In this document: positions 1 through 49,522 of the stretch, piece by piece | Position numbering within the stretch: the first letter of the stretch is position 1 | Layout: the number at the start of each line of letters is the position of its first letter | Origin: Phocaeicola coprophilus DSM 18228 = JCM 13818 | Lineage (GTDB): Bacteria; Bacteroidota; Bacteroidia; Bacteroidales; Bacteroidaceae | Direction of reading: 5' to 3' | DNA: 49,522 nucleotides | Assembly: GCF_000157915.1 (NCBI RefSeq) | Contig: NZ_EQ973631.1 | Location: 208,587-258,108, forward strand | Made by a program: the position numbers and the translations under genes | The notes under the pieces: model-generated | Database searches by the model: none | Told to the model about the DNA's origin: nothing | What the model saw: the letters and a program-made list of their open reading frames with translations, nothing else

Positions 1-22
1 CTCTTCTTTTTCTTCTTCTTTT

Positions 23-94
<72 letters not shown>

Positions 95-144
95 CGTGAA
101 ATTGTAAAGCTGATTATTAATCAAAATAAATAACAAGTAAAGCT

Positions 145-1329
145 ATGGCTAAAGAGAAATTTGAACGTTCGAAACCGCACGTTAACATTGGTACTATTGG
201 TCACGTTGACCACGGTAAAACCACTTTGACTGCTGCCATCACAACTGTATTGGCAAAGAAAGGTCTTTCTGAAATGCGCTCATTCGATTCTATCGATAAC
301 GCTCCGGAAGAAAAGGAAAGAGGTATTACTATTAACACTTCTCACGTAGAATATCAGACTGCAAATCGTCACTATGCTCACGTAGACTGTCCGGGACACG
401 CTGACTACGTTAAGAACATGGTAACTGGTGCTGCTCAGATGGATGGTGCTATCATCGTAGTTGCTGCTACTGATGGTCCGATGCCTCAGACTCGTGAACA
501 CATCCTGTTGGCTCGTCAGGTAAACGTACCGCGCTTGGTTGTATTCTTGAACAAGTGTGATATGGTTGACGATGAAGAAATGTTGGAACTGGTTGAAATG
601 GAAATGCGCGAACTGCTGTCATTCTATGATTTCGACGGTGACAATACTCCTATCATCCGTGGTTCTGCTCTGGGTGCTTTGAATGGCGTTCCTCAGTGGG
701 AAGATAAGATCATGGAACTGATGGATGCTGTTGATACTTGGATTCCTCTGCCTCCGCGTGATGTTGATAAACCGTTCTTGATGCCGGTTGAAGACGTATT
801 CTCAATCACTGGTCGTGGTACTGTTGCTACTGGTCGTATCGAAGCTGGTGTGATCAAAGTTGGTGATGAAGTTGAAATCTTGGGTCTGGGCGAAGATAAG
901 AAATCAGTTGTAACTGGTGTTGAAATGTTCCGTAAGTTGCTGGATCAGGGTGAAGCTGGTGATAATGTAGGTCTGTTGCTCCGTGGTATCGATAAGAATG
1001 AAATCAAACGTGGTATGATTCTTTGCCACCCGGGTCAGGTTAAGGCTCACTCTAAGTTCAAAGCTGAGGTTTATATCTTGAAGAAAGAAGAAGGTGGTCG
1101 TCACACTCCGTTCCACAATAAATACCGTCCTCAGTTCTATCTGCGTACAATGGACTGTACAGGTGAAATCTCTTTGCCGGAAGGAACTGATATGGTAATG
1201 CCGGGTGATAACGTAACTATCAATGTAGAATTGATCTACCCGGTAGCATTGAACGTAGGTCTGCGCTTCGCTATCCGTGAAGGTGGTCGTACAGTAGGTG
1301 CTGGTCAGATTACTGAACTTCTTGACTAA
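145..1329 (+). CDS. tuf: Elongation factor Tu
   Basis: EF-Tu carries aminoacyl-tRNA to the ribosomal A site as a GTP complex. The 394-residue product has the normal family length. Its GTPase motifs are all present: GHVDHGKT at 19-26, RGITI near 59-63, DCPGH at 81-85 and NKCD at 136-139; the two beta-barrel domains follow from about residue 205. The ATG at 145 is the obvious start because [20 protein letters not shown] is the standard N terminus. It lies between tRNA-Thr and an intrinsic terminator and heads the secE-rplL gene order. Codon use is strongly biased to GGT, CGT and AAC-type codons, as expected for a very highly expressed gene. Confidence 0.98.
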
Positions 1330-1355
1330 TACCAATAGTCATTGAATATAGAATA

Positions 1356-1387
1356 TAGTTCCCGGAAGCTTTTCGGGAACTATTTTT
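1356..1387 (+). terminator. Intrinsic terminator after tuf
   Basis: A nine-base stem (TAGTTCCCG pairing with CGGGAACTA) is followed by TTTTT. The T-run ends one base before the tRNA-Trp acceptor stem. The terminator must therefore be leaky, or tRNA-Trp and secE have their own promoter, which I could not identify. Confidence 0.85.
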
Positions 1388-1460
1388 ACGGGAATAGCTC
1401 AGTTGGTAGAGCATCGGTCTCCAAAACCGAGTGTCGGGAGTTCGAGCCTCTCTTCCCGTG
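1388..1460 (+). tRNA. tRNA-Trp (anticodon CCA)
   Basis: The acceptor ACGGGAA pairs with TTCCCGT, followed by discriminator G. The D arm is AGCTCAGTTGGTAGAGC, the anticodon stem TCGGT/ACCGA closes the loop CTCCAAA (anticodon CCA, tryptophan), and the T arm contains GTTCGAGCC. CCA is not encoded. The position between tuf and secE is the conserved Bacteroidales arrangement. Confidence 0.96.
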
Positions 1461-1476
1461 CTAAAATTAAAAGAAT

Positions 1477-1671
1477 ATGTTTAAAACGATAACGAATTAT
1501 TGTAAGGAATCTTACGACGAACTAGTCCATAAAGTTTCGTGGCCTACTCGTTCAGAACTTTCTGGTAGTGCAGTGGCTGTTTTAACTGCTTCCCTGCTCA
1601 TTGCACTCGTTGTTTTTCTTATGGACTCTGCCTTCCAGTTTATAATGGAGGACGTTATCTATCCGCATTAA
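1477..1671 (+). CDS. secE: Preprotein translocase subunit SecE
   Basis: SecE is the small clamp subunit that stabilises the SecY channel in the inner membrane. The 64-residue product is the short single-span form common outside Proteobacteria. An amphipathic cytoplasmic helix carries the KVSWPTR signature at about 19-25, followed by one hydrophobic segment at about 30-52. It starts 16 bases after tRNA-Trp and ends 12 bases before nusG, the classic secE-nusG pairing. Its channel partner SecY is encoded at 43803-45150 in this window. Confidence 0.93.
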   Translation: MFKTITNYCKESYDELVHKVSWPTRSELSGSAVAVLTASLLIALVVFLMDSAFQFIMEDVIYPH

Positions 1672-1683
1672 AACAGTATAAAG

Positions 1684-2226
1684 ATGTCTGAGATTGAAAA
1701 AAAATGGTACGTACTACGTGCTGTAAGTGGAAAAGAAGCTAAGGTAAAAGAATACCTTGAAGCTGAAATGAGACACAGCGATCTAGGAGAGTATGTATCT
1801 CAGGTGTTGATTCCGACCGAAAAGACTTATCAGGTTCGTAATGGTAAGAAGATCGTAAAAGAGCGTACTTATCTTCCTGGTTATGTTTTGGTGGAAGCTG
1901 CTTTGGTTGGTGAAGTTGCTCACCAGTTGAGAAACATCACAAACGTAATAGGCTTTCTGGGAGGACAGGATCATCCTGTGCCTTTGAGACAATCGGAAGT
2001 GAATCGTATACTGGGAACGGTAGATGAACTTCAAGAGATCGGGGAAGATTTGAATATCCCTTATGCTGTAGGAGAAACAGTGAAAGTTTCAGTTGGACCG
2101 TTTAGCGGATTCAGTGGTGTCATTGAAGAAGTGAGTGCGGAAAAACGTAAACTGAAAGTAATGGTCAAAATATTTGGGCGTAAAACACCGCTTGAATTAG
2201 GCTTTACGGATGTGGAAAAAGAATGA
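1684..2226 (+). CDS. nusG: Transcription termination/antitermination factor NusG
   Basis: NusG binds the RNA polymerase clamp helices and couples transcription to ribosomes or Rho. The 180-residue protein begins KKWYVLRAVSGKE, the NGN fold (about residues 7-110). A KOW domain at about 128-165 contains GPFSGFSGVIEEV. Length is normal. It is followed by a 62-base gap and rplK, the usual secE-nusG-rplK-rplA order. No SD is visible; the upstream sequence is AAACAGTATAAAG. Confidence 0.95.
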   Translation: MSEIEKKWYVLRAVSGKEAKVKEYLEAEMRHSDLGEYVSQVLIPTEKTYQVRNGKKIVKERTYLPGYVLVEAALVGEVAHQLRNITNVIGFLGGQDHPVPLRQSEVNRILGTVDELQEIGEDLNIPYAVGETVKVSVGPFSGFSGVIEEVSAEKRKLKVMVKIFGRKTPLELGFTDVEKE

Positions 2227-2288
2227 TGCATTTTGTTACGTGCAAGAGTTCTGTTCGTTAAATGTTTATATAAAAATTTACTAAAGAA

Positions 2289-2732
2289 ATGGCTAAAGAA
2301 GTTGCTGGACTAATCAAATTACAGATTAAAGGAGGCGCTGCAAATCCATCACCTCCCGTTGGACCTGCTTTGGGTTCTAAGGGTATTAATATCATGGAAT
2401 TTTGCAAGCAATTCAACGCCAGAACCCAGGACAAGGCAGGTAAAGTATTACCTGTAATCATTACCTACTACACAGATAAGTCTTTCGATTTTGTAATCAA
2501 GACTCCTCCTGTTGCTATTCAGTTGCTTGAGGCAGCCAAGATTAAGAGCGGTTCTGCAGAACCTAATCGTAAGAAAGTTGCTGAACTTACTTGGGATCAG
2601 ATTCGTGCAATTGCTCAGGACAAATTGGTTGACTTGAACTGCTTTACTATTGAGTCAGCGATGACTATGGTGGCAGGAACAGCTAGAAGTATGGGTATCG
2701 CTGTAAAAGGTGACTTCCCGGGTAATAATTAA
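2289..2732 (+). CDS. rplK: 50S ribosomal protein L11
   Basis: L11 forms the base of the GTPase-associated stalk together with 23S rRNA helices 43-44. The 147-residue product has the proline-rich [12 protein letters not shown]-terminal motif near residues 22-32 and the C-terminal rRNA-binding domain from about residue 75. Translation starts at [12 protein letters not shown]. It lies 16 bases before the rplA ATG, and the two are usually co-translated with L1 acting as repressor. I cannot point to a clear L1 site in the 62-base leader. Confidence 0.97.
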
Positions 2733-2748
2733 TTAACTTCAATTGACA

Positions 2749-3447
2749 ATGGGTAAACTGACAAAAAATCAAAAGTTGGCTGCAGGTAAAATTGAAGCAG
2801 GGAAAGCATACTCACTGAAAGAAGCATCTCAGTTGGTAAAGGATATTACTTTTACTAAATTCGATGCTTCATTAGATATTGACGTACGTTTAGGTGTAGA
2901 CCCTCGTAAGGCAAACCAGATGGTAAGAGGTGTCGTATCTCTGCCTCATGGTACAGGTAAGCAGGTTCGCGTGCTTGTTCTGTGTACACCGGATGTTGAA
3001 GCTGCTGCAAAAGAAGCTGGTGCTGACTATGTTGGTCTTGATGAATATATCGAAAAGATCAAAGGTGGATGGACTGATATTGATGTGATCATCACTATGC
3101 CGTCTATCATGGGTAAGATCGGTGCTCTGGGTCGTGTGCTCGGTCCTCGTGGATTGATGCCTAATCCAAAGAGTGGAACTGTAACGATGGATGTAGCTAA
3201 AGCTGTTAAGGAAGTTAAGCAAGGTAAGATTGACTTTAAAGTTGATAAGAGCGGTATCGTTCACACATCAATTGGTAAGGTGTCTTTCACTGCTGATCAG
3301 ATCCGTGACAATGCGAAGGAATTTATCGCAACTATCATTAAACTGAAACCTACTACAGCTAAGGGTACTTATATTAAGAGTATTTATCTTTCAAGTACTA
3401 TGAGTAAGGGTATCAAGATAGACCCTAAATCAGTAGACGAAATCTAA
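2749..3447 (+). CDS. rplA: 50S ribosomal protein L1
   Basis: L1 forms the mobile L1 stalk that helps E-site tRNA leave, and in many bacteria represses its own operon. The open frame can be read from a TTG at 2743, but the ATG at 2749 gives the normal start MGKLTKNQK and 232 residues, so it is preferred. The conserved segment [19 protein letters not shown] is present in the middle of the protein. It follows rplK by 16 bases and precedes rplJ by 14. Confidence 0.96.
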
Positions 3448-3461
3448 AATTAGGAGGAATC

Positions 3462-3977
3462 ATGAGAAAGGAAGATAAAGGCGTAATTATAAGTCAGTTG
3501 GCTGATACCGTAAAGCAGTACGGACATTTTTATTTGGTTGATACTACTGCAATGGATGCTGCTTCAACCAGCGAATTGCGTAGAAAATGTTTTAAGGCTG
3601 GTATCAAGCTGGTAGTTGTGAAGAACTCTTTGCTTCACAAGGCTCTGATGAACTTGGATGTTGATTTCTCACCATTGTTCGATTCTTTGAAAGGTACAAC
3701 CTCAGTTATGTTTAGCGAAGTAGCTAATGCTCCTGCTAAATTGCTGAAAGAATACAAAGATGGTGTTCCTGCATTGAAAGCTGCTTATGCAGAAGAAGGT
3801 TTCTATGTAGGTGCAGATCAACTGGAAGCTCTCGCAACAATCAAGAGCAAGAACGAAGTTATCGCAGATATCGTGGCATTGCTGCAGTCTCCTGCGAAGA
3901 ACGTTATCTCTGCTCTTCAATCAGGTGGAAACACTATTCATGGTGTGCTTAAGACTTTGGGTGAACGTGCTGAATAA
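3462..3977 (+). CDS. rplJ: 50S ribosomal protein L10
   Basis: L10 anchors the L7/L12 dimers to the stalk base. The product has 171 residues with the N-terminal rRNA-binding region (KNSLLHKAL near 50) and a C-terminal helix for L12 binding. A perfect AGGAGG lies at 3452-3457, four bases before the ATG, which is unusual in this window where most starts lack one. The rplA-rplJ gap is only 14 bases, so there is no room for the long L10-binding leader that regulates this pair in other phyla. Control may lie elsewhere. Confidence 0.96.
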   Translation: MRKEDKGVIISQLADTVKQYGHFYLVDTTAMDAASTSELRRKCFKAGIKLVVVKNSLLHKALMNLDVDFSPLFDSLKGTTSVMFSEVANAPAKLLKEYKDGVPALKAAYAEEGFYVGADQLEALATIKSKNEVIADIVALLQSPAKNVISALQSGGNTIHGVLKTLGERAE

Positions 3978-4056
3978 TTATAAAGCATTTGACTCAAGTT
4001 TTAGAAATAACAACTTTAATAATCAATTAGTAACAAACAATTAAAATCATACAAAA

Positions 4057-4434
4057 ATGGCAGATTTGAAAGCTTTTGCAGAACAATTAGTTAACTTGAC
4101 AGTAAAAGAAGTTAATGAACTTGCAACTATCCTTAAAGAAGAATATGGTATTGAACCTGCTGCTGCAGCTGTAGCTGTTGCTGCTGGTCCTGCTGCTGCT
4201 GGTGCAGCTGCTGCTGAAGAAAAAACTTCATTCGATGTAGTTTTGAAGAGCGCAGGTGCTGCTAAATTGCAGGTAGTTAAGGCCGTTAAGGAATCTTGTG
4301 GTCTTGGCTTGAAAGAAGCAAAAGACTTGGTTGACGGTGCTCCTAGCGTAGTTAAAGAAGGTTTGGCTAAAGACGAAGCTGAATCTCTGAAGAAAACTTT
4401 GGAAGAAGCTGGAGCTGAAGTTGAACTTAAATAA
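4057..4434 (+). CDS. rplL: 50S ribosomal protein L7/L12
   Basis: L7/L12 is the multi-copy stalk protein that recruits translation GTPases. The 125-residue sequence shows an N-terminal dimerisation helix pair (1-32), a very alanine-rich hinge around 35-55, and the conserved C-terminal domain including [15 protein letters not shown]. The gap to rplJ is 79 bases, longer than the other gaps in this cluster. The gene is followed by an attenuator-like hairpin before rpoB, fitting the need for more L12 than RNA polymerase. Confidence 0.97.
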
Positions 4435-4459
4435 GATTATCCTGTAAATCAGGTAGTTC

Positions 4460-4499
4460 GGTTAGGAATCCTCTTACAAGGGGATTCTTAACCTTTTTG
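4460..4499 (+). terminator. Attenuator/terminator between rplL and rpoB
   Basis: GGTTAGGAATCC pairs with the sequence GGATTCTTAACC across a short loop and is followed by TTTTT. The long G+C/A+T stem with a T-run is a classical intrinsic terminator. Its position between ribosomal genes and rpoB suggests partial read-through that sets the RNA polymerase dosage. Confidence 0.8.
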
Positions 4500-4531
4500 C
4501 GTCTATATTAAGTTGGCAAGCTCGGATTCCC

Positions 4532-4566
4532 TCAATTGTCAATTGTCGATTTCTAATTTTCAATTC
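4532..4566 (+). repeat. Five 7-bp tandem repeats just upstream of rpoB
   Basis: Reading from 4532 in steps of seven gives TCAATTG, TCAATTG, TCGATTT, CTAATTT and TCAATTC, then TAGATAG, ending one base before the rpoB ATG at 4574. The phase is exact. The function is unknown; the repeat fills most of the rpoB leader downstream of the hairpin. Confidence 0.7.
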
Positions 4567-4573
4567 TAGATAG

Positions 4574-7500
4574 ATGTCTTCAAATACTCAAAATCAACGA
4601 ATTAACTTTGCTTCCATTAAGAATCCGATGCAGTATCCGGATTTTCTGGAAGTGCAATTGAAGTCATTCCAGGACTTCCTTCAATTGGATACCCCACCCG
4701 AAAAGCGAAAGAATGACGGTTTGTATAAAGTATTTGCTGAGAATTTCCCGATAGCAGATACCCGTAATAATTTCGTGCTCGAGTTCCTTGACTACTATAT
4801 CGATCCGCCTCACTACAGTATTGATGACTGTCTGGAGCGTGGCTTGACTTATAGTGTTCCCTTGAAAGCTAAATTAAAGCTTTATTGTACAGACCCCGAT
4901 CACGAAGATTTTGACACTGTCATCCAAGACGTATATCTGGGTCCTATTCCTTACATGACTCCGAAAGGAACATTCGTAATTAATGGTGCAGAGCGAGTTG
5001 TCGTTTCACAGCTTCACCGTTCTCCGGGTGTATTCTTTGGACAGAGTATCCATGCTAATGGTACAAAACTCTATTCAGCCCGTATTATTCCTTTCAAAGG
5101 CTCATGGATTGAGTTCGCTACAGACATCAACAATGTGATGTACGCCTACATTGACCGTAAGAAGAAATTGCCTGTCACCACATTGTTGAGAGCTGTTGGT
5201 TTCGAGAATGACAAGGATATTCTTGAGATTTTTAACTTGGCTGAAGACATCAAGGTGAATAAGGCCAATCTGAAAAAGATTGTCGGTCGTAAACTGGCTG
5301 CCCGTGTGTTGAAAACATGGACTGAAGACTTCGTTGACGAAGATACCGGTGAAGTTGTATCTATTGAACGTAATGAGGTTGTTATTGACCGTGAAACCAT
5401 TATCGAACCCGAACACATTGATCTGATTATCGAATCAGGTGTTCAGAATATTCTGGTTCATAATGAGGAAGCCAATACATCTGATTATTCTATTATTTTC
5501 AATACTCTTCAGAAAGACCCGAGTAACTCTGAGAAGGAAGCTGTACTTTACATCTATCGTCAGTTGCGTAATGCAGATCCTGCTGATGATGCCAGTGCAC
5601 GTGAAGTTATCAACAACTTGTTCTTCTCTGAAAAGCGTTATGATTTAGGTGAAGTTGGTCGTTACCGTATCAACAAGAAATTGTCTTTGGACACCAGCAT
5701 GGATGTCCGGGTACTGACCAAACATGATATTATTGAAATCATCAAGTATCTGATTGAGCTGATTAACTCTAAAGCAGATGTTGATGATATTGACCACTTG
5801 AGCAACCGTCGTGTACGTACCGTAGGTGAACAGTTGTCTAATCAGTTCGCTATCGGTTTGGCACGTATGTCCCGTACGATCCGTGAACGTATGAATGTAC
5901 GCGACAACGAAGTATTTACTCCGATTGATCTGATCAATGCGAAGACAATCTCTTCTGTGATCAACTCATTCTTCGGAACCAATGCTTTGTCACAGTTCAT
6001 GGACCAGACTAACCCGTTGGCTGAAATTACACATAAGCGTCGTTTGTCAGCTTTGGGTCCTGGTGGTTTGTCACGTGACCGTGCAGGTTTTGAGGTGCGA
6101 GACGTACACTATACTCATTATGGTCGTCTGTGTCCGATCGAAACACCGGAAGGTCCGAACATCGGTTTGATCTCTTCTTTGTGTGTCTATGCAAAGATCA
6201 ACGATCTGGGCTTTATCGTAACTCCTTATCGTAAGGTAAAGGATGGAGTAGTTGATTTGTCTCCGGAAGGTATCGAATACCTGTCTGCAGAAGAAGAAGA
6301 AGACAAGATCATCGCTCAGGGTAATGCTCCGTTGAACGATGACGGTACTTTCATCCGTGAGAAAGTAAAAGCTCGTCGTGATGCCGATTATCCGGTTGTA
6401 ACTCCGGATCAGGTTGAGCTGATGGACGTTTCTCCGCAGCAGATTGCTTCTATTGCCGCTTCTTTGATTCCGTTCCTGGAACATGATGACGCGAACCGTG
6501 CGTTGATGGGATCAAACATGATGAGACAGGCCGTTCCTTTGCTGAAGACCGAAGCTCCGATTGTTGGTACTGGTATCGAAAGACAGCTGTGTGAAGATTC
6601 ACGTACTCAGATTGCTGCTGAGGGCGATGGTGTAATCGATTTCGTAGATGCTACTACAATTCGTATTTTGTATGACCGTACAGAAGACGAAGAGTTTGTA
6701 AGCTTTGAACCGGCTCTGAAAGAATATCGTATTCCGAAATTCCGTAAGACCAACCAGAGCATGACTATTGACCTGCGTCCGATTTGTGAAAAAGGTCAGC
6801 GCGTCAAGAAAGGTGATATCCTGACTGAAGGTTATTCTACAGCTAACGGTGAGCTGGCTTTGGGTAAGAACCTGCTGGTAGCTTACATGCCGTGGAAAGG
6901 TTACAACTACGAGGATGCTATTGTATTGAATGAACGCGTGGTTCGTGAAGACATTCTGACTTCAGTCCACGTTGATGAATATATTCTGGAAGTTCGCGAG
7001 ACGAAGCGCGGAATGGAAGAACTGACTTCAGATATTCCGAACGTCAGCGAAGAAGCTACCAAGGATCTGGATGAAAACGGTATCGTCCGTATCGGTGCCC
7101 GTATTGAACCGGGAGATATCCTGATCGGTAAGATTACACCGAAGGGTGAATCAGATCCTTCTCCGGAAGAAAAACTGTTGCGTGCGATTTTCGGTGACAA
7201 GGCCGGTGATGTAAAAGACGCTTCTCTGAAAGCATCTCCTTCACTCCGTGGTGTTGTTATTGATAAGAAGCTGTACTCACGTGTGATCAAGACCCGCAGC
7301 GAAAAGAACGCTGACAAGGCTATTCTGCCGAAACTGAATGAAGAGTTCGAAGAAAAGGCAGCAGCTTTGAAGGAAGTAATGGTCAACAAGTTGCTGGTAC
7401 TTACCAACGACAAGGTTTCTCAGGGTGTAAAAGACTATTTGGGAACCGAAGTGATTGCCAAGGGTGCCAAGTTTACTAAACGTGATCTGGAATCATTGGA

Positions 7501-8386
7501 TTATACCATCATCCAGTTGAGCAAGTGGACAGCTGATGCACACAAGAATGATATGATCCGTGACCTGATTGTAAACTATCTGAAGAAGTATAAAGAACTG
7601 GATGCAGAGCTGAAGCGTAAGAAGTTCGCTCTGACAATCGGTGATGAGCTGCCTTCAGGTATCATTCAGATGGCTAAGGTTTATATCGCTAAGAAACGTA
7701 AGATTGGTGTTGGTGACAAGATGGCCGGTCGTCACGGTAACAAGGGTATCGTATCCCGCGTGGTTCGTCAGGAAGATATGCCGTTCCTGGCAGACGGTAC
7801 TCCGGTAGATATCGTATTGAACCCGTTGGGTGTGCCTTCACGTATGAACATCGGTCAGATCTTCGAGGCCGTTCTTGGTCGTGCCGGAAAAGAACTGGGA
7901 GTTAAGTTTGCTACTCCTATCTTTGATGGCGCTACATTGGAAGATTTGGATAAGTGGACGGACAAAGCTGGTCTGCCGCGTTATTGCAAGACATACTTGT
8001 ATGATGGTGGTACCGGTGAGCAGTTCGACCAGCCCGCAACGGTAGGTGTTACCTATATGTTGAAACTGGGTCACATGGTTGAAGACAAGATGCATGCCCG
8101 TTCTATCGGTCCGTACTCTTTGATTACTCAGCAGCCGCTTGGTGGTAAGGCTCAGTTCGGTGGTCAGCGTTTCGGAGAAATGGAGGTTTGGGCTATTGAA
8201 GCCTTTGGTGCCGCTCATGTGCTCCAGGAAATCCTGACTATCAAGTCCGATGATGTAGTAGGACGTTCTAAGGCATATGAAGCCATTGTGAAGGGTGAAC
8301 CGATGCCTACACCGGGAATCCCCGAATCTCTGAACGTATTGCTGCATGAACTGAGAGGTCTCTGCCTGAGCATTACGCTGGAATAA
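4574..8386 (+). CDS. rpoB: RNA polymerase subunit beta
   Basis: The beta subunit forms half of the catalytic cleft of RNA polymerase. The 1270-residue product is full length for Bacteroidetes. The rifampicin region is readable as [11 protein letters not shown] and [12 protein letters not shown]. The residues equivalent to E. coli D516, H526 and S531 are D477, H487 and S492, so the pocket is of the sensitive type. The active-site part [11 protein letters not shown] and the C-terminal [18 protein letters not shown] are present. It is preceded by an attenuator and heptad repeats and followed after 93 bases by rpoC. Confidence 0.98.
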
Positions 8387-8395
8387 AATTATATT

Positions 8396-8444
8396 ATCGG
8401 AAGCCGGAAAACCGTTCCCGGTGAACTGAGATCCGGTTTCCGAT
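8396..8444 (+). other. Long hairpin in the rpoB-rpoC gap
   Basis: ATCGGAAGCCGGA (8396-8408) pairs with TCCGGTTTCCGAT (8432-8444): a 13-bp stem with one G-U pair. A small inner ACCG/CGGT helix sits in the loop. No T-run follows, so it is not an intrinsic terminator; an RNA processing or stability element is more likely. Confidence 0.7.
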
Positions 8445-8479
8445 CATCAACATTCAATCAATAGATATAAATATAAAGT

Positions 8480-11400
8480 ATGGCTTTTAGAAAAGATACT
8501 AAGATAAAGAGTAATTTCTCGAAGATTACAATCGGACTGGCATCGCCTGAAGAAATTCTGGAGAACTCTTACGGTGAAGTGCTGAAACCGGAGACCATCA
8601 ACTACCGTACTTATAAGCCGGAACGTGACGGTTTGTTCTGCGAACGTATCTTCGGACCGGTTAAGGACTATGAGTGCCATTGCGGTAAGTACAAACGTAT
8701 CCGTTATAAAGGTATTGTCTGCGACCGATGCGGTGTGGAAGTGACTGAAAAGAAAGTTCGTCGTGAACGTAGTGGTCACATCCAGCTGGTTGTACCGGTT
8801 GCACATATCTGGTATTTCCGTTCTTTGCCGAACAAGATCGGTTATCTGCTGGGCTTGCCGACAAAGAAACTTGATGCAATTATTTACTACGAACGCTATG
8901 TTGTTATCCAGCCGGGTGTGAAGGCTGAAGACGGCATCAGCAAATATGATCTTCTTTCTGAAGAAGAATATCTGGATATTCTGGATACTCTTCCGAAAGA
9001 CAACCAATATCTGGAAGACAGCGATCCGAATAAGTTCATCGCCAAGATGGGTGCGGAAGCTATCTATGACCTGCTGGTAGGTCTTGACCTGGATGCTCTT
9101 TCTTATGAACTGCGTCACAAGGCAAACAACGACTCTTCTCAGCAGCGTAAGAATGAAGCTTTGAAGCGTTTGCAGGTTGTTGAATCGTTCCGTGCTTCAC
9201 GCGGACGCAACAAACCGGAATGGATGATCGTACGTATCGTACCGGTTATCCCGCCTGAACTCCGTCCGCTGGTTCCGCTGGATGGTGGACGTTTCGCTAC
9301 TTCTGACTTGAACGATCTTTACCGTCGTGTGATTATCCGTAACAACCGTCTGAAGAGACTTATCGAAATCAAGGCTCCTGAAGTGATTCTGCGTAACGAA
9401 AAACGTATGTTGCAGGAAGCTGTCGATTCACTGTTCGATAACTCACGTAAGTCAAGTGCAGTGAAGACTGATGCCAACCGTCCGTTGAAATCTCTTTCTG
9501 ACAGCTTGAAAGGTAAGCAGGGACGTTTCCGTCAGAACTTGCTGGGTAAGCGTGTTGACTATTCTGCCCGTTCGGTTATCGTCGTAGGTCCGGAACTGAA
9601 GATGGGTGAATGCGGTATTCCGAAACTGATGGCTGCTGAACTTTACAAACCGTTTATCATCCGTAAATTGATTGAACGCGGTATCGTAAAGACAGTGAAG
9701 TCTGCCAAGAAGATCGTTGACCGTAAGGAACCTGTTATCTGGGATATCCTGGAACACGTAATGAAGGGTCATCCGGTATTGTTGAACCGTGCGCCGACAC
9801 TTCACCGTCTGGGTATTCAGGCTTTCCAGCCGAAGATGATCGAAGGAAAAGCTATTCAGCTGCACCCGTTGGCATGTACGGCGTTCAATGCCGACTTCGA
9901 CGGTGACCAGATGGCTGTTCACTTGCCTTTGAGCAACGAAGCAGTTCTGGAAGCACAGATGCTGATGCTCCAGGCTCATAATATTCTGAACCCTGCGAAT
10001 GGTGCGCCGATCACAGTGCCTGCTCAGGATATGGTATTGGGTCTGTATTACATCACCAAGCTGCGTAAGGGTGCTAAAGGTGAAGGCCTGATCTTCTACG
10101 GTCCGGAAGAAGCATTGATTGCTTACAACGAAGGTAAGGTAGATATCCATGCTATCGTCAGCGTTGTTGCAAAAGACCTGGATGAAAACGGCAATATTGT
10201 TGATAAGATGATTAAGGAAACTTCTGTTGGTCGTGTGATCGTTAACGAAATCGTGCCGGCAGAATGTGGATATATCAATACGATCATTTCCAAGAAGTCT
10301 CTGCGTGACATCATCAGCGATGTTATCAAGACTGTCGGTGTAGCCCGTGCCTGCGAATTCCTGGATGGAATCAAGAACCTGGGTTACAAGATGGCCTTCG
10401 AAGGCGGTCTGTCCTTCAACTTGGGTGATATCATCATCCCGAAGGAAAAGGAAGAGCTGGTTAAACGCGGTAACGAGGAAATCGAACAGATCATGATGAA
10501 CTATAACATGGGTTTCATCACCGACAACGAACGTTACAATCAGGTGATCGATACCTGGACTCATGTCAACAGCGACCTGTCCGATATTCTGTACAAGACT
10601 ATCAAGAACGACGACCAGGGATTCAACTCTGTATTTATGATGCTGGATTCCGGAGCCCGTGGTTCTAAGGAACAGATCCGTCAGTTGTCTGGTATGCGTG
10701 GTTTGATGGCGAAACCCCAGAAAGCCGGTGCAGAAGGTGCACAGATCATTGAGAACCCGATTCTTTCTAACTTTAAGGAAGGTTTGTCCGTGTTGGAATA
10801 CTTTATTTCTACTCACGGTGCTCGTAAGGGTCTTGCCGATACTGCATTGAAGACTGCCGATGCCGGATATCTGACTCGTCGTCTTGTCGATGTATCTCAT
10901 GACGTGATCATTAATGAAGAAGACTGCGGTACGCTGCGCGGACTTGTCTGCACAGCCTTGAAGAATAACGATGAAGTCATCGCGACTTTGTACGAACGTA
11001 TTCTGGGCCGTGTGTCTGTACACGATATTATTCACCCCACAACTGGTAAGCTGATTGTTGCTTCCGGTGAAGAGATTACAGAAGCCATTGCTGAAGAAAT
11101 CGAAAAATCTCCGATCGAGAGCGTAGAAATCCGTTCAGTATTGACTTGTGAATCCAAGAAGGGTGTATGTGCTAAATGTTACGGACGTAACCTGGCAACG
11201 AGCCGTATGGTTCAGAAAGGTGAAGCTGTCGGCGTAATCGCTGCCCAGTCTATCGGTGAACCGGGTACTCAGTTGACTCTGCGTACATTCCACGCCGGAG
11301 GTATCGCAGGTAACATGGCTGCCAATGCAAGTATCGTTGCCAAGAACGATGCTCGTCTGGAATTCGAGGAATTGCGTACGGTAGATGCTGTTGAAGAAAC

Positions 11401-12766
11401 AGGCGAACCGGTTAAGATTGTTGTAGGACGTCTGGCTGAAGTTCGTTTCGTTGACGTCAACACAGGTATTATCCTTTCTACTCACAACGTTCCTTATGGT
11501 TCTAAACTGTATGCATCCGACGGTGATGTAGTTGAAAAGGGTAAGCTGATTGCCAAGTGGGATCCGTTCAACGCTGTTATCGTTACTGAAGCTGCCGGTA
11601 AGATCGACTTCGAATCTGTAATTGAGAACGTTACTTATAAGGTTGAATCCGATGAAGCAACCGGTTTGCGTGAAATCATCATTACGGAATCTAAGGATAA
11701 GAACAAGATCCCGTCACTTCACATTGTTGACGAGAACGGCGGTATTATCCGTACTTACAACCTTCCGGTAGGAGGTCACGTAGTGGTAGAAGACAAGCAG
11801 ACTGTTAAGGCTGGTGATATTCTGGTTAAGATTCCGCGTGCCGTAGGTAAGGCGGGCGATATCACCGGTGGTCTTCCTCGTGTTACTGAGCTGTTCGAAG
11901 CCAGAAATCCGTCTAACCCGGCAGTTGTATCGGAAATCGACGGTGAAGTGACTATGGGTAAGATCAAGCGTGGTAACCGTGAGATCATCGTAACTTCCAA
12001 GACTGGCGATGTGAAGAAATACCTGGTTGCTCTGTCCAAGCAGATTCTGGTACAGGAGAACGACTATGTACGTGCCGGAACTCCGTTGTCGGATGGTGCT
12101 ATTACTCCTGCTGACATCCTGGCCATCAAGGGTCCTACGGCTGTACAGGAATACATCGTTAATGAAATCCAGGACGTATACCGTCTGCAGGGTGTGAAGA
12201 TTAACGACAAGCACTTTGAAATCATCGTACGTCAGATGATGCGTAAGGTTCAGATCGACGAACCGGGCGATACCCGCTTCCTGGAACAGCAGGTTGTTGA
12301 CCGTCTGGAATTCAATGAAGAGAACGACCGTATCTGGGGTAAGAAAGTGGTTGTAGACGCCGGAGACTCTCAGAACCTCCAGCCGGGTCAGATTGTAACT
12401 GCCCGCAAGTTGCGTGATGAGAACAGTATGTTGAAGCGTCGTGATATGAAACTGGTTGAAGTGCGTGATGCAGTTCCTGCTACTTCTACTCAGATTCTGC
12501 AGGGTATCACCCGTGCTGCTTTGCAGACTTCAAGCTTCATGTCAGCTGCTTCCTTCCAGGAAACGACGAAGGTCCTCAACGAGGCTGCTATCAACGGAAA
12601 GGTAGACCGTCTGGAAGGTATGAAGGAGAACGTTATCTGTGGTCACCTGATTCCTGCCGGTACCGGTCAGCGTGAGTTCGAAAAGATTGTGGTAGGTTCG
12701 AAAGAAGAATACGACCGTATTCTGGCCAACCGCAAGAATGTATTGGACTATAGCGAAGTAGAATAA
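8480..12766 (+). CDS. rpoC: RNA polymerase subunit beta-prime
   Basis: Beta-prime carries the catalytic magnesium and the DNA clamp. The 1428-residue length is normal for the phylum. An N-terminal zinc ribbon is visible (CHCGKY then CDRCGV, starting near residue 66). The catalytic loop NADFDGD lies at 470-476, and a second zinc-binding cluster ([13 protein letters not shown]) is near 895. The gene ends with a bidirectional terminator. Downstream, many Bacteroidales genomes continue with a DUF3467 gene and rpsL; here a 16-kb island separates them. Confidence 0.98.
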
Positions 12767-12802
12767 GCTTTCGGATACGGAAGCAATTCCTGAAATATAA
12801 TA

Positions 12803-12840
12803 AATGGGCACCCACCGGATGGTGGATGCCCATTTTTATT
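12803..12840. terminator. Bidirectional terminator between rpoC and the beta-helix gene
   Basis: AAATGGGCA plus CCACC pairs with GGTGG plus TGCCCATTT, separated by a short GGAT-type loop. A T-run follows on the plus strand (TTTTTATT), and on the minus strand the stem is followed by TTTATTATATT. It serves rpoC on the plus strand and the minus-strand gene ending at 12872. Confidence 0.85.
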
Positions 12841-12871
12841 TCATCGATTATTGGATGTGTCCTGTGATGTA

Positions 12872-15001
12872 TTACTGCTCTTCCAGTGAACATCCTATCT
12901 GGTCGAATGGCAACTGCGGGAATCCCTGTATATACTTATATATGGGAGCATCTTCCTTGAATCCTTTCAGCGGATTTTCCGGATCTATAAATCCCGGATC
13001 GTTGTTGGTAGACCAGTTGTTCCGGAATTCTCCCCATTGAGTCTGTCCGTTCACGATGTTTTTGATGCGGTAGAACAGGTTTCCTTCTATTACATTGCCA
13101 TGAGGGTAGGAGGGATCTTCTTCCCAGTAATGTGCCAGAAACGGATAAGTCGTGCTGTAAGGTGCCTCCTTGTATTTTACTGTTTTCAGGCGCTGGTCAA
13201 TGATTCCATCAGGTGCAACCATTCCTGTTCCCCAGTTCTGCATGCGGTTGTCCAGGTGGATGGCTACAGGTGAATCAATGAAAATGTTGTGATGATAGTG
13301 GTTGTAATGTCCGCCTCCGATCAGTACGGGGAGTGAGCCGGCATTGTGGTAGATGTTTCCGTACACTTCACCTCCACAGGCTCCGTCGTCATGATAGGTA
13401 GCTGTGACACGGTGGCGCGGGCTGAGTTTGTGGAAGTAACAGTAACGGATTACGTTGCCCAGTTCCGACGGATCCCGTCCATAATAGATAGCTCCCTGGT
13501 CATCAACCTCACTGCATACATTCGTGATCTTACAGAATTCAATCGTGTGATTGTTCCCGTGAAAGAGAATAGCCATGCTGGGAGCGTTGTAGATGTCGCA
13601 TTTGCTTACCCGGTTGCCAACACCATCGATCCAGATACCGGGCCTGTATGACTTTTCTACGCGGTTAAAATCATGGATGCGGCAGTTTTCCACAAAGTTT
13701 CCGGCCGGAGTAAGTGTGGCACGGTCACCTCCACCCAGACTGATACCTCCGCTTCCTGTGTTGTAGATGTAGCAGTCGGTGATTCCGTTATCGGTTCCGC
13801 CGTTGCGGTTGAAAAGGATATCCTGATATAGTCTTCCCATAAGATCGCCCACGACACGTGATTTAGGCGTTCCTCCGGCTTCTGCGGCATGTGGTTTCAG
13901 TGTCTTCTTGTCGGGCGTTTCTGTTCCTTTTCCTATGGAAATACCTACACCGCCGACATTACGGACCGTACATCCGGTGATGCGTACATGCTGTGTGTTT
14001 TCAAGATAAATCCCGATGGACCGTCCGTATTCGAAGGTTAGTTTGCTGAGGGTGATGTTCCGGCAGTTTTCTATGGCAACCAGCGGGTCGTTCATGACAG
14101 AGACATTCAAGGTACGGGTATTTTCAGGCAGATAGACATACATCTTTCCGTTTTCCTTATCAATGACATATTCGCCCGGGAGATCCAGTTCTTCGAGCAG
14201 ATTCAGGGCATACCAGCGTCTCCAGTCAGCTCCTGTCATAAATCCGTAGACGGTCTGCTGTGCGGTATGAATGGTCTTTGTTTCGGGATCCAGATGATCT
14301 ACGCGTATCATGTCGCTGGCATAGCCGTGTGCAAAATAACCGCCTATCCAGAAGGATCCTGCCTGAGTCCAGGCCGACGGGCGGTCTTCGTTGTATTGGA
14401 ATACGGGTAGTTTGGCTTCTTTGACTTTCTCTCCAGTTCCGGCTTCCAGAACTTTGCCTATCAGTACCGTAGAATCGTTGGGCCAGCGTGACAGGCTGAG
14501 AGGTGCATCATTGGCAAAAAGTTCGCTCCATGCGGGGCTGCTGGGACGCCCGAAACCGGACGGACGCAGGTCGGTCATGGGAATGTTAAGCCGGTTGAAA
14601 TCTATTTCCCGTATTTGTTTACGGGCGCTTTCGGGGAGTCGTGCGATAATTTTCTTATCGGATACTTTCTTCATGGCCGAAAGGGGAATCTCTTTTCCTC
14701 CGGAAATGCTTACCTTTTCATTCTGGTACGGGCAGATGGTCAGGGAAGCATATTTCCCGCTGCTGCCTATCTCCAGTGTTTGGGACTGTTCGTAGATGCC
14801 TTTGCGTAAGATGATCTGTACGTCTTCATTTTCCAGTGTTCCGGCTTTCTCCAAAGCAGCCTGAATACTTTTCAGCGGGTGTGTAAAAGTTCCCGCTGCG
14901 CGGTCATTGCCTTTGGGGGATACGAAAATTTGTTTTTCAGCCCATGCAGATAGAGTAGTGCATCCCCAGAAGGTCAGTAACATAAGTAAGGAATGTTTCA
15001 T
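12872..15001 (-). CDS. Secreted right-handed parallel beta-helix protein, possible polysaccharide-degrading enzyme
   Basis: The 709-residue product starts with a signal peptide (KHSLLMLLTFWGC then SAWA before residue 22), so it is probably periplasmic. The start of the mature protein, IFVSPKGNDRAAGTFTHPL, is the usual opening of pectin-lyase-fold proteins. Residues about 300-640 are rich in short N-G-x-I-x-x-C-x-I turns typical of beta-helix rungs. The overall plan resembles proteins annotated as GH141-like, but I cannot identify catalytic residues, so the substrate and even enzymatic activity are unproven. It is divergent from susC and probably belongs to the same glycan system. A TTTG / TTACTTTG promoter lies upstream at 15036-15067. 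Confidence 0.75.
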   Translation of the reverse strand: MKHSLLMLLTFWGCTTLSAWAEKQIFVSPKGNDRAAGTFTHPLKSIQAALEKAGTLENEDVQIILRKGIYEQSQTLEIGSSGKYASLTICPYQNEKVSISGGKEIPLSAMKKVSDKKIIARLPESARKQIREIDFNRLNIPMTDLRPSGFGRPSSPAWSELFANDAPLSLSRWPNDSTVLIGKVLEAGTGEKVKEAKLPVFQYNEDRPSAWTQAGSFWIGGYFAHGYASDMIRVDHLDPETKTIHTAQQTVYGFMTGADWRRWYALNLLEELDLPGEYVIDKENGKMYVYLPENTRTLNVSVMNDPLVAIENCRNITLSKLTFEYGRSIGIYLENTQHVRITGCTVRNVGGVGISIGKGTETPDKKTLKPHAAEAGGTPKSRVVGDLMGRLYQDILFNRNGGTDNGITDCYIYNTGSGGISLGGGDRATLTPAGNFVENCRIHDFNRVEKSYRPGIWIDGVGNRVSKCDIYNAPSMAILFHGNNHTIEFCKITNVCSEVDDQGAIYYGRDPSELGNVIRYCYFHKLSPRHRVTATYHDDGACGGEVYGNIYHNAGSLPVLIGGGHYNHYHHNIFIDSPVAIHLDNRMQNWGTGMVAPDGIIDQRLKTVKYKEAPYSTTYPFLAHYWEEDPSYPHGNVIEGNLFYRIKNIVNGQTQWGEFRNNWSTNNDPGFIDPENPLKGFKEDAPIYKYIQGFPQLPFDQIGCSLEEQ

Positions 15002-15027
15002 AGTCTGTTGTTTTTCAAGAATAGTAG

Positions 15028-15043
15028 TTACTTTGCAAAGTAA
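15028..15043. promoter_or_regulatory. Perfect 16-bp palindrome, candidate operator
   Basis: TTACTTTGCAAAGTAA is a perfect inverted repeat without a spacer. It lies 27 bases upstream of the beta-helix gene start and covers the predicted -7 element of its promoter. This is the layout of an operator for a dimeric repressor, or simply a symmetric -7 box (TTACTTTG on both strands). Confidence 0.5.
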
Positions 15044-15067
15044 TGCTTTTTCCCGTAAATATCCAAA
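15036..15067 (-). promoter_or_regulatory. Bacteroides-type promoter for the beta-helix gene
   Basis: On the minus strand TTTG (15067-15064) is followed after 20 bases by TTACTTTG (15043-15036). This differs at one position from the TAnnTTTG -7 consensus of Bacteroidetes sigma factor. The expected transcript start is near 15030, leaving a leader of about 30 bases. Confidence 0.45.
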
Positions 15068-15077
15068 TCAATTCCGG

Positions 15078-15275
15078 AAACGACCTTTCGTTTCAGCTTA
15101 TGCGACCAGTTGATCCGGCTGTATCGTGCAGACACTTCTCCCGGATTGACTAGTCGATGCAGCCGTATCGACCAGGTGAAACTTTAGTATCGACTAGGTG
15201 AAACTTTTGTATCGACCTGATGAAACTTTTGTATCGACTTAGTGGAACTCTTGTATTGACCGGACAATGCGGCTG
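15078..15275. repeat. Array of nine 22-bp tandem units (array 1)
   Basis: Cutting the sequence every 22 bases from 15078 keeps GAC at unit positions 5-7 in eight of nine units, with no insertions or deletions. The central four units (15166, 15188, 15210, 15232) read TATCGAC, four variable bases, then TGAAACTTTTG or close variants. The outer units keep the GAC anchor but end in GCTG, GCCG or CCCG. Because 22 is not a multiple of three the array is not coding. The 228 bases from 15276 to the susC promoter are AT-rich and show nothing else that I can name. Confidence 0.85.
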
Positions 15276-15503
15276 TATGGTATGGATGATTCGACCCGTT
15301 CTTCTGCAGGCTTCGGGCTTTTTTATGAAACTAATGTATTGTTGAGTACAAATATTTGAAGTCAATGGAGATAATCAAGTATTTTTATTCTCAGATCGAA
15401 TAGATGGATAATTTTATCGGAAATATAGACTATCTTATTGAAATTTGTCTAAAACTTTTATTTTCTATCATTTTTTTCATCAATTTGAAATTTTCTTGTA
15501 ATT

Positions 15504-15536
15504 TTTGCTAAAGTGACATAAATTGTTGTATATTTG
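15504..15536 (+). promoter_or_regulatory. Bacteroides-type promoter for susC
   Basis: TTTG at 15504-15507 and TATATTTG at 15529-15536 are separated by 21 bases. Both match the Bacteroidetes TTTG / TAnnTTTG consensus exactly. The predicted start near 15543 leaves a leader of about 100 bases before the susC ATG. Confidence 0.7.
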
Positions 15537-15576
15537 CGGCGTGAATGTGAAATAAAGTTCTTACGGGACTTCTACT

Positions 15577-15636
15577 ATGACTATTGAAAACACTTCGTAT
15601 GTTGAGATCTACCGCAGGAAGAGACTACTTTATTAA
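15577..15636 (+). other. Possible 19-codon leader peptide ahead of susC
   Basis: An ATG-to-TAA frame of 19 codons fills the second half of the predicted susC leader and stops six bases before the susC ATG. The peptide is rich in tyrosine and arginine/lysine toward its end (YVEIYRRKRLLY). No strong SD precedes it, and a frame this short can occur by chance. Confidence 0.25.
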
Positions 15637-15642
15637 TATATT

Positions 15643-18600
15643 ATGAAGAAAAATTATCTACATGAAAGAAAAGCACATCTGCCATTCGTGCTGGCTTTAG
15701 GACTGATTGCTGCTCCTATTCCCGCTCTGGCAGAGACTGAAGCTCCGCATGCTGATGCTGTAGCTACAGTAAATCAACAAAAGGTTACCATTAGTGGTAT
15801 AGTAAAGGATGAAGCTGGTGAACCGATCATCGGAGCTTCTGTAATTGAAAAGGGAAATGCGATGAACGGTGTCATTACTGACCTGGACGGACGTTTCTCT
15901 TTGAGCCTTTCCGGAAATGCAGTGGATATTAGTTATGTAGGTTACAAAACCCAGACTATTAATCTGAAAGCCGGTGTTCGTGAATACAATGTTGTTCTTC
16001 ACGAAGATACGGAAATGCTGGATGAAGTAGTGGTTGTCGGTTATGGCGTTCAGAAGAAGAGTAACTTGACAGGTTCTGTTGCTTCGGTAGATTCTAAGGT
16101 ACTGGATACCCGTCCGGTTTCCAGCGTATCTGCTGCCTTGGCAGGACAGATGCCGGGTGTAACCGCTATTCAGACCTCTGGTGCTCCGGGTTCTCAGGCC
16201 AGCTCGATCACTATCCGTGGTAAGAACTCTATTAATGCAGCTTCTCCGCTGGTAATCGTAGACGGTGTTCCGGGTAGCATGAATACTATCGACCCGGCTG
16301 ATATCGAGTCATTGACCGTATTGAAAGATGCTGCTTCGGCTGCAATCTATGGTGTGCAGGCTGCGAATGGTGTCATCCTGATCACTACGAAACAGGGTAA
16401 GAAGGGTGACAAGACACGCATCAATTATTCAGGTACTTTCTCATGGGCTTCTCCGGTTGCCAAGCGTGAATATGTAAATGCTTACGAATTTGCAACCTTA
16501 TATAATGAGGCTACTTACAATGAGAACCCTAATGCTCCGTTGCCTTTCACTGAAGAACAGATCGAACAGTATCGTACCGGTGCTCTGCCCAGTACAGACT
16601 GGTATGATGCAGCATTCAAGAAGAATGCTTTCGAACAGATGCACAATGTATCTATCAGCGGTGGCTCTGAAAAGACAACTTACAACGGATCTCTAGGATA
16701 TACCAAGCAGAACGGTTTGACGGATGAAATTGACTATTCTCGTTTCAATGCCCGTATGAACCTGACTTCTGATATCAATAAATACCTGACAGTAGGTATG
16801 AATGCTTCTGGTTATCGTGGCGTATCTCAAGATGCTTGGAATGGATTTATCAATGTATTCCAGGGAGTTTCCCGTCAGTATCCGACAGATCCGATCTACA
16901 ATGAGGATGGTACATTCTACTATTCTGGTAAAGATAATCCGGTGGCTGTACAGGGAGGAAAGTCTGGTTTTACCCGTAATACTCAGCAGGAGTTAAATCT
17001 GACCACTTTCGCTACCATCCACATCTTGCCGGAACTGAGTGTGAAGGGTGTTTATTCTGTTCGTAATTATACAAGCAATCAGGATGGATTCAAACGTCAT
17101 TTCTCTTATGGAAATGAAGCATCTTCTTTCGATTCTGGTTTGCGTGAAGGATATGATAAATATTATACCAACAATTACTATACCGGACAGGTCCTGATCA
17201 ACTACAATAAGACATTTGGCAAACACACCATCGGTGCATTGGCCGGATTTGAGTCTTATGAGCACATCTATAAATATACAGAGGCAACTCGTAAGGGTGG
17301 AGGTAATGATGAACTGGGAGAATCCTTAAATACTTTGGATGAATCTTCACAGAAGAATAGCGACGGTGGCTATGAAATGGCCCGTCTGTCTTATTTCGGC
17401 CGTATCCAGTATGACTATTTGGGTAAGTACCTGTTCGAAGCCAATCTTCGTAGTGATGCTTCTTCCCGCTTCCCGAAAGACAATCGTTGGGGTGTATTCC
17501 CTGCTTTCTCTGCCGGATGGCGTATCTCAGAAGAATCCTTCGTGAAGGATAACATTGACTGGCTGAGCAACCTGAAGTTGCGTCTGGGTTGGGGTAAGAC
17601 CGGTAACGAAGAGTTGTCAAGCAGCGATATTTATCCGGCTGTCCCGACTTATGCATACGGAAGTTACATGTTTGGAAATACGTTGTATTCAACAGCATAT
17701 GAAAGCCGTTATGTAAACTATAACTTGCAGTGGGCAACCGTAACCAACTATGAAGTTGCGTTGGAAGGTGGTTTCCTGAACAACATGCTGGGCTTTGAAC
17801 TGGCTGTGTACAAGAAGAAAACCAATGACATGTTGCTGTATATGCCGATTCAGGGTGTTATCGGTATGAGTGCTCCTGCACAGAATGCCGGTAATGTGGA
17901 AAATACTGGTTTTGACTTGAATCTGTTCCACAACAAGAATATCGGTAAGGACTGGAGTTATAACATTGCTTTGAATGTAAGCTATGTGAAGAACGAAATT
18001 ACAAACATGAATGGAACAGAAGGTCCGACTAGCAATGATAAGATCTGGAATCTGGAAGGCTATCCTATCGGTTCTTATTATGGACTGGTTGCTGACGGAT
18101 TCTTCAATACGGAAGATGATCTGAAGAACTGTCCGAAACGTACAGGTCAGGAAAAACTGGGAGATATCAAGTATAAGGACCTGAACGGTGACGGCAAGAT
18201 TACAAACGATGGTGACCGTCAGATTATCGGTAAGAACTTCCCGAGCTGGACAGGTGGTTTGAGCTTCAGTGTTCGCTATAAGAACTTTGACCTGAGCGGT
18301 TTGTTCCAGGGCGCCTTTGACGTGGATGGTTACTTTACTTCAGAAGCGGCTTATGCATTCTTTAATGGCGCAACAGCCTTGAAGAGACATCTGGATCGCT
18401 GGACTCCGGAAAATCACGATGCAACTTATCCGCGTATTACCAAGTCAGACCAGACAAATTTTGTAACTTCTTCATTCTGGTTGCAGGATGCTTCTTACGT
18501 TCGTCTGAAGAACCTGACTTTGGGCTATACTTTGCCGAAAGACTGGATGACTAAACTGGGTGTAACCAATGCGAAATTGTTCCTTTCAGGTGAAAACTTG

Positions 18601-18711
18601 CTTACTTTCTCTGGTCTGGATGGAGGTATCGATCCGGAAGAAGGAGCTGAACGTGGTTGGTCATACGGTAACGTTAAGAAAATTTCTCTCGGAGTAAGAC
18701 TTTCATTCTAA
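15643..18711 (+). CDS. SusC-type TonB-dependent outer-membrane glycan transporter
   Basis: SusC-like proteins import oligosaccharides across the outer membrane with TonB energy and a SusD lid. The 1022-residue protein has a signal peptide ending ALA at 30, a carboxypeptidase-regulatory-like domain at about 47-118 (VTISGIVKDEAGEPIIGASV), and a TonB-box-like stretch LDEVVVVGYG near 126-135. A plug domain follows to about 255 (TIRGKNSINAASPLVIVDGV), then a long beta barrel ending in phenylalanine. The first domain is the usual SusC extension. It is followed 25 bases later by susD. Codon use is close to that of the ribosomal genes, implying high expression when induced. The substrate cannot be read from sequence. 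Confidence 0.95.
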   Translation: MKKNYLHERKAHLPFVLALGLIAAPIPALAETEAPHADAVATVNQQKVTISGIVKDEAGEPIIGASVIEKGNAMNGVITDLDGRFSLSLSGNAVDISYVGYKTQTINLKAGVREYNVVLHEDTEMLDEVVVVGYGVQKKSNLTGSVASVDSKVLDTRPVSSVSAALAGQMPGVTAIQTSGAPGSQASSITIRGKNSINAASPLVIVDGVPGSMNTIDPADIESLTVLKDAASAAIYGVQAANGVILITTKQGKKGDKTRINYSGTFSWASPVAKREYVNAYEFATLYNEATYNENPNAPLPFTEEQIEQYRTGALPSTDWYDAAFKKNAFEQMHNVSISGGSEKTTYNGSLGYTKQNGLTDEIDYSRFNARMNLTSDINKYLTVGMNASGYRGVSQDAWNGFINVFQGVSRQYPTDPIYNEDGTFYYSGKDNPVAVQGGKSGFTRNTQQELNLTTFATIHILPELSVKGVYSVRNYTSNQDGFKRHFSYGNEASSFDSGLREGYDKYYTNNYYTGQVLINYNKTFGKHTIGALAGFESYEHIYKYTEATRKGGGNDELGESLNTLDESSQKNSDGGYEMARLSYFGRIQYDYLGKYLFEANLRSDASSRFPKDNRWGVFPAFSAGWRISEESFVKDNIDWLSNLKLRLGWGKTGNEELSSSDIYPAVPTYAYGSYMFGNTLYSTAYESRYVNYNLQWATVTNYEVALEGGFLNNMLGFELAVYKKKTNDMLLYMPIQGVIGMSAPAQNAGNVENTGFDLNLFHNKNIGKDWSYNIALNVSYVKNEITNMNGTEGPTSNDKIWNLEGYPIGSYYGLVADGFFNTEDDLKNCPKRTGQEKLGDIKYKDLNGDGKITNDGDRQIIGKNFPSWTGGLSFSVRYKNFDLSGLFQGAFDVDGYFTSEAAYAFFNGATALKRHLDRWTPENHDATYPRITKSDQTNFVTSSFWLQDASYVRLKNLTLGYTLPKDWMTKLGVTNAKLFLSGENLLTFSGLDGGIDPEEGAERGWSYGNVKKISLGVRLSF

Positions 18712-18736
18712 CCTATAAAAACATATAATACAGTTT

Positions 18737-20368
18737 ATGAAAAAATATTTATCTATTATAGCAGCAGCCCTGCTGATGGGAAGTTTCTCATCATGTAGTG
18801 ACTTCTTGGATCGCTATCCTTTGGAAGAACTTTCAGATGAAAGTTTCTGGAAAACCGAAAAGGATGCAGAAATGGCGGTCTCTAATCTTTACAATGTCCT
18901 CCCGACCTGGGATACGGATGAAGCTATTAACTCTGACGATGCCGTTCATGGTATCAAATGGGCGGCCGGTAACCAGTCTAAGGGTGTTTATGACCCGTCT
19001 GACTACGGATGGAGCGGAGAATATGGTTATATCCGTCAGGCAAACCTGATTCTGGAAAAGATTCAGGAAATGGATTTGAGCGAAGATGCCTATAAGAAAC
19101 TGGAAGGACAGGCTCGTTTCTTCCGTGCTTATACTTACTTCACCTTGATCCGTAGCTTTGGTGCAGTTCCTTATATCGACAATCCGCTGGAACTGACTGA
19201 TGTGGAGAACATTACCCGTACTCCGAAGGACGAAGTATATGCCAAGGTGATGGAAGACTTTGATATAGCTATTGCAAATCTTCCGGTTCAGTGGGATGAA
19301 ACAAATTCCGGACGTATCACTAAAGGTGCAGCCATGGCTATGAAAGCCAGAGCAGCTTTGTACTACAACAACTGGGAAACTGCCATGACTGAAGCCAAGA
19401 ATGTAATGGATCTGGGTCAGTATGAATTGTATGACAAGGACAATACAGGCCGTTACAAAGAATTGTTCTGGGAAGTGGCTGACGGATGTGACGAATTTAT
19501 TCTGTCTGTACAGTTCAATGCTCCTACCAGAACACACTATCTGATCGGTTGGGAATGCTTCCCGACACTGGGATGGGGTGGTTTGAACCCGACTCAGAGC
19601 CTGGTAGATGCATTTGAAGATATCAATGGTGCTCCTATTACAAGCGAGGCTTCTGTTTATGATCCGACAAATCCGTTTGCTAACCGTGACCCGCGTCTGG
19701 AAGTAAACGTTCTGCATGACGGTGAAACAATGTATGGCGTAACGATCAAGGTAGCTCCGTTGAGTTCAAGTGGTAATACAGGTATCGGTCAGCATGGTGA
19801 TGCAACAGCTACCGGTTACTACCAGCAGAAATGGCTGGATCCGTCTATCGATCCGCAGTCAACCGGATGGGATATGGGTAAAGACTGGGTCGTTATCCGT
19901 TACGCCGAAGTGCTGTTGACTTATGCTGAAGCCAAGAACGAATTGTCTCCGCTGGATCCTTCTGCATTCGATGCAGTCAATCAAGTTCGTCGTCGTGTAG
20001 GTATGCCTGACCTGCAGAATACCGATCCGACTAAACCGACTTATTGCGGTACTCAGGACGATCTGCGTAAACGTATCTGGAATGAATGGCGTGTAGAATT
20101 TGCACTGGAAGGTGGAAAACGTCAGTGGGATATCCGTCGCTGGGGTATTGCCAAGGATGTATTGAACGCACCGTTTGAAGGTTTGAGATATACTTTGGTT
20201 GATGATCCGAATGCGCCGAAAGGTGATAATGGAAAGAAATGTATCCTTTATGTAGGTGAACCGCTTAAACTGGCCGGAAGTCACTATGAAGATCACAACT
20301 ATTTGTTGCCGATTCCTCAGACTGAAATCGATTTGAATCCGAAACTGGAACAGAATCCGGGTTATTGA
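18737..20368 (+). CDS. SusD/RagB-family surface glycan-binding lipoprotein
   Basis: SusD-like lipoproteins form the hinged lid over the SusC barrel and bind the glycan outside the cell. The 543-residue protein has a lipoprotein signal with acylated Cys20 (MGSFSSC), then SDFLDRYPLEELSDESFW, the standard SusD opening. The helical TPR-like core includes GQARFFRAYTYFTLIRSFG, and the C terminus LLPIPQTEIDLNP is typical. It follows susC with 25 bases between and is closed by a strong terminator, so the pair is one transcript, with lower expression beyond. Confidence 0.95.
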   Translation: MKKYLSIIAAALLMGSFSSCSDFLDRYPLEELSDESFWKTEKDAEMAVSNLYNVLPTWDTDEAINSDDAVHGIKWAAGNQSKGVYDPSDYGWSGEYGYIRQANLILEKIQEMDLSEDAYKKLEGQARFFRAYTYFTLIRSFGAVPYIDNPLELTDVENITRTPKDEVYAKVMEDFDIAIANLPVQWDETNSGRITKGAAMAMKARAALYYNNWETAMTEAKNVMDLGQYELYDKDNTGRYKELFWEVADGCDEFILSVQFNAPTRTHYLIGWECFPTLGWGGLNPTQSLVDAFEDINGAPITSEASVYDPTNPFANRDPRLEVNVLHDGETMYGVTIKVAPLSSSGNTGIGQHGDATATGYYQQKWLDPSIDPQSTGWDMGKDWVVIRYAEVLLTYAEAKNELSPLDPSAFDAVNQVRRRVGMPDLQNTDPTKPTYCGTQDDLRKRIWNEWRVEFALEGGKRQWDIRRWGIAKDVLNAPFEGLRYTLVDDPNAPKGDNGKKCILYVGEPLKLAGSHYEDHNYLLPIPQTEIDLNPKLEQNPGY

Positions 20369-20397
20369 TTCTGATCGTTACATGATAGCATAAACCG

Positions 20398-20451
20398 TGC
20401 GGATAGTGGACTTTCCTGAATAGGGTAGTACTGCTATCCGCATGTTTTTTT
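20398..20451 (+). terminator. Intrinsic terminator after susD
   Basis: TGCGGATAG pairs with CTATCCGCA around a 27-base loop, followed by TGTTTTTTT. It separates the transporter pair from the downstream genes, which need read-through or their own promoter. A weak candidate is TTTG at 20460-20463 with TAACTTCT at 20484-20491. Confidence 0.8.
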
Positions 20452-20502
20452 CAGTCAGGTTTGCGGTATTGTTTATATTGGTTTAACTTCTTATAGAACG
20501 AA

Positions 20503-21981
20503 ATGCGGAAACAACTACATTATATTCTGTTTATAGTTCTCTTTATTATTTATGCGGCTTGTTACCAGGATGTCCTGTCGCATATTATATTTTATCAGGA
20601 ACAACATCATCTGTTTCTGTTTTCAACAGCGTATTTCACGCATAGCCTTCATACGGAAGGATGGATGAGCTGGCTGACGGATTTTCTGATTCAGTTTTTC
20701 CACTTGCCTTTGCTGGGAAGCTGTCTGATGGCAGGTATCTTGTCCTCTGTTTATTTGCTGGTCCGTTTCATTATTTATCGGATAACGGGGAAAAGAGATT
20801 TGCTCCAGCTGGCTTTGCTTCCTTCCTTATATTTGTTTCTTCAGACTGTGTCGGCAGATGCGTCATTGGTGCCGGTAGTTTCAGTCTGGGTAAGTCTGTT
20901 GGTCGTGGCTGTATATTGCTGGCTGTTGTCTCCCTGGTTAAGAAAGCTGCACCGGCTGATTCCGGATATTAGCTTGAAACCGGCAGTGTACTGGGCGGTC
21001 ACTGTCATTGTTCTGCTGATGTACGGAGGTGGTACTTTCTACAAATTCCTTCAGAAGTATGATATCCGGGAGTATCGGATGCTGAAAGCGGAACAGGCTG
21101 TCAAGGAGCGAAATTGGGATGATGTGCTGATGCAGACAGAAAAATATCTGAAGCGTCAGGCGAATAACCAGCTTATTTTCTATTTTCGCAACATGGCTCT
21201 TTATCATACGGGACAATTGCTGGATCATCTGCTGGACTATCCCCTGAACATGGGAGTAAAGGCTCTTTATTTCCCCTGGAACAGTGACAGTCGGGAAAGT
21301 GAATACGGGCATTTCCTGTATGAGGATCTTGGATACATCAATGAAGCACAGCGTTGGGAATTCGAAGCGATGGTGGTTTGGGGAGAAACTGCTCCTCATT
21401 TGCTGAATCTGGCCAGATACAATGTGGTCAACAAACGTCCGGAAGTGGCGCGCCGCTTCATCAACCTGCTCAAGCAGTCGCTTTTCTATCGGAAAGAAGC
21501 TGAACAACTGGAAGCTGCTTTGCATACCGGAAAGGTTCCTGGTCTGCGGGCACCGCTGGCTGATGTGAAAGAATCACCGGCCCGCTTTGCCAATGTCCTC
21601 AATATCGGTCCGGAGCTGCAGTATCTTTGTGAGAAGGACTCGACCAACCGGATGGCTTTTGAGTATCTGATGTGTGACTTGTTGCTGAGTAATCAGGTGG
21701 TACGCTTTGTGGATAATCTGAAGTATATGCGTCATTTTGATTATCCCCGGATGCCGAGACTGTTTGAAGAAGCTTTGTTCATGTACCGTTCAGGAGTCGG
21801 TGAAGAAGAATTTTCGAAGACCGGTTATTCGGTCAGTCCGGAGACAGAGGAACGTTTTAAACATTATTATCAGCTTTATCAGCAGAAGGATATGCGGAAG
21901 CTGAGACTGGAGTTCGGAAATTCATATTGGTATTATTTAAACTTTGTCAGTCCTTATGGGAATAAAATCATTGCGCGTTAA
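20503..21981 (+). CDS. Polytopic membrane protein with helical-repeat C terminus (copy A; resembles DUF6057-type proteins)
   Basis: I recognise the type only by resemblance to Bacteroides proteins labelled DUF6057; the function is unknown. The 492-residue product has about five hydrophobic segments (6-22, 68-92, 100-116, 121-145, 161-178). A soluble region of about 300 residues follows, with paired amphipathic helices that look TPR-like. The end carries FGNSYWYY. It is paralogous to 26265-28031, which shares AQ...FEAM, PRLFEEA and the GNxYWYY ending but has more membrane spans. The next gene overlaps its last 26 bases in another frame, so the two products are probably made together. Confidence 0.75.
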   Translation: MRKQLHYILFIVLFIIYAACYQDVLSHIIFYQEQHHLFLFSTAYFTHSLHTEGWMSWLTDFLIQFFHLPLLGSCLMAGILSSVYLLVRFIIYRITGKRDLLQLALLPSLYLFLQTVSADASLVPVVSVWVSLLVVAVYCWLLSPWLRKLHRLIPDISLKPAVYWAVTVIVLLMYGGGTFYKFLQKYDIREYRMLKAEQAVKERNWDDVLMQTEKYLKRQANNQLIFYFRNMALYHTGQLLDHLLDYPLNMGVKALYFPWNSDSRESEYGHFLYEDLGYINEAQRWEFEAMVVWGETAPHLLNLARYNVVNKRPEVARRFINLLKQSLFYRKEAEQLEAALHTGKVPGLRAPLADVKESPARFANVLNIGPELQYLCEKDSTNRMAFEYLMCDLLLSNQVVRFVDNLKYMRHFDYPRMPRLFEEALFMYRSGVGEEEFSKTGYSVSPETEERFKHYYQLYQQKDMRKLRLEFGNSYWYYLNFVSPYGNKIIAR

Positions 21982-23449
21982 TGCTGCACTTTGTCTTTGG
22001 ATATTAATATGTGGAGTTGTCCTGTCCGGATGTGGATATACCTGGCAGGAAGTGGACCGGATGTCGGGAAAGGCTCCCCGGATTTATCCGGATTATAGTG
22101 GTGTAGTGTTTCCACTGAATATTGCTCCTCCTAATTTCGTGATTCAGGAAGAAGGTGACCGTTTCCAGGCAGCTTTCGGACATGACGGGAAAGTGGATTT
22201 TGTTTGTGGAGGAAGCGATCCGGAAATTATTATTCCGGAAGATAAATGGAAAGAACTGACGGAACAGGCTGCGGGTCAGGAAATCTTTATACGCATTGCT
22301 GTCCGGCAAAATGGAAGCTGGACGGGATTTACGGATATCAAGGATACGGTCAGCCAGGATCCGATTGATCCTTATCTGGTTTATCGTTTGCTTTATCCGG
22401 GTTATGAGTTATGGAATGAAATGGGAATCTATCAGCGGGACCTGACCGGATATGAGGAATTCCCGGTTCTTGAAAATAAAGATTTTGGAAAACAATGTCT
22501 GAACTGCCATACATTCAACCACAATTCTCCGGATGAAATGATGATTCATGTGAGAGGAAAGGATGGAGGAACGTTGATACGGCGGAACGGTACCCTTGAA
22601 AAGGTGAGTGCATCTCCTCAGGGAGCTGCTCACGGAAGTACGTATCCGGCCTGGCATCCCAGTGGAAAATACATTGCTTATTCCATGAATGAGATTCAGC
22701 AGTTCTTTCATGCGAACGGACAAAAGCCGATTGAAGTATCTGACCTGGCAGCGGATCTGGGTGTGTATGATGTGGTACGTCATGAGATGCTGACAGATTC
22801 TTTAATTTATGGAGACGGAGCCATGGAGACATTCCCTGCCTGGTCACCGGATGGGCGGACACTTTATTTCTGTCGGGGAAATGCCTATCACCAGGGAGCA
22901 GCTTTGGACAGTCTGCGCTATGATTTGTGTTCAATTGATTTCGATCCGGAGACCGGCCGCTTTGGAGATCGGATAAATTGTCTGTATGAAGCTTCTGCAA
23001 AAGGGAAAAGTGTATCTTTCCCCCGTGTTTCGCCGGATGGCTGTTATCTGCTGTTTACGCAGTCGGATTATGGAAACTTTTCAATCTGGCATCCGGAGAG
23101 TGATCTTTATCTGTTGGAACTGGCCAACGGAAAAATTCATGAACTTCCTTCTGTAAACAGTAAGGATGTAGATAGTTTCCACACCTGGTCTTCTTCCGGA
23201 AAATGGTTTGTCTTCAGCAGTAAAAGGCTGGATGGACTGTGGGCCCGTCCGTTCTTTGCTCATTTTGACCCAACGACCGGACAGGCAAGCAAACCTTTCC
23301 TGCTTCCTCAGAAAGATCCGCATTTTTATGAAACGTTTACGCGTACTTATAATTTGCCGGAACTAGTGAAGGCACCGGTATCAGACCAGAAAGCATTGCT
23401 TCAGACTGTTTTCAGTACGAATGTCGTAACGACGTTGAAAAAGCAATAA
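21956..23449 (+). CDS. Beta-propeller (PD40/TolB-like) lipoprotein with CxxCH motif, copy A
   Basis: The function is unknown. The ATG at 21956 is preferred over a TTG at 21944 because it gives a clean lipoprotein signal (GVVLSGC, Cys26) and 497 residues. A single CLNCH motif at residues 181-185 has the form of a c-type haem attachment site. C-terminal to it are four PD40-like blades: YPAWHPSGKYIAY, FPAWSPDGRTLYF, FPRVSPDGCYLLF and FHTWSSSGKWFVF. The paralogue at 28031 keeps the motif and blades. Signal peptide and haem motif both fit a location outside the cytoplasm. It overlaps the upstream membrane-protein gene by 26 bases. Haem binding is inference only. Confidence 0.75.
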   Translation: MGIKSLRVNAALCLWILICGVVLSGCGYTWQEVDRMSGKAPRIYPDYSGVVFPLNIAPPNFVIQEEGDRFQAAFGHDGKVDFVCGGSDPEIIIPEDKWKELTEQAAGQEIFIRIAVRQNGSWTGFTDIKDTVSQDPIDPYLVYRLLYPGYELWNEMGIYQRDLTGYEEFPVLENKDFGKQCLNCHTFNHNSPDEMMIHVRGKDGGTLIRRNGTLEKVSASPQGAAHGSTYPAWHPSGKYIAYSMNEIQQFFHANGQKPIEVSDLAADLGVYDVVRHEMLTDSLIYGDGAMETFPAWSPDGRTLYFCRGNAYHQGAALDSLRYDLCSIDFDPETGRFGDRINCLYEASAKGKSVSFPRVSPDGCYLLFTQSDYGNFSIWHPESDLYLLELANGKIHELPSVNSKDVDSFHTWSSSGKWFVFSSKRLDGLWARPFFAHFDPTTGQASKPFLLPQKDPHFYETFTRTYNLPELVKAPVSDQKALLQTVFSTNVVTTLKKQ

Positions 23450-23483
23450 GAAATTTTTTTATTCATCTATTTTGTAAAGTATT

Positions 23484-26121
23484 ATGAGGCACATTTTAGT
23501 ATTGTTGAGGGTGTGTATGTTTTTGTCCGTTCGGGGAGCGGAAGCTCAGCCTTCTTATCCATTTCAGGATTCTACCTTGACGGTGGAAGCCCGTTTGAAT
23601 GACCTGGTTGAACGAATGACGCTGGAAGAGAAAATAGACCTTCTCGCCGGTTATGAGGATTTTTATCTTCATCCGTGTGAACGTCTGGGCATTCCGGCCT
23701 TTAAAATGGCAGACGGTCCGTTGGGGGTTTCGTCATGGGGAATCTGGGGAAGAGCAACAGCTTTTCCGGCTGCTTTAGCCCTGGCTGCATCGTGGGATAA
23801 AGAACTGGCAGAAAAGACCGGCCGCATGTATGCTCAGGAATGGCGTGCGCGTGGCATTCATTTCATGCTGGCTCCCGGGGCAAACATTTACCGTGCTTCA
23901 AAAGGAGCAAGAAACTTTGAGTATTTCGGTGAAGATCCTTATTTGTCTTCTGAAATGCTGGTTCCTTTTGTAAAGGCCGTTCAGGCTGGGGGAGTCATTC
24001 CTACGATCAAACATTATATCGGAAATGATCAGGAGTTCGACCGTTATACTGTCAGCACGGAAATGGATGAACGTACCTTGCGCGAAATTTATCTTCCTCC
24101 TTTCAAGGCAGCTGTGCAGCGTGCAGATATTAAAGCAGTGATGACCGGATACAATCCTTTCCAGGGAACCTATTGTACAGAGAACAGTTTCGTGATTGAC
24201 ATCCTGAAAAAAAGAATGGGGATTCAAGGGAATGCTGATGTCGGACTGGGCTTGTACTTATTCGGCAGACAAGGCAGCCAAGAATGGTCTGGATCTGGAA
24301 ATGGGAAGTAACGACTGGTTTGTCCGTGAAAAACTTTTGCCATTGATACAGGACGGCACAATTACAGAAGAACTGATTAATGAAAAGGTCAGAAGAATAT
24401 ATGGTCCTTGCATCGAGATGGGATTCTTTGACCGTCCGCAGTTGTGTAAGGACATTCCATTGTTTAATCCGGATGCCAACAGACTGGCTCTGGAAGAAGC
24501 AGAAAAAGGAATTATCCTGTTGAAGAATGCAGACGGTGTACTTCCCTTGAAGTCTCCGAAGAAGATTGCTGTTATCGGACCGACTGCGAATCCGTATGTT
24601 ATATCCGATCGTGTCTACAATACGAATGGCATTGTTTACGGAGGCGGTGGAAGTTCGCGTGTGCATCCCTGGTATGTTATCAGTGATCTGGATGGAATCC
24701 GTAATGAGTTCCCTGATGCAGAGATCTATTATGCTGAGGGAGTTTCCAACCAGTTTAAGAGACGCCTGTTCCGGACTAGTGTATTCCGTACCCGGGATGG
24801 AAAGAAAGGACTGGAAGCTAAATACTATACCTGTTCTTCCGATACCGGAACGTTGTCTTCCCGTTTGCTGGAACAGCAGGCAAAAGCAGCCGGACGTTCT
24901 TCTGCCGGTCAGACTTCATCCGTATCGCGTCAGCAGGCTGATGGTAATCTGATCTTGTCAATGGTAGAACCTCGGATAGATAACGAATGGTGGGGATATC
25001 CGCATAACGAAAAGAATCTGGGTGAAGAATACCAGGTTGAGTGGGACGGTTATGTAGATGTTCATCAGACAGACAGCCTTCGTTTCTTTGTGGATGCACA
25101 GGGAGGATATAAGCTTTGGCTGGATGATCAGCTGATGCTGGATGCTTCGAAGTCACAGTCGTTCGATGTCCGGAATGTGGCAGTAGCTGTAGAAAAAGGT
25201 TCCAGTGTTCATGTCCGTCTGACTTATTATAACCAGCGCAGTCTTCCTTCGGAGATCCGTATGGGATATGCTTATGATTCTGACATTGATTTCAGTGAAG
25301 CCAAGCAGGTGGCCAAACAGGCAGACGTCGTGATCTGTTGTCTTGGTCTTGACGGAAGCATTGAGTTGGAAGGCCGTGACCGTCCGTTTGACCTTCCTTT
25401 TGGTCAGGACCGTCTGGTGGATGAACTGCTTCAGGTGAATCCGAATGTTGTAGTAGTGCTTCATGCCGGCGGAGGAGTTGGAATGACTCGTTGGATTGAC
25501 CGTGTTCCGGCTGTGCTTCATGCTTTCTATCCGGGACAGGAAGGAGGAAATGCTTTGGCACATATCTTGTCGGGAAAGGTAAATCCTTCGGCTAAGTTGC
25601 CTTTTACCATTGAAAAGCGTTGGGAAGATTCACCGGCGTGCGGAAACTATGATGAAACCCGTCGCGAGAAAAAGGTATATTATCGGGAAGGAATCTTTAC
25701 CGGTTACCGGGGATATGAACATAATCAGGTGCAGCCGCTTTTCCCGTTCGGATATGGACTGTCTTATACAACCTTCTCTTATTCCGGACTGGAAGTGAAA
25801 GTTGACGACCGGAAGAAGGGAGATGTAACGGTACGTTTCTCTGTCCGTAACGATGGTAAACGTGAAGGAGCAGAAGTCGTACAGCTGTACGTGAGCGATC
25901 CGAAATCAGGTGAGCCCCGTCCGGTGAAGGAGCTGAAAGGATTTGAAAAAGTAAACCTGAAACCCGGAGAGACACAGACTGTAACTTTGAAACTGACTCA
26001 GGATGATTTCTCTTATTTCAGCAGTAAGAAGCGGAAATGGGTCTTCGAAAAAGGAGATTTCGTAATCCGGGTTGGTGCATCCTCTCAGGATATCCGTCTG
26101 GAGGAGACCATCCGTCTGTAA
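23484..26121 (+). CDS. GH3 family glycosidase with PA14 insert, frameshifted
   Basis: GH3 enzymes release terminal beta-linked sugars from oligosaccharides. The gene is split into frames 23484-24311 and 24232-26121. Removing one A from the A7 run at 24207-24213 restores ILKKEWGFKGMLMSDW, the standard sequence around the nucleophile (Asp254), and gives 878 residues. Order of parts: signal peptide (to about 21), GH3 N domain with KHYIGNDQE, GH3 C domain interrupted by a PA14 domain at about 440-600, the ELEGRDR motif (Glu627 or Glu629 as likely acid/base), and a fibronectin-III-like C domain. Substrate could be beta-glucoside or beta-xyloside. The extra A is probably a sequencing error; a real phase-variable or dead gene is the alternative. 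Confidence 0.88.
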
Positions 26122-26177
26122 GGATAAACAGAATTTGTCAGGCCTGCCTGTTTTATTTTATAACCTGATTTTTTTTG

Positions 26178-26237
26178 AGAAACCCTTTCTTATCGGTACT
26201 TTTGTCGGCAAAACAGAAGACCGGAGAAAGGGTTTCT
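26178..26237 (+). other. Hairpin in the leader of the second membrane/propeller cassette
   Basis: AGAAACCCTTTCT (26178-26190) is perfectly complementary to AGAAAGGGTTTCT (26225-26237), with an inner CGGT/ACCG helix. It follows an eight-T run rather than preceding one, so it is not a standard terminator for the GH3 gene. It lies 27 bases before the next ATG and could be an attenuator or mRNA-stability element. Confidence 0.6.
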
Positions 26238-26264
26238 TCTTTAAACCTTCTAAAAATTTTTACT

Positions 26265-28031
26265 ATGATCAAATTAAATCGGGCAGGACAGGTAGCAGGA
26301 TGGCTTTTGGTTTTTATCCTGATGACTGGGTACTGTCAGCATTATTTTGCTTACAATTATTTTTATGCGGAACAGTTTTACCTCTTTCGCTTTGACAGTG
26401 ATTACGCCTGGCAAACTCTTTCGCAGCCGGGGGGAGTAGTGATCTATCTGGCCGCTTTTCTGACTCAGTTCTTTTTTTATTCTTATGCAGGAGCAGTTTT
26501 GTCTGCTTTGCTGTTTACAATGATTGCCTGGCAGATGTCCAGATATTGGAAACGCATAGCTCCGAATATCCTTGCTCCGTTGTTCTACTTTCTGCCGTCG
26601 GTTGCCTTGCTGTGGATACAGACAGATTTCAATTACCATTGGGAAGGAACACTGGCTTTGTGGATTTCTTTGTTGATGCTGGATGTTTGTCTGGCTGTCC
26701 GGAAGAATTTGTTCCGTTGGGTAATTACAGGAGTATGGGCAATTTTCGGCTATTATTTCGTCGGTCCTTACGGTTTGTTGACAGTAGCAGGTGTGGTTAT
26801 GGCTGATCTGTTTACAAGACAAACCTCGCAGAAGTGGTGGGCCTTATGCCTGTTACTTCTTGCAGGAATTGTTCCTCTTACCTTATATTATAAGGATATT
26901 GTGCTGGAATGGCGTTTCCTGTTGACGTCTGATGCCTATTATCATTCTCGCTTAAATCCTCCGGCTATGCTTGCCTATGCCGGATGGGCCTGCTTGTTGA
27001 ATCTGACAGCCGCCTGTCTGTTGAGCCGGAAAACTTTTTCTGCGGGACGGTGGGGAAGGATATGCCTGCCCGTTGCTCAGATTGTTCTGCTTGCCTGGCT
27101 GATGCATTCGGGAAGTCTCCGCTATAATTCCGTGAAAAACTATGAGGCCAAAACTCTCGATTATTACTGTCGGACTGGACAATGGCAGGAAGTCCTGGAT
27201 TTCCCCGGCCTGCGGTCTGATCGAAATATGATGCATGCCTGTTATCAGAACCTGGCGTTGTCGCATCTGGATCAATTAGGAGACCGTCTGTTTGACTATA
27301 AGCAATGCGGCCCGCAGGGGCTGGTGCTTCCTTCTAACCGTTCGGTCAATGCTTCTACGTTGTTGAGTGACATTTATTATCAGATGGGAAACGTGGCTTT
27401 GGCACAGGAGATGGCTTTTGAGGGAATGATCGCTTCCGAACGGGCGGTGAATCCCCGCTTGCTTTTGCGTCTGATTCAGACTAATCTGATTTACGGTTAT
27501 GATAATGTGGCTGAGAAATACATTCGCCTCTTGGAACAGACACTGGCTTATGCCGACAAAGCGAGTCGGTATAGACAGTTCCTCGGACATCCGGAGAAGA
27601 TGAAAGCAGATCCGGAACTGGGAGGACGGTATGCATGTGTGCAGCATCTTTCCGGATTGACCAATGAAACTCAGCTGATTCCAAATCTGGAACAGATTAT
27701 CCATTCGAATACTTCCTGGCGTCCGGCTTTTCAGTATTATGGTGTTATGTGCCTGCTGAGCAAGGATATGAAGGCGATTCGTGACTTTATTGAACACACC
27801 AAGGGAATGCCAGGCATGAAGCCGATGCCTCGTCTGTTTCAGGAAGCCGTTATTCAGGTGCATGAAGGAGAAGAAGAGGTGTGGGCAGATTATGGAGTGA
27901 CTCCGCAGGTGGCGCAACGCTTCAAGGCTTACCGGCAGGCTGTTCTGTCGGCACGGAGATCAGGACAGATGTATGGCTTGCAAGGCTCGTATGGAAACAC
28001 TTATTGGTATTATTATATGTTTAGACGCTGA
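26265..28031 (+). CDS. Polytopic membrane protein with helical-repeat C terminus (copy B; resembles DUF6057-type proteins)
   Basis: Unknown function, paralogue of 20503-21981. An in-frame ATG at 26175 exists, but it would place coding sequence across the 13-bp hairpin. The ATG at 26265 gives MIKLNRAGQVAGWLL, aligned with the first membrane span, and 588 residues, so it is chosen. About eight hydrophobic segments occupy the first 300 residues. The rest is soluble and helical, with AQEMAFEGM, PRLFQEAV and GNTYWYYY shared with copy A. The stop codon overlaps the start of the propeller gene (TGATG), which implies translational coupling. The cassette is therefore duplicated on both sides of the GH3 gene. 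Confidence 0.75.
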   Translation: MIKLNRAGQVAGWLLVFILMTGYCQHYFAYNYFYAEQFYLFRFDSDYAWQTLSQPGGVVIYLAAFLTQFFFYSYAGAVLSALLFTMIAWQMSRYWKRIAPNILAPLFYFLPSVALLWIQTDFNYHWEGTLALWISLLMLDVCLAVRKNLFRWVITGVWAIFGYYFVGPYGLLTVAGVVMADLFTRQTSQKWWALCLLLLAGIVPLTLYYKDIVLEWRFLLTSDAYYHSRLNPPAMLAYAGWACLLNLTAACLLSRKTFSAGRWGRICLPVAQIVLLAWLMHSGSLRYNSVKNYEAKTLDYYCRTGQWQEVLDFPGLRSDRNMMHACYQNLALSHLDQLGDRLFDYKQCGPQGLVLPSNRSVNASTLLSDIYYQMGNVALAQEMAFEGMIASERAVNPRLLLRLIQTNLIYGYDNVAEKYIRLLEQTLAYADKASRYRQFLGHPEKMKADPELGGRYACVQHLSGLTNETQLIPNLEQIIHSNTSWRPAFQYYGVMCLLSKDMKAIRDFIEHTKGMPGMKPMPRLFQEAVIQVHEGEEEVWADYGVTPQVAQRFKAYRQAVLSARRSGQMYGLQGSYGNTYWYYYMFRR

Positions 28032-29500
28032 TGAAAAAGACTGTTATGAAATATGTGGGGCGCACAGGTTGTCTGTCCATGCTCCTGGGTCTGTTGATGT
28101 CCTGTTCACCGCAGGAACCTGTATCGGAACAGACATTGAAGGGTTGTCCGGCCATTCTCCCGGATTATACCGGGGTAACAATTCCTTCGAACATAGCTCC
28201 TTTGCGCTTTGCATTGGAGGAGGAAGCAGAGAAAGCCGTTGCTGTTATTTCGGGTCGTAAGGATAAACTGATAGTAGACGCTGAAGACGGTTCTTTTCTG
28301 ATCCCGGAAAAGAAATGGCATGAACTGCTGGAGTCTTCAGTAGGTGACTCTCTGCAGGTGAAAGTGTACGTTCGCAAAGACGGCCGATGGTGTATGTATG
28401 AACCCTTCTCCTGGCATATCTCTCCGGACGAACTGGATGCTTTTCTGGTATATCGCCTGATTGAGCCGGGGTATGAACTCTGGAACCGGATGGGAATATA
28501 CCAGCGTGACCTGACTTCTTTCGAACAGAAATCAATATTGACCAATGAGAAGACGCAGCATAACTGTATGAATTGTCATTCCTTCAATAACCGGGAGCCG
28601 GATCGTATGGTGTTTCACATGCGTGCCCAACTGGGCGGAACATATCTGAGCGAACCGGATGGAGTGAAACGGCTGGAGGCTAAGATCAATGGCAAAGTAC
28701 AGTCGTTGGTTTATCCTTCATGGCATTCCTCTGGAAGATTTATTGCTTTCTCCATGAACCAGACGAAGCAGGCTTTTCATCAGAACGACCGGAACCGGAT
28801 TGAGGTGTTTGATTTCTCCTCCGATGTGGTCGTCTATGACTTGGAACGTGATGCCGTTCTGACCGATTCGTTACTGATGAAACAGACAGCTTTTGAAACA
28901 TTCCCAACCTTCTCGCCTGACGGGAAGAAACTTTATTTCTGTTCAGCTGAAGCAAAAACATTGCCTTACGAGTTTGATCAGGTGAAATATAGTTTGTGCT
29001 CGATTGATTTTGATGCTGAAAGCCGAAGTTTCGGAACGCAGGTGGATACCTTATATAATGGACGTCTGAAGAATAAAAGTGTGTCCTTCCCGAGGGTTTC
29101 TCCGGATGGCCGTTTTCTGGTCTTTACCTTGTCTTCGTATGGGAATTTTTCAATCTGGCATAAAGATGCAGATCTGATGATGGTTGATCTGAAGACCGGA
29201 CAGGTTTCGGAACTGGAAGGTGTGAACAGTAATGATGTGGAAAGTTATCATTCCTGGAGCAGTAACGGACATTGGCTGGTGTTCAGCAGTCGTCGGGTAG
29301 ACGGGCTTTATACTCACCCTTATCTGGTGCATGTGGATGGAGAAGGGCATTGGAGCAAACCATTTGCCGTACCACAGTCCGATCCTCAGTTCTATCGTAA
29401 CTTTATGTATTCCTTCAATATACCGGAACTGGTGAAAGGCGAGGTGAAGCTTGACAAGCGGGCTCTGATCAGAAAAGCATCGGAGAAAAAGCCGGAGTGA
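28031..29500 (+). CDS. Beta-propeller (PD40/TolB-like) lipoprotein with CxxCH motif, copy B
   Basis: Unknown function, paralogue of 21956-23449. The 489-residue protein has a lipoprotein signal (GLLMSC, Cys25) and the conserved lead-in DYTGVTIPSNIAPL. The CMNCH motif is at 179-183, followed by SFNNREPDRM, where a methionine and histidine are also conserved with copy A. Four blades are visible: YPSWHSSGRFIAF, FPTFSPDGKKLYF, FPRVSPDGRFLVF and YHSWSSNGHWLVF. It starts on the last base of the membrane-protein gene. No clear terminator follows; the island ends here. If the motif binds haem, cytochrome-c maturation genes must exist elsewhere. Confidence 0.75.
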   Translation: MKKTVMKYVGRTGCLSMLLGLLMSCSPQEPVSEQTLKGCPAILPDYTGVTIPSNIAPLRFALEEEAEKAVAVISGRKDKLIVDAEDGSFLIPEKKWHELLESSVGDSLQVKVYVRKDGRWCMYEPFSWHISPDELDAFLVYRLIEPGYELWNRMGIYQRDLTSFEQKSILTNEKTQHNCMNCHSFNNREPDRMVFHMRAQLGGTYLSEPDGVKRLEAKINGKVQSLVYPSWHSSGRFIAFSMNQTKQAFHQNDRNRIEVFDFSSDVVVYDLERDAVLTDSLLMKQTAFETFPTFSPDGKKLYFCSAEAKTLPYEFDQVKYSLCSIDFDAESRSFGTQVDTLYNGRLKNKSVSFPRVSPDGRFLVFTLSSYGNFSIWHKDADLMMVDLKTGQVSELEGVNSNDVESYHSWSSNGHWLVFSSRRVDGLYTHPYLVHVDGEGHWSKPFAVPQSDPQFYRNFMYSFNIPELVKGEVKLDKRALIRKASEKKPE

Positions 29501-29526
29501 TATACCGGAGGAAATATTTTTTTCTT

Positions 29527-29570
29527 TTATTTATGCCGGTAGATTCAACTTTTTCCTTATTTTTGCCGGT
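29527..29570 (+). promoter_or_regulatory. Promoter region of the DUF3467-type gene with a 14-bp direct repeat
   Basis: TATTTTTG at 29558-29565 fits the TAnnTTTG -7 element. No exact TTTG lies 19-21 bases upstream. Instead, TTATTTATGCCGGT at 29527-29540 is repeated as TTATTTTTGCCGGT at 29557-29570, exactly 30 bases apart, so the second copy contains the -7 box. Confidence 0.45.
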
Positions 29571-29609
29571 GCAATTAAGAATAAATAATTAAATCAAAGA
29601 TTAACCATT

Positions 29610-29942
29610 ATGGAAAACGAAAACAAAAATAACCAGCTCCAGATAGAGCTGAAGGAAGAAGTAGCTCAAGGTACTTATGCCAATCTTGCTATCATCACTC
29701 ATTCTACTTCAGAGTTTATTGTAGACTTTGTTCGTATTATGCCGGGATTGCCGAAGGCTGGTGTGCAGTCACGTATCGTTATGACTCCGGAACATGCAAA
29801 ACGTCTGATGTATGCTTTGCAGGATAACGTGAACAAGTATGAACAGAACTTCGGTCCGATCCGTATGCCGGAAGAACAGCAGCAGAATGCTGGTAGCAAG
29901 ACTTTCGTTCCCCCTTTGAGCGATTTCAAGGGTGAAGCTTAA
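29610..29942 (+). CDS. DUF3467 family protein
   Basis: The 110-residue acidic protein matches the small DUF3467 proteins found near rpoC/rpsL in Bacteroidales. Recognisable parts are GTYANLAIITHSTSEFIVDF and MTPEHAKRLMYALQDN. Its role is not known to me; the ribosomal neighbourhood only suggests a link to gene expression. It has no signal peptide or membrane span, so it is cytoplasmic. It has its own promoter-like sequence and its own terminator, so it is a single-gene unit. Confidence 0.85.
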   Translation: MENENKNNQLQIELKEEVAQGTYANLAIITHSTSEFIVDFVRIMPGLPKAGVQSRIVMTPEHAKRLMYALQDNVNKYEQNFGPIRMPEEQQQNAGSKTFVPPLSDFKGEA

Positions 29943-29958
29943 TTCTTGAAAGATATAG

Positions 29959-30000
29959 CTGAGAACCGACAGAACCTATTCTGCTGGTTCTCAGTTTTTT
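29959..30000 (+). terminator. Intrinsic terminator after the DUF3467-type gene
   Basis: CTGAGAACC pairs with GGTTCTCAG, with an inner CAGAA/TTCTG helix in the loop, followed by TTTTTT. Confidence 0.88.
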
Positions 30001-30041
30001 ATTGGCTATAAGCAGCCTTGCTTCCTTTCATCCGGAAAACG

Positions 30042-30129
30042 TCGGGACGTTTTGTCTTATACGCCGAAGCGTTTTACTGAAAAGACCGAAACGTTTTTTA
30101 AAAAGCCCGAAGCGTTTTTTTCGGGCAGC
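30042..30129. repeat. Array of four ~22-bp tandem units before tatC (array 2)
   Basis: Units start at 30042, 30064, 30086 and 30107 (spacing 22, 22, 21). Each begins (T/C)CG then R-rich, then CGTTTT: for example CCGAAGCGTTTTACTG and CCGAAACGTTTTTTAA. The last unit can fold as CCCGAA/TTCGGG. It differs in sequence from array 1 but has the same unit length. It fills most of the 202 bases between the terminator and tatC. Confidence 0.7.
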
Positions 30130-30202
30130 CTGTGACAGTTTGAACGGCTATTGGGAAGGCCGATTTGATGTAGTAATTCTAGAAAATCCGTGACTGGCGA
30201 AT

Positions 30203-31033
30203 ATGTCAACAAAATCAGAAATGTCTTTTTGGGATCATCTTGAGGTTCTACGCTGGATGTTGATCCGTGTGCTGGCCGTGTGGACGGTTTGCATGCTACT
30301 GGGATTTGTCTTTGTTCCATATTTGTTCGAACAGGTTGTGATGGCACCATGCCGGGATGATTTTTTCCTTTATCAGCTGATTAAACAGACTGCGGCCCGT
30401 TCATGGATTGTTCCGGATTTTATGGAAACTTCTTTCCATGTGGAGGTCGTCAATATCCGTCTGGCCTCACAGTTTTTTATTCACATGACTCTGTCCTGCT
30501 GGCTGGCTTTGTTGGTTACATTCCCTTATCTCGTGTATGAAATCTGGCGTTTTGTTTGTCCGGCTCTGTATGAACGTGAGAAAAGAGGGGTAGGAGCTGC
30601 CTTTTTGTTTGGAACACTTATGTTCTTTCTGGGTTGTTTTGTCGGTTATGGTCTGGTGTTTCCCATGACACTGCGCTTTCTTTATACGTATGAATTGAGC
30701 CCGTCGATAACCAACCAGCTGTCGCTTGATTCTTATATGGATAATTTCCTGACATTGATATTTCTGATGGGAATTATTTTTGAACTTCCTTTATTGTCGG
30801 CTCTTTTGTCGAAGCTGGGTATTCTGAACCGGAGTTTTTTTCATAAATACCGGAGACATGCAATCTTAGTTCTGCTGATTGTTTCAGCTGTCATTACTCC
30901 TTCATCCGATCCTTTTACGCTGATGCTGGTGTTTATGCCTATCTATGTGTTATGGGAATTAAGTGCTTTGCTGGTGCGTCCGGCATCCGATGTTGCAGAC
31001 TCAGCCAGAGATCCTGAATCATTTTCCTCCTGA
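30203..31033 (+). CDS. tatC: Sec-independent protein translocase TatC
   Basis: TatC is the receptor of the twin-arginine pathway, which exports folded proteins; it binds the RR signal peptide. The 276-residue product opens MSFWDHLEVLRWM, the family's FxxHLxELR signature, and has six hydrophobic segments. YEIWRFVCPALYERE contains the conserved glutamate of the first cytoplasmic loop region, and NFLTLIFLMGIIFELP is the typical fourth helix. No tatA is found in this window, although tatA often lies next to tatC. The gene sits between its own upstream repeat array and a terminator, inside the region that normally joins the DUF3467 gene to rpsL. Confidence 0.93.
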   Translation: MSTKSEMSFWDHLEVLRWMLIRVLAVWTVCMLLGFVFVPYLFEQVVMAPCRDDFFLYQLIKQTAARSWIVPDFMETSFHVEVVNIRLASQFFIHMTLSCWLALLVTFPYLVYEIWRFVCPALYEREKRGVGAAFLFGTLMFFLGCFVGYGLVFPMTLRFLYTYELSPSITNQLSLDSYMDNFLTLIFLMGIIFELPLLSALLSKLGILNRSFFHKYRRHAILVLLIVSAVITPSSDPFTLMLVFMPIYVLWELSALLVRPASDVADSARDPESFSS

Positions 31034-31092
31034 GAAAAGGGGAAAATGAAATAATTTTGAGAGCTTGATTCGGGGCCTTTTCTTTTTTTTTT
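31034..31092 (+). terminator. Terminator after tatC
   Basis: GAAAAGG directly after the stop codon pairs with CCTTTTC at 31076-31082 across a large loop, followed by ten T residues. Confidence 0.6.
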
Positions 31093-31123
31093 AGTCGAAA
31101 GAAAGTATTTTATTTGGAAACCG

Positions 31124-31154
31124 TTTGTTTATTAAAAAGTTATTTGTAATTTTG
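31124..31154 (+). promoter_or_regulatory. Main promoter of the rpsL-rplQ cluster
   Basis: TTTG at 31124-31127 and TAATTTTG at 31147-31154 are separated by 19 bases. Both are exact matches to the Bacteroidetes consensus. The predicted start near 31161 leaves a leader of about 70 AT-rich bases before rpsL. Confidence 0.75.
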
Positions 31155-31229
31155 CAGCCCGAAATGTATAGTTTCGTGAAAGGTACGGAAAACAATAAAC
31201 AATATAATAATAATTAAAAATCAAACAAG

Positions 31230-31634
31230 ATGCCTACTATTCAACAATTAGTAAGAAAAGGAAGAGCAGTTCTGGCAGATAAGAGTAAGTCTCCGGCGCT
31301 GGATTCATGTCCTCAGAGACGTGGCGTTTGCGTTCGTGTGTACACTACAACTCCGAAAAAGCCGAACTCAGCAATGCGTAAGGTTGCTCGTGTGCGCCTG
31401 ACAAACTCTAAGGAAGTTAACTCTTATATTCCGGGAGAAGGACACAACTTGCAGGAACACTCAATCGTATTGGTACGTGGTGGTCGTGTGAAAGACCTTC
31501 CGGGTGTACGTTATCACATCGTTCGTGGTACTTTGGATACTGCAGGTGTTGCTGGCCGTACACAGAGACGTTCTAAATACGGTGCTAAGCGCCCGAAACC
31601 AGGACAGGCTCCCGCAGCAAAAGGTAAGAAGTAA
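31230..31634 (+). CDS. rpsL: 30S ribosomal protein S12
   Basis: S12 monitors codon-anticodon pairing in the decoding centre. The 134-residue product has the loop [12 protein letters not shown] and the segment [11 protein letters not shown]. Both streptomycin-related lysines and the aspartate that is methylthiolated in other bacteria are unchanged. It is the first gene of the long cluster and follows a strong promoter. The ATG at 31230 gives the universal start [12 protein letters not shown]. Confidence 0.98.
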
Positions 31635-31724
31635 TTGATTTCTTGACCGTACGCAATCTTTTTTAACAAGGAAAGACTTTTATTAATTCGTTTTGGTTTG
31701 TTGGAAAAGCTTTAAGGTTGAGTA

Positions 31725-31744
31725 AATGCCTCAGAGGAGGCGTT
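31725..31744 (+). promoter_or_regulatory. Hairpin in the long rpsL-rpsG gap, possible S7 control site
   Basis: AATGCCTC and GAGGCGTT form an 8-bp stem with an AGAG loop. The 159-base gap is the longest inside the cluster. The S12-S7 gap is where S7 represses its own translation in E. coli, so a similar role is possible, but the fold is not obviously the same. Confidence 0.35.
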
Positions 31745-31793
31745 GAAGAAGACGAGAAATGCAGCCCCAAACTAAACATTATTATCAAACAAA

Positions 31794-32270
31794 ATGAGAA
31801 AAGCAAAACCTAAAAAACGTGTGATCCTTCCGGATCCAGTATTTAACGATCAGAAGGTTTCTAAATTTGTAAACCATCTGATGTATGATGGAAAGAAGAA
31901 TACTTCTTACGAAATCTTCTACAACGCATTGAAGTCTATCGAAACTAAACTTCCGGGTGAAGAAAAATCAGCATTGGAAGTTTGGAAAAAAGCTTTGGAT
32001 AATGTAACTCCTCAGTTGGAAGTTAAGTCTCGCCGTATCGGTGGTGCTACATTCCAGGTTCCTACTGAAATTCGTCCTGACCGTAAAGAGTCAATTTCTA
32101 TGAAGAACTTGATTGCTTTCGCTCGTAAACGTGGCGGAAAATCAATGGCTGATAAATTGGCTGCTGAAATTCTGGATGCATACAATGAGCAGGGTGGTGC
32201 TTTCAAACGTAAGGAAGATATGCACCGTATGGCTGAAGCTAACCGCGCTTTTGCACATTTCAGATTCTAA
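31794..32270 (+). CDS. rpsG: 30S ribosomal protein S7
   Basis: S7 starts assembly of the 30S head by binding the 3' domain of 16S rRNA and lines the E site. The 158-residue product begins [17 protein letters not shown] and has the conserved [13 protein letters not shown] hairpin near residue 80. Its end, [14 protein letters not shown], is typical. It lies between a 159-base leader and fusA, 36 bases downstream. Confidence 0.97.
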
Positions 32271-32306
32271 TCAATCAAGTAATAATTTAATAAAGAAGGA
32301 ATTAAA

Positions 32307-34424
32307 ATGGCTAAACATGATTTGCATTTGACCCGTAACATCGGTATCATGGCGCACATCGATGCTGGTAAAACTACCACTTCTGAACGTATCTTGTTCT
32401 ATACTGGTTTGACTCATAAGATCGGTGAAGTACATGATGGCGCTGCTACGATGGACTGGATGGAGCAGGAGCAGGAACGTGGTATTACAATTACTTCAGC
32501 TGCCACTACTACATACTGGAACTATGCAGGTAACAAATATAAGATCAACTTGATTGACACTCCGGGACACGTGGACTTTACTGCTGAGGTAGAACGTTCT
32601 TTGCGTGTTCTTGATGGCGCTGTTGCTGCTTACTGTGCTGTTGGTGGTGTTGAACCTCAGTCAGAAACTGTATGGCGTCAGGCTGACAAGTACAACGTAC
32701 CTCGTATTGGTTATGTAAACAAGATGGACCGTTCAGGTGCTGACTTTTTTGAAGTTGTTCGTCAGATGAAGGATGTTTTGGGCGCAAATCCGTGCCCTGT
32801 TGTTATTCCTATTGGCGCTGAAGAAAATTTCAAGGGTCTGGTTGACCTGATCAAGATGAAAGCTATCTTGTGGCATGACGAAACAATGGGTGCCGATTAC
32901 GATGTTGAAGAGATTCCTGCAAATTTGGTTGATGAAGCTAACGAGTGGAGAGAAAAAATGCTCGAAAAAGTAGCTGAATTCGACGATGCTTTGATGGAAA
33001 AATTCTTTGACGATCCTTCTACTATTACTGAAGAAGAAATTTTGCGTGCACTGCGTGCAGGTACTTTGAAGATGGAAATCGTACCGATGTTCTGCGGTTC
33101 TTCATTTAAGAATAAAGGTGTACAGACTCTGTTGGACTACGTTTGTGCATTCTTGCCTTCTCCGATGGATACTCCGAATATCGTTGGTAAGAATCCTGAA
33201 ACAGGTGCTGAAGAAGACCGTAAGCCGGATGAAAGCGAAAAGACTTCTGCTTTGGCCTTCAAGATTGCAACTGACCCGTATGTAGGTCGTTTGACTTTCT
33301 TCCGTGTTTATTCAGGAAAAGTTGAAGCTGGTTCTTATATCTACAACTCTCGCTCTGGTAAGAAAGAACGTGTTTCTCGTCTGTTCCAGATGCATTCAAA
33401 TAAACAGAATCCTGTTGACCTGATCAGCGCTGGTGATATCGGTGCAGGTGTAGGTTTCAAAGATATCCGTACTGGTGATACTCTGTGTGATGAAACAGCT
33501 CCGATCGTATTGGAATCTATGGAATTCCCGGAACCGGTTATCGGTATCGCTGTAGAGCCTAAGACTCAGAAAGACTTGGATAAACTGTCTAACGGTTTGG
33601 CTAAGTTGGCTGAAGAAGACCCGACATTTACTGTTAAGACTGACGAACAGTCTGGTCAGACTATTATTTCTGGTATGGGTGAGCTTCACTTGGATATCAT
33701 TATCGACCGTCTGAAACGTGAGTTCAAGGTTGAATGTAATCAGGGTAAACCTCAGGTTAACTACAAGGAAGCTATTACTAAGACTGTTGAATTGCGTGAA
33801 GTTTACAAGAAACAGTCTGGTGGTCGCGGTAAGTTTGCAGATATCATCGTTTCTGTAGGTCCGGTTGACGAAGATTGGAAGCAGGGCGGTCTGCAGTTCA
33901 TCGACGAAGTGAAGGGTGGTAACGTGCCTAAGGAATTCATTCCTTCTGTACAGAAAGGTTTCCAGACTGCTATGAAGAATGGTGTGTTGGCTGGTTATCC
34001 GCTTGACTCTTTGAAGGTTGTTCTGAAGGATGGTTCATTCCACCCGGTAGACTCTGACCAGTTGTCATTTGAAATCTGTGCAATTCAGGCTTACAAGAAT
34101 GCTTGTGCTAAGGCAGGACCCGTTTTGACTGAACCGATCATGAAACTGGAAGTTGTAACTCCGGAAGAAAACATGGGTGACGTTATCGGTGACTTGAACA
34201 AGCGTCGTGGACAGGTTGAAGGTATGGAAACAAGCCGTTCTGGTGCTCGTATCGTAAAAGCAATGGTTCCGCTGGCAGAAATGTTCGGTTATGTAACAGC
34301 TTTGCGTACTATCACTTCAGGTCGTGCAACTTCTTCTATGACTTACGATCACCACGCTCAGGTATCTAACTCTATTGCTAAGGCCGTTCTTGAAGAAGTT
34401 AAAGGTCGCGTAGATTTGATCTAA
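32307..34424 (+). CDS. fusA: Elongation factor G
   Basis: EF-G drives translocation and, with RRF, ribosome recycling. The 705-residue length is normal. GTPase motifs are AHIDAGKT at 16-23, [13 protein letters not shown] and NKMD. The later parts include domain IV ([11 protein letters not shown]) and the C-terminal segment [17 protein letters not shown]. The gene has a weak purine-rich stretch (AAGAAGGA) upstream. It is separated from the S10 block by a long hairpin at 34441-34486. Confidence 0.97.
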
Positions 34425-34440
34425 TAAAACAAAAATAACC

Positions 34441-34486
34441 AGAAGCAGATGAGGGCTAGCGAATGACTCTTAGCCCTCGTGCTTCT
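34441..34486 (+). other. Strong hairpin between fusA and rpsJ
   Basis: AGAAGCA pairs with TGCTTCT and, inside it, GAGGGCTA pairs with TAGCCCTC, giving a 15-bp interrupted stem. Only CCTTAT follows, so it is at best a weak terminator. It marks the junction of the str and S10 blocks and may be an attenuator or processing site. Confidence 0.75.
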
Positions 34487-34518
34487 CCTTATATTATATA
34501 ACTTTAAAATTTAAATTA

Positions 34519-34824
34519 ATGAGTCAGAAAATCAGAATTAAACTGAAATCTTACGATCACAATCTGGTAGATAAGTCTGCTGAGAAGATTGTAAGAACTG
34601 TGAAAGCTACAGGCGCTATCGTGAGCGGTCCTATTCCATTGCCTACTCACAAGCGTGTGTTTACTGTAAACCGTTCGACTTTCGTAAACAAGAAGTCACG
34701 TGAACAGTTTGAATTGTCTTCTTATAAGCGACTGATCGACATCTACAGCTCAACAGCTAAGACTGTAGACGCGTTGATGAAATTGGAATTACCGAGTGGG
34801 GTAGAAGTAGAAATTAAAGTTTAA
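34519..34824 (+). CDS. rpsJ: 30S ribosomal protein S10
   Basis: S10 is part of the 30S head and, as NusE, pairs with NusB in antitermination. The 101-residue product has the normal length and the conserved segment [18 protein letters not shown] near 29-46. It opens the S10 block after a 94-base gap containing a hairpin. The upstream sequence is AT-rich without an SD. Confidence 0.97.
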
Positions 34825-34844
34825 TGCATTAAAATTTAACTGAA

Positions 34845-35462
34845 ATGCCAGGATTATTAGGAAAGAAAATCGGAATGACATCCGTTTTCAGTGCTGATGG
34901 TAAGAATGTACCATGCACTGTTATCGAAGCTGGTCCTTGTGTAGTTACTCAGATTAAGAGTGTAGAAAAAGATGGCTATGCAGCTGTTCAGGTAGGTTTC
35001 CAGGACATGAAGGAAAAACACACTACTAAACCGTTGATGGGTCACTTTAAAAAAGCTGGAGTAACTCCGAAGAGACACTTGGCCGAGTTCAAAGATTTCT
35101 CAGAAGAATTGAATTTAGGTGATACTATCACTGTAGAACTGTTCAATGATGCTAACTATGTAGACGTAATCGGTACCTCTAAAGGTAAAGGTTTCCAAGG
35201 TGTTGTTAAGCGTCATGGGTTCGGTGGTGTGGGCCAGACAACTCACGGTCAGCATAACCGTGCTCGTAAACCGGGTTCTATCGGTGCTTGTTCTTACCCT
35301 GCAAAAGTATTCAAAGGAATGCGCATGGGCGGACAGATGGGTGGTGACAGAGTAACTACTCACAACTTGCAAGTATTAAAGGTTATTCCTGAGCACAACC
35401 TGCTTTTGATCAAAGGTTCTGTTCCGGGTTACAAAGGTTCAATCGTAATAATTGAGAAATAA
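34845..35462 (+). CDS. rplC: 50S ribosomal protein L3
   Basis: L3 starts 50S assembly and reaches toward the peptidyl-transferase centre. The 205-residue product begins [15 protein letters not shown]. The long loop [20 protein letters not shown] and [10 protein letters not shown], which holds the glutamine that is methylated in other bacteria, are present. Its stop overlaps the rplD start (TAATG). Confidence 0.97.
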
Positions 35463-36091
35463 TGGAAGTTAACGTTTTAAATATTAAGGGTGAAGAAACC
35501 GGAAGAAAGGTGACTCTGAACGAGTCTATCTTTGGAATCACTCCGAATGATCACGCTATCTATCTGGATGTAAAGCAGTACATGGCTAGCCAGCGCCAGG
35601 GAACTCACAAATCAAAAGAAAGAAGCGAAATCAGTGGTTCTACTCGTAAGTTGGGCCGTCAGAAAGGTGGAGGCGGTGCACGTCGTGGTGATATCAACTC
35701 TCCGCTGTTGGTAGGTGGTGCGCGTGTATTCGGTCCGAAACCGCGTGATTACTGGTTCAAATTGAACAAGAAAGTAAAGGCTTTGGCTCGTAAGTCTGCT
35801 TTGTCTTACAAAGCTCAGGCTAACAACATTGTAGTTGTTGAAGACTTCACTTTTGAAGCTCCCAAGACCAAAGATTTCGTAAATGTTGTGAATAATCTTA
35901 AAGTATCTGGTAAAAAGCTTCTTATGGTTTTGTCAGGTGCAGATAAAAACGTATATTTGTCTGCTCGAAACTTAGAGCGTACAAATGTTATGGTTGCTTC
36001 TGCGCTGAATACCTACAAGGTGTTGGACGCAGAAACACTTGTTGTGACTGAGAGCGCATTGAAAGCTATCGAGGAAACCTTAGTTAAATAA
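35462..36091 (+). CDS. rplD: 50S ribosomal protein L4
   Basis: L4 lines the exit tunnel and in E. coli also represses the S10 operon. The 209-residue product has the tunnel loop [18 protein letters not shown] near 60-80, with wild-type-looking basic residues where macrolide resistance changes arise. It starts on the last base of rplC, implying translational coupling. Confidence 0.96.
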
Positions 36092-36111
36092 TTAGAGGAG
36101 GCTGAAGTAAT

Positions 36112-36402
36112 ATGGGAATGATAATTAAACCGTTGGTTACGGAAAAGATGACGGCAATATCAGAAAAGTTCAACCGCTTTGGATTTATTGTTCGTCCCGA
36201 TGCTAACAAATTGGAAATTAAGCGTGAAATCGAAGCTTTGTATAATGTAACTGTTATTTCTGTTAATACTATCAAGTATGCAGGAAAGAACAAGAGCCGT
36301 TATACTAAATCTGGACTTATCAATGGTCGTACAAATGCTTATAAGAAAGCAATTGTGACATTGAAAGAAGGTGATACTATTGATTTTTATAGCAATATTT
36401 AA
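36112..36402 (+). CDS. rplW: 50S ribosomal protein L23
   Basis: L23 sits at the tunnel exit and docks trigger factor and SRP. The 96-residue product begins MGMIIKPLVTEKM and contains FIVRPDANKLEIKREIEALY, the family core. It is one of the few genes here with a full SD: GAGGAGG at 36095-36101, ten bases before the ATG. Confidence 0.96.
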   Translation: MGMIIKPLVTEKMTAISEKFNRFGFIVRPDANKLEIKREIEALYNVTVISVNTIKYAGKNKSRYTKSGLINGRTNAYKKAIVTLKEGDTIDFYSNI

Positions 36403-36409
36403 ATAAAAG

Positions 36410-37231
36410 ATGGCAGTACGTAAATTTAAGCCCACAACACCGGGGCAGAGACACAAAATTATTGGTACTTTTGAAGAAATTACTGCATCGGTACCAGAAA
36501 AATCTCTTGTATGTGGAAAGCGTTCTACTGGTGGCCGTAACCACGTAGGAAAGATGACTATGCGCTATATCGGTGGCGGTCATAAGAGAAAATATCGTTT
36601 GATTGACTTCAAGAGAAATAAAGACGGTGTTCCAGCAGTCGTTAAGACTATTGAATACGATCCGAACCGTTCGGCTCGTATTGCTTTGTTGTTTTACGCT
36701 GATGGTGAAAAGAGATACATTATTGCTCCTAATGGACTGCAAGTTGGCAGCACACTGATGTCTGGAGCGAATGCGACGCCTGAGATTGGTAACGCACTTC
36801 CGCTTGAAAACATTCCGGTCGGTACTGTAATTCACAATATTGAATTGCGTCCGGGTCAGGGAGCTGCTTTGGTAAGATCGGCTGGTAACTTTGCTCAGTT
36901 GACTTCTCGCGAAGGTAAGTATTGTGTTATCAAATTGCCTTCAGGTGAAGTTAGACAGATCTTGAGTGCTTGTAAGGCTACTATCGGTAGTGTAGGTAAT
37001 TCTGATCATGCGTTGGAAAGCTCTGGTAAGGCAGGACGTTCTCGTTGGTTAGGTCGTCGTCCTCACAACCGTGGTGTTGTTATGAACCCTGTTGATCACC
37101 CGATGGGTGGTGGTGAAGGACGTCAGTCTGGAGGTCACCCGAGATCACGTACAGGCTTGTATGCTAAGGGCTTGAAGACTAGAGCACCGAAGAAACAGTC
37201 TTCTAAGTATATTATTGAAAGAAGAAAGTAA
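36410..37231 (+). CDS. rplB: 50S ribosomal protein L2
   Basis: L2 is one of the most conserved 50S proteins and is needed for subunit joining and peptidyl transfer. The 273-residue product has the C-terminal segment [14 protein letters not shown] with the conserved histidine, then GGHPRSRTG. It lies seven bases after rplW. Confidence 0.98.
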
Positions 37232-37255
37232 TAACAACTGATTAATTGAGTATTT

Positions 37256-37525
37256 ATGAGTCGTTCATTAAAAAAAGGTCCATATATTAATGTAAAACTG
37301 GAAAACAAGGTGCTGGCTATGAATGAAAGCGGCAAGAAATCAGTTGTTAAGACATGGGCTAGAGCTTCAATGATTTCGCCTGATTTCGTAGGGCATACAA
37401 TTGCAGTTCATAACGGAAACAAGTTTATTCCTGTTTACGTTACCGAAAACATGGTAGGTCATAAGTTGGGAGAATTTGCTCCTACACGTACTTTCCGTGG
37501 TCATGCTGGTAATAAGAAAAAATAA
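37256..37525 (+). CDS. rpsS: 30S ribosomal protein S19
   Basis: S19 lies in the 30S head and contacts A-site tRNA and the bridge to 23S rRNA. The 89-residue product begins [11 protein letters not shown] and ends with [16 protein letters not shown], both standard. It lies 24 bases after rplB and 38 bases before rplV. Confidence 0.97.
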
Positions 37526-37563
37526 CAACAGGACGCTTTTTGAAAATAATAAAGTAATAAATA

Positions 37564-37971
37564 ATGGGAGCAAGAAAAAAAATATCGGCTGAAAAGAGAA
37601 AAGAAGCCCTTAAAACCATGTATTTTGCCAAGTTGCAAAATGTGCCTACTTCTCCGCGTAAAATGCGTCTCGTGGCTGACATGATTCGTGGCATGGAAGT
37701 AAACAGAGCACTTGGTGTATTGAAGTTTTCTTCTAAAGAAGCTTCTGCCAGAGTGGAAAAGTTGTTACGCTCTGCTATTGCTAACTGGGAACAGAAAAAC
37801 GAACGGAAAGCTGAAGATGGCGAATTGTTTGTAACCAAAATTTATGTTGACGGGGGAGCAACCTTGAAAAGAATGAGACCGGCTCCGCAGGGTAGAGGTT
37901 ACAGAATTCGTAAGCGCTCAAATCATGTGACTTTGTTCGTTGATTCTAAGAATACTAATGATAAAAATTAA
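37564..37971 (+). CDS. rplV: 50S ribosomal protein L22
   Basis: L22 spans the 50S body, and its long hairpin lines the exit tunnel beside L4. The 135-residue product includes [15 protein letters not shown] and the hairpin [19 protein letters not shown], intact at the positions where macrolide-resistance deletions occur. An N-terminal extension of about 20 residues ([15 protein letters not shown]) precedes the core. It ends six bases before rpsC. Confidence 0.96.
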
Positions 37972-37977
37972 GACTAG

Positions 37978-38712
37978 ATGGGACAAAAAGTTAATCCGAT
38001 AAGCAACCGTTTAGGAATTATCAGAGGATGGGATTCTAATTGGTACGGTGGCAAGAACTATGGTGATGCTTTGCTGGAAGACAGCAAAATCCGTAAATAT
38101 CTGAATGCCAGACTTGCAAAAGCCAGCGTTTCAAGAATTGTTATCGAACGTACGCTGAAATTGGTGACAATTACTGTTTGTACAGCTCGTCCGGGTATTA
38201 TCATTGGTAAAGGTGGTCAGGAAGTTGACAAGTTGAAAGAGGAGTTGAAGAAGATCACTGATAAGGACATTCAGATTAATATCTTTGAAGTGAAGAGACC
38301 GGAACTTGACGCTGTTATTGTTGCTAATAACATCGCTCGCCAGGTAGAAGGTAAGATTGCATATCGTCGCGCTATCAAGATGGCTATCGCTAACACGATG
38401 CGTATGGGCGCTGAAGGTATCAAGATTTTGATCTCTGGTCGTCTGAATGGTGCTGAAATGGCACGTTCTGAAATGTATAAGGAAGGACGTACGCCGTTGC
38501 ATACTTTCCGTGCAGATATTGACTACTGTCATGCTGAAGCTTTGACTAAGGTTGGTCTGCTGGGTATTAAAGTTTGGATTTGCCGTGGTGAAGTTTATGG
38601 AAAGCGTGATTTGGCTCCTAACTTTACTCAGAGCAAGGAAACCAGCCGTGGTGGAAACAACGGCGGTAATGCAGGAAAGAATTTCCGTAGAAAGAAAAAC
38701 AACAATCGCTAA
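37978..38712 (+). CDS. rpsC: 30S ribosomal protein S3
   Basis: S3 lines the mRNA entry channel and has helicase-like activity with S4. The 244-residue product contains a type II KH domain with [14 protein letters not shown] near residue 75. The C-terminal domain is followed by a glycine/asparagine/lysine-rich tail ([17 protein letters not shown]) that is lineage-type rather than universal. Confidence 0.97.
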
Positions 38713-38733
38713 CGAGTTTGAATTTTAGGAATT

Positions 38734-39165
38734 ATGTTACAACCGAAAAAGACAAAATTCAGAAGACAGCAGAAAGGTAGCGCTAAAGGCAACGCCCAGA
38801 GAGGACATCAGTTGGCTTTTGGTACTTTTGGTATCAAGTCACTGCAGACTAAATGGATTACTGGTCGTCAGATTGAAGCAGCTCGTATCGCTGTAACAAG
38901 ATATATGCAACGTCAGGGTCAGATTTGGATCCGTATCTTCCCGGATAAACCAATCACTCGTAAACCTGCTGATGTACGTATGGGTAAAGGTAAGGGTTCT
39001 CCAGAAGGTTTCGTAGCTCCTGTAACTCCGGGACGTATTCTGATTGAAGTAGAGGGAGTACCTTTTGATGTAGCTAAAGAGGCTTTGCGTCTTGCAGCTC
39101 AAAAACTTCCTGTTACAACAAAGTTTATTGTTAGACGTGATTACGACGCAAGTCAAAATGCTTAA
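38734..39165 (+). CDS. rplP: 50S ribosomal protein L16
   Basis: L16 organises the A-site region of the 50S and is the bacterial equivalent of L10e. The 143-residue product begins [15 protein letters not shown]. It has [19 protein letters not shown] and [16 protein letters not shown], which frames the A-site loop. It lies between rpsC and rpmC. Confidence 0.97.
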
Positions 39166-39171
39166 TAAGTT

Positions 39172-39366
39172 ATGAAGATCGCAGAAATTAGAGAAATAGC
39201 TACCAACGAATTGGCAGAAAGAATTCAGACTGAAGTTGCCAATTATAATCAGATGGTTTTGAATCATTCTATCTCTCCGCTTGCAAATCCTGCACAAATC
39301 AAGAGCTTGCGCAGAACGATTGCACGTATGAAAGCAGAATTGCGTCAGAGAGAACTTAACAAATAA
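39172..39366 (+). CDS. rpmC: 50S ribosomal protein L29
   Basis: L29 is a two-helix protein next to L23 at the tunnel exit. The 64-residue product begins [18 protein letters not shown], and the second helix holds [20 protein letters not shown], the family signature. It starts six bases after rplP. Confidence 0.95.
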
Positions 39367-39377
39367 TAATGGTCCTC

Positions 39378-39635
39378 ATGGAAGCTAGAAATTTAAGAAA
39401 AGAAAGAACTGGTGTTGTAGTTAGCAATAAAATGGATAAGACCATTACTGTTGCTGCTAAGTTTAAGGAGAAACACCCTATTTATGGTAAGTTCGTTTCT
39501 AAAACGAAGAAATACCATGCTCACGATGAAAAGAACGAATGCCAGATCGGCGATACTGTTCGTATCATGGAAACTCGTCCTTTGAGCAAAACTAAGAGAT
39601 GGAGATTGGTTGAAATTGTAGAAAGAGTTAAGTAA
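39378..39635 (+). CDS. rpsQ: 30S ribosomal protein S17
   Basis: S17 is an OB-fold protein of the 30S body. Two in-frame ATGs exist, at 39369 and 39378. The second gives the usual [15 protein letters not shown] start and 85 residues and is preferred, although neither has an SD. The motif [17 protein letters not shown] and the loop [12 protein letters not shown] are conserved. It ends two bases before rplN. Confidence 0.95.
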
Positions 39636-39637
39636 TT

Positions 39638-40003
39638 ATGATACAAGCAGAATCCAGACTTACAGTATGTGACAACAGTGGTGCTAAAGAAGCTCTTTGT
39701 ATCCGCGTTTTAGGCGGAACAAAGAGACGTTATGCCTCTGTTGGGGATGTTATTGTTGTTTCAATAAAGAGTGTTATCCCCTCAAGTGATATTAAAAAAG
39801 GTGCAGTGTCTAAGGCTCTGATCGTACGTACTAAGAAAGAAATCCGTCGTGCTGATGGTTCTTACATTCGTTTTGATGATAATGCTTGCGTTTTGTTGAA
39901 CAATGCAGGTGAAATTAGAGGAAGTCGTATCTTTGGACCGGTTGCAAGAGAGTTGCGTAATGCAAATATGAAAGTGGTTTCACTGGCACCTGAAGTACTT
40001 TAA
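39638..40003 (+). CDS. rplN: 50S ribosomal protein L14
   Basis: L14 lies at the subunit interface and is the docking site of the silencing factor RsfS. The 121-residue product begins [18 protein letters not shown] and ends with [17 protein letters not shown], both standard. It is the first gene of the spc block, joined without a gap to the S10 block. Confidence 0.97.
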
Positions 40004-40023
40004 TTTTGTAAAAGATTTAAGTA

Positions 40024-40344
40024 ATGAGTAAATTACATATTAAGAAAGGCGATACAGTTTACGTAAACTCTGGTGAAGACAAGGGTAAAACTGGCCGCGT
40101 ATTGAAGGTTCTTGTTAAAGAAGGACGTGCATTGGTAGAAGGTATCAATATGGTATCTAAGAGTACCAAACCTAACGCAAAGAATCCTCAGGGTGGTATT
40201 GTGAAGATGGAAGCTCCTATTCACATCTCTAACCTGAATCCGGTTGATCCTAAGACAGGTAAACCGACACGTGTTGGTAGAAGAGAGAGTGCTGATGGAA
40301 GAACATTTGTTCGTTATGCTAAAAAATCAGGAGAGGAGATTTAA
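40024..40344 (+). CDS. rplX: 50S ribosomal protein L24
   Basis: L24 is an assembly-initiating protein near the tunnel exit. The 106-residue product has the KOW motif at its start ([20 protein letters not shown]), then [19 protein letters not shown]. Its stop overlaps a possible rplE start by one base. Confidence 0.96.
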
Positions 40345-40346
40345 TG

Positions 40347-40904
40347 ATGAGTAATACTGCAAGCCTTAAGAAAGAATATGCAGAGCGCATTGCTCCTGCG
40401 TTGAAGAATCAGTTCCAGTATACTTCAACAATGCAGATTCCTAAGCTGAAGAAGATCGTTATCAATCAGGGTTTGGGAATGGCTGTTGCTGATAAGAAGA
40501 TTATTGATGTCGCAATTAACGAGCTGACTGCTATTACTGGTCAGAAAGCTGTTGCAACAGTATCACGTAAAGATATCGCTAACTTCAAGTTGCGTAAAAA
40601 AATGCCTATCGGTGTGATGGTAACTTTGCGTCGTGAAAGAATGTACGAATTCCTTGAAAAGCTCGTGAAGGTTGCATTGCCCCGTATCCGTGACTTCAAA
40701 GGTATTGAAAGCAAGTTTGACGGAAGAGGTAACTACACTTTGGGTATTCAGGAGCAGATCATCTTCCCTGAAATCAACATCGATAGCATCACAAAGATTT
40801 TGGGTATGAACATTACTTTTGTAACTTCTGCTCAGTCTGATGAAGAAGGTTATGCTCTGCTGAAGGAATTTGGTTTACCATTTAAGAACGCTAAAAAAGA
40901 TTGA
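40347..40904 (+). CDS. rplE: 50S ribosomal protein L5
   Basis: L5 binds 5S rRNA and contacts P-site tRNA. Two adjacent ATGs occur, at 40344 and 40347. The second gives the usual [15 protein letters not shown] start (185 residues). The motifs [12 protein letters not shown] and [11 protein letters not shown] are conserved. The purine-rich AGGAGAGGAG upstream can serve either start. It is followed six bases later by rpsN. Confidence 0.96.
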
Positions 40905-40910
40905 TAAGTT

Positions 40911-41210
40911 ATGGCAAAAGAATCAATGAAGGCTCGCGAAGTAAAAAGAGCTAAACTGGTTGCTAAATATGCTGAGAAGCGTGCAGCGTTGAAGAAAATT
41001 GTAAACACTGGTGATCCTGTAGAAGCTTTCGAAGCTGCTCAGAAATTGCAGGCTCTGCCTAAAAATGCAAATCCGATCCGTTTGCATAACCGTTGCAAAT
41101 TAACTGGACGTCCTAAAGGTTATATCCGTCAGTTCGGTATCTCACGTATTCAGTTCCGTGAAATGGCTTCTAACGGTTTGATCCCGGGCGTTAAGAAAGC
41201 AAGCTGGTAA
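40911..41210 (+). CDS. rpsN: 30S ribosomal protein S14 (zinc-free form)
   Basis: S14 binds late to the 30S head. The 99-residue product is the long form with a single cysteine ([12 protein letters not shown]) and lacks the CxxC pairs of the zinc-binding form, so it does not need zinc. The end [18 protein letters not shown] is typical. A 55-base gap with no clear hairpin follows before rpsH. Confidence 0.97.
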
Positions 41211-41265
41211 TTTTTATTATTAAATATTGTCAGGGTAGTCCTGATTAATTTAACAATTAATTTAT

Positions 41266-41661
41266 ATGACAGATCCAATCGCAGATTTTCTCACTAGATT
41301 GAGAAATGCAATTAGTGCAAAGCACAGAGTTGTAGAAGTACCTGCTTCAAACTTGAAAAAGGAGATTACTAAAATCCTGTTTGATAAAGGTTACATTTTG
41401 AACTACAAGTTCGTTGAAGATGGTCCTCAAGGTACTATTAAAGTAGCTTTGAAGTATGATGCAGTTAACAAGGTTAACGCTATCAAGAAGCTGGAAAGAG
41501 TATCTACTCCGGGTATGCGTAAGTATACTGGCTACAAGGACATGCCGAGAGTTATTAATGGATTAGGTATTGCTATTATATCTACTTCCAAAGGTGTGAT
41601 GACAGACAAGGAAGCTGCCGCTCTGAAGATTGGTGGTGAAGTTCTTTGCTATGTATATTAA
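41266..41661 (+). CDS. rpsH: 30S ribosomal protein S8
   Basis: S8 is a central-domain 16S rRNA binder and, in E. coli, the repressor of the spc operon. The 131-residue product begins MTDPIADFLTRLRNAI and has the conserved C-terminal segment GIAIISTSKGVMTDKEA. The E. coli S8 target lies at rplE; I see no obvious copy of it here. Confidence 0.97.
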   Translation: MTDPIADFLTRLRNAISAKHRVVEVPASNLKKEITKILFDKGYILNYKFVEDGPQGTIKVALKYDAVNKVNAIKKLERVSTPGMRKYTGYKDMPRVINGLGIAIISTSKGVMTDKEAAALKIGGEVLCYVY

Positions 41662-41678
41662 TTGTAGGAGGGTAAGCT

Positions 41679-42248
41679 ATGTCAAGAATTGGTAAATTGC
41701 CTATTAGTATTCCTGCAGGAGTAACAGTTACTCTTAAGGATAACGTAGTGAATGTAAAAGGACCGAAAGGTGAATTGAGTCAGTTTGTAAATCCTGCAAT
41801 CAATGTAGAAATTGCAGACGGACACGTGGTGTTGAAAGAAGACGAAGGTGCCATGCTGGATAACCTGAAACAGCGTCACGCTTTCCATGGTTTGTATCGT
41901 GCTTTGATCCACAACATGGTGGTTGGTGTTTCTGAAGGTTACAAGAAAGAGCTGGAACTTGTCGGTGTTGGTTACCGTGCTTCAAACAATGGTAATATCA
42001 TTGATTTCGCTTTGGGTTATACTCATAACATCTTTATGCAGTTGCCTCCCGAAATTAAGGTAGAAACTAAATCAGAAAGAAATAAGAACCCTCTTATTAT
42101 ATTGGAATCTTGTGACAAACAGCTGCTCGGTCAGGTTTGTTCAAAAATACGTTCTTTCCGTAAGCCTGAACCTTACAAAGGAAAAGGTATTAAGTTTGTT
42201 GGTGAAGAAATTCGTAGAAAGTCTGGTAAGTCAGCTGGCGCTAAATAA
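41679..42248 (+). CDS. rplF: 50S ribosomal protein L6
   Basis: L6 lies near the sarcin-ricin loop and the factor-binding site. The 189-residue product has the two repeated half-domains of the family and the signature PYKGKGIKFVGEEIRRK near the end. A perfect AGGAGG at 41666-41671 lies seven bases before the ATG, one of four such SDs in the window. Confidence 0.97.
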   Translation: MSRIGKLPISIPAGVTVTLKDNVVNVKGPKGELSQFVNPAINVEIADGHVVLKEDEGAMLDNLKQRHAFHGLYRALIHNMVVGVSEGYKKELELVGVGYRASNNGNIIDFALGYTHNIFMQLPPEIKVETKSERNKNPLIILESCDKQLLGQVCSKIRSFRKPEPYKGKGIKFVGEEIRRKSGKSAGAK

Positions 42249-42269
42249 TTCACATAAAATCGTACAATT

Positions 42270-42611
42270 ATGACAACAAAAATAGAAAGACGAATCAAGA
42301 TCAAATATAGAGTACGCAACAAGATTTCAGGTACCGCTGAACGTCCGCGTATGAGTGTATTCAGAAGTAACAAGCAGATCTATGTTCAGGTTATCGACGA
42401 TTTGAGCGGTAAGACACTGGCTGCTGCTTCTTCATTGGGCATGGCTACAATGCCGAAAAAGGAACAGGCTGCTAAGGTTGGTGAACTGATTGCTAAGAAA
42501 GCTCAGGAAGCTGGTATTACGACTGTCGTATTCGACCGTAATGGTTACTTGTATCATGGGAGAGTAAAAGAAGTAGCTGATGCTGCTCGTAACGGTGGAC
42601 TTAAATTTTAA
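42270..42611 (+). CDS. rplR: 50S ribosomal protein L18
   Basis: L18 binds 5S rRNA with L5. The 113-residue product has [20 protein letters not shown] and the end [19 protein letters not shown], both family signatures. It lies between rplF and rpsE with gaps of 21 and 6 bases. Confidence 0.96.
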
Positions 42612-42617
42612 TGAATT

Positions 42618-43133
42618 ATGGCAGTTAATAACAGAGTTAAGATCACTAACGATATAGAATTAAAAGATAGACTGGTTGCAATCAATCGTGTAACTAAAGT
42701 TACCAAAGGTGGTAGAACCTTTACATTCTCAGCTATCGTTGTAGTTGGTAATGAAGATGGTATCATCGGTTGGGGACTTGGTAAAGCTGGTGAAGTAACT
42801 GCAGCTATTGCAAAAGGTGTAGAGTCAGCAAAGAAGAACCTGACTCGTGTACCTGTATTGAAAGGTACTGTACCTCACGAACAGTCAGCTAAGTTTGGTG
42901 GTGCTGAGGTATTCATCAAGCCGGCTTCAACCGGTACTGGAGTGGTAGCTGGTGGTGCTATGCGTGCTGTATTGGAAAGTGTTGGTGTTACTGACGTTTT
43001 GGCTAAGTCAAAGGGTTCATCTAACCCCCACAATCTGGTAAAAGCTACTATCTTGGCTTTGAGTGAAATGCGCGATGCTCGTATGGTTGCTCAGAACAGA
43101 GGTGTAAGTTTGGAAAAAGTATTTAGAGGATAA
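42618..43133 (+). CDS. rpsE: 30S ribosomal protein S5
   Basis: S5 takes part in decoding fidelity and the mRNA entry channel. The 171-residue product has the loop [14 protein letters not shown], unchanged where spectinomycin resistance usually arises, and [17 protein letters not shown]. Its stop codon overlaps the SD of rpmD. Confidence 0.97.
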
Positions 43134-43144
43134 GGAGGATAAAC

Positions 43145-43321
43145 ATGTCAACTATTAAGATTAAACAAGTAAAGAGTAGAATTGGTGCTCCTGCAGATCA
43201 GAAGAAAACTTTGGATGCACTGGGTCTTCGTAAATTGAATCGTGTGGTTGAACACGAAGAGACTCCTTCCATTCTGGGTATGATTGAGAAAGTAAAACAC
43301 CTGGTTACAGTTGTTAAGTAA
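43145..43321 (+). CDS. rpmD: 50S ribosomal protein L30
   Basis: L30 is a small ferredoxin-like 50S protein. The 58-residue frame reads [16 protein letters not shown], then [19 protein letters not shown], and ends HLVTVVK, matching the family length and signature. A perfect AAGGAGG at 43132-43138 lies six bases before the ATG and overlaps the rpsE stop, which suggests coupled translation. It fills the expected position between rpsE and rplO. Confidence 0.96.
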
Positions 43322-43351
43322 TATATTGTTAACGTTAAAGGATTTTACAAT

Positions 43352-43798
43352 ATGAAATTAAATATTTTACGTCCTGCAGAAGGTTCAGTAAAAACTAGAA
43401 AAAGAGTTGGCCGTGGTGCTGGTTCAGGTCTGGGAGGTACTTCTACGAGAGGACATAAAGGCGCAAAGTCAAGATCTGGTTATTCTAGAAAAATCGGTTT
43501 TGAAGGTGGTCAGATGCCTCTTCAGCGTCGTCTTCCGAAATTTGGCTTTAAGAATATTAACCGAGTTGAATATAAAGCAGTTAATCTCGATACCATTCAG
43601 GCATTGGCTGATGCTAAGAATCTGACTAAGGTAGGTATTAACGATTTGATTGAAGCTGGTTTCATTTCTTCTAACCAATTAGTGAAAGTTCTTGGTAACG
43701 GTAGTTTAACTACTAAGCTTGATGTTGAAGCAAATGCTTTCTCAAAGAGCGCAGTAGCTGCAATCGAAGCCGTTGGTGGTAATGCAGTAAAACTCTGA
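43352..43798 (+). CDS. rplO: 50S ribosomal protein L15
   Basis: L15 is a late 50S assembly protein with a long basic extension into the rRNA. The 148-residue product has the glycine/arginine-rich GRGAGSGLGGTSTRGHKG near the start, and GFEGGQMPLQRRLPKFGF. It is followed four bases later by secY, the universal pairing. Confidence 0.97.
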   Translation: MKLNILRPAEGSVKTRKRVGRGAGSGLGGTSTRGHKGAKSRSGYSRKIGFEGGQMPLQRRLPKFGFKNINRVEYKAVNLDTIQALADAKNLTKVGINDLIEAGFISSNQLVKVLGNGSLTTKLDVEANAFSKSAVAAIEAVGGNAVKL

Positions 43799-43802
43799 TT
43801 CA

Positions 43803-45150
43803 ATGAGAAAATCTATTGAAACATTAAAAAATATATGGAATATTGAGGATCTGAGAAAACGGATCCTCATTACTATATTGTTTGTTGCAATCTATAGATT
43901 TGGTTCATACGTCGTTTTGCCGGGTATTGATCCGAACATGCTGTCTAAGTTGCATGAACAAACGAGTGAGGGTCTTCTTGCTTTGTTGAATATGTTTTCT
44001 GGTGGTGCATTTTCTAATGCATCTATTTTCGCGTTGGGAATCATGCCTTATATCTCTGCATCCATCGTGATTCAGTTGCTGGCGATTGCAGTTCCTTATT
44101 TCCAGAAACTGCAGCGTGAAGGCGAAAGTGGACGTCGAAAGATCAATCAGTATACCCGTATTTTGACAATCATCATCTTGATCTTCCAGGCACCGTCATA
44201 TTTGATTAACCTGAAGATGCAAGCTGGTCCTGCTCTTAATGCTTCATTAGATTGGACTTTCTTTATTGCTACTTCTACCATTATATTGGCGGCGGGTAGT
44301 ATGTTTGTCCTGTGGCTTGGTGAGAGAATCACAGACAAGGGTATTGGTAATGGTATTTCATTGATCATTATGGTGGGTATCATTGCTCGTTTGCCCCAGG
44401 CCTTCTCCGGTGAATTTGTTTCCCGTTTGGCTTCTCCGGGCGCAGGTGGTATTATCATGTTCCTGATCGAACTTGTCTGCCTGCTGGCAGTCATCGCTGC
44501 AGCTATTATGCTGGTGCAGGGTGTTCGTAAGGTTCCTGTACAATATGCAAAACGTATTGTCGGCAATAAACAATATGGTGGAGCCAGACAGTATATCCCG
44601 TTAAAGGTTAATGCAGCAAACGTAATGCCTATCATTTTCGCACAGGCCATTATGTTTATTCCGATTACGATCGTTGGGTATTCCAATGTTGAGAGTGCCA
44701 GTGGTATTGCCCGTGCATTGATTGATCATACTGGATTTTGGTATAATCTGGTATTTGCAGTATTGATCATAGTCTTTACTTATTTCTATACAGCAATTAC
44801 GATTAATCCGAACCAGATGGCTGAAGATATGAAGAGAAACAACGGATTTATTCCGGGCATCAAAACCAGGTAAGAGCACTGCTGATTATATCGATACAGT
44901 AATGTCTCGAATTACTCTCCCTGGATCAATCTTCCTTGCCATTATTGCAATATTGCCAGCATTTGCCGGTATTTTTGGAGTACAGGCTGAATTTGCCCAG
45001 TTCTTCGGTGGAACTTCATTGTTGATCTTGGTTGGTGTTGTTCTCGACACATTGCAACAGGTTGAGAGCCATTTGTTGATGCGCCACTACGATGGACTTT
45101 TGAGCTCTGGAAGAATCAAGGGACGTTCAGGAAGTGTTGCTGCTTATTAA
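43803..45150 (+). CDS. secY: Preprotein translocase subunit SecY, frameshifted by one base
   Basis: SecY forms the ten-span protein-conducting channel. The sequence is read in two frames: 43803-44873, ending prematurely after GFIPGIKTR, and a downstream frame to 45150. Removing one A from the AAAA run at 44862-44865 restores GIKPGKSTADYIDTVMSR and gives 448 residues, the normal length. The plug, the GKGIGNGISL-type loop (here DKGIGNGISLII) and the last spans are intact. SecY is essential and there is no second copy here, so the insertion is most likely an error in the sequence. It is followed by map and partners secE at 1477. Confidence 0.95.
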
Positions 45151-45161
45151 ACTGATCTCGG

Positions 45162-45962
45162 ATGATTTTTCTTAAGACAGATGATGAAATAGAGCTCCTT
45201 CGTCAGAGCAATCTCCTAGTGGGGATGGCTCTGGCTGAAGTAGCAAAAATGATACAGCCGGGAGTTACAACCCGTCAGCTGGATAAAGTTGCAGAGGAGT
45301 TTATCAGAGACCATGGAGCGATTCCGACATTCAAGGGGTTTCCGAATCCTTTTGGACGCGAACCTTTTCCTGGTACACTCTGTACTTCTGTAAATGAACA
45401 GGTCGTCCATGGTATCCCGAATGATATACCTTTGAAGGAAGGCGATATTGTTTCTGTGGATTGTGGTACGTGTATGAATGGTTTCTGTGGTGATTCTGCT
45501 TATACATTTTGTGTAGGGGAGGTTGATCCAGAGATACGGAAACTTTTAAAGACGACAAAAGAAGCTCTTTATAAAGGAATTGAAAATGCCATTCACGGCA
45601 AGCGTATCGGTGATATCGGATATGCAGTTCAAACCCATTGCGAAGCGGAATCTTACGGAGTTGTCCGTGAATTCGTCGGACATGGAATTGGACATAAGAT
45701 GCATGAAGATCCTCAAGTTCCCAATTATGGATCCCGGGGAAGCGGGACACTTCTGAAAAAAGGGATGTGTATCGCTATCGAGCCGATGATCACTTTGGGT
45801 GACAGGCACGTTGTGATGGAGAGTGATGACTGGACAGTCCGGACGCGAGATCGCAAGTGCGCAGCACATTTTGAACATACGGTAGCTGTAGGTCTGGGAA
45901 AGGCTGATATTTTATCATCATTTGAATTTATAGAACAAGTATTAGGAGATAAAGCAATTTAA
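45162..45962 (+). CDS. map: Methionine aminopeptidase, type I
   Basis: The enzyme removes the initiator methionine from new proteins with a divalent-metal centre. The 266-residue product has the metal-ligand motifs [18 protein letters not shown] (two aspartates), [12 protein letters not shown] (histidine), IEPM (glutamate) and FEHTVAV (glutamate). It lacks an N-terminal zinc-finger extension. It lies 11 bases after secY and one base before infA, as in many bacteria lacking adk at this position. Confidence 0.96.
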
Positions 45963-45963
45963 T

Positions 45964-46182
45964 ATGGCAAAGCAATCTGCAATAGAACAAGATGGAGTAA
46001 TCGTTGAAGCATTGTCTAATGCAATGTTTCGCGTTGAACTGGAAAACGGACATGAGATTACCGCTCATATTTCTGGTAAGATGAGAATGCATTACATTAA
46101 AATACTGCCTGGAGATAAGGTCAGAGTAGAGATGTCTCCTTATGACTTATCTAAAGGAAGAATTGTTTTTAGATATAAATAA
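45964..46182 (+). CDS. infA: Translation initiation factor IF-1
   Basis: IF-1 blocks the A site during initiation. The 72-residue OB-fold product has [20 protein letters not shown] and [18 protein letters not shown], the full family pattern. It starts one base after the map stop codon. An AGGAG stretch lies about 14 bases upstream, rather far for use. Confidence 0.97.
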
Positions 46183-46196
46183 AAGAAATATAAGAT

Positions 46197-46314
46197 ATGA
46201 AAGTAAGAGCATCAATTAAAAAAACGTACGCCGGAATGTAAGATCGTCAGACGTAATGGCCGTTTGTATGTTATTAACAAGAAAAATCCTAAGTATAAAC
46301 AACGTCAAGGATAA
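46197..46314 (+). CDS. rpmJ: 50S ribosomal protein L36, frameshifted by one base
   Basis: L36 is the smallest 50S protein. As written the frame breaks after nine codons. Removing one A from the A7 run at 46218-46224 gives a 38-residue product beginning [17 protein letters not shown] and ending [12 protein letters not shown]. Only one cysteine is present, so this is the non-zinc form. The position between infA and rpsM is exact. The extra A matches the kind of error seen in secY and the GH3 gene. Confidence 0.93.
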
Positions 46315-46347
46315 TTTATTATTTTTGCAAAAAAAATAATTTAGTAT

Positions 46348-46728
46348 ATGGCTATAAGAATAGTTGGTGTAGATTTGCCTCAGAACAAGAGAGGTGAGAT
46401 TGCGTTGACATACGTATATGGTATCGGACGCAGTAGTTCAGCAAAGATTTTGGACAAGGCAGGTGTTGATCGTGACCTGAAAGTAAAGGATTGGACTGAT
46501 GATCAGGCTGCTAAGATCCGTGAAATTATCGGTGCTGAATACAAGGTTGAAGGTGATCTTCGTTCAGAAGTACAGTTGAACATTAAGCGATTAATGGATA
46601 TTGGTTGCTATCGTGGTGTTCGTCATCGTCTGGGCCTGCCGGTTAGAGGACAGAGCACTAAGAATAATGCCCGTACACGTAAGGGAAGAAAGAAAACAGT
46701 TGCAAATAAGAAAAAAGCTACTAAATAA
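46348..46728 (+). CDS. rpsM: 30S ribosomal protein S13
   Basis: S13 sits at the top of the 30S head and contacts P-site tRNA and L5. The 126-residue product has [17 protein letters not shown] and the basic end [19 protein letters not shown]. It opens the alpha block. A TATTTTTG at 46320-46327 resembles a -7 box, but no TTTG is placed correctly upstream. Confidence 0.97.
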
Positions 46729-46739
46729 TAATTGTTGAT

Positions 46740-47129
46740 ATGGCAAAGAAAACAGTCGCAGCTAAGAAAAGAAATGTGAAAGTTGATGCAAATGGACAAT
46801 TGCATGTTCATTCTTCATTCAACAACATCATCGTTTCTTTGGCAAACAGTGAAGGTCAGATTATCTCATGGTCTTCAGCAGGAAAGATGGGATTTAGAGG
46901 TTCTAAGAAGAACACTCCTTACGCAGCTCAGATGGCTGCTCAGGATTGCGCTAAAGTAGCGTATGATCTTGGCCTGAGAAAGGTAAAAGCTTACGTAAAG
47001 GGTCCGGGTAACGGACGTGAGTCTGCTATCAGAACGGTACACGGAGCAGGTATTGAAGTTACAGAAATTATTGATGTTACTCCATTGCCTCACAACGGTT
47101 GTCGTCCTCCGAAAAGAAGAAGAGTATAA
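46740..47129 (+). CDS. rpsK: 30S ribosomal protein S11
   Basis: S11 forms part of the platform and the mRNA exit path. The 129-residue product has [34 protein letters not shown] and the universal end [14 protein letters not shown] 115-base gap follows before rpsD; it can form a 7-bp stem (GATTGCA/TGTAATC at 47174-47195), which may be a control site for S4 but is unproven. Confidence 0.97.
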
Positions 47130-47244
47130 TAAAGATAACCTATTCAGATGTAACTTGATTTTGTTAAATAATGGATTGCATTCCTTTCTGTAATCGCGGC
47201 TGCAACAAATTGAGTTCATTAATAACAATTAAATTAGAAAAGAA

Positions 47245-47850
47245 ATGGCTAGATATACTGGACCAAAAACTAGAATTGCACGTAAATTCGGTGAAGCAAT
47301 CTTCGGAGCAGATAAAGTTCTGTCTAAGAAAAACTATCCTCCCGGACAGCATGGAAACAACCGTCGCAAAAAAACTTCTGAGTACGGTGTCATGTTGGCT
47401 GAAAAGCAGAAAGCTAAATATACATACGGTGTGTTGGAAAAACAGTTCCGTAACTTGTTTGAAAAGGCTGCAAGCGCTAACGGTATTACCGGTGAAATCC
47501 TGTTGCAGAGCCTTGAATGTCGTTTGGACAACGTAGTGTTCCGTTTGGGTATCGCTCCTACTCGTGCTGCTGCTCGTCAGTTGGTTGGACACAAGCACAT
47601 TACCGTAGACGGTAAGGTGGTTAACATTCCTTCTTACTCTGTAAAACCGGGTCAGCTGGTAGGTGTTCGTGAAAGATCAAAGTCACTGGAAGTTATCGGT
47701 AGCGCTTTGGCTGGATTCAATCACAGCAAATATCCTTGGTTGGAATGGGATGAAAACTCTAAGACTGGTAAAATGTTGCACATTCCGGAAAGAGCAGACA
47801 TTCCTGAAAACATTAAAGAACACTTGATCGTTGAATTGTACTCTAAATAA
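47245..47850 (+). CDS. rpsD: 30S ribosomal protein S4 (zinc-free form)
   Basis: S4 starts assembly of the 30S body and in some bacteria represses its own mRNA. The 201-residue product begins [19 protein letters not shown] without the N-terminal CxxC cysteines, so it is the non-zinc form. The S4 RNA-binding domain follows ([20 protein letters not shown] near 91-110). The long leader is unusual for this cluster. Confidence 0.97.
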
Positions 47851-47861
47851 TAATTAATTTC

Positions 47862-48854
47862 ATGGCGATATTAGCATTTCAAAAACCTGATAAAGTATTA
47901 ATGTTGGAAGCGGATTCCAAATTCGGAAAATTCGAGTTCCGTCCGCTTGAGCCCGGTTTCGGTATTACCGTAGGTAATGCTTTACGCCGTATTCTTCTCT
48001 CTTCACTGGAAGGTTATGCAATTAACACGATTCACATCGATGGTGTGGAGCATGAGTTTGCAACAATACCCGGTGTAAAGGAAGATGTCACTAACATTAT
48101 CTTGAACTTAAAGCAGGTTCGCTTTAAGCAAGTAGTTGAGGAATTCGAAAATGAAAAGGTAAGCATTACCGTTGAGAATTCAACTGAATTTAAGGCAGGT
48201 GATATTGGTAAGTATTTGACCGGATTTGAAGTGTTAAATCCAGAATTAGTTATTTGCCATTTAGATTCAAAGACAACTATGCAGATGGATATTACGATCA
48301 ACAAAGGTCGTGGATATGTTCCGGCTGACGAAAACCGTGAATATTGCACCGATGTGAACGTAATTCCTATCGATTCAATTTACACTCCGATTCGCAATGT
48401 CAAGTATGCTGTTGAAAACTATCGTGTTGAACAGAAGACTGACTACGAAAAGTTGGTGCTTGAGATTACGACGGATGGTTCCATTCACCCGAAGGAAGCA
48501 TTGAAAGAAGCTGCGAAGATCCTGATTTATCACTTCATGCTCTTCTCTGATGAAAAGATCACTCTTGAAACATCAGATGTTGACGGCAATGAAGAATTCG
48601 ATGAAGAAGTTCTCCACATGCGTCAATTGCTGAAGACCAAGTTGGTTGATATGGACTTGTCAGTTCGTGCATTGAACTGCTTGAAGGCTGCTGATGTGGA
48701 AACACTCGGTGATCTGGTTCAGTTCAACAAGACCGATCTGCTTAAGTTCCGTAACTTCGGTAAGAAATCGCTCACTGAGCTTGATGATTTGCTCGAGAGT
48801 CTGAATCTGTCGTTTGGAACAGATATTTCTAAGTATAAATTAGATAAAGAATAA
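47862..48854 (+). CDS. rpoA: RNA polymerase subunit alpha
   Basis: The alpha dimer scaffolds RNA polymerase assembly. The 330-residue product has the N-terminal domain ([20 protein letters not shown] near 33-52) and the C-terminal DNA/activator-binding domain with [19 protein letters not shown]. It follows rpsD by 11 bases and precedes rplQ by three, the standard alpha order. Confidence 0.98.
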
Positions 48855-48857
48855 ACA

Positions 48858-49346
48858 ATGAGACATAATAAGAAATTTAACCATTTGGGTCGTACTGCTT
48901 CTCATAGAAATGCAATGTTGTCAAACATGGCATGTTCTTTGATCAAGCACAAAAGAATCACTACGACTGTTGCGAAGGCTAAAGCTTTGAAGAAGTTCGT
49001 TGAGCCTCTGATTACAAGATCTAAAGATGACACAACTAACTCACGTCGTGTTGTATTTAGCAATTTGCAGGACAAGTTCGCTGTAACTGAACTTTTCAAA
49101 GAAATCTCTGTAAAGGTTGCTGACCGTCCGGGTGGATACACTCGTATCATCAAGACTGGTCATCGTTTGGGTGACAACGCTGAAATGTGTTTCATCGAAC
49201 TCGTTGACTACGATGAGAACATGGCTAAGACAGCTGCTAAGAAAGCTACTCGTACTCGTCGTTCTAAGAAGTCTGCTGCTGCAACTGAAGCTCCTGCTGA
49301 AGCTACAGCTGAAACTACTACAGAGGAAGCCCCTAAAGCTGAATAA
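48858..49346 (+). CDS. rplQ: 50S ribosomal protein L17
   Basis: L17 lies near the tunnel exit. The 162-residue product has the core [20 protein letters not shown] through [16 protein letters not shown]. An extra tail of about 35 residues, rich in alanine, lysine, threonine and glutamate, follows and is absent from the E. coli protein. It is the last gene of the cluster and is followed by a strong terminator. Confidence 0.97.
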
Positions 49347-49366
49347 TTCTGTATACGCCATATAGG

Positions 49367-49398
49367 AAAAGGGTGTGCCGCGAGGTGCACCCTTTTTT
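49367..49398 (+). terminator. Terminator of the rpsL-rplQ cluster
   Basis: GGGTGTGCC pairs with GGTGCACCC (two G-U pairs) around a GCGA loop, extended by A/T pairs, and is followed by TTTTTT. Confidence 0.88.
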
Positions 49399-49522
49399 GT
49401 TGACTGTACGATGGGATCTCATCGAGTATACATTGAGGCTTCATCGACCGCACGATTGGGCTTCATCGAGTAGTACATTGAGGCTCCAACGACCGCACGA
49501 TTCGGGACTATCGTATAGTACT
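49398..49522. repeat. 22-bp tandem array with alternating unit types (array 3)
   Basis: Units start at 49398, 49420, 49442, 49464, 49487 and 49509 (the fourth is 23 bases; the last is cut by the window end). GA stands at unit positions 5-6 in the first five, as in array 1. Odd units carry GAC, a variable part, then ACGAT; even units carry GAG, then TACATTGAGGCT, so the higher-order period is about 44 bases. It begins immediately after the rplQ terminator. Confidence 0.85.

Follow-up and report, generated by a model that had tools for sequence, protein, structure and literature searches.

Two adjacent genes, which code for a membrane protein of the DUF6057 family (hereafter D) and for a PD40 propeller lipoprotein with a CxxCH motif (hereafter P), form a genuine, conserved and undescribed two-protein envelope module, and that the two proteins work together is well supported. 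In the reading that we prefer, and to which we assign a probability of about 45%, D and P make up one envelope complex, in which P is a periplasmic cofactor protein, carrying a c-type heme or else a metal, docked on D. The presence of a cofactor as such is plausible. No publication naming DUF6057 was found, and thus no characterized function, nor did a search of the literature on DUF6057, on propellers and cytochromes linked to polysaccharide utilization loci (PULs) and on CxxCH propellers yield a published description of the pair.

The window, i.e., the whole stretch of 49,522 nucleotides analyzed here, from Phocaeicola coprophilus DSM 18228, contains the pair twice, and all the features described below are on its + strand. 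Directly 5' of the first pair are the genes of a SusC-like TonB-dependent transporter (15643..18711; identified by its Plug and CarbopepD_reg_2 domains) and of a SusD-like lipoprotein (18737..20368; SusD_RagB, E 1.8e-57). D1 (20503..21981; 492 aa; PF19529, E 9.8e-89) is followed by P1 (21956..23449; 497 aa from an ATG start; PF07676, E 3.3e-16), with an overlap of 26 bases in the sequence. In the second pair, D2 (26265..28031; 588 aa; PF19529, E 2e-170) and P2 (28031..29500; 489 aa; PF07676, E 8.6e-18) overlap by one base, in TGATG. Both P proteins have a lipobox-type cysteine, placed by the family alignment at 22031..22033 in P1 (LSGC) and at 28103..28105 in P2 (C25), and exactly one CxxCH motif, CLNCH at 22496..22510 in P1 and CMNCH at 28565..28579 (residues 179-183) in P2. 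The original prediction had the pairs flanking a GH3 gene downstream of susC and susD. That location is correct, with the GH3 gene (23484..26121) now corrected to one split between two frames at ~24232-24311, its Pfam domains being found on separate open reading frames, PF00933 on 23484-24311 and PF01915 (GH3_C), PA14 and Fn3 on 24232-26121. Upstream of D2, a regular-expression scan picked out TTTG-N19-TANNTTTG (26174..26204), a candidate promoter-like sequence.

The two pairs are paralogous gene for gene, in the same order and with overlapping genes in both, as had been proposed. D1 and D2 are 29% identical across 330 columns (E 1e-26), and P1 and P2 47% across 445 columns (E 1e-157), so that, by sequence comparison, the paralogy is far beyond chance. 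They had also been described as a duplicated cassette, and of this the paralogy stands while a local duplication does not. In a tree of 137 P sequences built by a quick method, P1 groups with the proteins of loci L143 and L132 (support 100) and P2 with those of L160 and L155 (support 96). Local tandem duplication was rejected because these well-supported branches require two placements, and the pairs are thus paralogous without having arisen from each other on site. The relatives of P1 are in susC-susD-D-P loci with GH2-family genes, and the P2 relative of L160 is 3' of genes for a peptidase, a phosphatase-family protein and a Na/Ca exchanger. Such tandem arrangements of two pairs, with less than 3 kb between them on one strand, were seen at 17 of 141 loci, the window included.

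D1 and D2 are members of Pfam DUF6057 (PF19529), a name that gives no function, with scores of 299.2 and 568.9 bits against a cut-off of 29.8 bits. For P, no dedicated family was found among the Pfam and NCBIfam profiles, only the PD40 repeat, and all four proteins stayed below the cut-off of every NCBIfam model. Sequence searches against solved structures returned only weak TPR-type matches and one transporter match for D, and only TolB-like repeats and weaker propellers for P. In other parts of the phylum, the DUF6057 profile gave weak matches that resemble, by eye, FtsW/SEDS-type and other membrane proteins, and that were therefore taken as chance similarity of transmembrane segments. A defense system was also considered and set aside, as PADLOC gave a single weak match (P2, E 0.001) that was not considered meaningful.

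Whether D and P belong together was examined in 295 genomes of the order, in which at most the best four D and five P candidates per genome were scored, fragments belonging to the same D gene were combined, and D matches below 40 bits and P matches below ~100 bits were excluded. DUF6057 exceeded its cut-off in 36 of the genomes and a strong P relative was present in 35, 34 having both; G351 and G405 had D alone, and G523 P alone. Among the matches listed, 62 of 71 D genes have a P gene within 3 kb, the largest gap being 366 bp, and these pairs comprise 53 with D then P on the same strand, eight with P then D and one divergent. Also among the matches listed, nine D and ten P genes are solitary, one of the unpaired D genes (G596:C14) actually having an adjoining P. 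The association foreseen for the two proteins is thereby supported, and the opposite case, in which the families would be found mostly apart, is not what these genomes present. Adjacent same-strand pairs are D-first in 138 of 148 cases, and of these 125 lie within 20 bp of each other and 66 abut or overlap, the extent of overlap being overstated by the simple gene starts used. After the removal of repeats (145 pairs) and of pairs in which either protein did not exceed 350 aa, 137 full non-redundant pairs remained, for which the distance matrices of D and P correlate with r 0.72. Where a genome or locus has two or more pairs (29 cases, 71 pairs), the correlation is 0.64, and when partners were swapped within genomes it fell to 0.245 ± 0.067 (maximum 0.52), none of 2000 swaps reaching 0.64. 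The pair is thus inherited as a unit, which does not by itself imply contact, and linkage alone could yield such co-divergence.

In a phylum-level draw, DUF6057 exceeded its cut-off in 6 of 395 genomes, and it did so in none of the 14 controls. Among named genomes, a scan gave at least 487 relatives, from which 80 loci were retained, including loci of Parabacteroides, Tannerella, Bacteroides, Phocaeicola, Alistipes, Prevotella, Dysgonomonas, Odoribacter, Draconibacterium and Marinilabilia; no D was visible in seven of the 80. Altogether, D was present in 133 of the 141 loci, P in 136 and both in 128. The two locus samples overlap in part and were not summed, the genome of L170 (G699) sharing its PF01578 position with G596. 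The strain of the window has a third, short D (G000:C57) without P, followed by a DUF5128/TolB_like fragment and situated 3' of a 700-aa branching-enzyme-like gene. Similarly, the 40 control regions, which were picked rather than drawn at random, on large contigs from genomes with D or P, contained two D relatives without P, of 275 and 385 aa, the latter 3' of a 688-aa gene. The recurrence of short D proteins without P, in two cases 3' of a gene of comparable length, makes it probable that a short P-less D subfamily exists, and its members are probably undercounted among the unpaired genes, since two surfaced in the control regions.

The description of P as a propeller with a lipobox and a CxxCH motif is borne out as a prediction. 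The motif has the form C-[MVILF]-N-C-H in all 137 full P proteins, and the lipobox cysteine is aligned in 136 of them. Other highly conserved residues include R198, D261 and N463 (137/137 each), N243 (135/137), H196 (134/137) and H232 (132/137), and H407 is retained in 59 of 64. No third conserved non-lipid cysteine was found in the 137 proteins. An AlphaFold2 (AF2) model of P2 from 60 sequences (mean pLDDT 94.5) consists of a propeller and an N-terminal β domain, and its top fold match is TolB (Z 27.4, 3.1 Å, 276 residues aligned). In this model, computed without ligand, the CMNCH region is assigned by DSSP to a β strand, residues 179-185, with high confidence. Judging from DSSP and the sequence repeats, from which the geometry of the site was drawn, the propeller appears to have six blades, CxNCH appears to occupy the inner strand of blade 2, and H183 appears to be positioned equivalently to H232 of the neighboring blade. 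As for its location, the 99 P proteins of 137 with a recognized lipobox have on average 0.71 acidic residues at positions +2 to +6 after the lipidated cysteine, against 1.91 for 58 of 77 SusD proteins (p 1.7e-15), and only eight of the 99 have two. This scarcity argues against surface export, and P thus probably faces the periplasm.

The expected polytopic nature of D, with a TPR-like domain, is likewise upheld at the level of prediction by modeling, TPR matches and hydropathy. The AF2 model of D2 (59 sequences; pLDDT 93.2) is all-helical, with ~9 membrane helices as read from the model, against seven segments found by a hydropathy script, and a TPR-like domain that starts at about residue 307. 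Its similarity to TPR proteins (Z ~10) is within reach of chance for helical repeats. For D1, hydropathy predicts five membrane segments followed by the TPR-like domain, and the successive loops contain 2, 0, 3, 0 and 3 basic residues. This pattern follows the positive-inside rule, by which the TPR end should be periplasmic; the family-wide count is weak (86/137), and a periplasmic location of the domain is probable. D is less conserved than P, with a mean column identity of 24% vs. 38%, as would be more in keeping with a scaffold than with an active site. In 59 D proteins (25 of 31 Pfam families), no membrane-enzyme family was prominent and no GT-C glycosyltransferase profile was seen, the PDB matches mainly involving the TPR part.

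In the complex that we envision, P would be a lipid-anchored, TolB-like propeller with an N-terminal β domain, facing the periplasm, and D a helix bundle of the inner membrane, whose predicted periplasmic C-terminal TPR-like domain would dock P at that membrane. The CxNCH motif of P would hold a cofactor, most likely a single c-type heme and otherwise a metal, and the role of P would lie in redox chemistry or in the sensing or transformation of a ligand in the periplasm. In this reading, the unit has been recruited beside SusC/SusD and glycosidases in some lineages, including that of the window, and is found apart from them elsewhere. A more specific proposal, which we regard as tentative, is that P founds a cytochrome c architecture of a new type, its heme being attached via a CxNCH on the innermost strand of the TolB-like propeller, with D as its dedicated inner-membrane TPR partner. 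If true, Bacteroidales would have a periplasmic module of a new type, for redox reactions or for sensing, repeatedly coupled to SusC/SusD loci.

Two invariant cysteines and a histidine arranged as CxxCH on an exported protein are the usual signature of a c-type heme. The cytochrome c assembly profile PF01578 was found in all 35 genomes with P and in 205 of 260 others (p 0.0008), and, among genomes without a match to PF02335 (NrfA), in 21 of 21 with P vs. 83 of 134 (p 0.0002). It was also present in 49 of 50 named genomes with P, the exception being a genome of 1.5 Mb. In the strain of the window, it matches (E 7e-29) a 260-aa gene located 3' of a 299-aa membrane ORF, which we take to be CcsA and CcsB, respectively. 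ResB (PF05140) gave no match in that genome, and it may be a poor probe here, as Bacteroides ihuae matches PF01578 and not ResB. On the other hand, within the families that bear P, PF01578 was counted by hand in 27 of 30 P-lacking genomes among the matches listed (one of them weak), a proportion that leans high, since another 35 genomes, which had no match, are not part of that set. The link between PF01578 and P may thus reflect kinship, at least largely. In addition, seven of the 21 NrfA-lacking genomes with P, including that of the window strain, have a CCP/MauG-type gene, an alternative client of the assembly machinery. No cytochrome c profile matched P1 or P2 at E values up to 1, and the 25 most frequent of the 54 Pfam families seen over 60 P proteins include none. 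c-type heme sites are typically on a helical turn, and the strand predicted at CxNCH would speak against such a heme; the pattern C-hydrophobic-N-C-H would suit a strand too. In our estimate, the odds that P carries a heme are about even, and a non-heme metal is a distinctly smaller prospect.

Should P be a non-heme metalloprotein, the cysteines and histidine of CxNCH would bind the metal in or near the propeller channel together with H232, and perhaps H196 and H407, as happens in propeller enzymes that use a metal, with D as an anchor. This alternative, which is possible without being likely, gains from the modeled strand, from the apparent equivalence of H183 and H232 in adjacent blades and from the retention of the candidate histidines. 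The seventh Foldseek match of the P2 model is an Mn-containing oligogalacturonate lyase (3pe7), and the eleventh a Cu-containing thiocyanate dehydrogenase (6g5m; Z 17.8). These enzymes have only the propeller in common with P, with Z below that of TolB, which is not known to contain such a metal, and the usual meaning of an exported CxxCH is also against it.

The genomic neighborhood bears on two other explanations. A SusC gene was found within a region of ~20 kb in 20 of 52 (p 0.019) and 24 of 52 (p 0.0017) long pair loci, compared with 6 of 40 control regions. At 47 of the 141 loci, the pair has SusC as well as SusD no more than four genes away, and the order susC-susD-lipoprotein-(DUF4369)-D-P-D-P is recurrent. 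This could indicate that D and P, rather than being an enzyme, help SusC/SusD-type transporters structurally or in their assembly, as a periplasmic scaffold of TolB-like and TPR parts in which the motif is structural. We consider this improbable, since in the other 94 loci, in part through contig ends, SusC/SusD are not so near and some pairs adjoin core genes, such as those for PFK and LytB in Parabacteroides distasonis. Moreover, two invariant periplasmic cysteines without a third conserved non-lipid one do not look structural. The same figures show that the assignment of the pair to a glycan locus, made in the original prediction, does not apply to the family as a whole.

More sensitive clustering revealed a lipoprotein-like protein of ~283 aa no more than three genes from the pair in 17 of 141 loci and, in eight, a DUF4369 protein at a distance of two genes at most, both absent from the 40 controls. 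A RidA/chorismatase-like protein is encoded within two genes of D or P in 16 of 141 loci and in no control. The fullest order, susC-susD-lipoprotein-DUF4369-D-P-D-P-RidA-like, is that of L184, from a Prolixibacteraceae MAG. The RidA-like gene might mark a biosynthetic or modification pathway in which D would be a membrane enzyme and P its periplasmic partner. All three RidA-like proteins tested matched PF21168 and/or PF01042, and there was a match (E 1.6e-4) to the structure 5ag3, which is presumably the chorismatase Hyg5 and whose entry names a putative pteridine-dependent dioxygenase. Such a pathway is the least probable of the explanations, as the gene is missing beside most pairs and from positions 11001-31040 of the window, and D lacks a prominent membrane-enzyme family, as noted above. 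The other operon mates are diverse (101/111 and 104/162 proteins scanned), and across these and the 141 loci no universal third gene accompanies the pair.

D and P are a mostly paired two-gene module that extends across several families of Bacteroidales, including commensals such as P. distasonis, which is amenable to laboratory work. If P carries heme, the known cytochrome c folds would be joined by a new one, and these anaerobes would gain a periplasmic role in redox chemistry, linked to nutrient uptake loci.

Among known systems, BtuG and XusB of Bacteroides resemble P as lipid-anchored Bacteroidota propellers near TonB-dependent transporters. XusB is a surface-exposed DUF4374 protein with a lipoprotein export signal, according to PMC13142918. 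P1 and P2 do not match DUF4374 at E values up to 1, and P differs from XusB, as portrayed there, in lacking the acidic export signal. BtuG is also described as surface-exposed, unlike P, which is predicted to be periplasmic. For a heme with a non-redox role, a precedent is TfcP of Myxococcus xanthus, presented in PMC8833165 as a noncanonical periplasmic c-type cytochrome that is unlikely to take part in electron transport; the parallel concerns this role only and implies no kinship with P. The α subunit of hydrazine synthase (5c2v) unites a TolB-like propeller and c-type heme in one protein and aligns with the P2 model over 284 residues (Z 23.5, 3.8 Å), at 12% identity and with different partners. 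According to PMC12607021, the CxxCH of its heme α-I includes His587, which binds zinc; if the numbering is identical, this residue is beyond the aligned range of the chain, 53-417. The best structural match to P remains TolB of the Tol-Pal system (Z 27.4), with which it shares a PD40 propeller and an N-terminal domain. The identity between them is 17%, and P scores 36.7 and 46.6 bits with TIGR02800 against an equivalog cut-off of 343 bits. Unlike TolB, P is a predicted lipoprotein that bears a CxNCH motif and has a polytopic partner with a TPR-like domain.

The block made up of susC, susD, two pairs of genes for a DUF6057 membrane protein (D) and a PD40 propeller lipoprotein (P), and the GH3 gene between these pairs is enclosed, together with a tatC gene, by rpoC-like and rpsL-like genes (8480-31634). 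Its site lies within an RNA polymerase/ribosomal gene cluster, rpoC and rpsL having been named by reading their translations. The susC gene is adjoined by a gene on the opposite strand (12872-15001), whose product, a right-handed beta-helix protein of 709 aa matching PF13229, is perhaps a carbohydrate-active enzyme.

The GH3 gene (23484-26121) runs in two frames with a break near 24232-24311, as judged from frame reading and from domain matches on separate ORFs: in profile searches, the catalytic N domain fell on one ORF, and the C domain, PA14 and Fn3 on another. The break may reflect a mutation or a sequencing error.

A RidA/chorismatase-like gene repeatedly adjoins D-P, in a Prolixibacteraceae MAG locus (L184) and 15 other loci, some of which also hold SusC/SusD and two lipoprotein-like genes. 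Together, these genes possibly form a larger operon.

Elsewhere in the P. coprophilus genome, a PF01578 cytochrome c assembly gene is preceded by a 299-aa membrane ORF (locus L279, 6816-8532); a profile search of this genome gave no match to PF02335 (NrfA). Another of its loci (L152 on G000:C57, 7239-11155) carries, in order, a branching-enzyme-like gene, a short DUF6057 gene without P, and a 200-aa DUF5128/TolB_like fragment. Like-sized genes are similarly arranged on both sides of the short D gene in L153, and on the preceding side only in L261 (6049-7206). The short P-less D proteins probably form a subfamily, perhaps linked to glycogen.
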